From: Saccharomycopsis phalli | Lineage: Eukaryota; Ascomycota; Saccharomycetes; Ascoideales; Saccharomycopsidaceae | Assembly: GCA_020342235.1 (NCBI GenBank) | Contig: CP073212.1 | Coordinates: 806,001-870,000, forward strand | DNA length: 64,000 nt | Direction: 5' to 3' | Shown here: positions 1 to 64,000 of the stretch, piece by piece | Layout: every line of letters starts with the position of its first letter | Numbering within the stretch: the stretch's first letter is position 1 | Translations under genes and position numbers: made by a program | The notes under the pieces: model-generated | Told to the model about the DNA's origin: nothing | What the model saw: the letters and a program-made list of their open reading frames with translations, nothing else | The model's database searches: none

Positions 1-2298
1 CAGTTCATCTCACAATCTCTTCAAGTATGATCGGTCTCCGTCAGACAAGCGGCCTATCCCATATCCAAGGGTTAAGCGCTATGATCCCAACTATAACCCG
101 TTTTGTGGTGATATACCTCCGACTACTTTTGATAATCTTCCAAAGACACCTCAAAATGAGATTATCTATAAGTACTACGGAAAGCTGAAGATTTCACGTA
201 CTAAAATCCCGGATTCTGATCTCAGATATCTGGAAGGTGTATCTACTTCAGCTGGTCCTCCTCCTCCGCCTCCGCCTCCACCTTCTGCTTTGCCGCAAAA
301 GCGTCTTATCCGTCACAAAGGCTCCCAACCTAAGCCCCTTTTTCCTGGTCCGCTTAGTTCTGATGAACATGATCCTACTACCCACCGTTCGTCTTCAGGG
401 AGGGATAAGAAGCCTCGTGTCTCTGATATTGTCACAAATGGTTCTTCTAATGATGGTGTCCTGACATCCGTTAAGACGCCACTCTCAGATGACACAGATG
501 AATCCGAAATGAATACGAATGGTGTGAATTATCCTGCTACTTGTTTTATGGCTGCTAAACATTCTCTTGAGAATGTACCTATGACATTTGATCAAGCTGT
601 TACTTCTGATGATGCTTACTTATGGAAAGACGCTATTCAAAAGGAAATGGAAGCCCACTATGAGAATCAGACTTTTCTGTTAGTTCCACCTAAGCAAGGT
701 CGTCGACCTATCACTTGCCGTTGGGTTTTTACAATTAAGAGTGATGGTCAACACAAGGCACGACTTGTGGCTAGAGGTTTTACTCAGATTAAAGGGCTTG
801 ATTATGTGGAAACTTTTGCGCCTGTCATTAGGTATGCTTCTATTCGAATCATGTTGTCCATTGCTGCAAGATATAGACTTACTATTCATCAGATGGATGT
901 GAAAACGGCTTTTCTCAATGGTGATTTAAGGGAAGACCTTTACATGATTCAACCTGAAGGTTTTGTGGTCAAAGGAAAAGAAGATCATGTTCTTAAGCTT
1001 AATAAGTCGATTTATGGTTTGAAGCAAGCTCCAATGGTTTGGAATGACAAAATCAATGAAGTGTTACATGTGATTGGTTTTAAGCAAAACTCTGCGGAGT
1101 ATTGTTTGTATTCTAAGAAAAATGGGAATTTGTTTATTATGGTCGCACTTTATGTCGACGATCTTCTCATTGCTGGAAATAATCAGACTGAAATTGATAA
1201 GGTTAAAGCTCAATTGATGCTGCACTTTAAGATGAAAGACCTAGGAGTTGCTAGCAAGTTTCTTGGAATGAACATTAGTCAAGATAAGGCCTCAATACTG
1301 CTCTCTCTTCATGATTATGTTCACCTGATGCTAAAGGAGTATCAGATGGTAGATTGCAATCCTATCTACACACCAGCGGATCCTAATCAGGATCTAACTA
1401 TAACTGATGACTCAAAGGACTGGGATGCCACAATGTATCGATCCTTGGTTGGCAAATTACTTTTTGCTGTTAATACAGTCCGTTTTGATATTGCTTATAT
1501 TGTTGGTGTGTTATCAAGATATTTACAATCTCCAAAGGAAAAGCATTGGGTTGCTGCGAAGCGTGTTCTTAGATATTTGAAGGCAACAGAGGATATGAAA
1601 ATTGTTTATTCCAGAAAGGATCATGGGAATTATCTTTTGGGATATTGTGATGCTGACTGGGCTACTGATAAGACGGAAAGAAAGTCAACTACTGGTTTCA
1701 TGTTTAGGTATAGCGGTGGTGCTATTACTTGGAGATCTAGAAAACAGTCGACTATTGCTTTGTCGACGGCAGAAGCCGAATACATGGCATTAACTGACGG
1801 TATTAAAGATGCTCTATGGTTACAGCAGGTGTTTGCAGAACTTGGTATCCCCTTGGCAAAATTGATAGTTCATGATGACAATGTGAGCTGCGTTAATATT
1901 GCTAAAAACCCAGTGTCACATGATCGAACTAAACATATTGATATCAAGCATCACTTTATCAGGCATCATGTGAAAAATGGCAACATTTGTTGTGATGATT
2001 AAAATCCGAGACGGCATTAGCTAAACGGCATTAGCTAAATGGCATTAGCTAAACGGCATTACAATAGGCCGTAGCTAAATGGCATTAGCTAAACGGCATT
2101 AGCTAAACGGCATTACAATATGCCGTAGCTAAATGGCATTAGTTAAGCGGCATTACGACACGCCGTAGCTTATAAGAGGACTATAAATAAGAGGCAATGT
2201 GCCCACAATAAGTAAGTAGTTTACCTATAAGATAAATAAGTTAATACAAACAGTTTATCAAAGATGTCAGCTAAAGAAAGACTTTCCAAATTACAACA
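1..2298 (+). mobile_element. Ty1/copia element X, right-hand part (broken)
   Basis: This is the 3' part of a copia-type LTR retrotransposon: the end of the pol region (reverse transcriptase with the YVDD motif near 1153, RNase H with CDADW near 1648) followed by its 3' LTR at 1988-2298. The pol sequence is nearly identical to element Z at 2794-8377, so X and Z are copies of one family. The left part lies outside the window. The element is a fossil with at least one break. The sequence right of its LTR is gag of element Y, so X most likely sits inside Y. No target duplication can be tested because the left end is missing. Confidence 0.9.
1988..2298 (+). repeat. 3' LTR of copia element X (311 bp)
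   Basis: It begins TGTTGTGATGATT and ends TTACAACA, with the same length and ends as both LTRs of element Z. It holds a TATA-like stretch (actataaataag) and many copies of a unit close to acggcattagctaa. The arrangement of these units differs from that in Z, although total length is the same. The start of the gag reading frame (ATGTCAGCTAAAG) lies inside the LTR. Confidence 0.9.
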
Positions 2299-2793
2299 AA
2301 GGGAGTTACTGAAAAGGTTGCACAATATACTGAGAGAATTCAATGCTCGACTGCACGAGAACGGTTTCATACAATCAAGGATGAGTATGGGACAATGTCA
2401 TTTGCTCAAGCAGTAAAGGGTACAACCACTGTATCGCCATCTTCAAGCACACTATCGCCATTTGAATATGCCATGGAACGACATCGGAACTATTTTTCAA
2501 ACTTTAGTCAGGAAATGCAATCATGCATTATTGGAATCTTTATTCTTCGACAAGAGCAAGTTCCGGAACATGTTATCCAAAACTTTATTGACCGGTATGA
2601 TAATCGAGGCATTACTGCGGAAACTTCAAATTTTATGCATTTTTTTAGCAAAATGGATGGTGAATATCAGGCTGGTAATAATCATTCGGCATTTCTAGGA
2701 CATCGGAAGGCACGACGTCAGGTGACCTGTTTTAAGTGCGGTAAAAAGGGACATGTGAAAAAGGATTGTAAGAAGGTACTTAAGGAAACCGAT

Positions 2794-3104
2794 TGTTGTG
2801 ATGATTAAAATCCGAGACGGCATTAGCTATCGGCATTGGTTAAACGGCATTAGCTAAACGGCATTAGCTATCGGCATTGGTTAAACGGCATTAGCTAAAC
2901 AGCATTAGCTAAACGGCATTACAATACGCCGTAGCTAAATGGCATTAGTTAAGCGGCATTACGACACGCCGTAGCTTATAAGAGGACTATAAATAAGAGG
3001 CAATGTGCCCACAATAAGTAAGTAGTTTACCTATAAGATAAATAAGTTAATACAAACAGTTTATCAAAGATGTCAGCTAAAGAAAGACTTTCCAAATTAC
3101 AACA
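2794..3104 (+). repeat. 5' LTR of copia element Z (311 bp)
   Basis: It starts TGTTGTGATG and ends TTACAACA. It has a TATA-like motif (ctataaataag, about 2987) and a run of acggcattagctaa-like units in its U3. The gag-pol start codon at 3070 lies inside it, so the reading frame crosses the LTR end, as in Ty1 and Ty5. Confidence 0.93.
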
Positions 3105-6100
3105 GGTTATGATGCATCCTGCAAGCGTCCTGCAGTTCCCCTCTGAATTAACATTGACTGGTCCAGAGACTTATCATGTTTGGATGAAGGAACTCGAGGA
3201 CTTTCTTTTTGGCTTCGGGGTCGGCTTACTTCAATACGCCGAAAATGGAACTCTGAGCATTGAACTGAACGATGTCTCGGACATTTCTTCTGCTTTCTTT
3301 ATTGAACAATTGGATAGCGTGTTTGGTATTATTCTCAAGGCAAGCATTAGCCAAGAGATTCGCGGAATTATTCGCTCCACGCACTCACGTCTGACTGCTA
3401 GAAATCAATTTTTGTTTCTTCAAGAGAAGTATGGTACTCTTCCACTCCCAGTGGCTCTCACTAGCGCTGGGATTCTGGAAGAAGCTACTAGGCCCACTGA
3501 GTTTGTTGACATCAGGGCAATGCTTCAACGCAAAAATTTGTTGGTTAGACAGCAATTGACTAAGGAGGCAATCATTGCATTATGGACTTTGGATAACATG
3601 ATGCAACTTGGTGTGCCATATCCGGTTATCTCAAGCGTCATTAAAGAGCTTGAACACAAGGGGATTACTACTAATACTCTTCTGTATCAGGTCTTGCATG
3701 AGATAACTGGATCGCATGAGTATGTTCGTCTGAACAGTCTTGCACTTTTGGGTCACGATTCTCTGTCTAAGAAGACGTCCAAACCTCGTCGCAAAGGTAA
3801 AAAGAAGGAAAAGCAACAACCATATGATGAAGAGTATCCTCAAGGTATGTTGGCTTATTCCTTCCTTGGACATCTGTTACTGATACCAACATTTCTTGAT
3901 ACTGGTGCCAGTGGACATTTCTTCTCTGACATTCGTTTCTTTCAAGACATGATTCCAGAGAATGGCTCTATTCTGGGTGTTGCTGGAAACCTTGCTATTG
4001 TTGGGAAAGGTACAGTTCGGATTTCTACTCCAGCTGGACCTTTTATTCTACACGATGTTGGTTACACTCCTAACGGTATTGCTAACCTTATCTCGGTTGG
4101 AAAAGCTTCTAATCATAAGTTAGAGTTTCTCTTCAATTATCAAGGTGCCACTATCCGCTCCACCAAGAAAATGTTTGCTCATCGAGATCCACTTTCAAAC
4201 CTTTACACTGTTTCATGTGAACCCTCTACTGTGATTCCGAAGCAGATTGCTTACAAGGCTGTCTCCTCTGGCCGTGATATTGATCGCTGGCATAGAAGAC
4301 TTGGCCATCCTAGCGCTTCTGTTATGGCCTCGCTTGTTAAGATCCATCCACTCTGGAAGGCTGGTCAGAGTTTACTGAGTTGTACCGGATGTATTACTGG
4401 TAAAACTGTTGACTCTGCTCCTAAAGAACGGACCACCAATCCTTCTCAGCCACTTGAGTTGGTCCATGCGGATCTTTGCGGGCCATTTAACTACGGATCC
4501 TACGATGCATCTCGGTATTTCTTGACTATTGTTGATGGCTATACAAAATGGACCACTGTTGTTTGCCTCAATAAGAAATCTGGATGCACTCAAGGTATCA
4601 TTAATTTTATTAATACCTCTGAAACAATGTTCCGCAGCAAGGGCTTGACCTACTGCGTTGGTACTCTCCGTACAGATAATGGAGGTGAGTTTGTGAGTGA
4701 AGAATTGACTAACTTCCTCACCAAGCGTGGCATCTCTCACGAAACCACGGTTCCCCATCATTCGTATCAAAATGGCGTTGCCGAACGAATGAACCGTACA
4801 CTTCAAGATAAAGCCCGCGCTCTTATGCTTCATACCAATGTTCCAGCTCAACTTTGGCCTGAAGCAATCAATACTGCTGTTTTTTTGGCTAATTGTACGC
4901 CATCACGCTCTATTGATTTTGATGTCCCATACAAACGATGGTATGGTCGCTCATTCAATTACAAATTTCTCCGAGAATTTGGATGTGTTGCTTATGCTAT
5001 TATTCCTAAGGCTCTCCGTCAAGGAAAGCTCGATGCTAAAGCCTCTCCTTGTGTCATGATTGGCTATGAATTGCAACGAAAAGCATATCGACTCTACGAC
5101 CCCAGAACAAATAAGGTTATTTGCGCTGCTCAAGCAATTTTTGAGGAGGATAATTTTTTTTATCCAACTGTGTCTCTGGCGCTGACTAGCACAATCAATC
5201 CTCCTCAAATTTCTGGGGTTGGCAATCCAAAGATTGGAGGGATTCATTCTCTACCTATGAATTCTCAGCCAGCTATTTCTATGACTAGAGATGAATTGAC
5301 AGTTGAATCCGAGCTTGACCCTCTGGACACCTCGTTGATAGTGGACGATAATGATACAGTATCTAAATCAGATGCATACGGTAATGCGTCTGAGTTGGCT
5401 GAAGATACTGGATCTGAGCTTGGTTACTTAAGGGATCATAATACTGCCTTAATTCGCACTGCTGCTCGCGAAATTGGAAATGAATTAGTTGTTTCTGGTT
5501 CATCCAAGTCAAATGAACTAATTATCGCTGACGCTTCAGATGCTGAAATTGACCTGACCTCTACTATTGATCTGATTGATGTGAGTAATCCTAATGGTTC
5601 TAATGAGAATCATCTTGTCCTTGATGATCCTCAACCAAGTCGTGAAGCCATCACGTACCCTGGATTTCTGCACACACCAGATGAGCCTGAGTCTCATGCG
5701 GATGAGATCAGTGACTCAGAGATACTCGACCCCAGACGGTTGGAATATATCCCTGGAACTACTGACCTGGTTGCAGGTAGTACTTCGGGATCACCCCAAC
5801 TTCAGGTTGTGAAATATGTATCACAATCTACTTCTGCGGAGTCTGATACTTCACTGTCGCTGGACAATCATGTTGCCCAACAAACATCACTGTCTCGTCC
5901 TGCTACTCCTCAAGCACAAGAAGTTCCTTATACCAATCCCATTGATTATAAGAACTCCAGTTCATCTCACAATCTCTTCAAGTATGATCGGTCTCCGTCA
6001 GACAAGCGGCCTATCCCATATCCAAGGGTTAAGCGCTATGATCCCAACTATAACCCGTTTTGTGGTGATATACCTCCGACTACTTTTGATAATCTTCCAA

Positions 6101-8055
6101 AGACACCTCAAAATGAGATTATCTATAAGTACTACGGAAAGCTGAAGATTTCACATACTAAAATCCCGGATTCTGATCTCAGATATCTGGAAGGTGTATC
6201 TACTTCAGCTGGTCCTCCTCCTCCGCCTCCGCCTCCACCTTCTGCTTTGCCGCAAAAGCGTCTTATCCGTCACAAAGGCTCCCAACCTAAGCCACTTTTT
6301 CCTGGTCCGCTTAGTTCTGATGAACATGATCCTACTACCCACCGTTCGTCTTCAGGGAGGGATAAGAAGCCTCGTGTCTCTGATATTGTCACAAATGGTT
6401 CTTCTAATGATGGTGTCCTGACATCTGTTAAGACGCCACTCTCAGATGACACAGATGAATCCGAAATGAATACGAATGGTGTGAATTATCCTGCTACTTG
6501 TCTTTTGGCTGCTAAGCATTCCCTTGAGAATGTACCTATGACATTTGATCAAGCTGTTACTTCTGATGATGCTTACTTATGGAAAGATGCTATTCAAAAG
6601 GAAATGGAAGCCCACTATGAGAATCAGACTTTTCTGTTAGTTCCACCTAAGCAAGGTCGTCGACCTATTACTTGCCGTTGGGTTTTTACAATTAAGAGTG
6701 ATGGTCAATACAAGGCACGACTTGTGGCTAGAGGTTTTACTCAGATTAAAGGGCTTGATTATGTGGAGACTTTTGCGCCTGTCATTAGGTATGCTTCTAT
6801 TCGAATCATGTTGTCCATTGCTGCAAGATATAGACTTACTATTCATCAGATGGATGTGAAAACGGCTTTTCTCAATGGTGATTTAAGGGAAGACCTTTAC
6901 ATGATTCAACCTGAAGGTTTTGTGGTCAAAGGAAAAGAAGATCATGTTCTTAAGCTTAATAAGTCGATTTATGGTTTGAAGCAAGCTCCAATGGTTTGGA
7001 ATGACAAAATCAATGAAGTGTTACATGTGATTGGTTTTAAGCAAAACTCTGCGGAGTATTGTTTGTATTCTAAGAAAAATGGGAATTTGTTTATTATGGT
7101 TGCACTTTATGTCGACGATCTTCTCATTGCTGGAAATAATCAGACTGAAATTGATAAGGTTAAAGCTCAATTGATGCTGCACTTTAAGATGAAAGACCTA
7201 GGAGTTGCTAGCAAGTTTCTTGGAATGAACATTAGTCAAGATAAGGCCTCAATACTGCTTTCTCTTCATGATTATGTTCACCTGATGCTAAAGGAGTATC
7301 AGATGGTAGATTGCAATCCTATCTACACACCAGCGGATCCTAATCAGGATCTAACTATAACTGATGACTCAAAGGACTGGGATGCCACAATGTATCGATC
7401 CTTGGTTGGCAAATTACTTTTTGCTGTTAATACGGTCCGGTTTGATATTGCTTATATTGTTGGTGTGTTATCAAGATATTTACAATCTCCAAAGGAAAAG
7501 CATTGGGTTGCTGCGAAGCGTGTTCTTAGATATTTGAAGGCAACAGAGGATATGAAAATTGTTTATTCCAGAAAGGATCATGGGAATTATCTTTTGGGAT
7601 ATTGTGATGCTGACTGGGCTACTGATAAGACGGAAAGAAAGTCAACTACTGGTTTCATGTTTAGGTATAGCGGTGGTGCTATTACTTGGAGATCTAGAAA
7701 ACAGTCGACTATTGCTTTGTCGACGGCAGAAGCCGAATACATGGCATTAACTGACGGTATTAAAGATGCTCTATGGTTACAGCAGGTGTTTGCAGAACTT
7801 GGTATCCCCTTGGCAAAATTGATAGTTCATGATGACAATGTGAGCTGCGTTAATATTGCTAAAAACCCAGTGTCACATGATCGAACTAAACATATTGATA
7901 TCAAGCATCACTTTATCAGGCATCATGTGAAAAATGGCAACATTGAACTACGACACCTAACTACTGACAAGATGCTAGCTGATATGCTTACCAAGGGATT
8001 ATCAAGAGAGCAATTTCAAAAACTTCGGATGCTGAGTGGTATGAGGAAATTTTAA
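3070..8055 (+). CDS. gag-pol polyprotein of copia element Z (1661 aa)
   Basis: A single reading frame encodes the whole polyprotein. The gag-like part covers residues 1-260 and ends in a Lys/Arg-rich stretch. Aspartic protease: DTGAS near residue 277. Integrase: a zinc region with WHRRLGHPS (about 405) and CTGC, then the catalytic triad in HADLCGPF (about 465), RTDNGGEF (about 534) and YQNGVAER (about 570). A Ser/Asp-rich spacer and a proline run lead to reverse transcriptase (CRWVFTIK near 1200, YVDD near 1346) and RNase H (CDADW near 1511, TAEAEYMAL). The start is the ATG inside the LTR; no upstream in-frame alternative looks better. Close homologue of X and related to Y. CTG codons may be read as Ser here. 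Confidence 0.93.
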   Translation: MSAKERLSKLQQVMMHPASVLQFPSELTLTGPETYHVWMKELEDFLFGFGVGLLQYAENGTLSIELNDVSDISSAFFIEQLDSVFGIILKASISQEIRGIIRSTHSRLTARNQFLFLQEKYGTLPLPVALTSAGILEEATRPTEFVDIRAMLQRKNLLVRQQLTKEAIIALWTLDNMMQLGVPYPVISSVIKELEHKGITTNTLLYQVLHEITGSHEYVRLNSLALLGHDSLSKKTSKPRRKGKKKEKQQPYDEEYPQGMLAYSFLGHLLLIPTFLDTGASGHFFSDIRFFQDMIPENGSILGVAGNLAIVGKGTVRISTPAGPFILHDVGYTPNGIANLISVGKASNHKLEFLFNYQGATIRSTKKMFAHRDPLSNLYTVSCEPSTVIPKQIAYKAVSSGRDIDRWHRRLGHPSASVMASLVKIHPLWKAGQSLLSCTGCITGKTVDSAPKERTTNPSQPLELVHADLCGPFNYGSYDASRYFLTIVDGYTKWTTVVCLNKKSGCTQGIINFINTSETMFRSKGLTYCVGTLRTDNGGEFVSEELTNFLTKRGISHETTVPHHSYQNGVAERMNRTLQDKARALMLHTNVPAQLWPEAINTAVFLANCTPSRSIDFDVPYKRWYGRSFNYKFLREFGCVAYAIIPKALRQGKLDAKASPCVMIGYELQRKAYRLYDPRTNKVICAAQAIFEEDNFFYPTVSLALTSTINPPQISGVGNPKIGGIHSLPMNSQPAISMTRDELTVESELDPLDTSLIVDDNDTVSKSDAYGNASELAEDTGSELGYLRDHNTALIRTAAREIGNELVVSGSSKSNELIIADASDAEIDLTSTIDLIDVSNPNGSNENHLVLDDPQPSREAITYPGFLHTPDEPESHADEISDSEILDPRRLEYIPGTTDLVAGSTSGSPQLQVVKYVSQSTSAESDTSLSLDNHVAQQTSLSRPATPQAQEVPYTNPIDYKNSSSSHNLFKYDRSPSDKRPIPYPRVKRYDPNYNPFCGDIPPTTFDNLPKTPQNEIIYKYYGKLKISHTKIPDSDLRYLEGVSTSAGPPPPPPPPPSALPQKRLIRHKGSQPKPLFPGPLSSDEHDPTTHRSSSGRDKKPRVSDIVTNGSSNDGVLTSVKTPLSDDTDESEMNTNGVNYPATCLLAAKHSLENVPMTFDQAVTSDDAYLWKDAIQKEMEAHYENQTFLLVPPKQGRRPITCRWVFTIKSDGQYKARLVARGFTQIKGLDYVETFAPVIRYASIRIMLSIAARYRLTIHQMDVKTAFLNGDLREDLYMIQPEGFVVKGKEDHVLKLNKSIYGLKQAPMVWNDKINEVLHVIGFKQNSAEYCLYSKKNGNLFIMVALYVDDLLIAGNNQTEIDKVKAQLMLHFKMKDLGVASKFLGMNISQDKASILLSLHDYVHLMLKEYQMVDCNPIYTPADPNQDLTITDDSKDWDATMYRSLVGKLLFAVNTVRFDIAYIVGVLSRYLQSPKEKHWVAAKRVLRYLKATEDMKIVYSRKDHGNYLLGYCDADWATDKTERKSTTGFMFRYSGGAITWRSRKQSTIALSTAEAEYMALTDGIKDALWLQQVFAELGIPLAKLIVHDDNVSCVNIAKNPVSHDRTKHIDIKHHFIRHHVKNGNIELRHLTTDKMLADMLTKGLSREQFQKLRMLSGMRKF
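3105..3112 (+). promoter_or_regulatory. Primer binding site of element Z (half-tRNA iMet type)
   Basis: GGTTATGA begins directly after the 5' LTR. It is complementary to the anticodon-loop side of initiator tRNA-Met (UCAUAACC). This is the primer mode known for Drosophila copia and yeast Ty5, in which a cleaved half tRNA primes minus-strand synthesis. The match is short (8 nt), so the tRNA assignment rests on family knowledge. Confidence 0.7.
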
Positions 8056-8059
8056 TTAT

Positions 8060-8066
8060 GGGAGGG
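8060..8066 (+). promoter_or_regulatory. Polypurine tract of element Z
   Basis: GGGAGGG lies directly before the 3' LTR, where plus-strand synthesis is primed in LTR retrotransposons. Confidence 0.75.
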
Positions 8067-8377
8067 TGTTGTGATGATTAAAATCCGAGACGGCATTAGC
8101 TATCGGCATTGGTTAAACGGCATTAGCTAAACGGCATTAGCTATCGGCATTGGTTAAACGGCATTAGCTAAACAGCATTAGCTAAACGGCATTACAATAC
8201 GCCGTAGCTAAATGGCATTAGTTAAGCGGCATTACGACACGCCGTAGCTTATAAGAGGACTATAAATAAGAGGCAATGTGCCCACAATAAGTAAGTAGTT
8301 TACCTATAAGATAAATAAGTTAATACAAACAGTTTATCAAAGATGTCAGCTAAAGAAAGACCTTCCAAATTACAACA
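8067..8377 (+). repeat. 3' LTR of copia element Z (311 bp)
   Basis: Identical to the 5' LTR except for one C/T difference near its right end. It is followed by the CCGAT duplication and then the continuation of element Y. Confidence 0.93.
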
Positions 8378-11300
8378 CCGATGATGATGAGAAGCATGCA
8401 TTATCGAAGAACAATCACTCATGGCTTGCATACCATGGGGTTGCGGAAAAGTATCCCACATATCTTGATAGTGGGGCATCGAGACACTTTATGGCAAACA
8501 AGGCGTTATTTGAATCTTTGGAAACCCATGATGATCGGATTAAAGGAATTGGGGGTCTGTTGGCAATTACGGCAAGAGGCAAAGTCAGTATGAACTTGCT
8601 TGGTGGAACTACTATACAATTGAAGGATGCATATTATACTCCAGGTGGAGAAGTTAATCTTGTGTCAGTTTCACGAGCAACTGACAATGGGGCGAAAATT
8701 TTATTTGATGGACAGAAGGCTATTGATTATGTTACAAAACAAGTAATTGCAGTCAAAGAACCGAATACAGGACTCTACAGGATACAGAATTCTGATAATG
8801 GAAGTGTTGCTTTTAAAGCCAAATCAGAAGATAATATTGAGACTTGGCATCGGCGATTAGGACATCCTGGTACTAATGTTATGGAAAGTATTAATAAAGA
8901 ACATGGTTTTTGGAAGAGTAGCGATCATATCACTATGTGTGGTGAATGTTCCGTAACTAAAACTACAGTAAGTATTCCAAAACTGCGAACTACACAGCCG
9001 ATACAACCACTCCAATTATTACATGTTGATGTGTGTGGACCATTTAATTATAAGTCCGTGAATGAATCCAAGTATTTTCTAACAGTGGTTGATGGTTATA
9101 CTAAATGGACTCATGTGGTATGCCTTAAGAAGAAATCAGAAAGTACAGAAGCATTGATTCAGTTTATTGTCAACAGTGAAAGACAGTTTCAGAGTAAAGG
9201 ATTACTGTTTTGTGCCGGTATTGTTAGAACTGATAATGGAGGAGAGTTTGTGAATAGAGCTCTCCATCAGTTCTTTATAACAAAGGGAATTAGTCATGAG
9301 TTGACAGTTCCTTATCATTCCTATCAGAATGGAGTGGCGGAACGCATGCATAGGACCATTCAAGAAAAGACGAGAGCTATGATGCATGCGAGTAATGTGC
9401 CAGTAGAACTCTGGCCAGAAGCAGTATTGACTGCAGTTTATCTCATTAATAGAAGTCCATCCAGAACTATTAATGGAGAGAGTCCATATCTTAGATGGAC
9501 TGGAAATAAACCTGATTTATCTATTCTTCGAGTATTTGGATGTGTTGCTTATGGCAATATTCCTATAGATATCCGAGCTGGAAAGTTTGCGGCCACAGGA
9601 ATTAAGTGTGTTATGCTAGGATATGAACCTTTAAGAAAGGCCTATAGGTTGTTTGATCCGACTAAGAGGATGATTGTAACTGCAACGCATGTTCGTTTTG
9701 ATGAGGGTAGCTACTATTATTCCGCTGTGTCTATGGCGCAAGAAGCATCTGCGGAAAACCCAATTGTGGGTATTGGAGGAACGGCCAAGGGTATTGGAAC
9801 TGTTCCAGTTAATAGCGATCGATCAATTAGTTCTAAGTTGAAGAAAGGAGAACACAAGGTTTCAGGGAGAATTGATCCAGATGATGACGTTGACTGTGAG
9901 AATGATGATGTGAATAATGAAAATGATAGTGTGACTGACGATGCAACAGCAGAGAAAATTATGGATCATGGTGCAGAAGATCCAACTAGTAATGATACTG
10001 AGGACAGTGTTGATACTATCTCAAGTACTACTACTGCTGATGAGGATAATTTAGCAGATATCAGTGATCATGGAGAAAATATATCTGGTGACGATATTGA
10101 GAGTATAAAGAACGACTCTGGGGACAGTGAAACTTCATCTACACCAGATGATGAAAGATCACAAGTATCAAGAAGTGAATCAGAATTTTCTAGTGACACT
10201 AATCGTCGTCTTGGGAGAACACCACGGAAACGTGTTATAAAACATAGTCTTGAAAATCTGAATAGTACATCTGATGATGGCCCCTCTAGTTCTGATGAAG
10301 CTGACCCTATGATACGTTCAGCTTCAAGGGGGGATAAGCGATATCGGGGATCAGATTTGGTAATTAACAGTGGAGATTCGGAATCAAGTAATGACTACAT
10401 ATCTTTAAAGCACAGAATTGTGGTATCTTCAGGATCGGAAGAATTAAGTGATGAGGGTATTAATCACGTGGCCACATGTTTAATGGCCGAAACTCAATTA
10501 CGCAATGACATACCAATAACTTTCACACAAGCAGTTCGAGGTAATGACAGCAAGAAATGGGAAAAAGCAATTATGGAAGAAATAGAAGCTCATAATCAGA
10601 ATGGAACTTTTACTTTAGTTCCCCCTCAAGGACGAAAGGCAATTTCATGTCGCTGGGTATTTACTATCAAGGATGATGGGAGATACAAAGCGAGATTAGT
10701 GGCAAGGGGATTCACACAAGTAAAAGGGATTGATTATACTGAAACGTTTGCACCAGTTATAAGATATGAATCAATAAGAATCATGTTATCAATTGCAGGA
10801 AACTATGGACTTACTATACATCAGATGGATGTGAAGACTGCGTTCCTTAATGGAGAATTACTGGAGGACATTTACATGGAACAACCAGAAGGGTTTGAGG
10901 TTAAAGGAAAAGAAGATTATGTGCTTAAACTTGGAAAATCACTATATGGTTTGAAACAGGCGCCACTCGTATGGAATAACAAGATTAATGGAGTATTACA
11001 AAAATTGGGATATAAGAATAATGCAGCCGAAAATTGTTTGTACTCAAAAAGAGAGGGCAGCAGTTTCATCATGATTGCACTTTATGTGGATGATATACTT
11101 ATTGCTGGAAATCAAGAGAACAGTATTCAAAAGGTCAAAGAACAACTAATGCAACACTTTAAAATGAAAGACTTGGGGTTGCTAAGAAATTTCTTGGAAT
11201 GAATATTGATCAAGATGGCAAAACTATTAAATTACTGTTGGATGATTATATTGAATCAATGTTATCAGAATTCCAGATGAAGGACGCAAAACCAGTTACA

Positions 11301-12040
11301 ATTCCTGCTGCCACAAATCAAGATCTTACAAATTGTGAAGACAATTCAAAACAGTGTAATGGTACAGAATACCGATCTTTAGTTGGAAAATTGTTATTTG
11401 CGGCAAATACTGTCCGGTTTGATATTGGATATATTGTTGGAGTTTTGTCTAGATATCTTAAGACTCCAAAAGAAATACACTGGACAGCAGCAAAGAGAGT
11501 AGTGAAATATTTGAAAGGAACAAAGGATCTAGGAATCACTTATACTAGAAACAAAGATGTGATCTTAAATGGTTTCTGTGATGCCGATTGGGCAACTGAT
11601 AAGATGACTAGAAAATCAACTACTGGGTACGTTTTTAAATTTGGTAATGGTGCAGTCACTTGGAAATCAAGGAAACAGTCAACGATTGCAATGTCTACTG
11701 CTGAGGCAGAATATATGGCTCTTGGAGATGGTGTTAAGGAAATGTTGTGGTTAAAGCTGGTATTTAAAGAGCTAGGCATAAAATTGAATGGAGCAGTCAT
11801 TCATGAGGATAATGCTAGCTGTATTAACATTGCTAAACATCCAGCATTACACAATAGAACAAAGCATATTGACATTAGACATCATTTTATTAGAAGTCAC
11901 ATTGCTTCAGGAGAAATGGAACTCAAGCATCTTGGAACTGAGGAGATGCTAGCAGATATGTTTACTAAGGCTTTGTCTGAGAGACAATTCAAGAAACTAA
12001 GATTTATGTGTGGAATGAGAAGTCTTCAGTTAAGAGAGGG

Positions 12041-12424
12041 TGTTGAAAGTGCTGAAAGTGTTGAAGGAGTTAATGCATGGTGAAATACATCATGCATGAT
12101 AAATAAGCTGGTATTGAGAAATAGCAATCCTTCAGTACCATGATATCATACTGTTTATGGTATATTAAGAGTATGAGGTCATAGTATTAGCAATCTAATA
12201 AAGTTATCAGGTCATACTAATAGTGAACTGATAATAATATGAGGTCATACTAATAATGATGTCATGAGATAAAGATAACTGAAGGCATCTCAGAAAGAAT
12301 ATAAATAGGACAGGAAATAGCTAGTATAGTAACAAGAATAAGAATATCTACAATAGTAAGATATGGAAGCCATTGAGAGAAACGCTAGCTTACGACATTT
12401 CAACATGCATTAGATCTTTCAACA
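12041..12424 (+). repeat. 3' LTR of copia element Y (384 bp)
   Basis: It begins TGTTGAAAG after a purine tract (aagagaggg) and ends with the exact reverse complement CTTTCAACA. It has a TATA-like motif (gaatataaatagg, about 12297). Two further decayed copies of its right half occur at 29264-29372 and 45470-45598. The 174 bp between it and tRNA-Gly hold no gene that I can see. Confidence 0.8.
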
Positions 12425-12598
12425 GGAAGATCTTCTTAATCTCTCAGATTTTCGACATCTTCAACAACAACAAGCCATTCAGAGGATACGTAATATGTTT
12501 GTCAGTAATGTAATGATAATTGATATCACTTTAACGTTATATTTAGGAAAAATAATTCTCATATTAAGTAAGAAAAATAATGCGTTACTAAGTAAAAA

Positions 12599-12669
12599 TG
12601 CGATGACCGGGAATCGAACCCGGGGCCCAACCTTGGGAAAGTTGAATTTTACCACTAAACCATCAACGC
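12599..12669 (-). tRNA. tRNA-Gly (anticodon CCC)
   Basis: The minus strand folds as a full cloverleaf. D-arm box A is TGGTTTAGTGG. The anticodon stem is CAACT/GGTTG with loop TTCCCAA. The T-arm CCGGG-TTCGATT-CCCGG holds box B. The discriminator is A and there is no intron. The Pol III terminator TTTTT follows at 12593-12597 on the minus strand. The acceptor stem GCGTTGA/TCATCGC has a U4-U69 mismatch; all other pairs are good. An LTR of the Ty3 family lies 11 bp upstream. Confidence 0.92.
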
Positions 12670-12680
12670 AACTATAAATT

Positions 12681-13370
12681 TGTAACGACAAAATATCGTT
12701 TACACTAGACATGTGTACTCCACGTGTTGGTCACATGGAATGACACGTGAGCATCACATGCCAGCGTGCGGATAAGGGATGATGCCTATGGTGACGAGAA
12801 AGGAAGTCAAAACACTGCCGTGTACTGAGACGAGTCAGGAAGAATCCCGAAAGAGGATATAAGGCAAACCTTATTGAAGGAAGTAACCCTGTCTCTGGAA
12901 TAATATAAATACAGAAGGAAATAGCTAATAAATCATCAAGTAACTTAGAGATACAATCTGAGATAACTATATGTCAAAGTTTATATAAGTAGGGGTAATT
13001 AATGACTATGAAGCACTAATATAAACTCTATATATTTTGTTGTTCCTTTTAATATTGAATGATTGAATCTAAACCAAAGGTCCTTAAAACGATAGATGTC
13101 CTAGGTAGTTTTCTACCTAGCCTTTTATAGTCGCTCCAATGATCCGTGTATGCCGTACGGAGAGAATATACTCGCCGTACGGCCATAGCAGGTCACTCGT
13201 GTTTGATCTACCAGAGTGTACTAATTACATACTACTTTGTGACCAGCTAGTGATCAACTGGTGATCACGACAACTATACAACTTATATCTTGTAGTTAAC
13301 AATACTTCATATTGTTAATTAGCTAATTTATAAGTGATTGTAACGATACCACCAGGATTTTATCGTTACA
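12681..13370 (+). mobile_element. Solo Ty3-type LTR (family A), split by LTR-E
   Basis: This solo LTR matches the LTRs of the Ty3 element at 15794-21284. Without the inserted 307 bp it is 383 bp, the same length as theirs. The duplication AAATT flanks it (12676-12680 and 13371-13375). It sits 11 bp upstream of the 5' end of tRNA-Gly, in opposite orientation to the tRNA, matching the known Ty3 habit of inserting at Pol III start sites. Confidence 0.92.
12972..13272 (-). mobile_element. Solo LTR family E, nested in LTR-A
   Basis: On the minus strand it reads TGTCGTGATCACC ... CTTTGACA, 301 bp, and is flanked by ACTATA on both sides (12966-12971 and 13273-13278), a 5-6 bp duplication. A second copy lies at 45175-45467. 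Both have a TATA-like motif followed by an inverted repeat CTAGGTAG...CTACCTAG. This copy also has two CCGTACGG palindromes. Confidence 0.85.
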
Positions 13371-13381
13371 AAATTTAAGTT

Positions 13382-13683
13382 TGTAACGGGCAATCCTCGG
13401 AACCTCTCCTCTGGTGCATAGAAGGTACACGTGAATAGCATGTGAAGTCATACCACATGCAATGAACAACATGAAGAAGACCGTTATCTCTGGAACATGG
13501 TCTAGGCCTTGCAAAGATACGTCTTTAAGTTACGTACAGCAAGAGTCAGACATGCTCTTTCCCTATTAAGGTCAAAGAAGGTCTAGACCGTCCTAAAAAG
13601 GATTCTTACGCCTCCACCAGACACAAGACAATGGAACACCTCCACCATATAGAATAATATAAATAGCTGGGAAACCTGCTATA
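13382..13683 (+). mobile_element. Solo LTR-like repeat, family B, plus copy
   Basis: It begins TGTAACGGGC and is an inverted counterpart of 14485-15052 (most of 13470-13680 is nearly identical to the reverse complement of 14488-14700). It contains a TATA-like agaataatataaatag near its right end. The end at 13683 is set by alignment with the other copy. No clean target duplication was found. Confidence 0.7.
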
Positions 13684-14484
13684 AGCTCAACTCACTTTGG
13701 GAGAAATTCCATCTTAGCTTATTATAACAAACATTATTGTAAGCTTCTTCTGTCCCCTCGGAATAGTATTTTATTGAGGTAATACTGAATATCCTGACCA
13801 TTTAGGATAGTGACGTACATTAGTGAAATGTACTTATCCTATCAGAGTTCTTGGTCTCGTAACCATGATTGATGATGTAGTTACAACCGGATGGAGGAGT
13901 ATTACCCTACCTATAATACCTTATAAGAGGGATTTACTGCCTCCAAAAATACTTAGTTCAGAATTTTATATACAGAATGTATATTACGGTATCGATTGGA
14001 ACAATGTATAATTGTTATAGTAACTGACGTCATACGAAGTATGATACAAGAAGATGGTCACGTGATAAATGGAACGAGCAGCATGGGAAGCATGGACGCC
14101 GATCTATGATGATGTGCAGTATGACTCCGCCACAACACAGGGGACACGTATATGTGAGAGATGCAGGTATAAAAGATAGTAGTTTAGACCTGAAGATCTT
14201 TAGTTCAAAATAAATATAGTATACGTTTGTAAGATAGCTCGGCACTATCAATAATACCTCGTATCTTACTGAGCTCACTACTACTATTGATTATTATTTA
14301 TTTATTACTACCAGTGCAAAGTCCCCATCAGAGAAGAGACCACACTAGGTACGTCAGTAGCTACTGATAGTTCTGTGTTCCGAACCTACAATATTATTTA
14401 TTTAATATTCTGGGCCGTATTTACGTATTAAGTTTTTCCTTGTGATTGATCGCAGTCTAAGGTTTTTTGTTAGTACATCAAGCT
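13684..14484. other. Intergenic spacer between LTR-B copies, no gene
   Basis: No convincing coding frame. The part from about 14010 to 14320 looks like another decayed LTR: it has CACGTG, a TATA-like ggtataaaaga at about 14165 and AT-rich ends, but I could not fix its ends or a target duplication. Confidence 0.5.
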
Positions 14485-15052
14485 TGTAGCAGATTTCCCA
14501 GCTATTTATATTATTCTATATGGTGGAGGTGTTCAATTGTCTTGTGTCTGGTGGAGGCGTAAGAATCCTTTTTAGGACGGTCTAGACCTTCTTTGACCTT
14601 AATAGGGAAAGAGCATGTCTGACTCTTGCTGTACGTAACTTAAAGACGTATCTTTGCAGGGCCTAGACCATGTTCCAGAGATAACGGTCTTCTTCATGTT
14701 CATTGCATGTTGTATGACTTCACGTGACATGCACGTGTACCTTCTATATGTAATGATATAAGTTCAGGTGGACGTGTCACGTGATAATGATTTGGTAATG
14801 GGTGAATGGTTAAGGAGACGTGGTAATTCCACGTGGACGATAAGGTTAGGTTTACCCTACTTAAGAGAATGATAAATAGAAAAGAGAACAACATGAACGG
14901 CACTGGTATTCTGAGCTCATCTTACAACTTATACATTGTAGTCAACAGACCTTGGGCTGTTGAATAAGGATTATAAGTGTTATAACGATTAGCTCGAACT
15001 AAATTCGTTATACTATACTCCAAAGGAGAGGTACCAAGAATTGCCCGTCACA
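14485..15052 (-). mobile_element. Solo LTR family B, minus copy, split by LTR-D
   Basis: On the minus strand it reads TGTGACGGGC ... CTGCTACA. The duplication AAGCT flanks it exactly (14480-14484 and 15053-15057). Removing the nested LTR-D leaves about 299 bp. The insertion site is about 16 bp upstream of the mature tRNA-Thr 5' end once the later insertions are removed. Confidence 0.85.
14749..15012. mobile_element. Solo LTR-like insertion, family D, inside LTR-B
   Basis: A 264-bp segment that begins TGTAATGATA and ends TTCGTTATA, flanked by CTATA on both sides (14744-14748 and 15013-15017). It interrupts sequence that is continuous in the other LTR-B copy. The termini resemble the TGTAAC...GTTACA ends of families A-C. 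Orientation is uncertain. Confidence 0.75.
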
Positions 15053-15060
15053 AAGCTAAA

Positions 15061-15442
15061 TGTAACGATAAAATCCTGGTGGTATCGTTACAATCACTTA
15101 TAAATTGGCTAATTAACAATAAGAAGTATTGTTAACTACAAGATATAAGTTGTAAAGTTATCTCAGACTGTATCTCTAAGTTACTTGATGATTTATTAGC
15201 TATTTCCTTCTGTATTTATATTACTCCAGAGACAGGGTTACTTCCTTAATTAAAGGTTGCCTCAAATCCCTTTTGGGATTCTTCCTGACTCGTCCTTCCA
15301 TTCAACAGTGTTTTGATTTCCCTTCTCGTCACTATCGGCATCATCCCTTATCCGCACGCTGACATGTGATGCTCACGTGTCATCCCATGTGACCAACACG
15401 TGGAGTACACGTGTCTAGTGTAAACGATATTTTATCGTTACA
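15061..15442 (-). mobile_element. Solo Ty3-type LTR (family A), minus copy
   Basis: 382 bp, homologous along its whole length to the Ty3 LTRs at 15794 and 20902, but more diverged. Its left flank is CTAAA (15056-15060). The same CTAAA is found on the right once LTR-C and the Ty3 element are taken out, so it was inserted directly upstream of tRNA-Thr before both. Confidence 0.88.
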
Positions 15443-15445
15443 CTA

Positions 15446-15787
15446 TGTAACGAGAAATGTTCAAGTTCTCTCGTTAAAACACTTATTATGCTGAATAGTC
15501 GAATTAATCCTTAGTAAAACTACACAGAATAAGTTGTAGGATGTTCTAAGAAGTCTTGTAAGATTTAGTTAATCCTTTTTACGCCTTTTATTAAGCGCTA
15601 TATATAGTAATATTTGCCACTACTGTGGAGGCTTATATCTTTTCACCCAAATATCTTTAACTGGATTCATGTCTTTAGATGTAATAATATCATTCGATGT
15701 ATTCATATGTTTAGATGGATTCATAACTTTTAACTTGGCACGTGACAATTAACACGTGCTCAATGATCCTGACCAATTCCCGTTACA
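15446..15787 (+). mobile_element. Solo LTR family C
   Basis: 342 bp, TGTAACGAGAAATG ... CCCGTTACA, flanked by the exact duplication CACTA (15441-15445 and 15788-15792). The interior does not match LTR-A. It contains CACGTG-type sites. The orientation is assigned by convention only. Confidence 0.82.
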
Positions 15788-15793
15788 CACTAA

Positions 15794-16176
15794 TGTAACG
15801 ACAAAATATCGTTTACATTAGACACGTGGGATACACGTGTTGGTCACATGGGATGACACGTGAGCATCACATGCCAGCGTGCGGATAAGGGATGATGCCT
15901 ATGGTGACGAGAAAGGAAGTCAAAGCACTGCCGTGTACAGAGATGAATATGGAAGAATCCCGAAAGAGGATATAAGGCAAACCTTATTGAAGGAAGTAAC
16001 CCTGTCTCTGGAATAATATAAATACAGAAGGAAATAGCTAATAAATCATCAAGTAACTTAGAGATATATTCTGAGATAACTTTACAACTTATATCTTGTA
16101 GTTAACAATACTTCATATTGTTAATTAGCCAGTTTATAAGTGATTGTAACGATACCATCAGGATTTTATCGTTACA
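15794..16176 (+). repeat. 5' LTR of Ty3 element (383 bp)
   Basis: It runs from TGTAACGACAAAATATCG to TTTTATCGTTACA. A TATA-like aataatataaatacag is at about 16013. Each end of the LTR is itself a near-perfect hairpin built from TGTAACGA and its complement. Confidence 0.95.
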
Positions 16177-16178
16177 TT

Positions 16179-16188
16179 TGGTAGCGCC
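16179..16188 (+). promoter_or_regulatory. Primer binding site, initiator tRNA-Met 3' end
   Basis: TGGTAGCGCC begins 2 nt after the 5' LTR and is exactly complementary to the 3' end (GGCGCTACCA) of yeast initiator tRNA-Met, the primer known for Ty1 and Ty3. Confidence 0.92.
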
Positions 16189-16218
16189 ACAAGGTTAAAG
16201 AAAACCGAGTTTGAATCT

Positions 16219-19200
16219 GTGATTATGTCAGATATTATGGAGGGTTCCTCTCACGCCTCATCAGGAAATGATGACGGACTCCCTAATTATTTCCAAATGA
16301 TTGACCCTTTCACAGGGACTGGATCAGTTGATGATGCTCTTCAATTCCGAGCTGCATGTAACCGGGCTATCAAGCCTGGTTGGACTGATTTTGACAAGAT
16401 TAATACCATAGGGTTTAGGACGAAAGGACCAGCTAGAAAATGGTATGACCTGTATTGGGAATCTAGAGGACAGGAGCATACCATCCAAGAGTTTTGGAAG
16501 GAATTTGAAAGTCGGTTCGTCAGCTCCAGACACGAATGGAAGGCTCGTAAGGAGTTTAGGGAAATGAAGTTCTTCGGCCCAGCCGGTGATCTTGTTGAGT
16601 TTCAAGATAGATTCCGTATTCTTAGCGCCCTTGTTAGAAACTTACCTCTAACTGCTGACGAAGTATTTCGAGATTATTACATTATGACACTTGACCGCGA
16701 GCTTGAGATTAAAGTCTTGGAATCTAACCCTGAAACCTTGAACGAAGCTATGGAACGCTCATCTCAATTCCATGAAAATAGACGGGCATTATTTGTTGGA
16801 AGACGCGATACAAGAAAAAGACGCTCGAACTTTGCTGATTCTCAAAGACTGGCACCTGCTCAGAAGGATAACGGTTCTAAAAATAATCAAAATGGAAGAT
16901 CAAGACTGTATACTCCGTGTGACATTTGCAACAAAAGAGGTCATCGATCAGAGGAATGCTGGTTTGCTAAAGGAAAGGCATCGAACATAAATGCCATTAA
17001 TGATGATGATGTTTCAGACGTCGATAAAGCAGAATCTGGAGAGACAAAAAAATGGTTAGGGTCTATTAGTGTTGAAAGTCCACAAGTAGACCCAGATATT
17101 TCTGCCTTAGGTTGGGAACCTAGGGGTCTGACCTTTGTTTATGTAACCTTAAAATATAAAGGAGAAGTGATTAAAGCGTTGATTGATACTGGCGCGACAC
17201 TTTCTTGCATTAACAGACGGATCATCCAGAAAATTGACTTTCCTGTAAGAAAGACTACTACTATTCATAATCTTACTGACGCTGCTGGTCGGATTATTGA
17301 ACGAGTCCTGGAGTGGGCTCTGGGCACCTTTAAAGTTGAAGGAGAGGTACCAATAAAAGATGTCACTCTCTCTTTTCTTGTGTCCGAAGAATGTGCTCAC
17401 GAGTGTATTATAGGGCTCCCCACTATTATGCAGTATTGGGATTTATTTGCCCACATTATAAGTAAACAGAAAGAAAAATTAGAGGTTATTCAACCCATTG
17501 CAGCCAGAGAAGCGAATCGGTTATTAAAGAGTCACCAACATGAAGTTTTTACCATTTTGGTGACCCCGGCTCCTGGACTGGAAGAAAAGGATCTGCCTTC
17601 CGTATCAACAATCGAAACAGAAACAGAAACAGAAGTGAATTCTTTATTAATTATTGAGCACGAGGAGAGTTTTCCGGTTAATCCGAAGTACCCCTCGGCG
17701 AACGAACCCACATCTCCCGCTTATGGTCAGAGAACGAGTGAGAATGGGCCGTATTATAAAACCACGTACGACGCCGTGCCACCTCAAAAGTCACCTTCAC
17801 AATATAAGAAGAGAAAGACTACCAACACAGAAATATTGACCGTACGATCGTCCCGTGATGAGCACAGTTACCAACCGACAGACCTGAGCAAAATCAGGCG
17901 ACAAGTGTTGGAAACGTATAAGAATGTAATAAGAGAGGATATGAGGACAGATGGTGTTAGATTCCAAAAAGTGACTCACCACATCCATATTATCCCCGGA
18001 AGTAAGCCCAGTTATAAGAGGCCGTATAGATTGAGCCCTCAAAACAGAGAAGAGCTTAAACAACAAATAAAAGAACTCATTGATACTAAGAAAATCTTTC
18101 CGACGTCATCACCTTTTGGTGCACCTGTTTTGTTTGTTAAAAAAAAAGATGGCAGCAAACGTCTATGTGTCGACTATAGGAGCTTGAACGATATTACGGT
18201 TAAATCACGTTTCCCCTTACCTAGAATTGAGGACTTGTTGGACCACATTCATGGGGCCACTGTGTTCTCTAAATTGGATTTGGTTAGTGGTTACCATCAA
18301 TTACTGATTCACCCACCAGATCGACACAAGACAGCCATGGTCACTCCATTTGGCCAGTATGGTTGGAATGTGATGCCATTTGGCCTTTGTAATGCGCCAG
18401 CGACTTTCCAAGCTGTTATGAATGAACTCCTTATACCCCTCGAGCAGTTTTGTGTTGTTTATATGGATGATATTCTAATCTTTTCTCCAGATACGGAGTC
18501 TCACGCAACCCACATCAAGAAAGTCATGGAAGTTTTGGAAAAAGCTCATTTGGTGGTCAGTACTAAGAAGTCAGAGTTTTATTTAAAACAAGTCTGTTTC
18601 CTTGGTCATACGATTTCGGCTGAAGGTATCACGGTAACTGATGAAAAGACTAAAGATGTTGAAAACGCCATCGTAAGGACACCTGCACAAGCAAGGTCCT
18701 TTGTGGGGTTGGCCGGATACTATCGCCGTTTCATTCCAGACTTCTCCAAAATCTCGAAACCCCTCAACGATTATTTTAATCACAAACCGGTTGCGTGGGT
18801 AGAAGTAGAAGATTCCATTCGAATACTTAAGTACAAGTTGACACATGCCCCCGTGTTGAGAATTTTTGATCCAGACTTAATCTGCAGGGTAACTTCAGAC
18901 GCATCGAAAAATCACATTGGAGCTGTGCTTGAGCAATATGATAACAATGGGAAAATCTTGGGAGTTATTGGATACATGTCGAAGACATTACAGGGCGCTC
19001 AGTTAAACTATGACGTAAGAGAAAAGGAATTACTTGCTATCATTGAAGCTTTCAAACAATGGAGACATTATCTTACTATGCCATTTGAAGTGTATACTGA
19101 CCATCACTCTCTCACATACCTCAATTCGGTCAAAAATGAAAACAATCAACGCTTATTGCGCTGGCAACACTTTTTAGCGGATTTTAACTTTGTCATTCGG

Positions 19201-20865
19201 TATAAACCGGGGTATACAAATAAGGCCGCTGATGCACTTAGCAGAAGTGAGCTCTCTACCGCCGTTGCCACCCTAGGAGAATTAGAGGATGATGAAGAAA
19301 TGGCAGATACAGGTTTAGATATTGGTCCGGAAGAGGAACGATTGATTCCCCCGAACTTACGTGAAACAGAGTTAATGAGACTTCCACCAATTAGCAAAGA
19401 TGACTATTTTGGTGATGATTACTTTAAAAAGATTTATCAAATCCTTGACGGAGACATTGAATGCCCGCGAGAGAGAATGAGTTTAATTAATAAATTTAAA
19501 TTTGCGACCTTTGAAGACCAAAAATATATTGCTTTCCAAACATCGGCCAACAATGTGGTCAGATTGTGTATTCCGGACTGCGGCTTTAGACACAGGTTAC
19601 TTAAAACCGTGCACGAGTCTCTTGGAAGTCTTCATATGGGAATGATAAAAATGATATATCAAATTCAAGACCTTCATCTTTACTGGCCAAATATGTGGAA
19701 AACCATACGACAATATGTTAACCGTTGCAATAAGTGCACCCAAGTGAAAGCGTCTAATCAACACCCAGCCGGCATATTACGCCCGCTAGAGGTTCCACAG
19801 GCTCGTTGGACTGATTTATCAATTGACTTCATAACTGGATTCCAGGCCTCAGGACCTGAGAAATATGACTCAATCATGGTCGTGGTCGACCGTCTAACGA
19901 AGCGGACAATACTAATCGCTAATCACAAGAAGGACAAAACGGAAGACATAGCCAAGCTATTTTATAAAAGAGTAATTTGTGAACATGGTCTCCCTACGTC
20001 CATCGTGTCTGATCAAGATAAAGTCTTTACGAGTGAGCTTTGGGCAACCCTTACTAAATTAATGAGAATTAAACGTTGCCTCTCAACTACTGCTCACCCT
20101 CAGTCAGATGGACAGACGGAACGAATGAATAGAGAATTAATCAAACTTATGACGTTGCACGAGATAACTCAGAGAACAGAATGGAGTGAAGCCCTTCCAA
20201 CCGTCCAATTTGCTTACAACAGTCAATTCCAAGAGAGTATCAAAACTACTCCTTTCTTTGCTGACCTTGGCTATCACCCGCGCTATTGGTCAGTCGTGAC
20301 AGACATCAACATTGCACATTACCTCAACTCTCCTTCCCGCCTTACAGCATTACAGTTTGTGGAACGACAATCAAAGATCGTTTCTGATATTCAATTGAGA
20401 ATGGCAGAAGCCCAGGCAGAACAAAGTATACATTTTAATCGCAGACGAACTCCTATTTCATATGAATTAGGGGAACAGGTACTTATTCACAGGAAACTCA
20501 TCAAGGATGCTGCTCATCGGCAAGCGAAATTTGTTCCTACTTATTTTGGTCCCTTTCCAATCACCAAGACGTCCGATGTCAACGCTTATAGAGTACGGAT
20601 ATCTCCTCTGAAAACAATTAAGGTAAATGTCAAGAACATGAGGAAATACTACCCTATGGAGGTTGCTAAACCAGGAAGCAAGTTTGACACGGAACGACAC
20701 AAAATTATTGCGGTGTTGGAAACAGGGTACCCTTGCACAGTTGTCCTTTATCAGGGACACTCAGGAGCAGTAACAATTCCTACCAGATGGGTACGCTCTC
20801 TTTCAGAAGAACATCGTCAGCGCCTAACCAGAGAATTACAAGCTGCCAGATCAGAAGGAAACTAA
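16219..20865 (+). CDS. Ty3/gypsy gag-pol polyprotein (1548 aa)
   Basis: One frame encodes capsid-like gag (1-230) with a CCHC knuckle CDICNKRGHRSEEC near residue 233, protease (IDTGATLS, about 321), reverse transcriptase (LCVDYRSLN about 650; YMDD about 748), RNase H (TSDASKNHIG about 893) and integrase. Integrase has an HHCC zinc region (H near 1135, CNKC near 1172) and a catalytic triad in DLSIDFITG (about 1202), VSDQDKVF (about 1264) and SDGQTERMNRE (about 1300). The last about 120 residues are basic and Trp-containing, in the place where some relatives have a chromodomain; I cannot confirm one. ATG at 16219 or 16225 could be the start. Gag and pol are in one frame, unlike S. cerevisiae Ty3. 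Confidence 0.93.
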   Translation: MIMSDIMEGSSHASSGNDDGLPNYFQMIDPFTGTGSVDDALQFRAACNRAIKPGWTDFDKINTIGFRTKGPARKWYDLYWESRGQEHTIQEFWKEFESRFVSSRHEWKARKEFREMKFFGPAGDLVEFQDRFRILSALVRNLPLTADEVFRDYYIMTLDRELEIKVLESNPETLNEAMERSSQFHENRRALFVGRRDTRKRRSNFADSQRLAPAQKDNGSKNNQNGRSRLYTPCDICNKRGHRSEECWFAKGKASNINAINDDDVSDVDKAESGETKKWLGSISVESPQVDPDISALGWEPRGLTFVYVTLKYKGEVIKALIDTGATLSCINRRIIQKIDFPVRKTTTIHNLTDAAGRIIERVLEWALGTFKVEGEVPIKDVTLSFLVSEECAHECIIGLPTIMQYWDLFAHIISKQKEKLEVIQPIAAREANRLLKSHQHEVFTILVTPAPGLEEKDLPSVSTIETETETEVNSLLIIEHEESFPVNPKYPSANEPTSPAYGQRTSENGPYYKTTYDAVPPQKSPSQYKKRKTTNTEILTVRSSRDEHSYQPTDLSKIRRQVLETYKNVIREDMRTDGVRFQKVTHHIHIIPGSKPSYKRPYRLSPQNREELKQQIKELIDTKKIFPTSSPFGAPVLFVKKKDGSKRLCVDYRSLNDITVKSRFPLPRIEDLLDHIHGATVFSKLDLVSGYHQLLIHPPDRHKTAMVTPFGQYGWNVMPFGLCNAPATFQAVMNELLIPLEQFCVVYMDDILIFSPDTESHATHIKKVMEVLEKAHLVVSTKKSEFYLKQVCFLGHTISAEGITVTDEKTKDVENAIVRTPAQARSFVGLAGYYRRFIPDFSKISKPLNDYFNHKPVAWVEVEDSIRILKYKLTHAPVLRIFDPDLICRVTSDASKNHIGAVLEQYDNNGKILGVIGYMSKTLQGAQLNYDVREKELLAIIEAFKQWRHYLTMPFEVYTDHHSLTYLNSVKNENNQRLLRWQHFLADFNFVIRYKPGYTNKAADALSRSELSTAVATLGELEDDEEMADTGLDIGPEEERLIPPNLRETELMRLPPISKDDYFGDDYFKKIYQILDGDIECPRERMSLINKFKFATFEDQKYIAFQTSANNVVRLCIPDCGFRHRLLKTVHESLGSLHMGMIKMIYQIQDLHLYWPNMWKTIRQYVNRCNKCTQVKASNQHPAGILRPLEVPQARWTDLSIDFITGFQASGPEKYDSIMVVVDRLTKRTILIANHKKDKTEDIAKLFYKRVICEHGLPTSIVSDQDKVFTSELWATLTKLMRIKRCLSTTAHPQSDGQTERMNRELIKLMTLHEITQRTEWSEALPTVQFAYNSQFQESIKTTPFFADLGYHPRYWSVVTDINIAHYLNSPSRLTALQFVERQSKIVSDIQLRMAEAQAEQSIHFNRRRTPISYELGEQVLIHRKLIKDAAHRQAKFVPTYFGPFPITKTSDVNAYRVRISPLKTIKVNVKNMRKYYPMEVAKPGSKFDTERHKIIAVLETGYPCTVVLYQGHSGAVTIPTRWVRSLSEEHRQRLTRELQAARSEGN

Positions 20866-20886
20866 AATTGGTCGAGTCGCCCAAGA

Positions 20887-20901
20887 TTAAAAGGGGGAAG
20901 A
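20887..20901 (+). promoter_or_regulatory. Polypurine tract of Ty3 element
   Basis: TTAAAAGGGGGAAGA ends directly at the 3' LTR, the usual primer of plus-strand DNA synthesis. Confidence 0.85.
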
Positions 20902-21284
20902 TGTAACGACAAAATATCGTTTACATTAGACACGTGGGATACACGTGTTGGTCACATGGGATGACACGTGAGCATCACATGCCAGCGTGCGGATAAGGGA
21001 TGATGCCTATGGTGACGAGAAAGGAAGTCAAAGCACTGCCGTGTACAGAGATGAATATGGAAGAATCCCGAAAGAGGATATAAGGCAAACCTTATTGAAG
21101 GAAGTAACCCTGTCTCTGGAATAATATAAATACAGAAGGAAATAGCTAATAAATCATCAAGTAACTTAGAGATATATTCTGAGATAACTTTACAACTTAT
21201 ATCTTGTAGTTAACAATACTTCATACTGTTAATTAGCCAGTTTATAAGTGATTGTAACGATACCATCAGGATTTTATCGTTACA
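20902..21284 (+). repeat. 3' LTR of Ty3 element (383 bp)
   Basis: Same as the 5' LTR except one T-to-C difference in the sequence TTCATACTG near the right end. It is followed by ACTAA and then tRNA-Thr. Confidence 0.95.
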
Positions 21285-21297
21285 ACTAAATATAGAA

Positions 21298-21370
21298 GCC
21301 CTTATGGCCAAGTTGGTAAGGCGCCACACTAGTAATGTGGCGATCCTCAGTTCGAATCTGAGTGAGGGCA
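21298..21370 (+). tRNA. tRNA-Thr (anticodon AGU)
   Basis: The cloverleaf is complete. Acceptor GCCCTTA pairs with TGAGGGC. The D-arm carries box A TGGCCAAGTTGG. The anticodon stem is CCACA/TGTGG with loop CTAGTAA. The T-arm carries GTTCGAATC. The discriminator is A. There is no intron. The terminator TTTTT is at 21373-21377. The upstream 16 bp have been hit by at least four retroelement insertions. Confidence 0.96.
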
Positions 21371-21908
21371 TATTTTTGACCAACAAGATGGCTAATTTTT
21401 ATTCTTAATGTAATGTAGTAACCAAAGTACGACTTGATAAGATATACTTGATTAACTATTCAAAGAAAAGTCTGACTACTTGTACTTGGAAAAAGAAGAC
21501 TTGTTATCTCTGTAGAAGGTAATGGACTGGGCTAGACCATTACCGTTGTAATAGAAGTTTGAATCAGAATGAAGATGAGAAGTTGAATCTCGTTATTACA
21601 ATTTACATTTGCTATAGCTATACTAGGCTCCAAGGAGATTAATACTTCACCATCTGCAACTAAAGACAGCATCGCTATTTACATATTTCTAAAGAAGACC
21701 CTGTGCCCAGGGATGAAAAAAGTATGGCTATTGTAACACATGTATCTTGCCGAGATATCAAAAGGACCAAGGATTTCTTATCCTCACAGCATTTGTTTCA
21801 ATTTGAGAAAGCAAACTCCGTGTATGTTACTGGCAAAACCGGCACAGGTAACAGACTAGGAGGCAAAGTTCAAGAAAAGTAGACACCAAGAAAACGAGAA
21901 GCATTCAA
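21371..21908. other. Intergenic region with decayed R1 repeat
   Basis: No gene seen. Positions about 21588-21720 match the dispersed repeat R1 (tatagctatactaggctcc, then a degraded hairpin region), plus orientation, strongly diverged. Confidence 0.6.
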
Positions 21909-23723
21909 CTAATGATTACCGTAATCTCGTAGAATGTTCAACAACTTTTGCGGGTTCTGCAGGGCTTCTGGGTTATTTGTGATGACATCCTGCAATACCT
22001 GGAACTGCTGAGGATCCAATGAACTAGTCATGGAGGTGAGAACGTCTGAGTATTGCTGGGGGGCTGCATTTTTCTCAAATCTGGTGTTGCTATTAGTCTT
22101 TGGGTCTTGTTGTTCCAGGGACTCAATGGGCAGGCTATCTTGTAACTTGTATATTACTTCTTCGATCTTGTCCAAACTTGGATGGTAATCCTTCTTGACT
22201 GTGAGAATGCAAAAAAGGCGAGGCTCGCCGGAGAAGTCGTAGTTGAAATTATCAATGGAGCGGAGGTATTCTGGCAAGTCCAGAGGCTCGCTGTAGTCGA
22301 TAGGGACAAGATATACGTCCTTGACTGACTGGTTTCTGTTGCGGATGACTCCGTAGCGGAGCTTTGACTTGAAGTACTTGAACAACTTCTTGAACGAGGC
22401 CGTGTCCGACTTGGGCACGAACTCGAGGATGTAAATATTACGGGTTTTGGCTACCTGGAGGAGGTATTTTTCGGCAGTGTCTTTATTGATCCGGCCAGCT
22501 ATCTCCAAAGGTCTATCTAGGTCTAGTAGCGTGTACGCCAGGTCTACTGTGGATTTCAGCAACTTGCTAGCACAGTTAAAAATCGTCTGGCAGTCAAGAC
22601 TTGTCACATCGTCAAACACAAGCTGGCCCTTCCAGACAACTGTGTTTAAAGTCTCGGGAACATACTCGGGCACCAGCGGCTCGTATTCGTCTTTTTCTTG
22701 TAATATCTCGTCTCCCTTTTGCAATATCTCGTCCATGCCGTCGTCATTAACATCCACCAACTCATGATCCAGTCCGTCGTTATACGTGAGACTGTGCATT
22801 TTATTTGCAACTGGACTTGCCACTAGAGGCTCTGCCAGCGACTTGACAGGCTCGTGATGTTTTTCGCTGGCTTTGGCACCAAAGAGCGACAAATTTTCTT
22901 CAAACTGCTCATCGGCCTCAAGAACCTCGCCCTTGAAATTACTCCGCACAGGCTGGAGCGCCTCATCAGGAACTTTTAACGTGCTGTTTGCCAAATTAAG
23001 CTTGATGGAATCCTCTCTGAACTTTTGTAACTCGGGGTTGAGCAATTGCTCGTTGCCCAACTCCAACAAGTCACAGTGACTCAATTCGCCGCTCACAATA
23101 CGATCCCGCAAATAAACATTCTTGGAATCCTTGAGTGCCGCAAACAAGTTCCGGTACTTTTCTCGGTACTTTGGGCCAGGGTCTTTGGTGTTCCGCGAGT
23201 CATTGAACTTGTTGTACAATTCACTCTCCAAAGAAACTGCCCAGGCAGATGCATCTCCGGACAGAGAAATATTGTCGGCGTATATCTTTGTAAATTGCTT
23301 CACGACACCGTCTCTCACCACCAGCTTCCCCTTGCGCTTCTTAGTCCCACGACTTTGGCTCACCGTACGCTTGGTCACGTGCTCTTGTGGTAGGGCGGGG
23401 GCACGACTCAAAACCCCTTTGGCGTTTAGGGATGTGAAATAGTGTTCCTTATCCAACTTCAATTTCAAGTCAGGATACCGCTCTGGGTCACACACGTCGC
23501 ACTTGTAGTTATCCAGAGAAGCGCCCATGCAATCAATATGCTGCCATGTCAAACAGGATTCACACTCGATCATTTCTCCGTGATCGTCTGTCAGCTCATT
23601 ATAATTTTCGTCGGTGGTACCACAAACAAGACACCGAACTTCTTCATGCCGCCGGGTATCTTCATAGCTTTCGTCCAAATGGCGGTTCTGGCCTTTGTTT
23701 GTTCTTGAGCTCCGTCGTATCAT
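21909..23723 (-). CDS. BYE1: BYE1-like transcription elongation factor (PHD-TFIIS-SPOC)
   Basis: Nuclear protein that binds RNA polymerase II and histone H3 tails in active chromatin; this role is known for S. cerevisiae Bye1. From the N terminus (numbering from the proposed start) it has a PHD finger at about 28-85 with the Cys4-His-Cys3 pattern (CLVCG...CESCLTWQHIDC...CDVC), a TFIIS central domain (about 140-260, including KYREKYRNLFAALKD) and a SPOC domain (about 375-545, starting VVWKGQLVF). The open frame extends upstream to 23795, but the inner Met at 23723 is chosen because MIRRSSRTNKGQN matches the start of Bye1. 604 aa. Transcribed away from MRN1 across a 1.3-kb spacer. Confidence 0.88.
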   Translation of the reverse strand: MIRRSSRTNKGQNRHLDESYEDTRRHEEVRCLVCGTTDENYNELTDDHGEMIECESCLTWQHIDCMGASLDNYKCDVCDPERYPDLKLKLDKEHYFTSLNAKGVLSRAPALPQEHVTKRTVSQSRGTKKRKGKLVVRDGVVKQFTKIYADNISLSGDASAWAVSLESELYNKFNDSRNTKDPGPKYREKYRNLFAALKDSKNVYLRDRIVSGELSHCDLLELGNEQLLNPELQKFREDSIKLNLANSTLKVPDEALQPVRSNFKGEVLEADEQFEENLSLFGAKASEKHHEPVKSLAEPLVASPVANKMHSLTYNDGLDHELVDVNDDGMDEILQKGDEILQEKDEYEPLVPEYVPETLNTVVWKGQLVFDDVTSLDCQTIFNCASKLLKSTVDLAYTLLDLDRPLEIAGRINKDTAEKYLLQVAKTRNIYILEFVPKSDTASFKKLFKYFKSKLRYGVIRNRNQSVKDVYLVPIDYSEPLDLPEYLRSIDNFNYDFSGEPRLFCILTVKKDYHPSLDKIEEVIYKLQDSLPIESLEQQDPKTNSNTRFEKNAAPQQYSDVLTSMTSSLDPQQFQVLQDVITNNPEALQNPQKLLNILRDYGNH

Positions 23724-24306
23724 AAATGGATGGGAAATGTTGATCAATTTCGCGAGGCACCCGGACATCACCCGAGAACCACCCGGGCTCGACACCGTTC
23801 ACATCTCACGTGACATATGTTATTTTGGAGACATGTGAACATTGCATGTTTTCTACTAAACGCACTACACACCCACACACTCGCATATTTCTACGTCATA
23901 GTGCGCGTGGTATCTAACATCCTAGCACCGAGTATATATAGGGAGAATGAACACGTAGCCTTGCAGCTGGACTGCGTGTGATTGCATCACATCTAGACAC
24001 CAGGCACGATCCATGTGGACAAAGCAAGGTGTCATTTATACTAGAGTGGTGAGAAGTTGTATTTTGGATATGGTAGGCATGTGTGATTTGGTGTTGGTGA
24101 TTGACGTTGGTGATTGACGTTGGTGATTTGTGTGAGTTTATTTTGTGAGATATACTTGATGTGATGATAGTTTGGCTGGTATGTACCCGTGCCCATAACC
24201 AGGGTCTTGTACCTTTGGCGTAGGTGCATGGCTCCATGGACTTGGAGGGTGGGTTTTTTCAACATGAAATATTGGATAAAAAGTCTTGATTGAATGTGTT
24301 TACGTG

Positions 24307-24468
24307 TAGTATTGTGCTACTGTATTGTGCTACTGTATTGTGCTACTGTATTGTGCTACTGTATTGTGCTACTGTATTGTGCTACTGTATTGTGCTACTG
24401 TATTGTGCTACTGTATTGTGCTACTGTATTGTGCTACTGTATTGTGCTACTGTATTGTACTATAGTAT
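24307..24468. repeat. Minisatellite, 13-bp unit (gtattgtgctact)n
   Basis: About twelve head-to-tail copies of gtattgtgctact with almost no variation; the last units drift (gtattgtactatag). It lies in the spacer between BYE1 and MRN1. Open frames here are repeat artefacts. Confidence 0.95.
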
Positions 24469-24654
24469 TGTTTGAATTTGTTTGTAAGCATTTGGTCGAT
24501 TGAGAATGGAAGGATGTTTATTCCTGTGAGGTATTGATTTAGAGAGCTTTGTGAGATTTGAATTCTGTAGCGGGAGGTGTATTGTAGATGATAATAATGA
24601 GACGGTTTACAGTTGGCATGTCATGGACTGATGTGCAGCATTGGGTAGTGTTGA

Positions 24655-24790
24655 GTAATGTTGAGTAGTATTGAACAGCATTGAACAGCATTGAACAGCA
24701 TTGAACAGCATTGATTAAACAGCATTGATTAAACAGCATTGATTAAACAGTATTGATTAAACAGCATTGATTAAACAGCATTGAGTAATT
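24655..24790. repeat. Compound minisatellite attgaacagc / attgattaaacagc
   Basis: Four to five copies of a 10-bp unit attgaacagc run into about six copies of the 14-bp unit attgattaaacagc, which is the same unit with four extra bases. A short (acaagtatt)n run follows. Confidence 0.9.
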
Positions 24791-25004
24791 ACAAGTATTA
24801 CAAGTATTACAAGTATTGACTGCCACTAGGATTGTCAATTGGAGGCATGTGACGTGACATGTTACGGTATCACGTGCCTATCATCCCTGCACCATACGCA
24901 GGGCGCGCAACCCAATTGCACGGTGCTGTTCACTTTTTTTCTAAACTTGCGGGTTTGACCTTTTCAGTTCTTCATTTTGTGCAGGCACGTTCGTTTCAGT
25001 TCTC

Positions 25005-26480
25005 ATGTCCTACAACCCGCTTCTTATGAGCGGCGCTTACAAGCCGTATGGCAGCAACTACAACTACGCGGCGCGGGTTCCCATGGAGCGGCTTGACCAG
25101 TATGGCCAGGTTGTGCAAGAAGGGTACGAGTATGAGTATGGGTACAATGATATGGAGAGTTTCGAGGAGGCCCAGCACACGGGCGGAGCGGCGCTGGTGG
25201 TTGGGAACGATTTGATTGGTACCACTGCGCCGTCGCGGACTGTGTACTTGGGCAACGTGCCGCCGGACATTAGCGCCGAGGAGTTGTTGAACCATGTGCG
25301 GCTGGGCATCATTGAGAACGTGCGGATACTCCCCGCGAAGATGTGTGCGTTTATTCTGTTTATCGACGAGAGCTCGGCGCTTCTCTTCCACCTGGACGCG
25401 ATTCTCAAGCGCTTGACCATCAAGAGCAACGACATCCGGATTGGCTGGGGCAAGAGCCTGCAGATCCAGCCGGCGGTGATGAACGCGATCCAGCGCGACG
25501 GCGCGACCCGGAATGTGTATCTTGGCAATCTTCCAAAAGACATTTCCGCGGCGGAGCTCCGCGACGATTTGGCCAAGTATGGCGTCATCGACACCGTCAA
25601 GATCCTCCCCGAAAAGGGCGTGGCGTTTGTGCACTTTCTCAGCATTCTCTCGGCGGTGCGCGTGGTGCAGCAGCTTCCGCTCGAGGAGAAGTACGTCAGC
25701 CGCAAGATCTTCTACGGAAAAGACCGGTGCGCGTTCATCACAAAGACCCAGCAGCACAACGCCGCGCAGTACCTTGGCTTGGCGCCTGGAATGGAGCATC
25801 TTGTGACGGCTGCGGACCGCGACTTTATTTCCAACGCGTTGGTGCAACAGTCGGCGGCAGCAGCGGCAATTGCAACCTCGGCCGGCGGGGCAAACAACCT
25901 CGGAAACCGCACGGTGTACTTGGGAAATTTGCACCCAGAGTCGTCGGTGGAGGAGATCTGCAACGTGGTGCGGGGCGGGCTTCTCCAGACGATCCGGTAC
26001 TTGTCTGAGCGGCACGTGTGCTTCATCACATTCATCGACCCGATTGCCGCGGCCCAGTTCTTTGCCATGTGCCATTTGCACGGGTTGACGATCCACAACC
26101 GCCGCGTGAAAGTCGGCTGGGGGAAGCATTCCGGCCCGTTGCCGAACCCAATTGCGTTGGCTGTGTCGCTGGGCGCGTCGCGGAACATCTACATTGGCAA
26201 CATTGAAAAGAACTTGGAGGCGACATACAGCGAGGCGAAGTTGCGGCTGGATTTCGGCAAGTTTGGCGAGATTGAGCAGATCAACTTTCTTCTGGAGAAG
26301 CGCTGTGCGTTTGTCAACTTCACCAACATTGCAAACGCAATCAAGGCGATTGACGGCATCAAGATCAACGGCGACTACGCCACGTTTAAAATCAACTACG
26401 GGAAGGACCGGTGCGGGAACATGCCGCGGCAGTTTCAGACGCTCAGCGCCGAGGTTCCTGACAAGGAGGAGGAGCGGTGA
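25005..26480 (+). CDS. MRN1: MRN1-like RNA-binding protein with four RRMs
   Basis: 491 aa. Cytoplasmic mRNA-binding protein family; S. cerevisiae Mrn1 binds mRNAs for mitochondrial and cell-wall proteins. Four RRM domains are visible, each with an RNP2-like start and RNP1-like core: RTVYLGNVP (about 78), RNVYLGNLP (about 168) with GVAFVHFLS, RTVYLGNLH (about 302) with HVCFITFID, and RNIYIGNIE (about 394) with RCAFVNFTN. The paired GWGK and NYGKDRC motifs after RRMs are typical of this family. The Tyr/Gly-rich N terminus and an Ala run (about 284-290) are low complexity. The start is the first ATG after a pyrimidine-rich leader. GC content is higher than in neighbours, which creates long spurious antisense frames. 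Confidence 0.9.
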   Translation: MSYNPLLMSGAYKPYGSNYNYAARVPMERLDQYGQVVQEGYEYEYGYNDMESFEEAQHTGGAALVVGNDLIGTTAPSRTVYLGNVPPDISAEELLNHVRLGIIENVRILPAKMCAFILFIDESSALLFHLDAILKRLTIKSNDIRIGWGKSLQIQPAVMNAIQRDGATRNVYLGNLPKDISAAELRDDLAKYGVIDTVKILPEKGVAFVHFLSILSAVRVVQQLPLEEKYVSRKIFYGKDRCAFITKTQQHNAAQYLGLAPGMEHLVTAADRDFISNALVQQSAAAAAIATSAGGANNLGNRTVYLGNLHPESSVEEICNVVRGGLLQTIRYLSERHVCFITFIDPIAAAQFFAMCHLHGLTIHNRRVKVGWGKHSGPLPNPIALAVSLGASRNIYIGNIEKNLEATYSEAKLRLDFGKFGEIEQINFLLEKRCAFVNFTNIANAIKAIDGIKINGDYATFKINYGKDRCGNMPRQFQTLSAEVPDKEEER

Positions 26481-27257
26481 GGCGGCTTGAATTGCCATGG
26501 ATGTTCCATGGTGCCATTGGACATGACATTTAGAGGTGTGTTTATGAATAGATGCTTTGATTCGTGTAGATTGGTGTGTCATGTAATTATACTTTTGTAG
26601 GTGTGAGTTGATACAATTGATGCAGTTGATGGCTATAGAATGTTGATATGGTGATATAGTTGGTTATACTGTATGTTGATATAGTGATATAGTTGGTTAT
26701 ACTGTATGTTGATATAGTGATATAGTTGGTTATACTGTATGTTGATATAGTGATATAGTTGGTTATACTGTATGTTGATATAGTGATATAGTTGGTTATA
26801 CTGTATGTTGATTATGCTATTCATCACACTCCTTTCATTCTCTTATTCTCATTCTCATTCTCATGCTCTTTCACTATTTCTCTCACTATTTCTCTCACTA
26901 TTTCTCTCACTATTTCTCTCACTATTTCTCTCACTATTTCTCTCACTATTTCTCTCACTATTTCTCATTCACTCCTTTTACAACCATTGTCATTGCTTAT
27001 TGACGCTCTTTATTCAGCCTGTCCTAAACGGCATCTCACATTTCCAAGAAAATCAGTCGCTTGCAAACTCTCGTCATCCATTATCTACCAAAGACTTGGG
27101 AAATTGTTGGTGTATAGTGCTTGTAGTGTCCTTATGATGTTGATACAGCTCCTACATTACAGTTGTTCCTTCCTGTGAAGTTGAAAACCAAATACACTCA
27201 ATTCAATCATCACCGCTCAAATTATTCAATCAAAAGCAACAAAAATCATTGACAATA
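26481..27257. repeat. MRN1 downstream region: 33-bp and 12-bp minisatellites
   Basis: Positions 26640-26812 hold about five copies of a 33-bp unit (atgttgatatagtgatatag plus ttggttatactgt). Positions 26872-26964 hold eight copies of tctctcactatt. No gene is supported; the ORFs here are repeat translations. Confidence 0.92.
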
Positions 27258-27815
27258 ATATTCATCAAGGCCATTGCTATACTATGCTCCCCAAGGAGAT
27301 TTATACTTGCCATCCAAGACTAGGGACGGCCATGTAGTCGTCGACAGAAGACTCTGCGACAGAGAAAAGAAACTTTCAACTAGTGCTAGTGAATATGTTA
27401 TGTGAATAATGATAATATTTATCAAGGCTATAGCTATACGGCTCCAGAGATGTATACTTTGCCGTCTACGACCAAACGGCCATGTAACCGACAGAAAACT
27501 CCAACAGAAATGTAATCTTCGTTGGTAAATATGCAGAGTAGTCGACATTGGCGGGCAGTGAGCTTGTCCTAGGTCGTAGGTGACTTGACAACCCTCCCCA
27601 GGGAACTGCTCCAGCCTAATGTGCTGTAGAAAATAGGAAACCAGTCCAGCACCGACGAGTGGAATCATACAAGTTTAAGCCTTGCCTTGTATGAAAAGAG
27701 ACGGGTATGATTGGCATTGGTGATCCTTTGTGTATCTGTGCCTGGGCTAGCCTCTGTGTTGAATAGAGTCTTTTTTATGTGAAACTAGGCTTTGGCCGCT
27801 AAGGAGTTGACTGAT
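27258..27815 (+). repeat. R1 repeat, compound copy, left inverted arm
   Basis: Contains two copies of the R1 head (aaggctatagctata..ggctcc), one at about 27264 and one at about 27415, so one R1 seems to be inserted in another. It is nearly identical to the reverse complement of 33069-33621, the two arms flanking SSC1. A 128-aa frame on the minus strand has a near-identical twin in the other arm, but reads like repeat sequence, not a protein. Confidence 0.85.
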
Positions 27816-30098
27816 TTGCTTAGTGCCCTTTGGAAAACTCATCTATCATCAGCTAAATATCTTTGCATATGTTTATAACAATGACAACCTCTATAGACAA
27901 TAAAATTGACTCTTATAATTGTTGATATAGTTATAATTGATACAGTTATAATTACTACTCCAATGCCATTAATCTACACATTCACTAGCTCAGTCAAAGT
28001 TCTCATCTCCGTCAGAGTCTTCTTTTTATCACTATAGCCTTTAATAAATACAATCATTACAATTGATGCAACTAGGAAGGTGAACTACACACTAAATCTA
28101 CTCGGTTACAATTGCTGGGGTTGTCATGTATGGCCCAGTTGGCCACTTTCCACAGAGACCTTCGCCTCGGTTCAATTCGGCCGCGTGGCAGCCCAATGAC
28201 CTACCTGGGCATATATTTGACCCAACTACTCTGATCCCCCGAGAGTTTTTCTGCCCATTGGAGAGTTTTACGGCACATCGCATAGCAGCACCGTTTAGAA
28301 ATCAATGGTGATATATCAATCTCACAGCACACGAGCCTAGTATAGCTATAAAACCTTACAAATGATGAATAATTATTTTTAAAAATTGCAATTGTTTATA
28401 ATTTGCAATTGTTTACAAATTGTTTTCTCATTGTCCATTGGTGCAGACCCTGAATCTATGCATGTCTAAGAATATATCTACTCCTGGAATTTTCCACCGC
28501 TTCTTTTTCTTCTATCCTCTCTTTTCCTCTCTCTTCTATTTTCTTTTTTTCTCTTTTTCTTTTTTTCTAGTTTCTATTTTCCTTTCCTCTCTCTTCTATT
28601 TTCTTCTATTTTCTTTGTCTTACTTTTCTTTTCTTCTCTGCATCTACTCATATCATTTCCGTCTCACGTCAAACAAACAATAGCATACTCGTATGACACA
28701 TCACTCCACCAATTACAAATTCATTCCGCAGACACACAGTCATCCCCATTAACCTGTAATCCATATCCAAATCTCTCACTTTCCAAAGACCACTGCACCA
28801 TCCATTCTTACCACTAAGCCATGGCCTTGAATATCATTACTCTAATAAAAACTGAGTTTTCGCTCCACAACTTCTAGCTGATAAAGTTGGCACAACCGGC
28901 CTAGTCCCTTTCTTCCACAGTAGTCTTTCTATATCTTCATTGAGTGCATTTTCCACCTGGTCTTCTGGTCCAATCTCCAGTACAAGGCAATGGCTAGCCA
29001 GGTCTGTCCCTTTTCAAGTATAATAGCCAGACTCTGAATAGTCTAGCATACTTTAATTGATAGTCTAGCATACTTCACTCAGAACATCCTGTGGATCCAT
29101 CGCCTATTCACCTCAAAACTACGTTTAAACTCAATTGTATATTCATTTCTAACCTACATCAGCTCCAGTTTTGGCATTTCACTGCTCAAACCATGTGCGC
29201 TATCCCGAGTGTTGAAAGAATACACGTTGTACAGACATTCGAAGACAAGTATAATTAAACCGTCCCAGAAAGGAATATAAGTAGGATAGAAAATAGCTAG
29301 AATAGTAACAAGAATTAGAATATCTACAGCAGTAAAATATGGAAGCCATTGAGAGAAACGCTAGATTACGACAGAAACATTTTCCGGTAATAAGCCCAAG
29401 AATGCTGCCAGTTGGGCTAGTTATTTCCTGCCTGGCTCTAGCTCCCTCATTTAGACCAATCTCCTGTCAAATGGCTAACCAAGTTGTTAAGAAATTAGTC
29501 TCTTCAAGTATAAATGGCCTGACTTTGAGTCAAGCAAATATAGCTAGCTATTTTCTCTCGTGTCAATGACCACATTACTAGATTTGCCATATTTATAGAA
29601 TCTCTACACTGCCATAATGTCAACGATTCATATCTGCAGTATTGATCGAGGTACAATTAACTTGAATTGTTATTTAAACCGCCTCATTGGAAATATAGAC
29701 GGTGGAATATAATGGCATTGATGTCATGTTAGGAGTTTTGCTTATTCGTGGTTTCACACTATCTTTCACACTATCTTTCATACTCTCGTTCTAGATCATC
29801 TCTCTAGATCATCTCTCTAGATCATCTCTCTAGATCATCTCTCTAGATCAATTCGTATTTTTCAATGGTGTTGTTATCACTTACATTCAATTCAACCTCA
29901 AGTAGATCACCCTGCAAGAACAAAACTCAATGCTAATTCAGTCATTTACCTATTCATCAACCTTGGACCTTGAGAAACCTAGAAACGTCTGTACTAGTCA
30001 AATTTTCATTTTACAACAATATTGCCCCGTGGGTCATCTGTGCAACACGTGACGGATTCTAGCACCTTCGATGTAGTGGCACCCCGGGTAATGCGGGA
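27816..30098. other. Long intergenic region upstream of SSC1
   Basis: AT-rich, no supported gene. It contains a GC-richer island at 28090-28311 with short frames on both strands, an R1 scrap (minus) at 28330-28350, a pyrimidine tract at 28500-28630, an LTR-Y remnant at 29264-29372, and about five copies of ctagatcatctct at 29795-29855. SSC1 promoter elements lie at the right end. Confidence 0.6.
29264..29372 (+). repeat. Remnant of copia Y-family LTR
   Basis: Matches LTR-Y 12290-12400 across its TATA and R region (gaatataagtaggatagaaa; ggaagccattgagagaaacg). It is decayed, and no ends or target duplication were found. Confidence 0.85.
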
Positions 30099-30113
30099 AT
30101 ATAAAACATAAAA
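30099..30113 (+). promoter_or_regulatory. TATA region of SSC1
   Basis: aatataaaacataaa lies 29-43 bp upstream of the SSC1 ATG in an otherwise GC-richer stretch. It is a likely TATA element by position and sequence. Confidence 0.5.
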
Positions 30114-30141
30114 ATTTTCCACTTTTTCCTACACTACAAAC

Positions 30142-32079
30142 ATGTTTTCGAGAGCTGTGAAACATTATTCAAAGAACATACAGTATCAAGCTAGACGGTT
30201 CAACTCTGAGAAGGTCAAGGGTGCCGTCATCGGTATTGACTTGGGTACCACCAACTCTGCGGTTGCCGTTATGGAGGGCAAGGTTCCAAAGATTATTGAA
30301 AACGCCGAAGGTTCCAGAACCACTCCTTCTGTGGTGGCGTTCACCAAGGAGGGTGAGCGTCTTGTTGGTATTCCAGCAAAGCGCCAGGCCGTGGTCAACC
30401 CAGAGAACACCTTGTTTGCCACCAAGCGTTTGATTGGAAGAAGATATGAGGACGCCGAGGTGCAAAAGGACATCCACCAAGTGCCATACAAGATTGTCAA
30501 GCACTCCAACGGTGACGCCTGGTTGGAGGCCCGTGGCGAGAAGTACTCGCCAGCGCAAATTGGCGGATTTGTCCTCAACAAGATGAAGGAGACCGCGGAC
30601 GCATACCTTGGCAAGGCGGTTAACAATGCGGTTGTCACTGTTCCAGCATACTTCAACGACGCCCAGAGACAGGCGACCAAGGACGCTGGGCAGATTGTTG
30701 GGTTGAACGTTTTGCGTGTGGTGAACGAGCCGACTGCTGCTGCGTTGGCGTATGGATTGGAGAAGTCTGACGCTAAGGTTGTTGCTGTGTTTGACTTGGG
30801 TGGCGGTACTTTTGATATTTCGATCCTTGACATTGACAACGGTGTCTTTGAAGTGAAGTCGACCAACGGAGACACCCACTTGGGAGGAGAGGACTTTGAC
30901 ATTAGCTTGGTGAGATACATTGTCGAGCAGTTCAAGAAGGAGTCTGGCATTGACTTGGAGAAGGACCGGATGGCGATCCAGAGAATCCGGGAGGCGTCCG
31001 AGAAGGCGAAGATCGAGTTGTCTTCGACCAAGCAGACCGAGGTGAACTTGCCGTTCATTACTGCTGACCAGTCTGGACCAAAGCACATCAACTTGAAGAT
31101 CACGCGTGCGCAGTTGGAGAACCTTGTTGGGCCATTGATCAAGAACACGGTTGCTCCGTGCGAAAAGGCCTTGAAGGACTCGCAGTTGAGCAAGTCGGAC
31201 ATCAACGAGGTCATTTTGGTTGGAGGTATGACGAGAATGCCAAAGGTCGTTGAGACCGTCAAGAGCATCTTCAACAAGGAGCCATCCAAGGCCGTCAACC
31301 CGGACGAGGCTGTTGCCATTGGTGCTGCGATCCAAGGTGCAGTTTTGGCCGGTGAGGTCACAGACGTGTTGTTGCTCGATGTCACGCCATTGTCGCTTGG
31401 TATTGAGACGTTGGGCGGGGTGTTTACCCGATTGATCCCACGGAACACCACGATTCCAACCAAGAAGTCGCAGATCTTTTCCACTGCAGCCGAGGGCCAA
31501 ACGTCGGTCGAGATCCGGGTTTTCCAAGGTGAGCGTGAGTTGGTGCGCGACAACAAGTTGATTGGCAACTTCACGTTGAGCGGGATCCCACCGGCACCAA
31601 AGGGCGTTCCTCAAATCGAGGTGACGTTTGACATTGACGCTGACGGAATCATCAACGTCTCTGCCAGAGACAAGGCGTCGAACAAGGACGCGTCCATCAC
31701 TGTGGCTGGATCTTCTGGATTGTCTGACGCTGAGATTGAGAAGATGGTCAACGATGCGGAGAAGTTCAAGGACCAGGACCAAGCCAGAAAGGAGGCGATT
31801 GAGATTGCCAACAGTGCTGACCAACGAGCAAACGACACTGAGAAGTCGTTGAACGAGTTCAAGGAGAAATTGGACTTGGAGTCGCCAGAGGTCAAGGCCT
31901 TGAAGGAAAAAATCACTGCTATCAGAGAGTTGGTTGCCAAGGCCCAGAGTGGTGAGGAGGTTGACTCTGCTGACTTGAAGGCCAAGACCGAGGAGTTGAC
32001 CAAGGAGTCTATGGAGGTGTTTAAGACATTGTACAACAGTGAGAGCAACAGTGACAGCAAGGAGCAGCCAAAGAACTAG
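30142..32079 (+). CDS. SSC1: Mitochondrial Hsp70 chaperone
   Basis: 645 aa. ATP-dependent chaperone of the mitochondrial matrix; it drives protein import as part of the PAM motor and folds imported proteins. The first about 24 residues form a basic, Ser-containing presequence ([20 protein letters not shown]). The nucleotide-binding domain carries GIDLGTTNS (about 32), DLGGGTFD (about 218) and GGMTRMPKV (about 365). The linker [15 protein letters not shown] (about 413) leads to the substrate-binding domain and helical lid. The length fits S. cerevisiae Ssc1 (654 aa). I found no in-frame CTG codon; Leu is almost always TTG. The gene lies between two inverted R1 arms. The long antisense frames are shadows of its biased codon use. 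Confidence 0.95.
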
Positions 32080-32463
32080 TCTTGTTATCTTGGAAATAGT
32101 ATAATAGTTTGTAAATAGTCCTGTAGTAAATGTGTAGCAAGCTTGTAAGTCACGTGTGGCACAATTTATATAGTCAATTGTTTGGCTGTAAGGTTTACTT
32201 AAACACTGCTGGAATGGTATTCTGGTGGTAAGTATACATTTCTGGTATAGTAGATGTGAATAAATATTGTTGAAATGACATTTGTGTTTTTACTTGAGAC
32301 CAAGGTCGTGGATCATGTGCAAGTAGTTGAGTTGGAACAATGACAATTGATGTAAATTCTCATTCCCATTCATTCTCAGTCTTGTAAACCCCACAAGTGT
32401 GCCAAATCAAACCAAACAGCTTGCCTTTTAGTACTCCACTAGAATAACAAAAACCATCTTGTA
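32080..32463. other. SSC1 3' region
   Basis: AT-rich, no gene. Short T-rich and TATAGT motifs after the stop could serve 3' end formation (tagtaaatgtgtag). Nothing else recognised. Confidence 0.5.
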
Positions 32464-32655
32464 CTACAACTTGCATCCAAGATATCCTCGCCTCAGTTTT
32501 CCATTGTATATAATCTCATGTTGGCAATCTGAGCAAATTCCATGGGATTGATAAATAGTCCACACAATAGTACCATTCTGATCAAGGTATTTGTCACAGA
32601 CTGGTGAGTGAACCAAGACAGATTTCTGGTTAAACCTTTGAAACTCAGTAGCCAT
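32464..32655 (-). CDS. Possible small protein, 63 aa, unidentified
   Basis: From the ATG at 32655 the frame reads MATEFQRFNQKSVLVHSP and so on. It contains a CDK/CSDC/GCKL set of Cys residues that could bind a metal, and ends KLRRGYLGCKL. I chose this Met over the one at 32664 because the sequence before it (ctataaaaggtgacc, about 45 bp upstream) looks like a TATA box. No family is recognised. It may be a real short gene or the tail of a decayed gene: further translated fragments lie upstream on the same strand (32700-33055). Confidence 0.35.
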   Translation of the reverse strand: MATEFQRFNQKSVLVHSPVCDKYLDQNGTIVWTIYQSHGICSDCQHEIIYNGKLRRGYLGCKL

Positions 32656-32699
32656 GGTAATCACTTGATTGAATTTGTAGTCATTTGGTCACCTTTTAT

Positions 32700-33060
32700 A
32701 GTTGCGTAATCACGGCCCAGTCGGATCTCCATTTGTGAGAAATGATCCATGTAGAATCGTATTCTCCAAGGTGGGAAATAACAACAATATAAGGAATTAG
32801 CCCTGATGAACTAAATGCCATTTGTTACAATAATCATTACACGTGGCCATGTTCTCGTAAATGATGATATTGCCTAAAAACACGCCATTAGGATCCACTC
32901 ATATTGCTTTGGTCAGTTTATCCATAATATCCAACGGCTCAAGCTTTTGTCTATATCCCCAGTAAAATCTAATCCTGTTGTTTGGTCCATTGCCCATTCT
33001 GTGGTGTACTCGTATTTCATCCAATGAATATTTCCCATTCACATCAACGGTTACATGTTT
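32700..33060 (-). pseudogene. Possible gene relic, unidentified
   Basis: On the minus strand two short stretches read like real protein (for example NGKYSLDEIRVHHRMGNGP, then FLGNIIIYENMATCNDYC). They lie in different open segments, and the relic ends where the R1 arm begins. The family is not recognised. Confidence 0.35.
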
Positions 33061-33068
33061 CAAGTACA

Positions 33069-33621
33069 TCAGCCAACTACTCAGCGGCCAAAGCTTAGTT
33101 TCACATAAAAAAGACTCTATTCAACACAGAGGCTAGCCCAGGCACAGATACACAAAGGATCACCAATGCCAATCATATCCGTCTCTTTTCATACAAGGCA
33201 AGGCTTAAACTTGTATGATTCCACTTGTCGGTGCTGGACTGGTTTCCTATTTTCTACAGCACATTAGGCTGGAGCAGTTCCCTGGGGAGGGTTGTCAAGT
33301 CACCTACGACCTAGGACAAGCTCACTGCCCGCCAATGTCGACTACTCTGCATATTTACCAACGAAGATTACATTTCTGTTGGAGTTTTCTGTCGGTTACA
33401 TGGCCGTTTGGTCGTAGACGGCAAAGTATACATATCTGGAGCCGTATAGCTATAGCCTTGATAAATATTATCATTATTCACATAACATATTCACTAGCAC
33501 TAGTTGAAAGTTTCTTTTCTCTGTCGCAGAGTCTTCTGTCGTCGACTACATGGCCATCCCTGGTCTTGGATGGCAAAGAATAAATCTCTGGGAGCCTAGT
33601 ATCGCTATAGCCTTGAATACT
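33069..33621 (-). repeat. R1 repeat, compound copy, right inverted arm
   Basis: Reverse complement of 27258-27815. The central ~400 bp are almost identical; only the outer end is more diverged. It has the same two nested R1 heads. SSC1 and about 5.2 kb lie between the arms. Confidence 0.85.
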
Positions 33622-35522
33622 ATGTTTCAAGAACCAAAATTCAAGCAACAATGCTGAATGTGAAATATCCAAGCAATACAAAGCACTGTGAGATGGACAG
33701 TCTGCTTCAATGTCATTCAAAGGACCGCCTTTGAGTCTGTATTGAGTCTATTGGATATCCAAATTCCGTATTGCTATAAAAATTTCATAAAACTAGATGC
33801 TTTACAGGCAAGATTAACCAGCATCGCCAGTTGGCAGTATTGATGCCCTCAATGGAATATACTCTTGACTACGTTTATTCAAACAGATTTTGCGAATTAG
33901 GCGAATATCGTGCCCAATACAAGCATACTAGTTGGGATTACTGACTATAATTTCCAAACAAATTATATTGTGACGGAATTTTTCAATTTTCCTAGGTACC
34001 CCGCCAGGCCATCTATTATGGACCAGGGATTGTAGCAAAGTTGCTGGTTTGACAATTGATGATTTGCCATTGGTGTAAGGTTGGTTGAACTGAAATACCA
34101 AGTATCAAAGTAGTACCAAACTACCAAACTGAAATACCAAGTATCAAAGCAAAGTACATGTATCAAATTAAAGTAGCAAACTAAATTACCAAAGGACCAA
34201 ACTAAAATACCATGTACCGAAGTAAAATACCATGTACCGAAGTAAATTACCAAATTAAAATACCATGTATCAAAGTAAATTACCAAACTAAAATACAACG
34301 CTGTATAGTTTTAAAAGTTACCAAACTAGTTCGCAAAGTAGCTGGAATCGGAATCTGAATACTCAAGTCGGTTAACCTACACAGACCCAAGTCTCGACGC
34401 AAACCCATCGTATCTCAGCGCACGGCAACAACAATGGCTGACCAATATCATCTGCCGAGACTTGAGTGGTGCTGCCCGGGTACATCTGCCAAAAACCAAG
34501 TCGCTTGACGCAGGATTCACTACCCCGCGTTGATTGCCACATCTGGCGGGCCCAAAGAGATTGCAAAAGATACAAGAAAATGCCGCAAGATAATTGTGCA
34601 ACAGTTGCCCCGATTGTACGCTGGTTGTGCCGGAATTGGCGTGCTGCAAAACACGTCAACTGCCGCAGATACCCCAGACAGCCTGGGCAGAAACAACCCA
34701 AGTGATCAGTGCCAAGAACCACACAAGCACGTCATTTCCCCAATTGATCGGAACACTGCACTTCGAGACCAGGTGGTATTCAACATGAGCTACGCTTGCT
34801 ATGGACTAAGCGATTGGCCAGCCCCGAAACAGGGTACGACATGCCAAAACAGGAACCAACTACCGGGATTGTGTATGGGGTCCAAGGACCCTTGAGATGC
34901 TAGTGGGTTTGTCAAAGGGATTGCAAAAGCCACTGGATGTTATGTGGGGCCAAATGGTCCCGGAATAGGAAACCGCACATACTAGTTTATTTCAGGCTGC
35001 TAAAAATGGGTGACTGGCTCGCTCAGATTGTAGAAAAGCTACAGGCATTTAAGAGTGGTGACATACAATGCCTGTAAACTCTAAATTTGAAACCCTGACG
35101 TTGATTGGATCCACTGTTGGATGAATGAAATGACTTGAGTAGGATTGACCAAAATCACTAGATGAGCCACTAGATGAGCCACTAGATGAGCCACTAGATG
35201 AGCCACTAGATGAGCCACTAGATGAGCCACTAGATGAGCCACTAGATTAATCAATAGATTAACCACTCAATTAATCCAATATTGGCAATTTTTCACCACT
35301 GGATTGGCCGCTGTTGGTTGAGCTAATAATGTTGTATGCAGGTACTAACATGGAGACGCATGGCCTACTCCTCATTTCCAAAATGATTCTACAAAGAAAC
35401 AACTGATGGAACCATTTTGGGCTCGTCCTGAGAATAAAATTTCAACTATATAAACCACGCCTGCCCTACTGTAGTTTCCATCAAAGTATATCCTACTATA
35501 TATTCTCCACTCGCTATTCACC
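33622..35522. other. Intergenic region before the SRP1/TIP1-like gene
   Basis: About 34070-34320 is a degenerate tandem array of units like taccaaactaaaataccatg. About 34380-34900 is GC-richer and may be a decayed gene: one plus-strand frame reads NIICRDLSGAARVHLPKTK, but no long frame survives and the family is unknown. Positions 35158-35250 hold about eight copies of agatgagccact. A TATA-like ctatataaacc at 35448 serves the next gene. Confidence 0.5.
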
Positions 35523-36065
35523 ATGCAATTCACCGCTATTCTTTTGACCGTCGTCTCTTCTGTCTGTGCCATTGAGCTCGCTGTTCTCTCGGCCTTGTTT
35601 GGTGACTTGCAAGCCCACTCCGCAGAGTACTTGCAATATATCGCCTCCAACCCATCGGTTTACCCAGGTTCCTTGATTGCCTTGGCGCAATCTGCCAAGG
35701 GCCAATCCGACTTGTCTCCATTTACCGACAAGTTTCCAACTGACGAGTATGAGAAGTTTATCACCGGGTTCCCAGGGTACTCCAGAGTTTCCTCTGAGAC
35801 TGCTGCTGCCGGAAAAGCTGCTCCTGCAAAGTCTTCTGGCTCTTCTGCTGCTTCTTCTGCTGCTTCTTCTTCTGCTGCTTCTTCTGCTGCTTCGTCTGCC
35901 AAGTCGTCTGCTGCTTCGTCTGCCGCTTCTTCTTCAGCTAAATCTTCGGCTGCTCCATCTGTTGCCGTTGCCAACTCCACCAACGGAGCCGCTGGATTGA
36001 ACGGAAATGTCGTCTTGTTGCCAGTCGTTGCCATTTCTTCCTTGTTCTTGGCTGCTCTTTTGTAA
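35523..36065 (+). CDS. SRP1/TIP1-type GPI-anchored cell-wall mannoprotein
   Basis: 180 aa. An N-terminal signal peptide (MQFTAILLTVVSSVCAIE) precedes a conserved domain of about 75 residues (ELAVLSALFGDLQAHSAEYL, then FPTDEYEKFITGFPGYSRV) that resembles the SRP1/TIP1/PAU family. A Ser/Ala repeat region follows (about 100-150), suited to O-mannosylation. The C terminus has an N-G site and a hydrophobic tail (VVLLPVVAISSLFLAALL) typical of a GPI-anchor signal. The protein is probably linked to wall glucan. The TATA box is about 70 bp upstream. The Ser/Ala codons form a coding microsatellite (tctgctgct), so length may vary among strains. Confidence 0.82.
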   Translation: MQFTAILLTVVSSVCAIELAVLSALFGDLQAHSAEYLQYIASNPSVYPGSLIALAQSAKGQSDLSPFTDKFPTDEYEKFITGFPGYSRVSSETAAAGKAAPAKSSGSSAASSAASSSAASSAASSAKSSAASSAASSSAKSSAAPSVAVANSTNGAAGLNGNVVLLPVVAISSLFLAALL

Positions 36066-36977
36066 GCAGGCAAAGTCATTTTGGACATAGTACCATTGAA
36101 TTCTACGATTTTGATTTACCATGTAGTTGTTACAGCGGAGCAGTATTACAGTTTGGGCTGGGTGTCTATAATTGTTGAAATTGTTTCAATCTGTTTCAAT
36201 CTGTTTCAATCTGGCCCATTCAGCTGCGTATGTCATGGCACGCAATGGTCAATCTTATTCTTAATTTGTCTTCCAAATTAGTCTTAAAGAATAAAATTCA
36301 AACGGGCCAAGCTAGTGTATGTGACCTAATTATTAACTCAAGGTTTAGTGATGGAAGTTTCCCAAAGAACTTAGGACCCTTTTGAAGTTTACAGTTAGAC
36401 ATGAGTGGCTAAATGGGAGTCTAATATAGTTAGAAGTGAATAATCATTTGGCAGAAGGTGGAATGGCAGAAGGCGGAATGGCAGAATGACTAATGACTGA
36501 ATGGCAGAATTTAAAATGCCTAAAATGCCTGGATTAATAGCTGAACTTTGATTTACAATTCACGTTCCATTTGTTTATTTACAATTGCTGGGGAACTATA
36601 TTAGCAATATGCATCTGGACGCCTCACGTCATAACAGAATAATGTCCGGATGTGGGGTGAAACAATCACGTGAGATATTCTGGTGCTAGGATGTGTGTAT
36701 TTAACGGACACCACATAATCACTAAGTGGACGACTACATCCAGACATACAAAGCGTGCTCCTAGCATTTGAGATATTCACATCCAAACACCATGTAGTGT
36801 CCAATAATAGTGCCCTTAGCAATGTCCGTTACATCCAAACACCCGTAGTGTACTAGTAATAGTGCTCTTAGCATTTACGGCGTGCCCATTAAAACACATC
36901 CAAACATCATATCGCCGCCATCCAAACACCACATATTCCAGGACACGAAACTTGCGCGAGACGCGTCTTTATTCACC
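36066..36977. promoter_or_regulatory. Intergenic region and PRI2 promoter
   Basis: The right part (36680-36930) holds several degenerate copies of catccaaacacc followed by tagtg...aataatagtgc..ttagca. An MluI cell-cycle box ACGCGT is at 36961-36966, 12 bp before the chosen PRI2 ATG. MCB elements bound by MBF drive G1/S expression of primase genes in S. cerevisiae. The left part shows a ctgtttcaat triplication and (ggcagaatg)n, and no gene. Confidence 0.6.
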
Positions 36978-38462
36978 ATGTTCAACAAAACCAAAAGAAT
37001 ACGTACTTTGGGCCGGCGCAACTTCGAAGACTCGTCACTGAAGCTTCTTGCGACCCAGGAGAATCTCGATGGCCAGTACAATACGCGACTTTCGATGTAT
37101 AAAACCGCACCAGCCAGCGAGATATCGTTGGAGCAGTTTGAGAGCTGGGCGATTGATCGGGCCAAGATTTTGATTGAAATCGAGAGTTATTTGGCACGGT
37201 CGCGGACGGTGAAGGAGATTGGAACCGATCTCAAGCCGTTGTTGGCCAAATACATGCCATTGACGGGGGTAAATGGCAAGAATTCGCAGCAGGCAGTCCA
37301 GGAAAGAGTCAAGGACCACTACTCGCACTTTATTTTGCGACTCGCGTTTTGCAAGAGCTCGGAGCTACGGGAACGGTTTGTCAAGGCTGAGACGATTTTG
37401 TTCAAGGTGAGGTTTGAGCAAATGACGAGGCAAGAGCAAAGCGTGTTTTTGGAGCTGTGCGGGCTTGAGTTTTCCAAGGTGGACGAGCAGGAAAAAGAAT
37501 CAATCAAAGAAGACCTCTACGACGCGAGTTACGCCCAAATCCTCTTTGCCCTTAAACACGCACGTGATGGTCACGTGACCCAGCAGATGGTGCAGCATCA
37601 GTTTGGGAGCGAGTCGTACATCAAGGTGAAGTTCCAGAAAGTCGCGGAATTGGTTGCGACGCGGTCGGTGTATGTGCGATGCGGGTTGTGTTACCTTACC
37701 CAGGGCCAATTGGGCCATGTGGTGACAAATGAGTTTACAAAGAGTCTTGAGGCCGGGTTGTTGAAGACGGCACAGGGACTTGGGAGATTGGATGAGGACG
37801 ACCGGCTCTTGCCGTTGCTTTCACATTTGAGCAGCCGGTATTCTGGAGTGGAGTACGAGCCAGTAGCCACGAACAACGGCGAGATTTCGTGTGACAGTGT
37901 GACCAGCGACGAGTTTATGCGGCATTATCCGTTGGAAATCCGGTATATTTTGCGGACGTTGATGCGGGAGCACCATCTCAAGTACATTGCGCGGACGCAG
38001 CTCACGTTATTTCTCAAAGGGATTGGGCTAGGGGTCGATGAAGCGGTGAAGTTTTTTGGCAAGTGGTTCTGCATGGGGGGAAAAATGACCACCGAGTCGT
38101 TCAACAAGGAGTACAAATACAATATCCGCCACTGCTACGGTCTAGAGGGCTCGCGGATCAACTACAAGCCCTGGGATTATACCATGATTCTTCGCCAGGC
38201 ACGTCCGGGAAAGGGCGAGTGTCATGGGTTGGTGTACCGGGATTTGAAGCCAGAGGTTCTTGAGGGCGAATTGCGGGCTGCTGGTGTGGAGGAGGGCGAG
38301 ATCCGGGCGATTTTGCAGGACTGTGAGGCTGGGAATTATTTGGTTGCTGTGACGCGTGCGTTTGAGAGTATACATCGGGACAAGTTGCAGCAGCATGGGA
38401 AGTTTGAGACGAGTGTGATGAGCCATCCTAATTTGTGGTATGATCGACTGAGGCAGTTGTGA
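36978..38462 (+). CDS. PRI2: DNA primase large subunit lacking the Fe-S ligands
   Basis: 494 aa. Large subunit of the DNA polymerase alpha-primase complex, which makes the RNA primers of replication. Start at MFNKTKRIRTLGRRNF, as in S. cerevisiae Pri2 (MFRQSKRRIASRKNF as I recall it); the frame is open further upstream, but the ATG at 36882 lies in the repeat promoter. The N domain keeps FESWAIDRAKILIEIES, YSHFILRLAFC and LRERFVKAETILFKVRF. The C domain keeps HHLKYIARTQLTLFLKGIG, KEYKYNIRHCYGLEGSRINY, KPWD and HPNLWYDRLRQL. The four cysteines that hold the [4Fe-4S] cluster in S. cerevisiae (336, 417, 434, 474) are here E320, Y401, L418 and V458, with identical spacing (81, 17, 40). The two charge-transfer tyrosines (395/397) remain (Y379, Y381). 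A minisatellite begins 4 bp after the stop. A diverged paralogue is possible, but the frame is intact. Confidence 0.9.
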   Translation: MFNKTKRIRTLGRRNFEDSSLKLLATQENLDGQYNTRLSMYKTAPASEISLEQFESWAIDRAKILIEIESYLARSRTVKEIGTDLKPLLAKYMPLTGVNGKNSQQAVQERVKDHYSHFILRLAFCKSSELRERFVKAETILFKVRFEQMTRQEQSVFLELCGLEFSKVDEQEKESIKEDLYDASYAQILFALKHARDGHVTQQMVQHQFGSESYIKVKFQKVAELVATRSVYVRCGLCYLTQGQLGHVVTNEFTKSLEAGLLKTAQGLGRLDEDDRLLPLLSHLSSRYSGVEYEPVATNNGEISCDSVTSDEFMRHYPLEIRYILRTLMREHHLKYIARTQLTLFLKGIGLGVDEAVKFFGKWFCMGGKMTTESFNKEYKYNIRHCYGLEGSRINYKPWDYTMILRQARPGKGECHGLVYRDLKPEVLEGELRAAGVEEGEIRAILQDCEAGNYLVAVTRAFESIHRDKLQQHGKFETSVMSHPNLWYDRLRQL

Positions 38463-38465
38463 GGG

Positions 38466-38805
38466 GAAATTGGATAGAGACAAGAGCAATTGGATAGAGA
38501 CAAGAGCAATTGGATAGAGACAAGAGCAATTGGATAGAGACAAGAGCAATTGGATAGAGACAAGAGCAATTGGATAGAGACAAGAGCAATTGGATAGAGA
38601 CAAGAGACAATTGGATAGAGACAAGAGCAATTGGATAGAGACAAGAGACAATTGGATAGAGACAAGAGCAATTGGATAGAGACAAGAGACAATTGGATAG
38701 AGACAAGAGCAATTGGATAGAGACAAGAGACAATTGGATAGAGACAAGAGCAATTGGATAGAGACAAGAGACAATTGGATAGAGACAAGAGACAATTGGA
38801 TTAGG
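38466..38805. repeat. Minisatellite, 20/21-bp unit (aattggatagagacaagag)
   Basis: About seventeen units that alternate between agagc and agagac endings, starting directly behind the PRI2 stop codon. The higher-order alternation (20- and 21-bp units) implies unequal exchange or slippage of dimers. Three long minus-strand frames here are repeat translations. Confidence 0.95.
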
Positions 38806-40035
38806 AATGGGATGGGTAATCGACTAATTGACTAGTTGGTAGTCAACTAGTGGTATTAATTAACCGTAATTTCCACTCGACAACTACGTTCTCATCATTC
38901 CACATACTACATCAAATCGTATTCTGCCTAAAACATTACATGACAACATTGCATATATAATGACTTGCCAACATGCCTTGCTAGAAATCATCCAAATGGA
39001 ATTATAAATCATTCATATCAACTTATTTCATCAAATAGCCCTTGGCTCAAATTCCATCGCCATGAAACACCCAACACACAATTCGCTACAACTTGTCAAC
39101 AAATCTGCTCAATAATGAAAAGTTCTAGACTGTTATTGAGAAGTGACAGTAATGCTGCCTCTGGATGTTCCCAATATACTACCTCTGGATATTCCCAATA
39201 TACTGTATAATATTCGTCTCCTCACAGAATATAGCTGTAAAATAATAATCATCAAGCTTCGTTACTGATTAACTCACATTGTTATCCATCATCACTAGTC
39301 CTAGGAATTTGTCAATCTGAGCAACAATTGTCAACTACAACTAAAATGCCAGTTCATGAGATGAATTCATACCAAAATCAAACATCCATCTACGTACCGT
39401 CCTTGGTCATAGAAGCAAAATATCAATCTCCCCTGGGAGCCTAGTATAGATATAGCCTTAAATAAATATCATTATTATTATTTGAACTAAATCTCTTTCA
39501 TTACATGGAGTATTATAGTGTCTGATTACATAACACATGACACATGTTCAGTATGCGTCACAGCATATGATTCAATCTCCACAATTCACTGGAGAACCAA
39601 CTAAAGAAAATGACAGGAGTTGATTCAAATTCTAGTGTATTTTGTGCACTCCACATGTCTTCTCAACCTATTCTCCTAATCATTTCCACCATTCACCAGC
39701 TAATATCCAACACTTTTCTGACAAATGCAAGCCATAGGCAAAAATAAACATATAAATCGTATACAAGTCGATTCTCATTTGCTCTAGACTGATCAATACC
39801 AACAGACTCCAGCATTGTACAAGTAGAAATAATTAAATATTTAAAACTAAATAGCAAGGAAATTTCAGCCAAGCAATACCAAGACATCGGACCAATCGGA
39901 TATCAAGTCACTAGACCAAGCAACATCAAGATTCGGACCAAACGGAAGACCTGATCAGGGTAATACAGAGACAACCTACACTGCCAATCTCAAATACATC
40001 CATGGACAATCGTACAAAGCCCAAAAGGACGCATC
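38806..40035. other. Intergenic region downstream of PRI2
   Basis: AT-rich, no supported gene. A minus-strand R1 scrap lies at about 39400-39470 (ccgtccttggtcatagaag ... gggagcctagtatag). A short (ctacctctggatattcccaa)n duplication is near 39160. Nothing else recognised. Confidence 0.55.
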
Positions 40036-41295
40036 TCACATGGCTCTAATACATTCCCCCACCCAGGCCCGGAACTCTGCGTCACCATCACCGAATTTTT
40101 TAAAATTGTTCTTGACGGCCGAGCTTCGTTCAATCAAATTATTATCCAAACTCTTGTCGTAAATCACATATGCCAACTCCCTCTGCTGTTCCAAAAGCGC
40201 CTTCTTGATCAAGCAGTCGACGACTTTCATCGATTTCTTTTCCAACCCGTTGAAAATCTCAATACCACAGTCCATGTCCAAAGCTAGAATATCCAATTGG
40301 TTGATTCGCTCCGCTTCAGCATCTGTAAGCAAGTCTGTTGCCGGTCTGGTGACTTTATAGATACTCAACCATTTGCCAGGCTGGTTGTTTACAATTTTAT
40401 AACATAGCAATTGGAGCATGGCAATCGAGCTTGAATCGCAGACATCCGACTGGTACACTTGGTTTGCCAAAGCGAAGTCGTCATAGTTGATTCCGAGCAA
40501 GAGAATTAATTGGTTGGTGAGCTGCTTGGTGCCCATGAGTTGCACAATGGTGTGCTTAAAGTCAGCCAACACCACTGGAACGTCGATTTTCGAGCGTTTG
40601 ACAAAGCTCTCGTTGTTTTTAAAAGTCTCCAACAAATCAACCAACAAATCCCCGTCAATGGCAAGCTGTTTTTCGTGCACCAAGGTAAGAATGTCCTCAT
40701 TGTCGACTTCCTTGGCCAAGATTTGGTTCCTCAACTTGCAAACTTCCGTCTCCATTTCCCCCTTGGATAGCCCCATCTTCCCAAGAAAATACACCAACTT
40801 CTGGTCAACCAAACGAGCCACAAACCTGCTGAAATTCTCCTTATTCAATTTGAGCCCAGTGGCAAGCAAGTCGCAGAAATAAGCAATCCTGTCCAAGCCC
40901 ATTTCAGCCACCTGGTTGCTGACCACCGCATTAAACACCACATTACCGTCGGCCCCATGAGGCTTTGTCCATTCGTGAAAGTACTCGAAGTCGCTCTTCA
41001 CTCTTCCTGGGTTGTTGCGGATGATTTCCGCCATAGTATCGTGCTCAATGGCAATGCCAAGCTGCCTGGACTTGACAAGTCCTTGATTTGCCACGGCAAA
41101 GTTGTGTTTGGCGTAGTTTTGCACGAGCAAGTTGACTAGCTGAGTGTTTTCGGTGCTGTTTTCCTGGACCGAGTCAAGAAGCGGCTTGGCGAATCTTTGG
41201 GCCTCGCCAAACTTGTCAGTGGCCGATTCGAGGGTTTTTAAGTGGGTTTTGACCAATTGGCGGGCGTTGGTGGAGTATCTTCGAAGCATTTGCAA
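40036..41295 (-). CDS. Unidentified mitochondrial protein, 419 aa
   Basis: The N terminus MQMLRRYSTNARQLVK is basic, with Arg/Ser/Thr and no acids, like a mitochondrial presequence; the second Met (41289) could be the start. The rest is a run of predicted amphipathic helices without membrane segments, rich in Leu/Asn/Asp, in the style of fungal PPR-like mitochondrial RNA-maturation or translation factors (Aep, Rmd9, Pet types). I recognise no specific family and no catalytic motif. Codon use and length fit a real gene. It stands alone between repeat-rich spacers. Confidence 0.7.
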   Translation of the reverse strand: MQMLRRYSTNARQLVKTHLKTLESATDKFGEAQRFAKPLLDSVQENSTENTQLVNLLVQNYAKHNFAVANQGLVKSRQLGIAIEHDTMAEIIRNNPGRVKSDFEYFHEWTKPHGADGNVVFNAVVSNQVAEMGLDRIAYFCDLLATGLKLNKENFSRFVARLVDQKLVYFLGKMGLSKGEMETEVCKLRNQILAKEVDNEDILTLVHEKQLAIDGDLLVDLLETFKNNESFVKRSKIDVPVVLADFKHTIVQLMGTKQLTNQLILLLGINYDDFALANQVYQSDVCDSSSIAMLQLLCYKIVNNQPGKWLSIYKVTRPATDLLTDAEAERINQLDILALDMDCGIEIFNGLEKKSMKVVDCLIKKALLEQQRELAYVIYDKSLDNNLIERSSAVKNNFKKFGDGDAEFRAWVGECIRAM

Positions 41296-41371
41296 GACAA
41301 AAATTGGTCAGCATGCATGATTCGTGCATGGTAATTGAATTGGAGTAATGGCTTGAATTATAATAATAATA

Positions 41372-41800
41372 ATATTTATTTTTGTATTTAGCTATATATT
41401 GTCTCCGGCAATACGGTGATTCGACAGATATATTTTCACTCAGGAACATCCTGAGGCAGCATTGCTGTTGAAGAAAACCCTTTGTCAACCCTCATTTGGT
41501 TGCTTGGGATTAAAAACTTCAGTGGGGGCAGTTATATTGTTGGTGCTTGGTGCTTGTATGGATTGTGTAAGAAGCCTGGTCACTCTTGTTGTCGAATGTG
41601 ACCGCTGAATCTCATCATGTGTTGGAGGAATCATATTCCAACACGTTCTGGTAGAACTCAAGGAGTTTGTGGACTGATTTTTGGTCGGCAAACACTTTTC
41701 CAAGCGTATTGCGTATGCCATGAGTGGAATCTAGTATGTCATCAATGCGCGATAGAATTCGAGCTTCTAGGAGCTCTGGGCATCGTAGGTTGGCTTGAAT
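41372..41800 (-). pseudogene. R2 gene-family relic, copy 1
   Basis: One of three decayed copies of the same sequence (others at 43330-43735 and 49580-49850). On the minus strand it encodes a stretch like LRCPELLEARILSRIDDIL and KVFADQKSVHKLLEFYQN, which aligns with LRRPELFKLEFYHTLVKSRF in copy 2. Downstream of the coding-like part, both this copy and copy 3 carry the segment gctatattgtctccggcat. Host gene family of unknown function; this copy has no continuous frame of full length. Confidence 0.6.
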
Positions 41801-42704
41801 TGGAGTGACAGAATCGAATCGGACTGGATTGAATCGGAAGTACAAAATTGAATCGGACTAATATATTGAATTGGGAGTAAAATTGAATTATAAATAATAT
41901 AGCAGTAATAATATTTGCTCGACTATTCAAGAAAAGTCTAGCTAGACCATTGATAATGGCCTGGTTAGACAATACCTACAGAAGTTGAATGAGTCTGAGT
42001 CGGGCAGTAAATCTCTTTTTACTAAAAATGGCATTTGTATTAGTTATACTGGAAAGCCAATCTCATTAGTGTAATGACAAGGTGTAATGACCAGGAACCC
42101 AAAGATCTTGAGTCGGACCTAGCTGACACTTTTGCTATATCCTGAATAAAGTGGAATTGCTTCTGTCAATTTGTACTGTTTGAATAATTTGGTCCGGAGC
42201 GGCTCTTGGCTTAAGCACCCACTAGGAAGGAAAATTTTAAATGTTAAACGTCTCAATACTCTTGACCATGCGTCTTGACTGTTTGAAACATACAATTTCC
42301 TCGTCAAACTAGCTTTTCCAAATACACAGAATATTAATTGAAAATCAAAATATTAATCAACTATGCGCATTTGTCTAAAGACATGGAGATACCACGGTTG
42401 CTATGAGATGTCATTTTGGAAACCTCTGGGTAGCAACTGAAACATGCCTACTTTGTATACCTATTGACTTGGTAGCTTCACCTGAGACAAATGGGTATGG
42501 AAATCAGTTGGAAATCAACACTATACGTACATTTATTAAAAAAATATTATCCAACCATATTTAGAGTGAGTAGTTTTGGTAAATTACCATGAGGGCGTAT
42601 CGTAAGCTACCACCACGAACCACTGGGACCTTGAAGCTAATATTATTTAATTTGTTGTATAAAAGCAATGAGTTTTCCAAAAAAATAGCATCAAATATTT
42701 ACCA
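41801..42704. other. Intergenic region with degenerate gaatcgga repeats
   Basis: Positions 41795-41890 hold repeats of attgaatcggact type. The rest is AT-rich without a supported gene. A TATA-like gttgtataaaagc at 42652 lies about 50 bp before the secreted-protein ATG. Confidence 0.55.
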
Positions 42705-43085
42705 ATGCAATTCCAAACTCTCTTTACTGTCGCTTCTATTGCTTTGACTGCTGTTGCTGCACCAGATGACCAAACTTCTACTGCTAGTGACCAAATTACT
42801 ACTGCACCAGATGACCAAGCTACTACTTTGACTACTTCATTAATCCAATCTGCTACTCTGTTTGGGCTGGATATGACTACCACTGCTTCGTCTATTAACC
42901 CACAACACACTCATGTCCACAACCACAAAAAAAAGCGACTTGGATGGATGAAGCATTTACCATGCAACAGTCATCTCGGTCGCCATAAATTTCCTTCTAT
43001 CATGGGTACTACTATTCCTAGCTTTCTTAACCTTTCACTGTTCCAATTTTACAACCCTCGAAGTAGCGGGACCACTTTAATTTAG
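42705..43085 (+). CDS. Small secreted protein, 126 aa, leader family
   Basis: The signal peptide MQFQTLFTVASIALTAVAAP is almost the same as that of the gene at 43864-44199. The mature part is Thr/Ser/Asp-rich (duplicated APDDQ..T and SDQITTAPDDQ units), then a His/Lys-rich stretch (HTHVHNHKKKR, a possible dibasic processing site), then a hydrophobic and basic tail. No known domain. A TATA box lies about 50 bp upstream. The tail may be out of its ancestral frame, since it has no similarity to the partner gene. Confidence 0.55.
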   Translation: MQFQTLFTVASIALTAVAAPDDQTSTASDQITTAPDDQATTLTTSLIQSATLFGLDMTTTASSINPQHTHVHNHKKKRLGWMKHLPCNSHLGRHKFPSIMGTTIPSFLNLSLFQFYNPRSSGTTLI

Positions 43086-43329
43086 TGATGGTAGTTTTTG
43101 GCAAAAGTATCAGTGGGTAAGAGTGTTGTGTCAGTCACAATTCACAAATTACAACCATGATATGAACATCATTTTAATCAAGACTCAATGCTGCTGGACG
43201 GCAGGTATATACAAATAGATTTATAATATACATACAAGGCTCGTGTACATGTAAAGTGAACCGATGTAGCACAGATAACGTTAATTAGTTGACGGACCTC
43301 GAATTTACGCGGCCACTTTAAGTTGATGA

Positions 43330-43735
43330 TAGTTTTTGGAGGAATCATGTTCCAACGCGTACTGGTAAAACTCTGCCAAGTTTATAGACTGATTGGCAAA
43401 CACTTTTCACGCTTTCCATATTCCACGAGTGGAATCTCGATTTCACCAATGTGTGATAGAATTCTAGCTTAAAGAGCTCTGGGCGTCGGAGGTCAAGTAT
43501 GATGGAGGAGTGAATCTCACTTCTTTTATACTTTGGGTCTTGATTGCCAAATAGCTTGAGCAACGAAACATCCGCGAGGTTTTTTCCACTGAGTAGTTGT
43601 GATGCTAAACTGAGGATTGCCTTGGGGCCTTGCATAATTTCTTGACTCGCCAAATTGTAAACTTCTTGTTGTCCGAGGTGATTGAGTAAACTAAATGGTA
43701 ATAATAACGCAGGGAAATAGTTTAGGGTAAACTAG
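43330..43735 (-). pseudogene. R2 gene-family relic, copy 2 (longest)
   Basis: The minus strand shows an open stretch from FTLNYFPALLLPFSLLNH through GQQEVYNLASQEIMQGPK, AILSLASQLLSGKNLADVS and LLKLFGNQDPKYKRSEIHS to LRRPELFKLEFYHTLVKSRF. This is clearly protein-like, helical and Leu-rich. The family is not recognised. It lies between the two small secreted-protein genes. No good start codon context is seen, so I treat it as a fragment. Confidence 0.6.
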
Positions 43736-43863
43736 ATGTTATTTCACAGCTACTATAATTTGCAAATTCAATCTACATCATTTGAGTATCTATACATTAT
43801 TAAAAGCTTGGTCTATTTGAATCAATATGCAATACTAACCAGCAATATTACATCTTTATTAAC

Positions 43864-44199
43864 TTAGTTACCTTGGGAGGTCTCTGTGACTTGTGGGTCT
43901 GTGGATTGAGTAGCCTGTGGGTCTGCTGTGGCTTGAGTAGCCTGAGCAGCCTTAGCAGCTTTTGCACTTTCAATTGCCAGGCGAGCATCGTTGATAAGAG
44001 AAATTATATTAAAAATATCCCCAGCATAACCAAAGGCCTTTCTAATACCCTTTTGTTGGACATCGTCAGCGTCACCGGAAACATCAATCCCATTGGATGT
44101 TTGACCATTGGATGTTGGCAAAGTAGCAGCCTCGTTTATTGGAGCAGCAGTCACAGCTAAAGCAATGAAAGAAATGGTAAAGAGAGTTTGGAATTGCAT
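43864..44199 (-). CDS. Small secreted protein, 111 aa, leader family
   Basis: The signal peptide MQFQTLFTISFIALAVTAAP is shared with 42705-43085; cleavage is expected after TAA or AAP. The mature part has a polar linker (TSNGQTSNGIDVSGDADDVQ), a short amphipathic helix (GIRKAFGYAGDIFNIISLIN), an Ala/Lys helix and a C-terminal QATQSTDPQ repeat. There is no GPI signal and no Cys. Tata-like gatataaaag lies about 50 bp upstream on the minus strand. It is convergent with the other member. Function unknown. Confidence 0.65.
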   Translation of the reverse strand: MQFQTLFTISFIALAVTAAPINEAATLPTSNGQTSNGIDVSGDADDVQQKGIRKAFGYAGDIFNIISLINDARLAIESAKAAKAAQATQATADPQATQSTDPQVTETSQGN

Positions 44200-45174
44200 T
44201 TTATGTTTGTGTTGTAATGATGATAATTCATGAAATGAAGTCTGCTTTTATATCACGATCATCTGGAATCTTTGTTTCTTACTCAGTGGAATTGTCAGTG
44301 GTAACTCAAGCTTCCAAAGTGGTACCGACGAGATATTATTTAATCAAGAACTTACCATCAAAACAAATACTCACTTTAACAACATTCCGGCCAAAAAAAT
44401 CTTTGACATGAGTCGTTCTCAGGTGTTTGTTATGACAAATGTCTCATATTACACTACCATTTTGGAAATGCGTCTGCATTTGTCTCAGAAATTGTTTGAT
44501 GTTGCAAAATGCAGTAAAAATGATCTTGGGTAGGCAAATTGCAGCAGGGCAATTTAAGATGCTTGAAAAATAAGCTAGATAGGTGGTTGTAATGTTCATA
44601 TAGTAACACATGGCTGTATAGTATGAGGCAGTGGAGTTGGAACTGTAAGACGTGTGCGATTGGTTGCTGCGATGTTATCAAGACGCGGAAAGTTTAGTTG
44701 TGCGAATTTATAGTAAAATGAAACCATAGCCGTACGTTAATGATGGATATGTGATGTTTTTGGACTATACTAGGTACCGAAAGAATCAATTTTCCAAAGT
44801 ATGAGTAGCGCATCTACCGTTTTTAGTAAAGAGGTATACCTGATTGCACTGGTATTTGGATACATGGTATTTGGATACACTAGTATTGGATACACTAGTA
44901 CTTGTATTACACAGCCTTTTTATTCCAAGTAAATTGTATCTTGATGATAAACTTTCCCTGAGAATTGACTAATTGGCTTGCAATATTTTGCCCTAGGCTT
45001 TGAAAAGAGGATTCTCTGTCGATATAAGAGCTACACTGTTGGATATGGATGCCAAGGAAAATTGTCTGAGACAAGTTTGATGGATGGCTGGTTGCTCAAG
45101 CCATTTGGAAATGAAGACCTAATGCAAATGATGTGGACAATACCCATTATACATGTTCTCCATACAGTACATGG
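44200..45174. other. Intergenic region upstream of secreted protein
   Basis: AT-rich, no supported gene. It has a short ggatacatggtatttggatacactag duplication near 44860. Its left part is the promoter of the minus-strand secreted protein. Confidence 0.5.
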
Positions 45175-45467
45175 TGTCGTGATCACCTGATGTTCCGATA
45201 TTACAAGACTGCATTTTGCATGGGCAGTGCTCACTTGTGTATCAGGGACAATGGACAGACTATGATGATACAAGGGTGAATACTCTGTGTAACAGCGTAG
45301 GATGATCACTGGAACGACTATATAAGGCTAGGTAGTAAACTACCTAGGACATCTATCGATTTAAGGACCTTTGGTTTAGATTCAATCTTAAAGGAACAAC
45401 AAAATATATAGAGATTATATTAGTGCTTCATAGTCATTAATTACCCCTACTTATTTAAACTCTGACA
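45175..45467 (+). mobile_element. Solo LTR family E, second copy
   Basis: 293 bp, TGTCGTGATCACC ... CTCTGACA, the counterpart of the copy at 12972-13272. It keeps the TATA-like ctatataagg and the inverted repeat CTAGGTAG/CTACCTAG. No target duplication is left. It abuts an LTR-Y remnant. Confidence 0.82.
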
Positions 45468-45469
45468 AG

Positions 45470-45598
45470 AAGCTAAAGGTAACTGAAGGCATCTCAGAAA
45501 AGAATATAAATATGATAGGAAATGGCTAGTATAGTAGCAAGAATTGGCATATTTACAATAGTAAGATACGGAAGCCATTGAGAGAAACGCTAGATTGT
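45470..45598 (+). repeat. Remnant of copia Y-family LTR
   Basis: Matches LTR-Y 12270-12395 (aactgaaggcatctcag; ggaagccattgagagaaacg). The LTR-E copy seems to have been inserted in it, as the left part is missing. Confidence 0.85.
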
Positions 45599-45599
45599 G

Positions 45600-45775
45600 A
45601 TTAGCACCGCCTTTTAGTCAGACGGCAAGTATAAATCTCCAGTGGGAGTCTAAATAGCCTTGATATATTATAGTTGCCTTGATATATTATAGTTGCCTTG
45701 ATATATTATAGTTGCCTTGATATATTATATTTGCCTTGATATATTATAGTTGCCTTGATATATTATAGTCCCCCT
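45600..45775 (-). repeat. R1 scrap with 19-bp tandem expansion
   Basis: An R1 head on the minus strand (gtataaatctccagtggg, agtctaaatagccttgata) runs into six copies of gccttgatatattatagtt. The unit is made of the R1 outer end plus its flank, so the array grew from the end of the element. Confidence 0.8.
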
Positions 45776-45889
45776 TATTAAATATGGTATTACTGTAACT
45801 ACCATTTATTCCTTTGATCCTCATACAAGCTAGTCGCCAACAGTGTTAGACACTAGAGAATCTGCTATTCCAATCCACCTTGAATAACA

Positions 45890-46100
45890 ATAATACTTAT
45901 TCAAGACTATAGCTATACTAGGCTCCCAAAAGAGATTGATACTTTGCCGTCTATGACCAAGGACGGCTATATAGTCGTAGAAAGAAAACTCTGCCCCAGA
46001 GATAAAAACACTCAACCAGAGCTTGTAAATAAGGTAATGAGCATTGCATGGGCAATGAACTTCGCCTAGATCTTTAGAGGTGTTGCACCTTGAATACTTG
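45890..46100 (+). repeat. R1 dispersed repeat
   Basis: Plus-orientation copy with the head (tatagctatactaggctcc), the hairpin gccgtctatgaccaaggacggc, and the tail ggcaatgaacttcgcctag as in the copy at 53485. Confidence 0.85.
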
Positions 46101-46236
46101 TGCAACATTGGTACAACTCGAGTCACATTGGACACGGCTGTCTAATACACCTCTATATATTGCTCTCTACAATAGTGTCATATATATATTCACTCACCAG
46201 TCGACTATACACGTCGTCCGGTCACACGTCAATTCA

Positions 46237-48405
46237 TCACTTGCCCAACTTGGCCAAGGCCTCTGGACTCTTTTCGCCAAAATCACGCGCAGCAAGACTA
46301 TCTCTGCGCAAGAAGGCGACAATGTCGTCTTGGTAGTCGCTCTTGTCATAATCACTTCCGCTGTTGTTGACACGGTTAATCAAGTCAAAGTACTTGTTGT
46401 AAAAATCGCCATCATAACCACCCAAGGCAGAGTTGATGAAGAAGTCGCTCAACTTGAACGAGTCGGTCAAGCCGATGATCTGGTCGCGCAATGCTGGCAA
46501 CAAGTGGCCAAAGATGTTGACGTCAATGTCATTGAGCTGCTTCTTGGACACCAAGTTGTACTTGAGGAACTCGCTGGCGTTTTCACGGACCGCGTAGTTG
46601 GCAAACAAGTTGATGATGCGCGCCAAGTGCGGCTTGATGGTCTTGCCGCTGTTGGCGTCGAAGTAGAGCAACGCCGACTCCAAGTTGTACCGCAAGAACT
46701 GGAACGTCGAGATCTGCTTCAAGTTCGAGCCCACGTTCTCGTAGTTGTTGCCCAACCGCGGCAAGATCTCCAACACATTGTCCACCTGTGCGTTGATTGC
46801 CAAGTCAAACAACTGGAGAAACTGCTTCGAGTCCTTGATGTCGAGCTCGCCAATCGTGTGGTTGCTCTTCAAGTACTCAAACGACTTGGGAATCGGCTTG
46901 CCCTTCTTGGCAGCAGCCCGGTACTTGACAATCGATCTTCCGGCGTTGATGCTCAACACATTGTTGTCACCCTCCCACGTGCACTGTACCACCCAGTCGT
47001 TGTAAGTCGACCCAAACCCAGAGTAAGCAGAGTACCCATGTCCGCCACAAGCCTGGCGCGCCTCATCGATTGCTCGTGCGCCAAACCAGGTCGCGTTGGC
47101 TTTGGCAGAGGCTGACACCACAAACACCTCCTTGAGCTCCTCGATGGTCTTGAAGAGGAACTTCTGGTCCGACAAGATGTTTGGCGAGTCCAAAGCTCGG
47201 GTCACTGCGCCAAAGATCTCGTGTAATCGTGCGGTGACGCTTGACAAAGTGTATGCGTGTGCCAAGAGCGGAATCAAACGGTACTGGTGGTTCGGATAGT
47301 CGATGATCTGCTTCTCCAAAGTGAGCGAGCTGTCGACCTCTGCTGGGTGCGCGTAGTTCTTTTGCGGGTCGCTGGTCTTGCCAAATTGCCGTCGGCCCAC
47401 CGCATAGCGCAACGCAGTGGTCAAGACCTTGGCAGCAACACGGAACGAGTCATTGACCATGGTGACACGTCCGTCGAGCAACGCTCCATAGGCCAACTGG
47501 TCCATTGGCGAGTCCAAGACCTCACGCTCGTCGTCGTCGATCTTGACAAACTTCTGGAGCATGAAATTCTTGGGGATGCGGACGTTGGTGAATTGGATCC
47601 AGCCGTTGTCGATACCGTCACGGCCCATCTTCGCGCCAATGTCGCCAATCGACACTCCCGGAAGCAACCGGTGGTCGACGTCCCGCAACGGCACCACAAA
47701 CGTCTTCACGCCGTAATCCTTCCCCTCGACAATCAACCGCGCGTACACCACACAATGGTTTGCGGTAGTGGCTGCGCCGCCAATCCACCATTTGGTGGCG
47801 CCCACATGTGGCGTGTTGATGACAAACGTCTTGGTGTCAAAGTCGTACTCGGCAGTGGTCTCCAAGCCAGCGACATTCGACCCGTGCGCCAACTCGGTCA
47901 TGCCAAAACACCCATAGACGTTCTTGGCATAGTACCCTTCGCGCTCAAACGCCCAGTACTTGTATTGCGCCGGAGTGCCATTGCCCCTGATGGCGTTGTA
48001 GAACAACCCAAAGTGGATGCCCAACCGCGTCACGGTCTGGGGATCGTGCAACGGGTACAAGCTGAACAACCGGATAAACGGCGCCACGTTGATCTTCTCA
48101 TAAGGGACGCCCCGGGCCCGCTGCTCGTGCACGTTCCGCTCCAAGTACGACGCGATCTCCGCCACCTTGAGGAACGTCGACTTCCGGATATCCTTCTTGC
48201 TCTGGTTGTCGTGCACATCCTCTGCGTTCTTGAGCACAAGGTTCCGCTCCAAGAACCGCGCAATCTCAAGAGTCATTTGCGCATTCTCCGCGCTGTTGCC
48301 CTCCAAGAACTCAAACATCTCGTCCACATCGAAGCTCGTCTTGCTCCGCTCATTCTGAATGAGGTTGTATGGCCGTGGAATGTTCCCCGACTGTATTCTC
48401 GACAT
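46237..48405 (-). CDS. POX1: Peroxisomal acyl-CoA oxidase
   Basis: 722 aa. Flavoenzyme for the first step of peroxisomal beta-oxidation: acyl-CoA plus O2 to trans-2-enoyl-CoA plus H2O2. The open frame reaches 48594, but MSRIQSGNIPRPYNLIQNER at 48405 is chosen as start from family length and because the upstream part is 5' leader. FAD/acyl-CoA motifs are FGMTELAHGSNV, NTPHVGATKWWIGGAATTAN and ACGGHGYSAYSGFG. The catalytic Glu is in CTWEGDNNVL (about residue 475). The C terminus SPEALAKLGK has no clear PTS1, as in other yeast Pox proteins, which enter by a non-PTS1 route with Pex5. Codon use is strongly biased, so antisense frames are long. Confidence 0.93.
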   Translation of the reverse strand: MSRIQSGNIPRPYNLIQNERSKTSFDVDEMFEFLEGNSAENAQMTLEIARFLERNLVLKNAEDVHDNQSKKDIRKSTFLKVAEIASYLERNVHEQRARGVPYEKINVAPFIRLFSLYPLHDPQTVTRLGIHFGLFYNAIRGNGTPAQYKYWAFEREGYYAKNVYGCFGMTELAHGSNVAGLETTAEYDFDTKTFVINTPHVGATKWWIGGAATTANHCVVYARLIVEGKDYGVKTFVVPLRDVDHRLLPGVSIGDIGAKMGRDGIDNGWIQFTNVRIPKNFMLQKFVKIDDDEREVLDSPMDQLAYGALLDGRVTMVNDSFRVAAKVLTTALRYAVGRRQFGKTSDPQKNYAHPAEVDSSLTLEKQIIDYPNHQYRLIPLLAHAYTLSSVTARLHEIFGAVTRALDSPNILSDQKFLFKTIEELKEVFVVSASAKANATWFGARAIDEARQACGGHGYSAYSGFGSTYNDWVVQCTWEGDNNVLSINAGRSIVKYRAAAKKGKPIPKSFEYLKSNHTIGELDIKDSKQFLQLFDLAINAQVDNVLEILPRLGNNYENVGSNLKQISTFQFLRYNLESALLYFDANSGKTIKPHLARIINLFANYAVRENASEFLKYNLVSKKQLNDIDVNIFGHLLPALRDQIIGLTDSFKLSDFFINSALGGYDGDFYNKYFDLINRVNNSGSDYDKSDYQDDIVAFLRRDSLAARDFGEKSPEALAKLGK

Positions 48406-50487
48406 GGTATAATAGCAAGTGTACAATGGCAATTCGCCGCGCTTATATACTTGCAATCCAGTGGGGTAATTACCGGCTCCATGTGAACTTCTCGGGTTGC
48501 CATCCAAATCAGGTAACGTTACCCGGTGCGTCAAACCCCCCATCCTGGCACATATATATGTGGAAATATGAGATGCGATAAATAAAGATATCAATGTGAA
48601 TCATGTCTTTTTGTTATTTCTTCTTTTTTTCTTTTTCTTCCTTCTTCTCTTCTTCCTTCTTCTCTTCTCTTCTTCCTTCTTCTCTTCTTCCTCCTTCTCT
48701 TCTTCTCTTCTTCCTCCTTCTTTGCTTTCGCCCGACCTGCAGATTTGTCACATGGCTTGGACTAGATGCATATTCGGCAAGTATTCGGTTACATATAAGC
48801 ACCCACAGCATTGGTATACTCCGGATCACGTGAATACCTGGTGTGTACCATTAATTTCGTGCCGTTCCGACACTCATACACTTGGGATTGACATGTAGTA
48901 CGGTTAAAATTCTCCTCATTTAAACGTCTCACTCGCCTCCTTGTTGGTTTGGCAATTCCATTAGATGATTTCGCTAGCCTACGTCACTCTCCGCTATTTT
49001 ACACTCACTTGCCATTCTTTCACCTGGCTTTTCTCTATACCAGAACCAATTCAAATGTTCTTGTAAGTAGATGGAATATCCGTGCCTGTATACCAGAGTG
49101 GTTCACGTCAATCTCTACAAGCTGTATTGTCCATTGACCTATCATGCCATTAAAGTTTCCAATGGATCAAACAGTGCATCGTCAAGTCATGAAACCTTCA
49201 ATTGGCCGACTATTCCAGATTGCCTATTCCAGAATGCCCATCCCGATTAATCCAGAATCTCCAGAATCTCCAGAATACCTATTCCATTGTCCATTCCACG
49301 TCCATTCCAGATTGTCATCTTGTCATGATAACAGAGTCAAGCAATGTGCATAAAGAGATTTACTATTTGCATAAGAGATTTACTATTTACTCATTGGTTA
49401 AACTCAAATATATCTTCATTCTCCATCGGGTCAAAACCCATGTGCCATTTATTTACATTAGTAAATAAAACACAATTATTCATGACAATGGACAGAATTA
49501 TTCATTCCATCATTCATTCCATCAATGAATTGTATACTACTTTACAACTGAATCAGCAGTCATTCGAATCAATCAAATGAATAATAATATTCATTTTTGT
49601 GTTCAGCTATATTGTCTCTGGCATGCTTATTCGGCAAATATATCCTCCTCAGGAACATCAGGCACCATTGTTAACAAGTTTGACGGCTGAATCATCATTT
49701 GTTGAAGGAATCATGTTCAACACGTTCTGATAAAACTACCCAAGTTTATAGGCTAATTGGCAAATACTTTCCACGCTTTCCATATTCCACGAGCGGAATC
49801 TCGATTTCACCAATGCGTGATAGAATTCGAGTTGGCTCAATCTCTTGTTCAAGACTATGGTTCTCGACATTTATTCAACAATACACCATCATCGTATACC
49901 AGCCAAGTCCTTTATTTCTAGACCTCATATTCAACCAAAACATGTACATCCCATCTACTACCGTAAAATCATCAAAAGACATCCTACTAAATTAACCTTT
50001 CCATTTACAAAGCAAATCATACCTAAAATATCCCTTGTTCCACCTGCCAAGGTTTATACATCTACTCCTGATGTAGCATCGTAGGATGATACCAAAAGAG
50101 TATTCTTGGTCTTGACAATTTACAATCTCAATGATATTACAATGGAATTCATGTACAATGGCATTCAATTGGCTGAAGAATTTCAAAACATCCATTAAAT
50201 TCAATTTCCATACAATGTCTAGACTCAATTGTATAAAAATTATGACGTACCTAGTGTACCGCGTATGTCAAATTTAATCAATTCACAATCCATCCACCGC
50301 TCTTGGTAATCCCAAATATCTTTCAACATTCCTTTGCACGTTGTCTTGAATATTCATCTACACTCTACAAATAATAAAAAAATATTATCAATATTTAAAA
50401 AATGTTCAATGTTCACTATTATTGTTCACTGCCACAAGTTACCCGCCCGTTGACAGTGTAAAAAATTATCACCACATTTGTACAATC
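48406..50487. other. Intergenic region POX1-MRPL32
   Basis: Holds the POX1 promoter. Positions 48603-48724 are an unbroken pyrimidine tract (ttcttctct-type). Relic R2 copy 3 is at 49580-49850. Short duplications of ccagaatctccagaat lie near 49255. No other gene is supported. Confidence 0.6.
49580..49850 (-). pseudogene. R2 gene-family relic, copy 3
   Basis: Shares with copy 2 the segments from aatcatgttcaacacgttct to atagaattcgag, and with copy 1 the downstream segment ttcagctatattgtctctgg. It is shorter and more decayed than copy 2. Confidence 0.6.
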
Positions 50488-50919
50488 ATGTCTGGACTAG
50501 CATTACCTCGGCTTGTATTTCCCAAGCTTCCATCGATAACAATCCGGCTTACGATCCCTGCGTTGCCACAATGGACTGGGATATTGCTTGCCGCTCCTAA
50601 AAAGAAAACGTCACACCAAAAGAAGCGCCAAAGACAGTTGGCTCCAGGCAAGAAACAGCTAAAGTTGCTCAACAACCTCAACCGGTGTCCGTCGTGTGGC
50701 CATTACAAGCGAGCACACACGCTCTGTATGGTATGTGTTGGCGAGATCCAGCATCACTGGAAGAATCTCGACCGGCAGCAGGCTGGATCACAAGAAGTGG
50801 AGCAGTTGGACCAATTGGATGAACGGATTGTGTATCCACGCAAGATTAAGAGGGATGCTGATCCAGAAAAGGAGGAGTATTTGAAGAGACGGCCAAAGAC
50901 GTTGCCGGTGAAGAGATAG
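50488..50919 (+). CDS. MRPL32: Mitochondrial ribosomal protein bL32m
   Basis: 143 aa, large subunit of the mitochondrial ribosome. An N-terminal presequence of about 36 residues (basic, hydroxylated) is followed by the bL32 start APKKKTSHQKKRQRQLAPGK, the place where the m-AAA protease is known to cut yeast MrpL32. A zinc ribbon follows with C67, C70, C80 and C83 (CPSCG, LCMVC). The ATG at 50488 gives the family length; an upstream in-frame ATG at 50422 is less likely. Confidence 0.93.
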   Translation: MSGLALPRLVFPKLPSITIRLTIPALPQWTGILLAAPKKKTSHQKKRQRQLAPGKKQLKLLNNLNRCPSCGHYKRAHTLCMVCVGEIQHHWKNLDRQQAGSQEVEQLDQLDERIVYPRKIKRDADPEKEEYLKRRPKTLPVKR

Positions 50920-50954
50920 TGTAAATAGGAATACATCTGTAAATTATAGTTGTA

Positions 50955-51090
50955 GAGTGGATGGGAATGAAAAATGGAAATGAATGAGTGGGATGGAAAT
51001 GAATGAGTGGAATGGAAATGAATGAGTGGAATGGAAATGAATTGAGTGAAATGAAGTGAAAAATGGAAATGAATTGAGTGAGATGGAGTA
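50955..51090. repeat. Minisatellite, 19-bp unit (ggaaatgaatgagtggaat)
   Basis: About six copies directly downstream of MRPL32, with g/a variants. The rest of 51091-51846 is AT-rich, with a (aaatattcaagcaattattcaattcttgt)n duplication near 51530 and no gene. Confidence 0.9.
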
Positions 51091-51846
51091 AAAGAATAGT
51101 CAACAACACAAATACCATTATAAATGTCAATTTCAATCTTCAACGAAATACAAAACTCATTATTAAACATCTTTCCAACTACAAATTAACTATACTCATG
51201 GACAATTCAATTTAAATAAACTCACCATTAATCAACAATGCCAACGGTAGATGGTCGTTTCTGGATAAAGAAAGATGTCACCTGTATACAAAAACAAAAG
51301 TAAATGACAATCCAACTGAATTATACAATTATAAATGAATATATAACCAATGTGCTACTCAATATCAAAACCAATTGTCATGATATACCCAAGCTATATC
51401 ACGTGATACGCTGCACTTGCACGTGATGTATATATATGAGTATAGCTTGAGAGACTATAATTGGAGATATTCAAGAGATTTTATTTTCAAAAGTATTTGA
51501 GGGACGATTTAATTTTTCAAAAATATTCAAGCAATTATTCAATTCTTGTAAATATTCAAGCAATTATTCAATTCTTGTAAATATTCAAGAGATGATTTAT
51601 TTTTCAGAATATCCAACTTTTCAGAAATATTCAAGAGTCTATTCCATTCTTGTAAATAATCAGCAGCTTCATGTAACATTCTGGAGCTTCAATTGCAGTC
51701 TGACACCATTTCACAATACAAAACCAAAAAGAATATATTAAAATCAAGAGGCTGCCAGCCTCCTACAAATTAAATTAATCACGCCAAGGCGCAATTGCTT
51801 AACATTAGCTATAAGCAACCAACAACACTAAAAACAACAACCAGGC

Positions 51847-52785
51847 TCACTTCTCCTTGGTCCGGGTACCCTCCTTCAAGGCAATCAACTGCTTGCTTCT
51901 AAAACTCTCATAGTGAACCACGGCGGTGGTTTCAATTAAATCTTGCAAATGGGTACGGGTCAAAAAGTCGCGCAAGTACACAAACTCGCTCTGCGAAACA
52001 TCCTCAACGTCAATGGCACCCCACCGAGTGCGCCGGCCCCGAACGACTTTATTGTCAATTGTGATTTCCTTTTCGGAGCCAACGACAGCAAACGGAATCA
52101 AGCTGCGGATCTCGTTGTTCAAGTTCTTCTCCTCGTCCAACAAGTCGTCGGCGTCATATGGGTAGATATTGAACTTGTGGTACTTGAACTCGTCTTGCAA
52201 GATCTTCTTGAACCGGACCTTTTCCTCCGACGTGAGCGAATCCGCCTTGGCAATGATTGGAATCACATTGGCATTCTCGCACAACCGCTTCAAAACAGCC
52301 ACGTCCAAACTCCGGAGGCCGTGGCCATTTGGCTGGATAAAGTACAACACCGCGTGTACTCGGGTATCCTTGATGTACCGTTCCCGTTGGGCAGTCAACT
52401 CCTTGCGCAAGTACTGGGAATGCTGTTCCTTGATGTACTTGATGATTGGCTCCCAACACCGGTCGTTGTTCACCTGGTCACCAAACCCAGGAGTGTCAAT
52501 GACATTGATGTTCAACTTGACAGTGTCCTCATAGAGAACGTGCGACGAGACCTTGATTTCAGAGGTCTGTTCGATTGGAACGTCGCTGGATTTTCTGCCG
52601 CTGGACTCTGTCAAGTGGGACGCAAACAAAGTGTTGACTAACGTGGTCTTGCCCAATCCAGAGTGGCCCACCACCATGATATTGAACTGGAATCCGCGCT
52701 TCAAAAGCCGGTGCTCGATCTGGTTGGTGATGGTGCTAAAACCAACATAGCTCTTTGGATGGAACGGTTCTTCTGCTTCAGTCAT
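51847..52785 (-). CDS. CDC10: Septin
   Basis: 312 aa. GTP-binding septin of the bud-neck ring, and the central subunit of the hetero-octamer in yeast. MTEAEEPFHPKSYVGFSTI is taken as start (52785) by analogy to Cdc10. P-loop GHSGLGKTT (about 39), switch DTPGFG (about 102), G4 motif AKAD (about 188) and the septin element RGRRTRWGAIDVED (about 250) are present. As in Cdc10, the protein stops after the G domain without a C-terminal coiled coil. FVYLRDFLTRTHLQDLIETT is the family hallmark. Confidence 0.94.
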   Translation of the reverse strand: MTEAEEPFHPKSYVGFSTITNQIEHRLLKRGFQFNIMVVGHSGLGKTTLVNTLFASHLTESSGRKSSDVPIEQTSEIKVSSHVLYEDTVKLNINVIDTPGFGDQVNNDRCWEPIIKYIKEQHSQYLRKELTAQRERYIKDTRVHAVLYFIQPNGHGLRSLDVAVLKRLCENANVIPIIAKADSLTSEEKVRFKKILQDEFKYHKFNIYPYDADDLLDEEKNLNNEIRSLIPFAVVGSEKEITIDNKVVRGRRTRWGAIDVEDVSQSEFVYLRDFLTRTHLQDLIETTAVVHYESFRSKQLIALKEGTRTKEK

Positions 52786-52859
52786 GAGTAGTATCACAGA
52801 AATATACGTGTTAACACAAGACAAAAAGTTACCCGGGACACGTGATTGCGCATGTAGAC

Positions 52860-53060
52860 TAGTATGAGAAATGAAATGAAATGGGATGAAATGAAATGGG
52901 ATGAAATGAAATGGGATGAAATGAAATGGGATGAGAAATGAAATGAGAAATGAAATGGGATGAGAAATGAAATGAGAAATGAAATGGGATGAGAAATGAA
53001 ATGAGAAATGAAATGAGAAATGAAATGAGAAATGAAATGAGAAATGAAATGAGATAATAA
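52860..53060. repeat. Minisatellite, gaaatgaaatgggat / gaaatgaaatga units
   Basis: An interleaved array of 12- to 17-bp units built from gaaatg, directly in the CDC10 5' flank. Confidence 0.92.
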
Positions 53061-54948
53061 GAAATGAGATGGTGAGATAAAATTGACTATTAAATAGGTG
53101 TAAATTGCAGTTGAGTGAGTTTAAATGAGATGCTCTTGAACAGCTGGGGTGATTTGATTCATAATTGACACGACATTTTGTATGAGACGTGGTTTATTAA
53201 TAATTAGGTGTAAATTCTGAATCAGGTATTGATCTAGTTTCAGATGTGAACTGCAACGGAGGTTTATTTGACCAAAGATGTAGTGGCTGGATGAATGTTG
53301 GTCTTTCCAGTATTTCTATTCCCAGTTTTAATAAGCACCTTTTTATAAGCACCTTTTTATAATCACCTTTTTATAATCACCTTTTTATAATCACCTCCCC
53401 CCAGTTGGCACTCATTTTGACCGTTATTTTGTTTAGTTACATACACTTTGGCCAGTTGGCAACGAATCCCTTTAATTTAATTAATATTTATCCAAGGCTA
53501 TAGCCATACTAGGCTCCCAGAGGAGACTTGTGCTTTACCGTCTATAACCAAGGACGGCTATGTAGTCGTCGAAAGAAAACTCTGCAACAGAGAAAAACTT
53601 TCAACCAGATCTTGTAAATATGTAGATAATGAGCATTGTATGGGCAATGAGCTTCGCCTAGATCTTTAGAGATGGCTTTAGCCACCCCTCCCAAGGTACT
53701 AACTCGGTAGCCACGAATCAATTGTTTCAATAATACAATACTATACATAGCATTTTAAAGTTAATCAGTATAAACTGTTTATTTATTTTTGAATCCATTT
53801 CAACTAGTCATTTCTCATCACGTCCAGCACAGCATTGTACAACCTTGGCTTGTTTTCGCATGGCATATGTATCAAATTGGGATATACATCATCCGTCCTT
53901 TTACACCAGCAAGCCAAACAATACTCAATGACAAACTGCCCAATGTCCAGTTTGGATAATGACACAGTTGGCTGAATTCACATGACGGTATTCACAACAT
54001 GATATACCCTGTAGGTCACGAGTCAATTGGTCCCGGGCTTATTCATACCCCTGCCATGTGGTTTCGGAAGGATGGAGATTTCTTGGAAACATCCATACTA
54101 GTTGGATCTGATATTGTAAACCTGGTCAATTGAGCTTTCCACGAAACAAGACAAAAGATAAAAGATAAAAGACAAAAGATAAAAGATAAAAGACAAAAGA
54201 TAAAAGATAAAAGATAAAAGATAAAAGATAAAAGATAAAAGACTGATTCAAATGGTGTATGAATATGATCCGTCCATGTACTGGTGCATGGGAGGTGAAA
54301 TTTCACTCTAGTGTCAAATCGAGTCTGCTGATTGACATGGGGTGTATAAATTAATGGAGTGTATAAATTAATGGAGTGTATAAATTAATGGAGTGTATAA
54401 ATTAATGGAGTGTATAGATTAATGTATTGGTGAATTAAGATGTGGAGTGAATATATGTATGAATCATGTATGAGGAAGAGGAGTAAAGAACGGAGTAAAC
54501 GGAGTAGAGAACGGAGTAAACGGAGTAGAGAACGGAGTAAACGGAGTAGAGAACGGAGTAAATAATTGCAGTAAACAATCCATGAACAATCAAATAGATA
54601 CAATCCATAGATACAATCCATAGATACAATCCATGAACAATACATAAACAATACATGTATAATCCAATATACGTACATTATTAAATACATCAACATTTCA
54701 TAATCCAATACGTAAATTTCTAAATACATCAATATTTCATAATCCAATACGTACATTTCTAAATACATCAACATTTCATAATCCAATACTTACATTTCTA
54801 AATACATCAACATTTCATAATCCAATATTTACATTTCTAAATACATCAACATTTCATCATCCAATACGTACATTTCATAGACCCATTTCATAGACCCACT
54901 ACACCGACCCACTACACCGTACGCAATACATGATCAATACATTAACAC
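53061..54948. other. Intergenic region CDC10-GAPDH, repeat-rich
   Basis: No gene is supported. It contains (aatcacctttttat)5 at 53330-53395, an R1 copy at 53485-53710, (gataaaa)n at 54150-54240, (ggagtgtataaattaat)5 at 54335-54425, (acggagtaaacggagtagag)4 at 54480-54560, and about five 39-bp units (catttctaaatacatcaac core) at 54660-54880. Confidence 0.85.
53485..53710 (+). repeat. R1 dispersed repeat
   Basis: One of the best plus-orientation copies: head ctatagccatactaggctcc, hairpin ccgtctataaccaaggacgg, then gtagtcgtcgaaagaaaact and tail gggcaatgagcttcgcctag. Confidence 0.85.
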
Positions 54949-55986
<1,038 letters not shown>

Positions 55987-55987
55987 C

Positions 55988-55998
55988 TATTTATACAC
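55988..55998 (-). promoter_or_regulatory. TATA box of the GAPDH gene
   Basis: TGTATAAATAG on the minus strand, 47-57 bp upstream of the ATG. It is followed by a (gt)n/T-rich leader. A GC-rich upstream block (55975-56080) may hold activator sites. Confidence 0.65.
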
Positions 55999-56080
55999 GC
56001 TCGCGGGTCACGCAGCCCGGACCAGGGGCATCACCTTACAACAAGCGTCGTTTGACGGCAAATTTTTCTGAACCGGCCTG

Positions 56081-58011
56081 TACCATTGGGTCATCAGGTG
56101 AGGAACATCGGCTGATGCGTCTTGACAGGCTGTGTACAGCTGGCCTTGGTGTATATGGAATATATAGGGTGTTTAATTATTTTGGTAATTTCAGGATTTT
56201 ATGATTTTATGATTTTCAGGATTATATGATTTATGTGTTTGCCATTTGGCAATTGCAGTTTGCAATTTTCGTATTGCCTGATGGCACCAGGTGATTATTA
56301 ATCGTGTCCATCACTGGAATACAAGTGCATGTATATCTGGTGATTCACATAGGATTGGTATTAGTAGTGATTGATATAATAGAGGTTGATATAATAGAGA
56401 TTGATATAATAGAGATTGATATAATAGAGGTTGGTATAATAGAGGATAGATTGGAGGACTTTAGATTAGATGGAAGGTGAGGTGATGTGGAAGGTATGGT
56501 ACTATTGGTGATATGAATATCAATTGAATGTACTGGTAATTGTAGTGTACGAATCAATTGAATGTACTGGTAATTGTAGTGTACGAATCAATTGAAGTAT
56601 GAATCAATTGAAGTACGAATCAATTGAGTGTACTAATCAATTGAATGTACTGAGCAATTGAATGTACTGAGCAATTGCAATGTATCATATGAGATGATCA
56701 ATTGCAATATATATTGACACGAGATGATCAATTGCAATATATTACTGAATAAAAATCAATGGCAATATATTATTGATGAAAATCAATGGCAATATATTAT
56801 TGAATAAAAATCAACGTCAATATATCATTGGCGTGTATATCAATTGCAATATATTACTGACACGAGATAATCAATCGCAATATATCATTGGTGTACATCA
56901 ATTGCATTATATTGGTGTATATCAATTGCATTATATTGGTGTACATCAATTGCAATATTGTCATGGCAATACCTTTGATCGTCCTATCATGACAATACTC
57001 CATTACTTTTGGAAACCAATTGCCATCTCTCATTCGCATAAAACGTCCTATCCAAATAATTCAGCCAATGATCAACAGCCAACATTGAGTTTCGGCACGG
57101 TTTCCGTTTCCGTCTATTCACATGGTGACATGTAACTGTATAATTCACGACCCGGAGATGCGGCATGATCACGTTACCTTGTAGTGTCGCAGTTGGTATT
57201 CAGTATGATGGATATTTATATTTATAAATGTATATTCATGTATTCAATAGCTTATTGTGATTGTGATATATTCATGGTATGGACATGTTCATGGTATATA
57301 GACGGCCGTTGGCAGCCATTTGGCAAGATCAAATTGCAAAAGATGGACAAATCCCATGATCATTGATATTGCCATTGGATGTCCATTGATATTGCAATCG
57401 ACACAATCAGACTCATCATATCGAATACCTTTACTTGAACAAGCAACCTGGCTGACGCCTAACTACTGCGAATCGACAAATGACCAATTGAGTAAAATCC
57501 TAGTTGCAATCTGAGTGCTAATATGGTTTCAGCAATGCTTCAGTGTTTCTTGCGTACTGTCGAATAACCGTTTAAAGACAATATAGTTGGATGTGGAATG
57601 AAATTATTGTGGTCTTAAGAAAAGTCTTTGAATCTCAGTTATGATACAGTCTTTAGATCTAATCTATCCAGATACAATCTCAAGTCTTTAGATATAATCT
57701 CAAGTCTTTAAATATAATCTCAAGTCTTTAGATACAATCTCAAGTCTTCAGATACAATCACACACAGTATTGGAATAATCCCACCAGACTAATACTAAAT
57801 ATTCACCATTCCAGGAAAACCAAAGACCCACACCAATGGCTAGCGAAATCAGTTGGCAGTACCAAATGTCATTCTACAACCACCAAGGTAAGCATCTTAT
57901 ATTGTATATTCATGAGTGCTCATCTTATTACACTGTATTCATGAGTTCTCATCTCAATAGCACATCTGTATACCTATTCTACTCATCTCCACCATCTCAT
58001 CATCCACATCG
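56081..58011. other. Intergenic region GAPDH-BRX1, repeat-rich
   Basis: No gene is supported. It contains (gattgatataatagag)n at 56370-56440, long runs of caattgaatgtactg / atcaattgcaatatat type from 56520 to 56970, and about six copies of caagtctttagatataatct at 57655-57755. Positions 57836-57890 carry a short Met-led frame that ends in a GTAAGC; see rejected items. Confidence 0.7.
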
Positions 58012-58836
58012 CTACTTAAAAACCTCCTCATTTGCAAGCGGATCCTTGGCCAATACATTGTCCCGCGCCTTAATCTTCCGACTCAACGCACTGTCCTGCC
58101 GGCTTTTCGCCTCCATCGCTTGTTGGTTCTTCAACTGCGCCCTCACAACATTCGGACTCACAAACTGCCGGTTCTCATAGATCTTTGGCCCGCAAAACGA
58201 CCCTTCCAACACCACAACCGGAGTAAGCACAAGTCGCGGCCCAATTTCCACCAAACTCATGTCGTCGCCCTCATTAATCTGGTAGTTCCGCACCCAGACC
58301 TTGCCGTCAACCACGGAAAACAGCATAACATGGTCGATAAACGGTTTCAGGCCCCGAGCCTGGGGTGGAACCCCAAACGACTGGGTGAGCATCTCCTTGG
58401 TCAATCGGAGATGTGGCTCGCTGTCAAACGCCTGGTCAAACGAGAGAATCGGTCTCGAGCCCCGGAGACAGTTGCCTGTGAAGTTGAGCTCCTCCAAAGT
58501 GCTCATGTTCTGGACAAAAAACTTCATGCTCGGCCCGTTTGGCGTCTTGGCAACCCACATGTAAAGATCCTGGTGCTTCTTGGTCTCGAAATACACAATG
58601 TTGTTGCAGTTGTACAACTCGGCCACCTCGTTCAAGTCAAACAAGTTCTTCTTGGACCCGATCTTGGCCTGGCGCTTCGAATGGGGAAGAAGAAGCGCCA
58701 AGTCGTTCACAACGTGCCGGTGGCGGTACGTGACTCCGCGCGACGTGATGAGCAACACTTTCTGGCGGTTGATGTGCTTTTCCTTGTCGGTTTTCTTGGT
58801 CGACTGCTTCGATAACGCCTTGTATACTGAACTCAT
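58012..58836 (-). CDS. BRX1: Ribosome biogenesis protein, Brix domain
   Basis: 274 aa. Nucleolar factor needed for early 60S subunit assembly. The Brix domain spans nearly the whole protein: LLITSRGVTYRHRHVVNDLA (about 29), ELYNCNNIVYFE, TPNGPSMKFFVQN, ELNFTGNCLRGSRPILSFDQ, SFGVPPQARGLKPFIDHV, VEIGPRLVLTPVV and SFCGPKIYENRQFVSPNVVR. The C terminus RENVLA-like KARDNVLAKDPLANEEVFK is typical. The start MSSVYKALSKQS matches the yeast Brx1 start. It is divergent from VPS72 across 1.3 kb. Confidence 0.95.
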   Translation of the reverse strand: MSSVYKALSKQSTKKTDKEKHINRQKVLLITSRGVTYRHRHVVNDLALLLPHSKRQAKIGSKKNLFDLNEVAELYNCNNIVYFETKKHQDLYMWVAKTPNGPSMKFFVQNMSTLEELNFTGNCLRGSRPILSFDQAFDSEPHLRLTKEMLTQSFGVPPQARGLKPFIDHVMLFSVVDGKVWVRNYQINEGDDMSLVEIGPRLVLTPVVVLEGSFCGPKIYENRQFVSPNVVRAQLKNQQAMEAKSRQDSALSRKIKARDNVLAKDPLANEEVFK

Positions 58837-60143
58837 GATGATGGCAAGGGGAAAATTTTTTTACATACCCATCTCGTCACGTGGTTATGTTGATGACTAA
58901 GCGAGTAGTCTGTCTAAGCATAGTTAATATTTTATTTAATATTTATTTATGTAAGGCTATAGCTAGGCTTCCAGAGGAGATTTGTACTTTACCGTCTATG
59001 ACCAAGGACGGTGCTGCTATGTAGTCGTCGAAAGAAAACTCTGCAACAGAGATGAACTTTGGACTGAAGCTTTGGACTGAATACGCTTCTATATACTATT
59101 TAAACTTCTATATACTATTTAAACTTCTATAGTCTAGAGCCATATCTAGCAGAAAGCAGAATTTCCGTTTAATCAATAGTGCCTGATGTCTGAGTGAGGA
59201 GACATTTGTCAAATAACCATGCCAGAGACAATATAGCTAAATACAACAATGGATAGTATTATTACAAGCCCCTATAAACTATAAAGTCCAACTTTTACTG
59301 TACAAAGACTGTATATATAACCAAATACCAGTTGGAATCATTGATATATTCACTTTCCACGGTTGACATACTACAATGGTAAATAGGAGCAAAGACTAGA
59401 AGGCCGAGACTTGGATGAATAATCTTAAAAAACATTGAATAAATATCCAGTCGTTATCATGGGCCCTGGGTCTTTTATAAAAGGCGCGGACTGTATTACA
59501 GTGGAATGGTTTATACTATGAGCTATAGACCATGAGCGAAGCTACTGTTGGAATCAATAGTCCAGCTACATCAATAGAACACTATAAATTTGGTTTCTCG
59601 TGGAAATAGCCTCTGGCGGCAAATACTACGACTCTGAAATGAAGATTCAAAATGCAAGAGAATTGCATTTACTTCTTTAATGTCGAGCTCTAGACTGAGT
59701 GGAGTCACCAATAAGTCAATGTCCAATACGTCATGTCCAATAATATATACGTCCAATTAAAAGTCTGCAGTATTAATCAATCCATTAAGTGGTTCCATAA
59801 GTGATTCAGCAAACGTACCCGATCCAGACACTTCCATATCTAGTATCACTCCAGTAAAGGCACACATGGACGTTTCAGACCATTGTGGTATTGATGTAGT
59901 TTTTAACAGTCCAGATACATAGCTTGGATACATAGCTTGGATACATAGCTTGGATATATAGCTTGGATATTACAACTAAATACAAGTTGGCAAATGGCTA
60001 AATATATTCACTCAACGACCAAAGACACTCTACACTTGAATAGACTTTAAAATTCCTTCTCCACTCCACTCTTTCTTCCACTCTCCCACATGTCACGTGT
60101 CACGTGACAGTATCCATTTCAATTTCAATTTCCTACCATCACT
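58837..60143. other. Intergenic region BRX1-VPS72
   Basis: No gene. It holds R1 at 58930-59060, a fragment of the R2 downstream segment at about 59215-59250 (ccagagacaatatagctaaa), a tandem ttaaacttctatatactat duplication near 59105, and four copies of acatagcttggat at 59920-59970. A CACGTGACAG site at 60100 lies near the VPS72 start. Confidence 0.65.
58930..59060 (+). repeat. R1 dispersed repeat, partial
   Basis: Head (aaggctatagctaggcttcc), hairpin ccgtctatgaccaaggacgg and cgtcgaaagaaaactctgc; the tail is missing. Confidence 0.8.
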
Positions 60144-62471
60144 ATGGAGAGTCTAATCGCGACAAGAAAACGCCGTGTAAATGCCGGATCGCGGCTCCGG
60201 TCGTTGATAAACGCCGAGGAGATTCTAAACTACAACGATGACGACGAAAACGTGGACTTGTTGTTCCAGGAAGGCGAGAGCGACGATGGCGAATTTGACG
60301 TCGATGCTGCGAGCGACGACGAGGTTCCAGGCAAGAAGCGGGTGCGGAAGACGGACTACAATTCAGACGAGATGTTCAGCGACTCGTCTGCGGGGTCGAG
60401 CTCGTCGGAGGACGAGGAGGAGGGCGAAAAAGAGTTGGCGAAGATCGAGAAGCAGAAACGCAAAAAGCAGCGGAAGATCGTGCCTGCGGTCCGGAAAAAG
60501 GCGGCCAAGGCGCCGCCGCGGGTGCGGAACACGATCCGGGCGGACTCGTTGCTTTCCGAGACGCGTCGGCAGTCTACAAGACTGTCGGCGGTGCAGAACA
60601 AAATCGAGTTGGTGAACCGGCTCAAGGAGTCCGAGAAGCGGCGAGAGCTCATGAAACCAAAGCCCCAGAAGCCTGCGCGGCAGATGACCCAGGAGGAACG
60701 GCTTCGGGAGGCGGTTAAGACGGAGAAACAGAACATTGAGTCGTTGACCCGGTTCCGCGAACAGGAGATTATCAAGAAGCAGAAACGCAGCCAGATGATG
60801 AACAAGCGGGTGGTTTTGGAGGATATGTTGCGGCTCGAGAGCCGGATCGAGTATGTTTCTGCTACTCAGGAGGCAGTCGAGTTAATGGTGCTTCGGGAAC
60901 GGGAACGGAAGAAGGAGCGGAGAGGGAGAAAAAGCGAGCGACAGAAGCAGAAGCAACGACAGAAGGAGGCGGAGGAGTTGGAGCGGTTAGTTGGGGAGGT
61001 TGTGGGAGTTTCTCCTAGTGTGGGGATGCAAAAAGGGATGCCAAAAGGTGGAATTGAGATGGAAAAGGAAATGCAAAAAGGTGGAATTGAGATGGAAAAG
61101 GAAATGCCAAAGAGTGAAAATAAATCCGTTGGTGTTGAATCAGAAATGGAAATGTTCAAGGGAGGGTTGAGAGGAGTGAGTGACAATTTAGGAATTGGGC
61201 AAGAGAGCAGTGTGAAAGTAGAAGAAAGTAGATTGGGTAATCAGAATGTCAAAGTTGAGCAAGATGAGGATGGAATGGTGGATCAAAATGGTGACATGAC
61301 TGGGGGAGAAAGTAATGAAAAGGAAAGTGAGAGTAAGAAGAGTAATGAGGAGATAAACAATATTAATGAAAAGAGTAATGTGGAGCATGAGAAGAGTCAA
61401 AAGAGTAATGAGAAGATTGACGAGGAGAATGAAAAGAGTAATGAAAATGAAAAGAGTAATGAGAGTGAAAAGAGTAATGAGAGTGAAAAGAGTAATGAGA
61501 GTGAAAAGAGTAATGAGAGTGAAAAGAGTAATGAGAAGATTAACAAGATTAATGAGGAGAATAATAATAATGAGGAGAATAATAAGAGTAATGAGAGTAA
61601 TAAGATTAACAAAGAGAATGGGAAAGTAGACGACATTCAAGGTGCAAACATAGATGACAATGATAAAATGGATATAGACACAGTCAATGACATGGATACA
61701 AAAGCGGGCCACGGAATTGAAATCAATGGCAAGAAAAGTACCAAAAGTCTAGGCAATGACCAAAACACGGCTGAAGAAACAAAACAAGCAGAAGAAGCAA
61801 AACAAGAAGTTGAAACAAAACAAGCAGAAGAAACAGAGGAAGCAGAGGAAGCAGAGGAAAACGAAACCGACACCCTGGAACCCGTATACGAAGGACCAGC
61901 CAGCAAAGTCGTCCGCAACTACGTCATGTTTGAAAACTTCAAGTCAAAATACGTCGACGCGAAAAACATCCGCAAAATGCTCTTTGGCATCGAGAAAATC
62001 TTGCCGGGACAGCGCAAGAACCAAAAGCTCCAGCGAATCGTCCACATCCTCAGCTCAGACAACATCACCTCGTACAAATCCGAGCTCTTCAAGTCGTACT
62101 TTGACCTCCAAAAGGACGGGTTTCTGGAATTGAAAAAGTTCCCGCGACTTGGTGAATGGGACAAGAACAGAAACTTGGACGACGACGATGATAAGGATAA
62201 GGACAAGGGCTTGGAGATCCACATCGAAACCCCTGCTCCTGCCTCGATATACTTGGGTAACGGGAACAAGAAGACGTGTTTCATTAGCGGCAAGACCGCA
62301 ATGTATTTTGAGCCCAAGTCCGGCATCCCGTATAGCAGCTCGGACGCTTATAAGATTATCGACAAGATTAAGCAGGGAGAGTACTCGTGGTGTGAGTTTG
62401 GCAACGGAGGGGCATATGTGAGTCACCGGTATCTGACGCGACATGCCAAGGGGGTTCCCGAAGGGTTTTAA
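60144..62471 (+). CDS. VPS72: SWR1-complex subunit Vps72/YL1
   Basis: 775 aa. Histone H2A.Z chaperone and subunit of the SWR1 chromatin remodeller. The N-terminal YL1 domain begins MESLIATRKRRVNAGSRLRS, continues with an acidic block (about 28-110: ENVDLLFQEGESDDGEFD and DSSAGSSSSEDEEEGE) that binds H2A.Z-H2B, and RRQSTRLSAVQNK (about 140; its CTG codon may be Ser). The middle (about 300-610) is low-complexity, Glu/Asn/Lys/Ser-rich, with a tandem repeat NEKSNESEKSNESEK at about 430-480. The C-terminal YL1_C domain (about 700-765) has CFISGKTAMYFEPKSGIPY and GGAYVSHRYLTRHAKGVP. Total length is close to S. cerevisiae Vps72 (795 aa), but the linker is unusual. Confidence 0.9.
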   Translation: MESLIATRKRRVNAGSRLRSLINAEEILNYNDDDENVDLLFQEGESDDGEFDVDAASDDEVPGKKRVRKTDYNSDEMFSDSSAGSSSSEDEEEGEKELAKIEKQKRKKQRKIVPAVRKKAAKAPPRVRNTIRADSLLSETRRQSTRLSAVQNKIELVNRLKESEKRRELMKPKPQKPARQMTQEERLREAVKTEKQNIESLTRFREQEIIKKQKRSQMMNKRVVLEDMLRLESRIEYVSATQEAVELMVLRERERKKERRGRKSERQKQKQRQKEAEELERLVGEVVGVSPSVGMQKGMPKGGIEMEKEMQKGGIEMEKEMPKSENKSVGVESEMEMFKGGLRGVSDNLGIGQESSVKVEESRLGNQNVKVEQDEDGMVDQNGDMTGGESNEKESESKKSNEEINNINEKSNVEHEKSQKSNEKIDEENEKSNENEKSNESEKSNESEKSNESEKSNESEKSNEKINKINEENNNNEENNKSNESNKINKENGKVDDIQGANIDDNDKMDIDTVNDMDTKAGHGIEINGKKSTKSLGNDQNTAEETKQAEEAKQEVETKQAEETEEAEEAEENETDTLEPVYEGPASKVVRNYVMFENFKSKYVDAKNIRKMLFGIEKILPGQRKNQKLQRIVHILSSDNITSYKSELFKSYFDLQKDGFLELKKFPRLGEWDKNRNLDDDDDKDKDKGLEIHIETPAPASIYLGNGNKKTCFISGKTAMYFEPKSGIPYSSSDAYKIIDKIKQGEYSWCEFGNGGAYVSHRYLTRHAKGVPEGF
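61395..61550 (+). repeat. Coding minisatellite in VPS72
   Basis: About seven 15-bp units close to gaaaagagtaatgagagt stay in frame and encode EKSNESEKSNE. Neighbouring aataataatgaggag runs are similar. It lies in the disordered linker, so length changes in multiples of three are likely tolerated. Confidence 0.85.
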
Positions 62472-63702
62472 AGAGAGTTGGAGTGTTTGATTGTTTGAGT
62501 GTTTAAAGATCTGAGGTCATTGATGGTCAGAGTGGCAGAATGAGGATTTATGCTTATTGACTCCATTTGCAGAGCATTGATTATCATTTGTCAAGGATTG
62601 GCTAGACTATTTGTTTTACAGAAATGAGATTCTTGGGTATAGTCAAGTGTATTTGGGTATTTACCATTTGTATGTAGTTACATATGCAGTGGTCAATAAG
62701 AGTGATGGTCAATAATTAGAGTAGTATTTAATAGTCGGAGTAATATTTAATAAACAGAATAATGGTCAATAATTAGAGTAGTAGTCAATATTGAGAGTGA
62801 TGGTCAATATTTAGAGTGATGGTCAAGAACTAGAGTAATATTCAATAGTTAGAGTAGTAGTCAATAATTAGGGTGATGATCAATAGTCAGATAATCATAT
62901 TGAATAGTCAATCTGACTATTGACTAGTCAATAATCAGAGTAATGATCAATAATCAGAGTAATGATCAATAATCAGAGGAGTAGTTAATAATCAGAGTGA
63001 TAAACGTGAGCTTTACCTCACCAATCCATTCTTATTCAACTTTTACAATGTACTTGACTAGACCATTTTATTTCTACGAAAATGTTCCTCTTTCCCAGTA
63101 TAAAAGACAAAGCATGACAAAAAACAAAGAAAATAGTTTCAAGGAGAGCAATAAAGATCTTCACAATCATCAGAGGTCATGTGAAAGTGTAGTGTTATTG
63201 TGGAGAGGAAATGGACTTGGCTGGATCATTTCCTGGGAGCCAAACAGACGGTACATATGTTTCAGGGTAACCCCTTTTCTTCTCATCTAGTAATAGTCAA
63301 TAATCAGTAAATAGCCAAGTAAATATTGGCCATTTCACCATCGTATCGTGGCTATTAAATCACAATGACTTGTTTTCCTACTACGTCATGTAATTGTCGT
63401 CTATAACATATTTATCCAGTACAATAAACCAATCTAATGTAGCTGTAGCTTTGAAATGGAATGTCAGTTGGCAGATTGTAGATGGATCAATCACAAGTTG
63501 ATGTGTTTTATACACAATATTCATGGCTTAGATTCACTCAATAGCCAGTGATTGGGAGCCTAGCGTAATGAATATTGTTTGACACTTTTAACATCACATA
63601 TCACATCACACATCAGATGTCATATTATCAGCATGTCACATCACATCACATTCGATATCATATATCACCATGTCACATCACATCACACACATCTTCACGT
63701 CT
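62472..63702. repeat. VPS72-SPP381 intergenic region, tandem repeats
   Basis: No gene is supported. From 62690 to 63000 there are about seventeen degenerate units like gtcaataattagagtaatg. Near 63553 there is an R1 head scrap (minus, gggagcctagcgtaatg). From 63595 to 63690 there are (catatcacatcaca)n units. Confidence 0.85.
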
Positions 63703-64000
63703 CTACAATTCTCTGACACCCTTTTTGACCCTCTCCAAACGAATATTCTCCCGCTCCTCAAACTCCTCCTGCTGCTTCTCAAGAACTTCCCTCTCCTGCT
63801 TTAACCGTCCCAACTCTCTTATCCGCCATTGCTTCTCCTCAAGAACCACATCCACATTATCCGTGTCGTCAATTCCCCCCAAATCTTCCTCGTTATTTTC
63901 CCGAAGAATCCGCTTTGCCTCGGCCTCTGACTTGATGATGTTTTCTATATACCCAATGGCTTGTTGCTTGGTGTTTTGTTGGACGGTCTTTGGTGCTGGG
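63703..64000 (-). CDS. SPP381: MFAP1/SPP381-like splicing factor, C-terminal part
   Basis: Partial gene; the start lies beyond the window. The last 99 residues are visible. They form a charged helical segment (AIGYIENIIKSEAEAKRILR, then DTDNVDVVLEEKQWRIREL and GRLKQEREVLEKQQEEFEE), ending RLERVKKGVREL. The block D-D-T-D-N..W..REL.R.K.ERE..EK matches the C-terminal region of MFAP1 / yeast Spp381, a component of the U4/U6.U5 tri-snRNP. The end is shorter than in animal MFAP1, as in yeast Spp381. Confidence 0.7.
   Translation of the reverse strand, partial: PAPKTVQQNTKQQAIGYIENIIKSEAEAKRILRENNEEDLGGIDDTDNVDVVLEEKQWRIRELGRLKQEREVLEKQQEEFEERENIRLERVKKGVREL

Follow-up and report, generated by a model that had tools for sequence, protein, structure and literature searches.

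Can a eukaryotic primase do its work without the iron-sulfur cluster of its large subunit? The question is raised by a PRI2 gene in a window of 64,000 nucleotides (the whole stretch of DNA analysed here), the product of which carries other residues at all four positions where the cysteines of S. cerevisiae Pri2 bind [4Fe-4S]. Our preferred answer, to which we assign a probability of about 0.7, is that the gene encodes the replicative large subunit (PriL) of an ascomycete yeast, that this subunit naturally lacks the cluster, that it has retained its job and that a hydrophobic plug holds the subdomains of its C-terminal domain (CTD), two in number, together at their seam. Slightly less firmly, we consider it probable that chromosome replication in a whole eukaryotic lineage relies on a Pol alpha-primase that has no Fe-S cluster at all in the large subunit, the plug having taken over the architectural role. 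Among open-licence papers we found no report of a natural clusterless replicative PriL in a eukaryote.

The PRI2 gene and its surroundings

The 494-residue open reading frame (Table 1) contains no stops and no frameshifts, and ends in the conserved RQL motif, as in the alignment with the yeast protein. Among relatives with solved structures, S. cerevisiae Pri2 (8b9a) ranked first, with 408 bits, and vertebrate PriL chains came next. The phmmer alignment with S. cerevisiae Pri2 takes in residues 33-494 and so covers both the N-terminal domain (NTD) and the CTD, while the Pfam family DNA_primase_lrg (PF04104) matches residues 214-488 with 210.7 bits. Significant similarity over both domains, the mark of the DNA primase large subunit family (PRI2/PriL, PF04104), is therefore present. 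In MAFFT alignments the identity over the aligned part was 46% with S. cerevisiae Pri2 and 35% with the two vertebrate PriL chains, which we take to be those of human and Xenopus. The GC3 of the gene, 0.67, falls within the range of its neighbours (0.58-0.79), implying that the gene is native. The NTD also contains a CxxC motif, formed by C235 and C238 (VRCGLCY, 37680-37691), with no counterpart in the PriL sequences of yeast and vertebrates.

Table 1. Positions of the PRI2 gene and of the residues discussed in the text (window coordinates).
Feature	Position	Strand	Basis
PRI2, DNA primase large subunit gene	36978..38462	+	ATG 36978 to stop 38462, 494 aa, single frame; yeast Pri2, 3.1e-121; PF04104, 3.3e-62
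E320 (GAA), at ligand C336 of yeast Pri2	37935..37937	+	phmmer and MAFFT alignments
R339 = yeast R355 / human R306, primer 5'-triphosphate contact, kept	37992..37994	+	alignment; role from PMC2852410, PMC5333051
Y379-K380-Y381, with Y379 and Y381 = yeast Y395 and Y397, kept	38112..38120	+	alignment
H385 = yeast H401 (mutation lethal), kept	38130..38132	+	alignment; role from PMC2852410
Y401 (TAT), at ligand C417 of yeast Pri2	38178..38180	+	phmmer and MAFFT alignments
L418 (TTG), at ligand C434 of yeast Pri2	38229..38231	+	phmmer and MAFFT alignments
V419 and Y420, altered shell residues (yeast P435, F436)	38232..38237	+	alignment; shell list of PMC2852410
L455, altered shell residue (yeast T471), bigger and hydrophobic	38340..38342	+	alignment
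V458 (GTG), at ligand C474 of yeast Pri2	38349..38351	+	phmmer and MAFFT alignments
W487, altered shell residue (yeast Y503), bigger	38436..38438	+	alignment

By its gene content the window looks like that of an ascomycete yeast. The neighbours include genes for a mitochondrial Ssc1-type HSP70, an acyl-CoA oxidase, a septin, GAPDH, a Brix protein, YL1/Vps72 and an SRP1/TIP1 cell-wall protein, together with Ty1/copia- and Ty3-type elements; gene density is low for a yeast, and Rfam returned two tRNAs only across the window. Three Ty1/copia-type elements or fragments, with a Ty5-like Gag, follow one another at 509-2002, 3070-8055 and 8491-12083. The one at 509-2002 is an almost exact repeat of the end of the 3070-8055 element, and the one at 8491-12083 is in two frames, split at about 11200. 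A Ty3/gypsy-type polyprotein of 1546 aa occupies a single open frame at 16225-20865; repeats of CACATGGGATACACGTGAGCAT with identical consensus flank it at 15823-15873 and 20931-20981 and are possibly parts of LTRs, and a tRNA-Thr lies near this element at 21298.

Short-period tandem arrays are abundant in the intergenic regions throughout the window (111 rows from Tandem Repeats Finder), for example at 24309-24471, 26640-26812 and 54659-54876. A near-perfect array of about 16 copies of AATTGGATAGAGACAAGAGC occupies 38468-38801, and in its second half units of 20 and 21 bases alternate, giving a 41-base period with a 99% match. Because its first base lies 6 past the PRI2 stop, this array is probably located in the 3' UTR or terminator region of the gene.

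Lost ligands in a conserved C-terminal domain

The preliminary description, made from the sequence alone, had pointed to a well-conserved CTD in which E320, Y401, L418 and V458 replace the four ligands at unaltered spacing. Both statements hold: YPLEI, PWDY, HGLVY, VAVTRAF, GLEGSRINYKPWD and HHLKYIARTQLTLFLKGIG were all found, and phmmer and MAFFT agree on the four replacements, with no gap relative to yeast between the first and the last ligand position and a spacing of 81/17/40 residues in both proteins. The interval that it gave, 37935-38351, runs exactly from the first base of the GAA codon to the last base of the GTG codon, and the yeast ligand numbers that it used (C336, C417, C434 and C474) are those given in PMC4348247 and PMC2852410, in agreement with the PDB sequence. 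The same four cysteines are conserved in Leishmania (PMC13401365) and in an Asgard PriL (PMC12770985). Our protein has none of the cysteines at yeast positions 336, 417, 434 and 474 that characterize a [4Fe-4S]-binding PriL-CTD. Judged from its sequence, it is a PriL by descent and falls outside that class.

Converting TGT or TGC to GAA, TAT, TTG and GTG takes at least 3+1+2+3 = 9 base changes, which excludes a sequencing or read error. An altered genetic code was considered as the source of the loss and rejected, since these four codons cannot all encode cysteine; by eye, CTG codons stand at leucine-like positions, so nothing suggests that CUG has been reassigned. Metal ligands are expected to be the last residues that a protein loses. 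Here, 65 CTD columns are invariant in yeast and the two vertebrate sequences, and 47 of them are kept; all four cysteines are among the 18 lost, an outcome with a probability of 0.0045 if losses were random.

Outside the ligands, the domain has been retained. When the cysteines are set aside, 47 of the 61 invariant CTD columns are kept (77%), as are 58 of 74 in the NTD (78%), implying that decay of the CTD has not outpaced that of the NTD, to which Pri1 and Pol1 bind. We also compared the 13 functional CTD positions named by Sauguet et al., ten of which are identical to yeast; the changes are R351 to K, K390 to S and N402 to C. In addition to the kept residues in Table 1, K347 (yeast K363), Y396 (yeast Y412), H333, K377 and N395 are unchanged, and the conserved primer and template contacts expected of the PriL family are present in the CTD. 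The preliminary description had remarked that the charge-transfer tyrosines equivalent to Y395 and Y397 are still there, and the alignment bears this out. However, these tyrosines have also been proposed as nucleic-acid contacts (PMC2852410), so their retention alone is no pointer to charge transfer. Identity to yeast is 34% in the small C-terminal subdomain (yeast 434-510) against 52% in the larger one, and the lower value could reflect relaxed constraint. Because most of the invariant columns and of the residues of known role are retained, the product nevertheless looks like a working subunit rather than a relic.

The cluster pocket and a possible hydrophobic plug

The yeast cluster lies between CTD subdomains 321-433 and 434-512, is held by two ligands of each and sets how they are oriented to one another; it is shielded by a shell consisting of P334, L335, I420, L421, P435, F436, T471, P500 and Y503 (PMC2852410). 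Five of these nine shell residues are unchanged in our protein and four are altered (P435V, F436Y, T471L and Y503W). Over the four ligand and nine shell positions together, the net gain in side-chain volume is about 320 cubic angstroms, which was reached in 1.1% of cases when 13 CTD positions were drawn at random 200,000 times (P = 0.011); with the comparison confined to substituted positions, P = 0.015. At the same positions, where comparable, the change is -26 cubic angstroms in human and +1 in Xenopus. Most of the gain comes from the ligand replacements (205 cubic angstroms), the 116 contributed by the shell alone not being significant (P = 0.17). An AlphaFold2 model made from the single sequence, with no alignment, had a pLDDT of 46.5 for the CTD and 43.6 for the whole protein, too poor for a fold search or for distances.

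Going by these substitutions, the equivalent of the cluster-shielding pocket of yeast looks filled, and the most economical mechanism, we infer, is a hydrophobic plug at the subdomain seam. Y401, L418, V458, V419, L455 and W487 would occupy the space vacated by the cluster, so that the seam would be held by this plug instead of by [4Fe-4S]. Counting against this explanation is E320, which places a potentially charged side chain at a previously buried position. The larger subdomain is the one that holds the template together with the primer's 5' end and its triphosphate. Since its contact residues are kept, it should still permit initiation, the counting of primer length and hand-off to Pol alpha. 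If this is right, the protein would be free of iron, would fold stably, would be the sole PRI2 product of its genome and would support normal priming.

Work on other primases bears on whether the cluster can be dispensed with. S. cerevisiae carrying C336A, C417A or C474A singly grows normally; C434A is temperature-sensitive with an unstable protein, and the triple mutant C336A/C417A/C474A is alive at the permissive temperature, being likewise temperature-sensitive with an unstable protein (PMC4348247). The defect of apo-Pri2 in these mutants is thus largely one of stability, the very defect that a filled pocket would cure. Sulfolobus primase synthesizes primers without its Fe-S domain if it is supplied with PriX in a fusion (PMC5700102). 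The larger CTD subdomain has relatives in PriX, which is functional without a cluster, and in the PriCT domains found in mobile elements (PMC5862659). A cluster-free route therefore exists in principle, and the preliminary description was too strong in treating the cluster as essential for eukaryotic primase, given the viable yeast triple mutant and the archaeal priming.

Alternative explanations and known systems

The preliminary description had left the choice between a cluster-free primase and a specialized paralogue. The sequence speaks for a functional protein that lacks the canonical cluster: its frame is intact, the NTD and the CTD are equally conserved outside the ligands, the contacts are kept and the pocket looks refilled. 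Nevertheless, the product could be a specialized or neofunctionalized paralogue, with a canonical, cluster-bearing PRI2 elsewhere in the genome performing essential replication. All four otherwise conserved ligands would be lost most easily after a duplication, and divergence is greatest in the C-terminal subdomain; but the NTD and the nucleic-acid-binding residues are kept as well as would be expected of a working subunit, and a duplicated PRI2 is, to our knowledge, unusual in yeasts. We therefore regard a paralogue as unlikely, though it is the alternative that deserves most weight.

Much less probable is a metal site that has moved, with C365, C386, C415 and C449 ligating either a cluster or zinc away from the original position. 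There are indeed five cysteines in the CTD (C305, C365, C386, C415 and C449), of which only C449 is present in yeast (as C465), and C415 stands three residues ahead of the lost C434 position. Against this, the CTD has no CxxC-like motif, bulky residues fill the lost cluster site, and the yeast equivalent of C386, N402, contacts K363 beside the DNA-binding loop, away from the inter-subdomain seam (PMC2852410). A pseudogene, an assembly error or a contaminating sequence seems, if anything, marginally more improbable still. We have a single sequence only, which leaves some room for such an origin; yet the frame is open as far as the RQL motif, the ligand changes affect four codons that lie apart from one another while their surroundings are conserved, and GC3 matches that of the neighbouring genes. 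A working, naturally clusterless PriL thus remains our preferred reading.

What is at stake is the purpose of the cluster. Since 2017 (O'Brien et al. and the comments on that study, cited in PMC6298731; PMC5700102) there has been an argument over its role in primase, which some see as that of a redox switch controlling DNA binding and hand-off and others as that of a structural staple. If our reading is true, eukaryotic priming would have no intrinsic need of the cluster or of redox switching by way of it. Such a Pri2, clusterless by nature, would offer a ready-made test: should it support replication, the redox switch would be dispensable, and the protein would reveal which residues are able to replace the staple. 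It would also imply that a replication factor can escape cytosolic Fe-S assembly and oxidative damage to its cluster.

Collections of viral and of prokaryote genomes, scanned with alignments of the whole protein and of the CTD, yielded no relatives; tblastn of phages and plasmids gave no real match (one chance match had 10% coverage), and a PDB search with an approximate archaeal fragment returned none. Parallels come from known proteins. The clusterless MutY glycosylases, mentioned in PMC11078426, belong to a family of DNA enzymes in which the Fe-S cluster is otherwise conserved but some members lack its four cysteine ligands; their fold is unrelated and they are repair rather than replication enzymes, so the parallel is limited to the process. 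A cluster-free relative of PriL-CTD that supports initiation is PriX of Sulfolobus solfataricus (PMC5700102). It is, however, a separate small subunit without the PriL NTD and works beside a PriL that has the cluster domain, whereas in our case the full-length PriL, NTD included, is itself without the ligands. Human PRIM2 (p58) shares 35% identity with our protein and the equivalents of R306, N348 and H351, but has all four cysteine ligands. The nearest known counterpart is S. cerevisiae Pri2 (8b9a, 3lgb), with homology over the full length, 46% identity, the same domain order and R355, K363, H401, Y395, Y397 and Y412 in common; where its C336, C417, C434 and C474 bind [4Fe-4S], our protein has E, Y, L and V, together with four changed residues in the surrounding shell.
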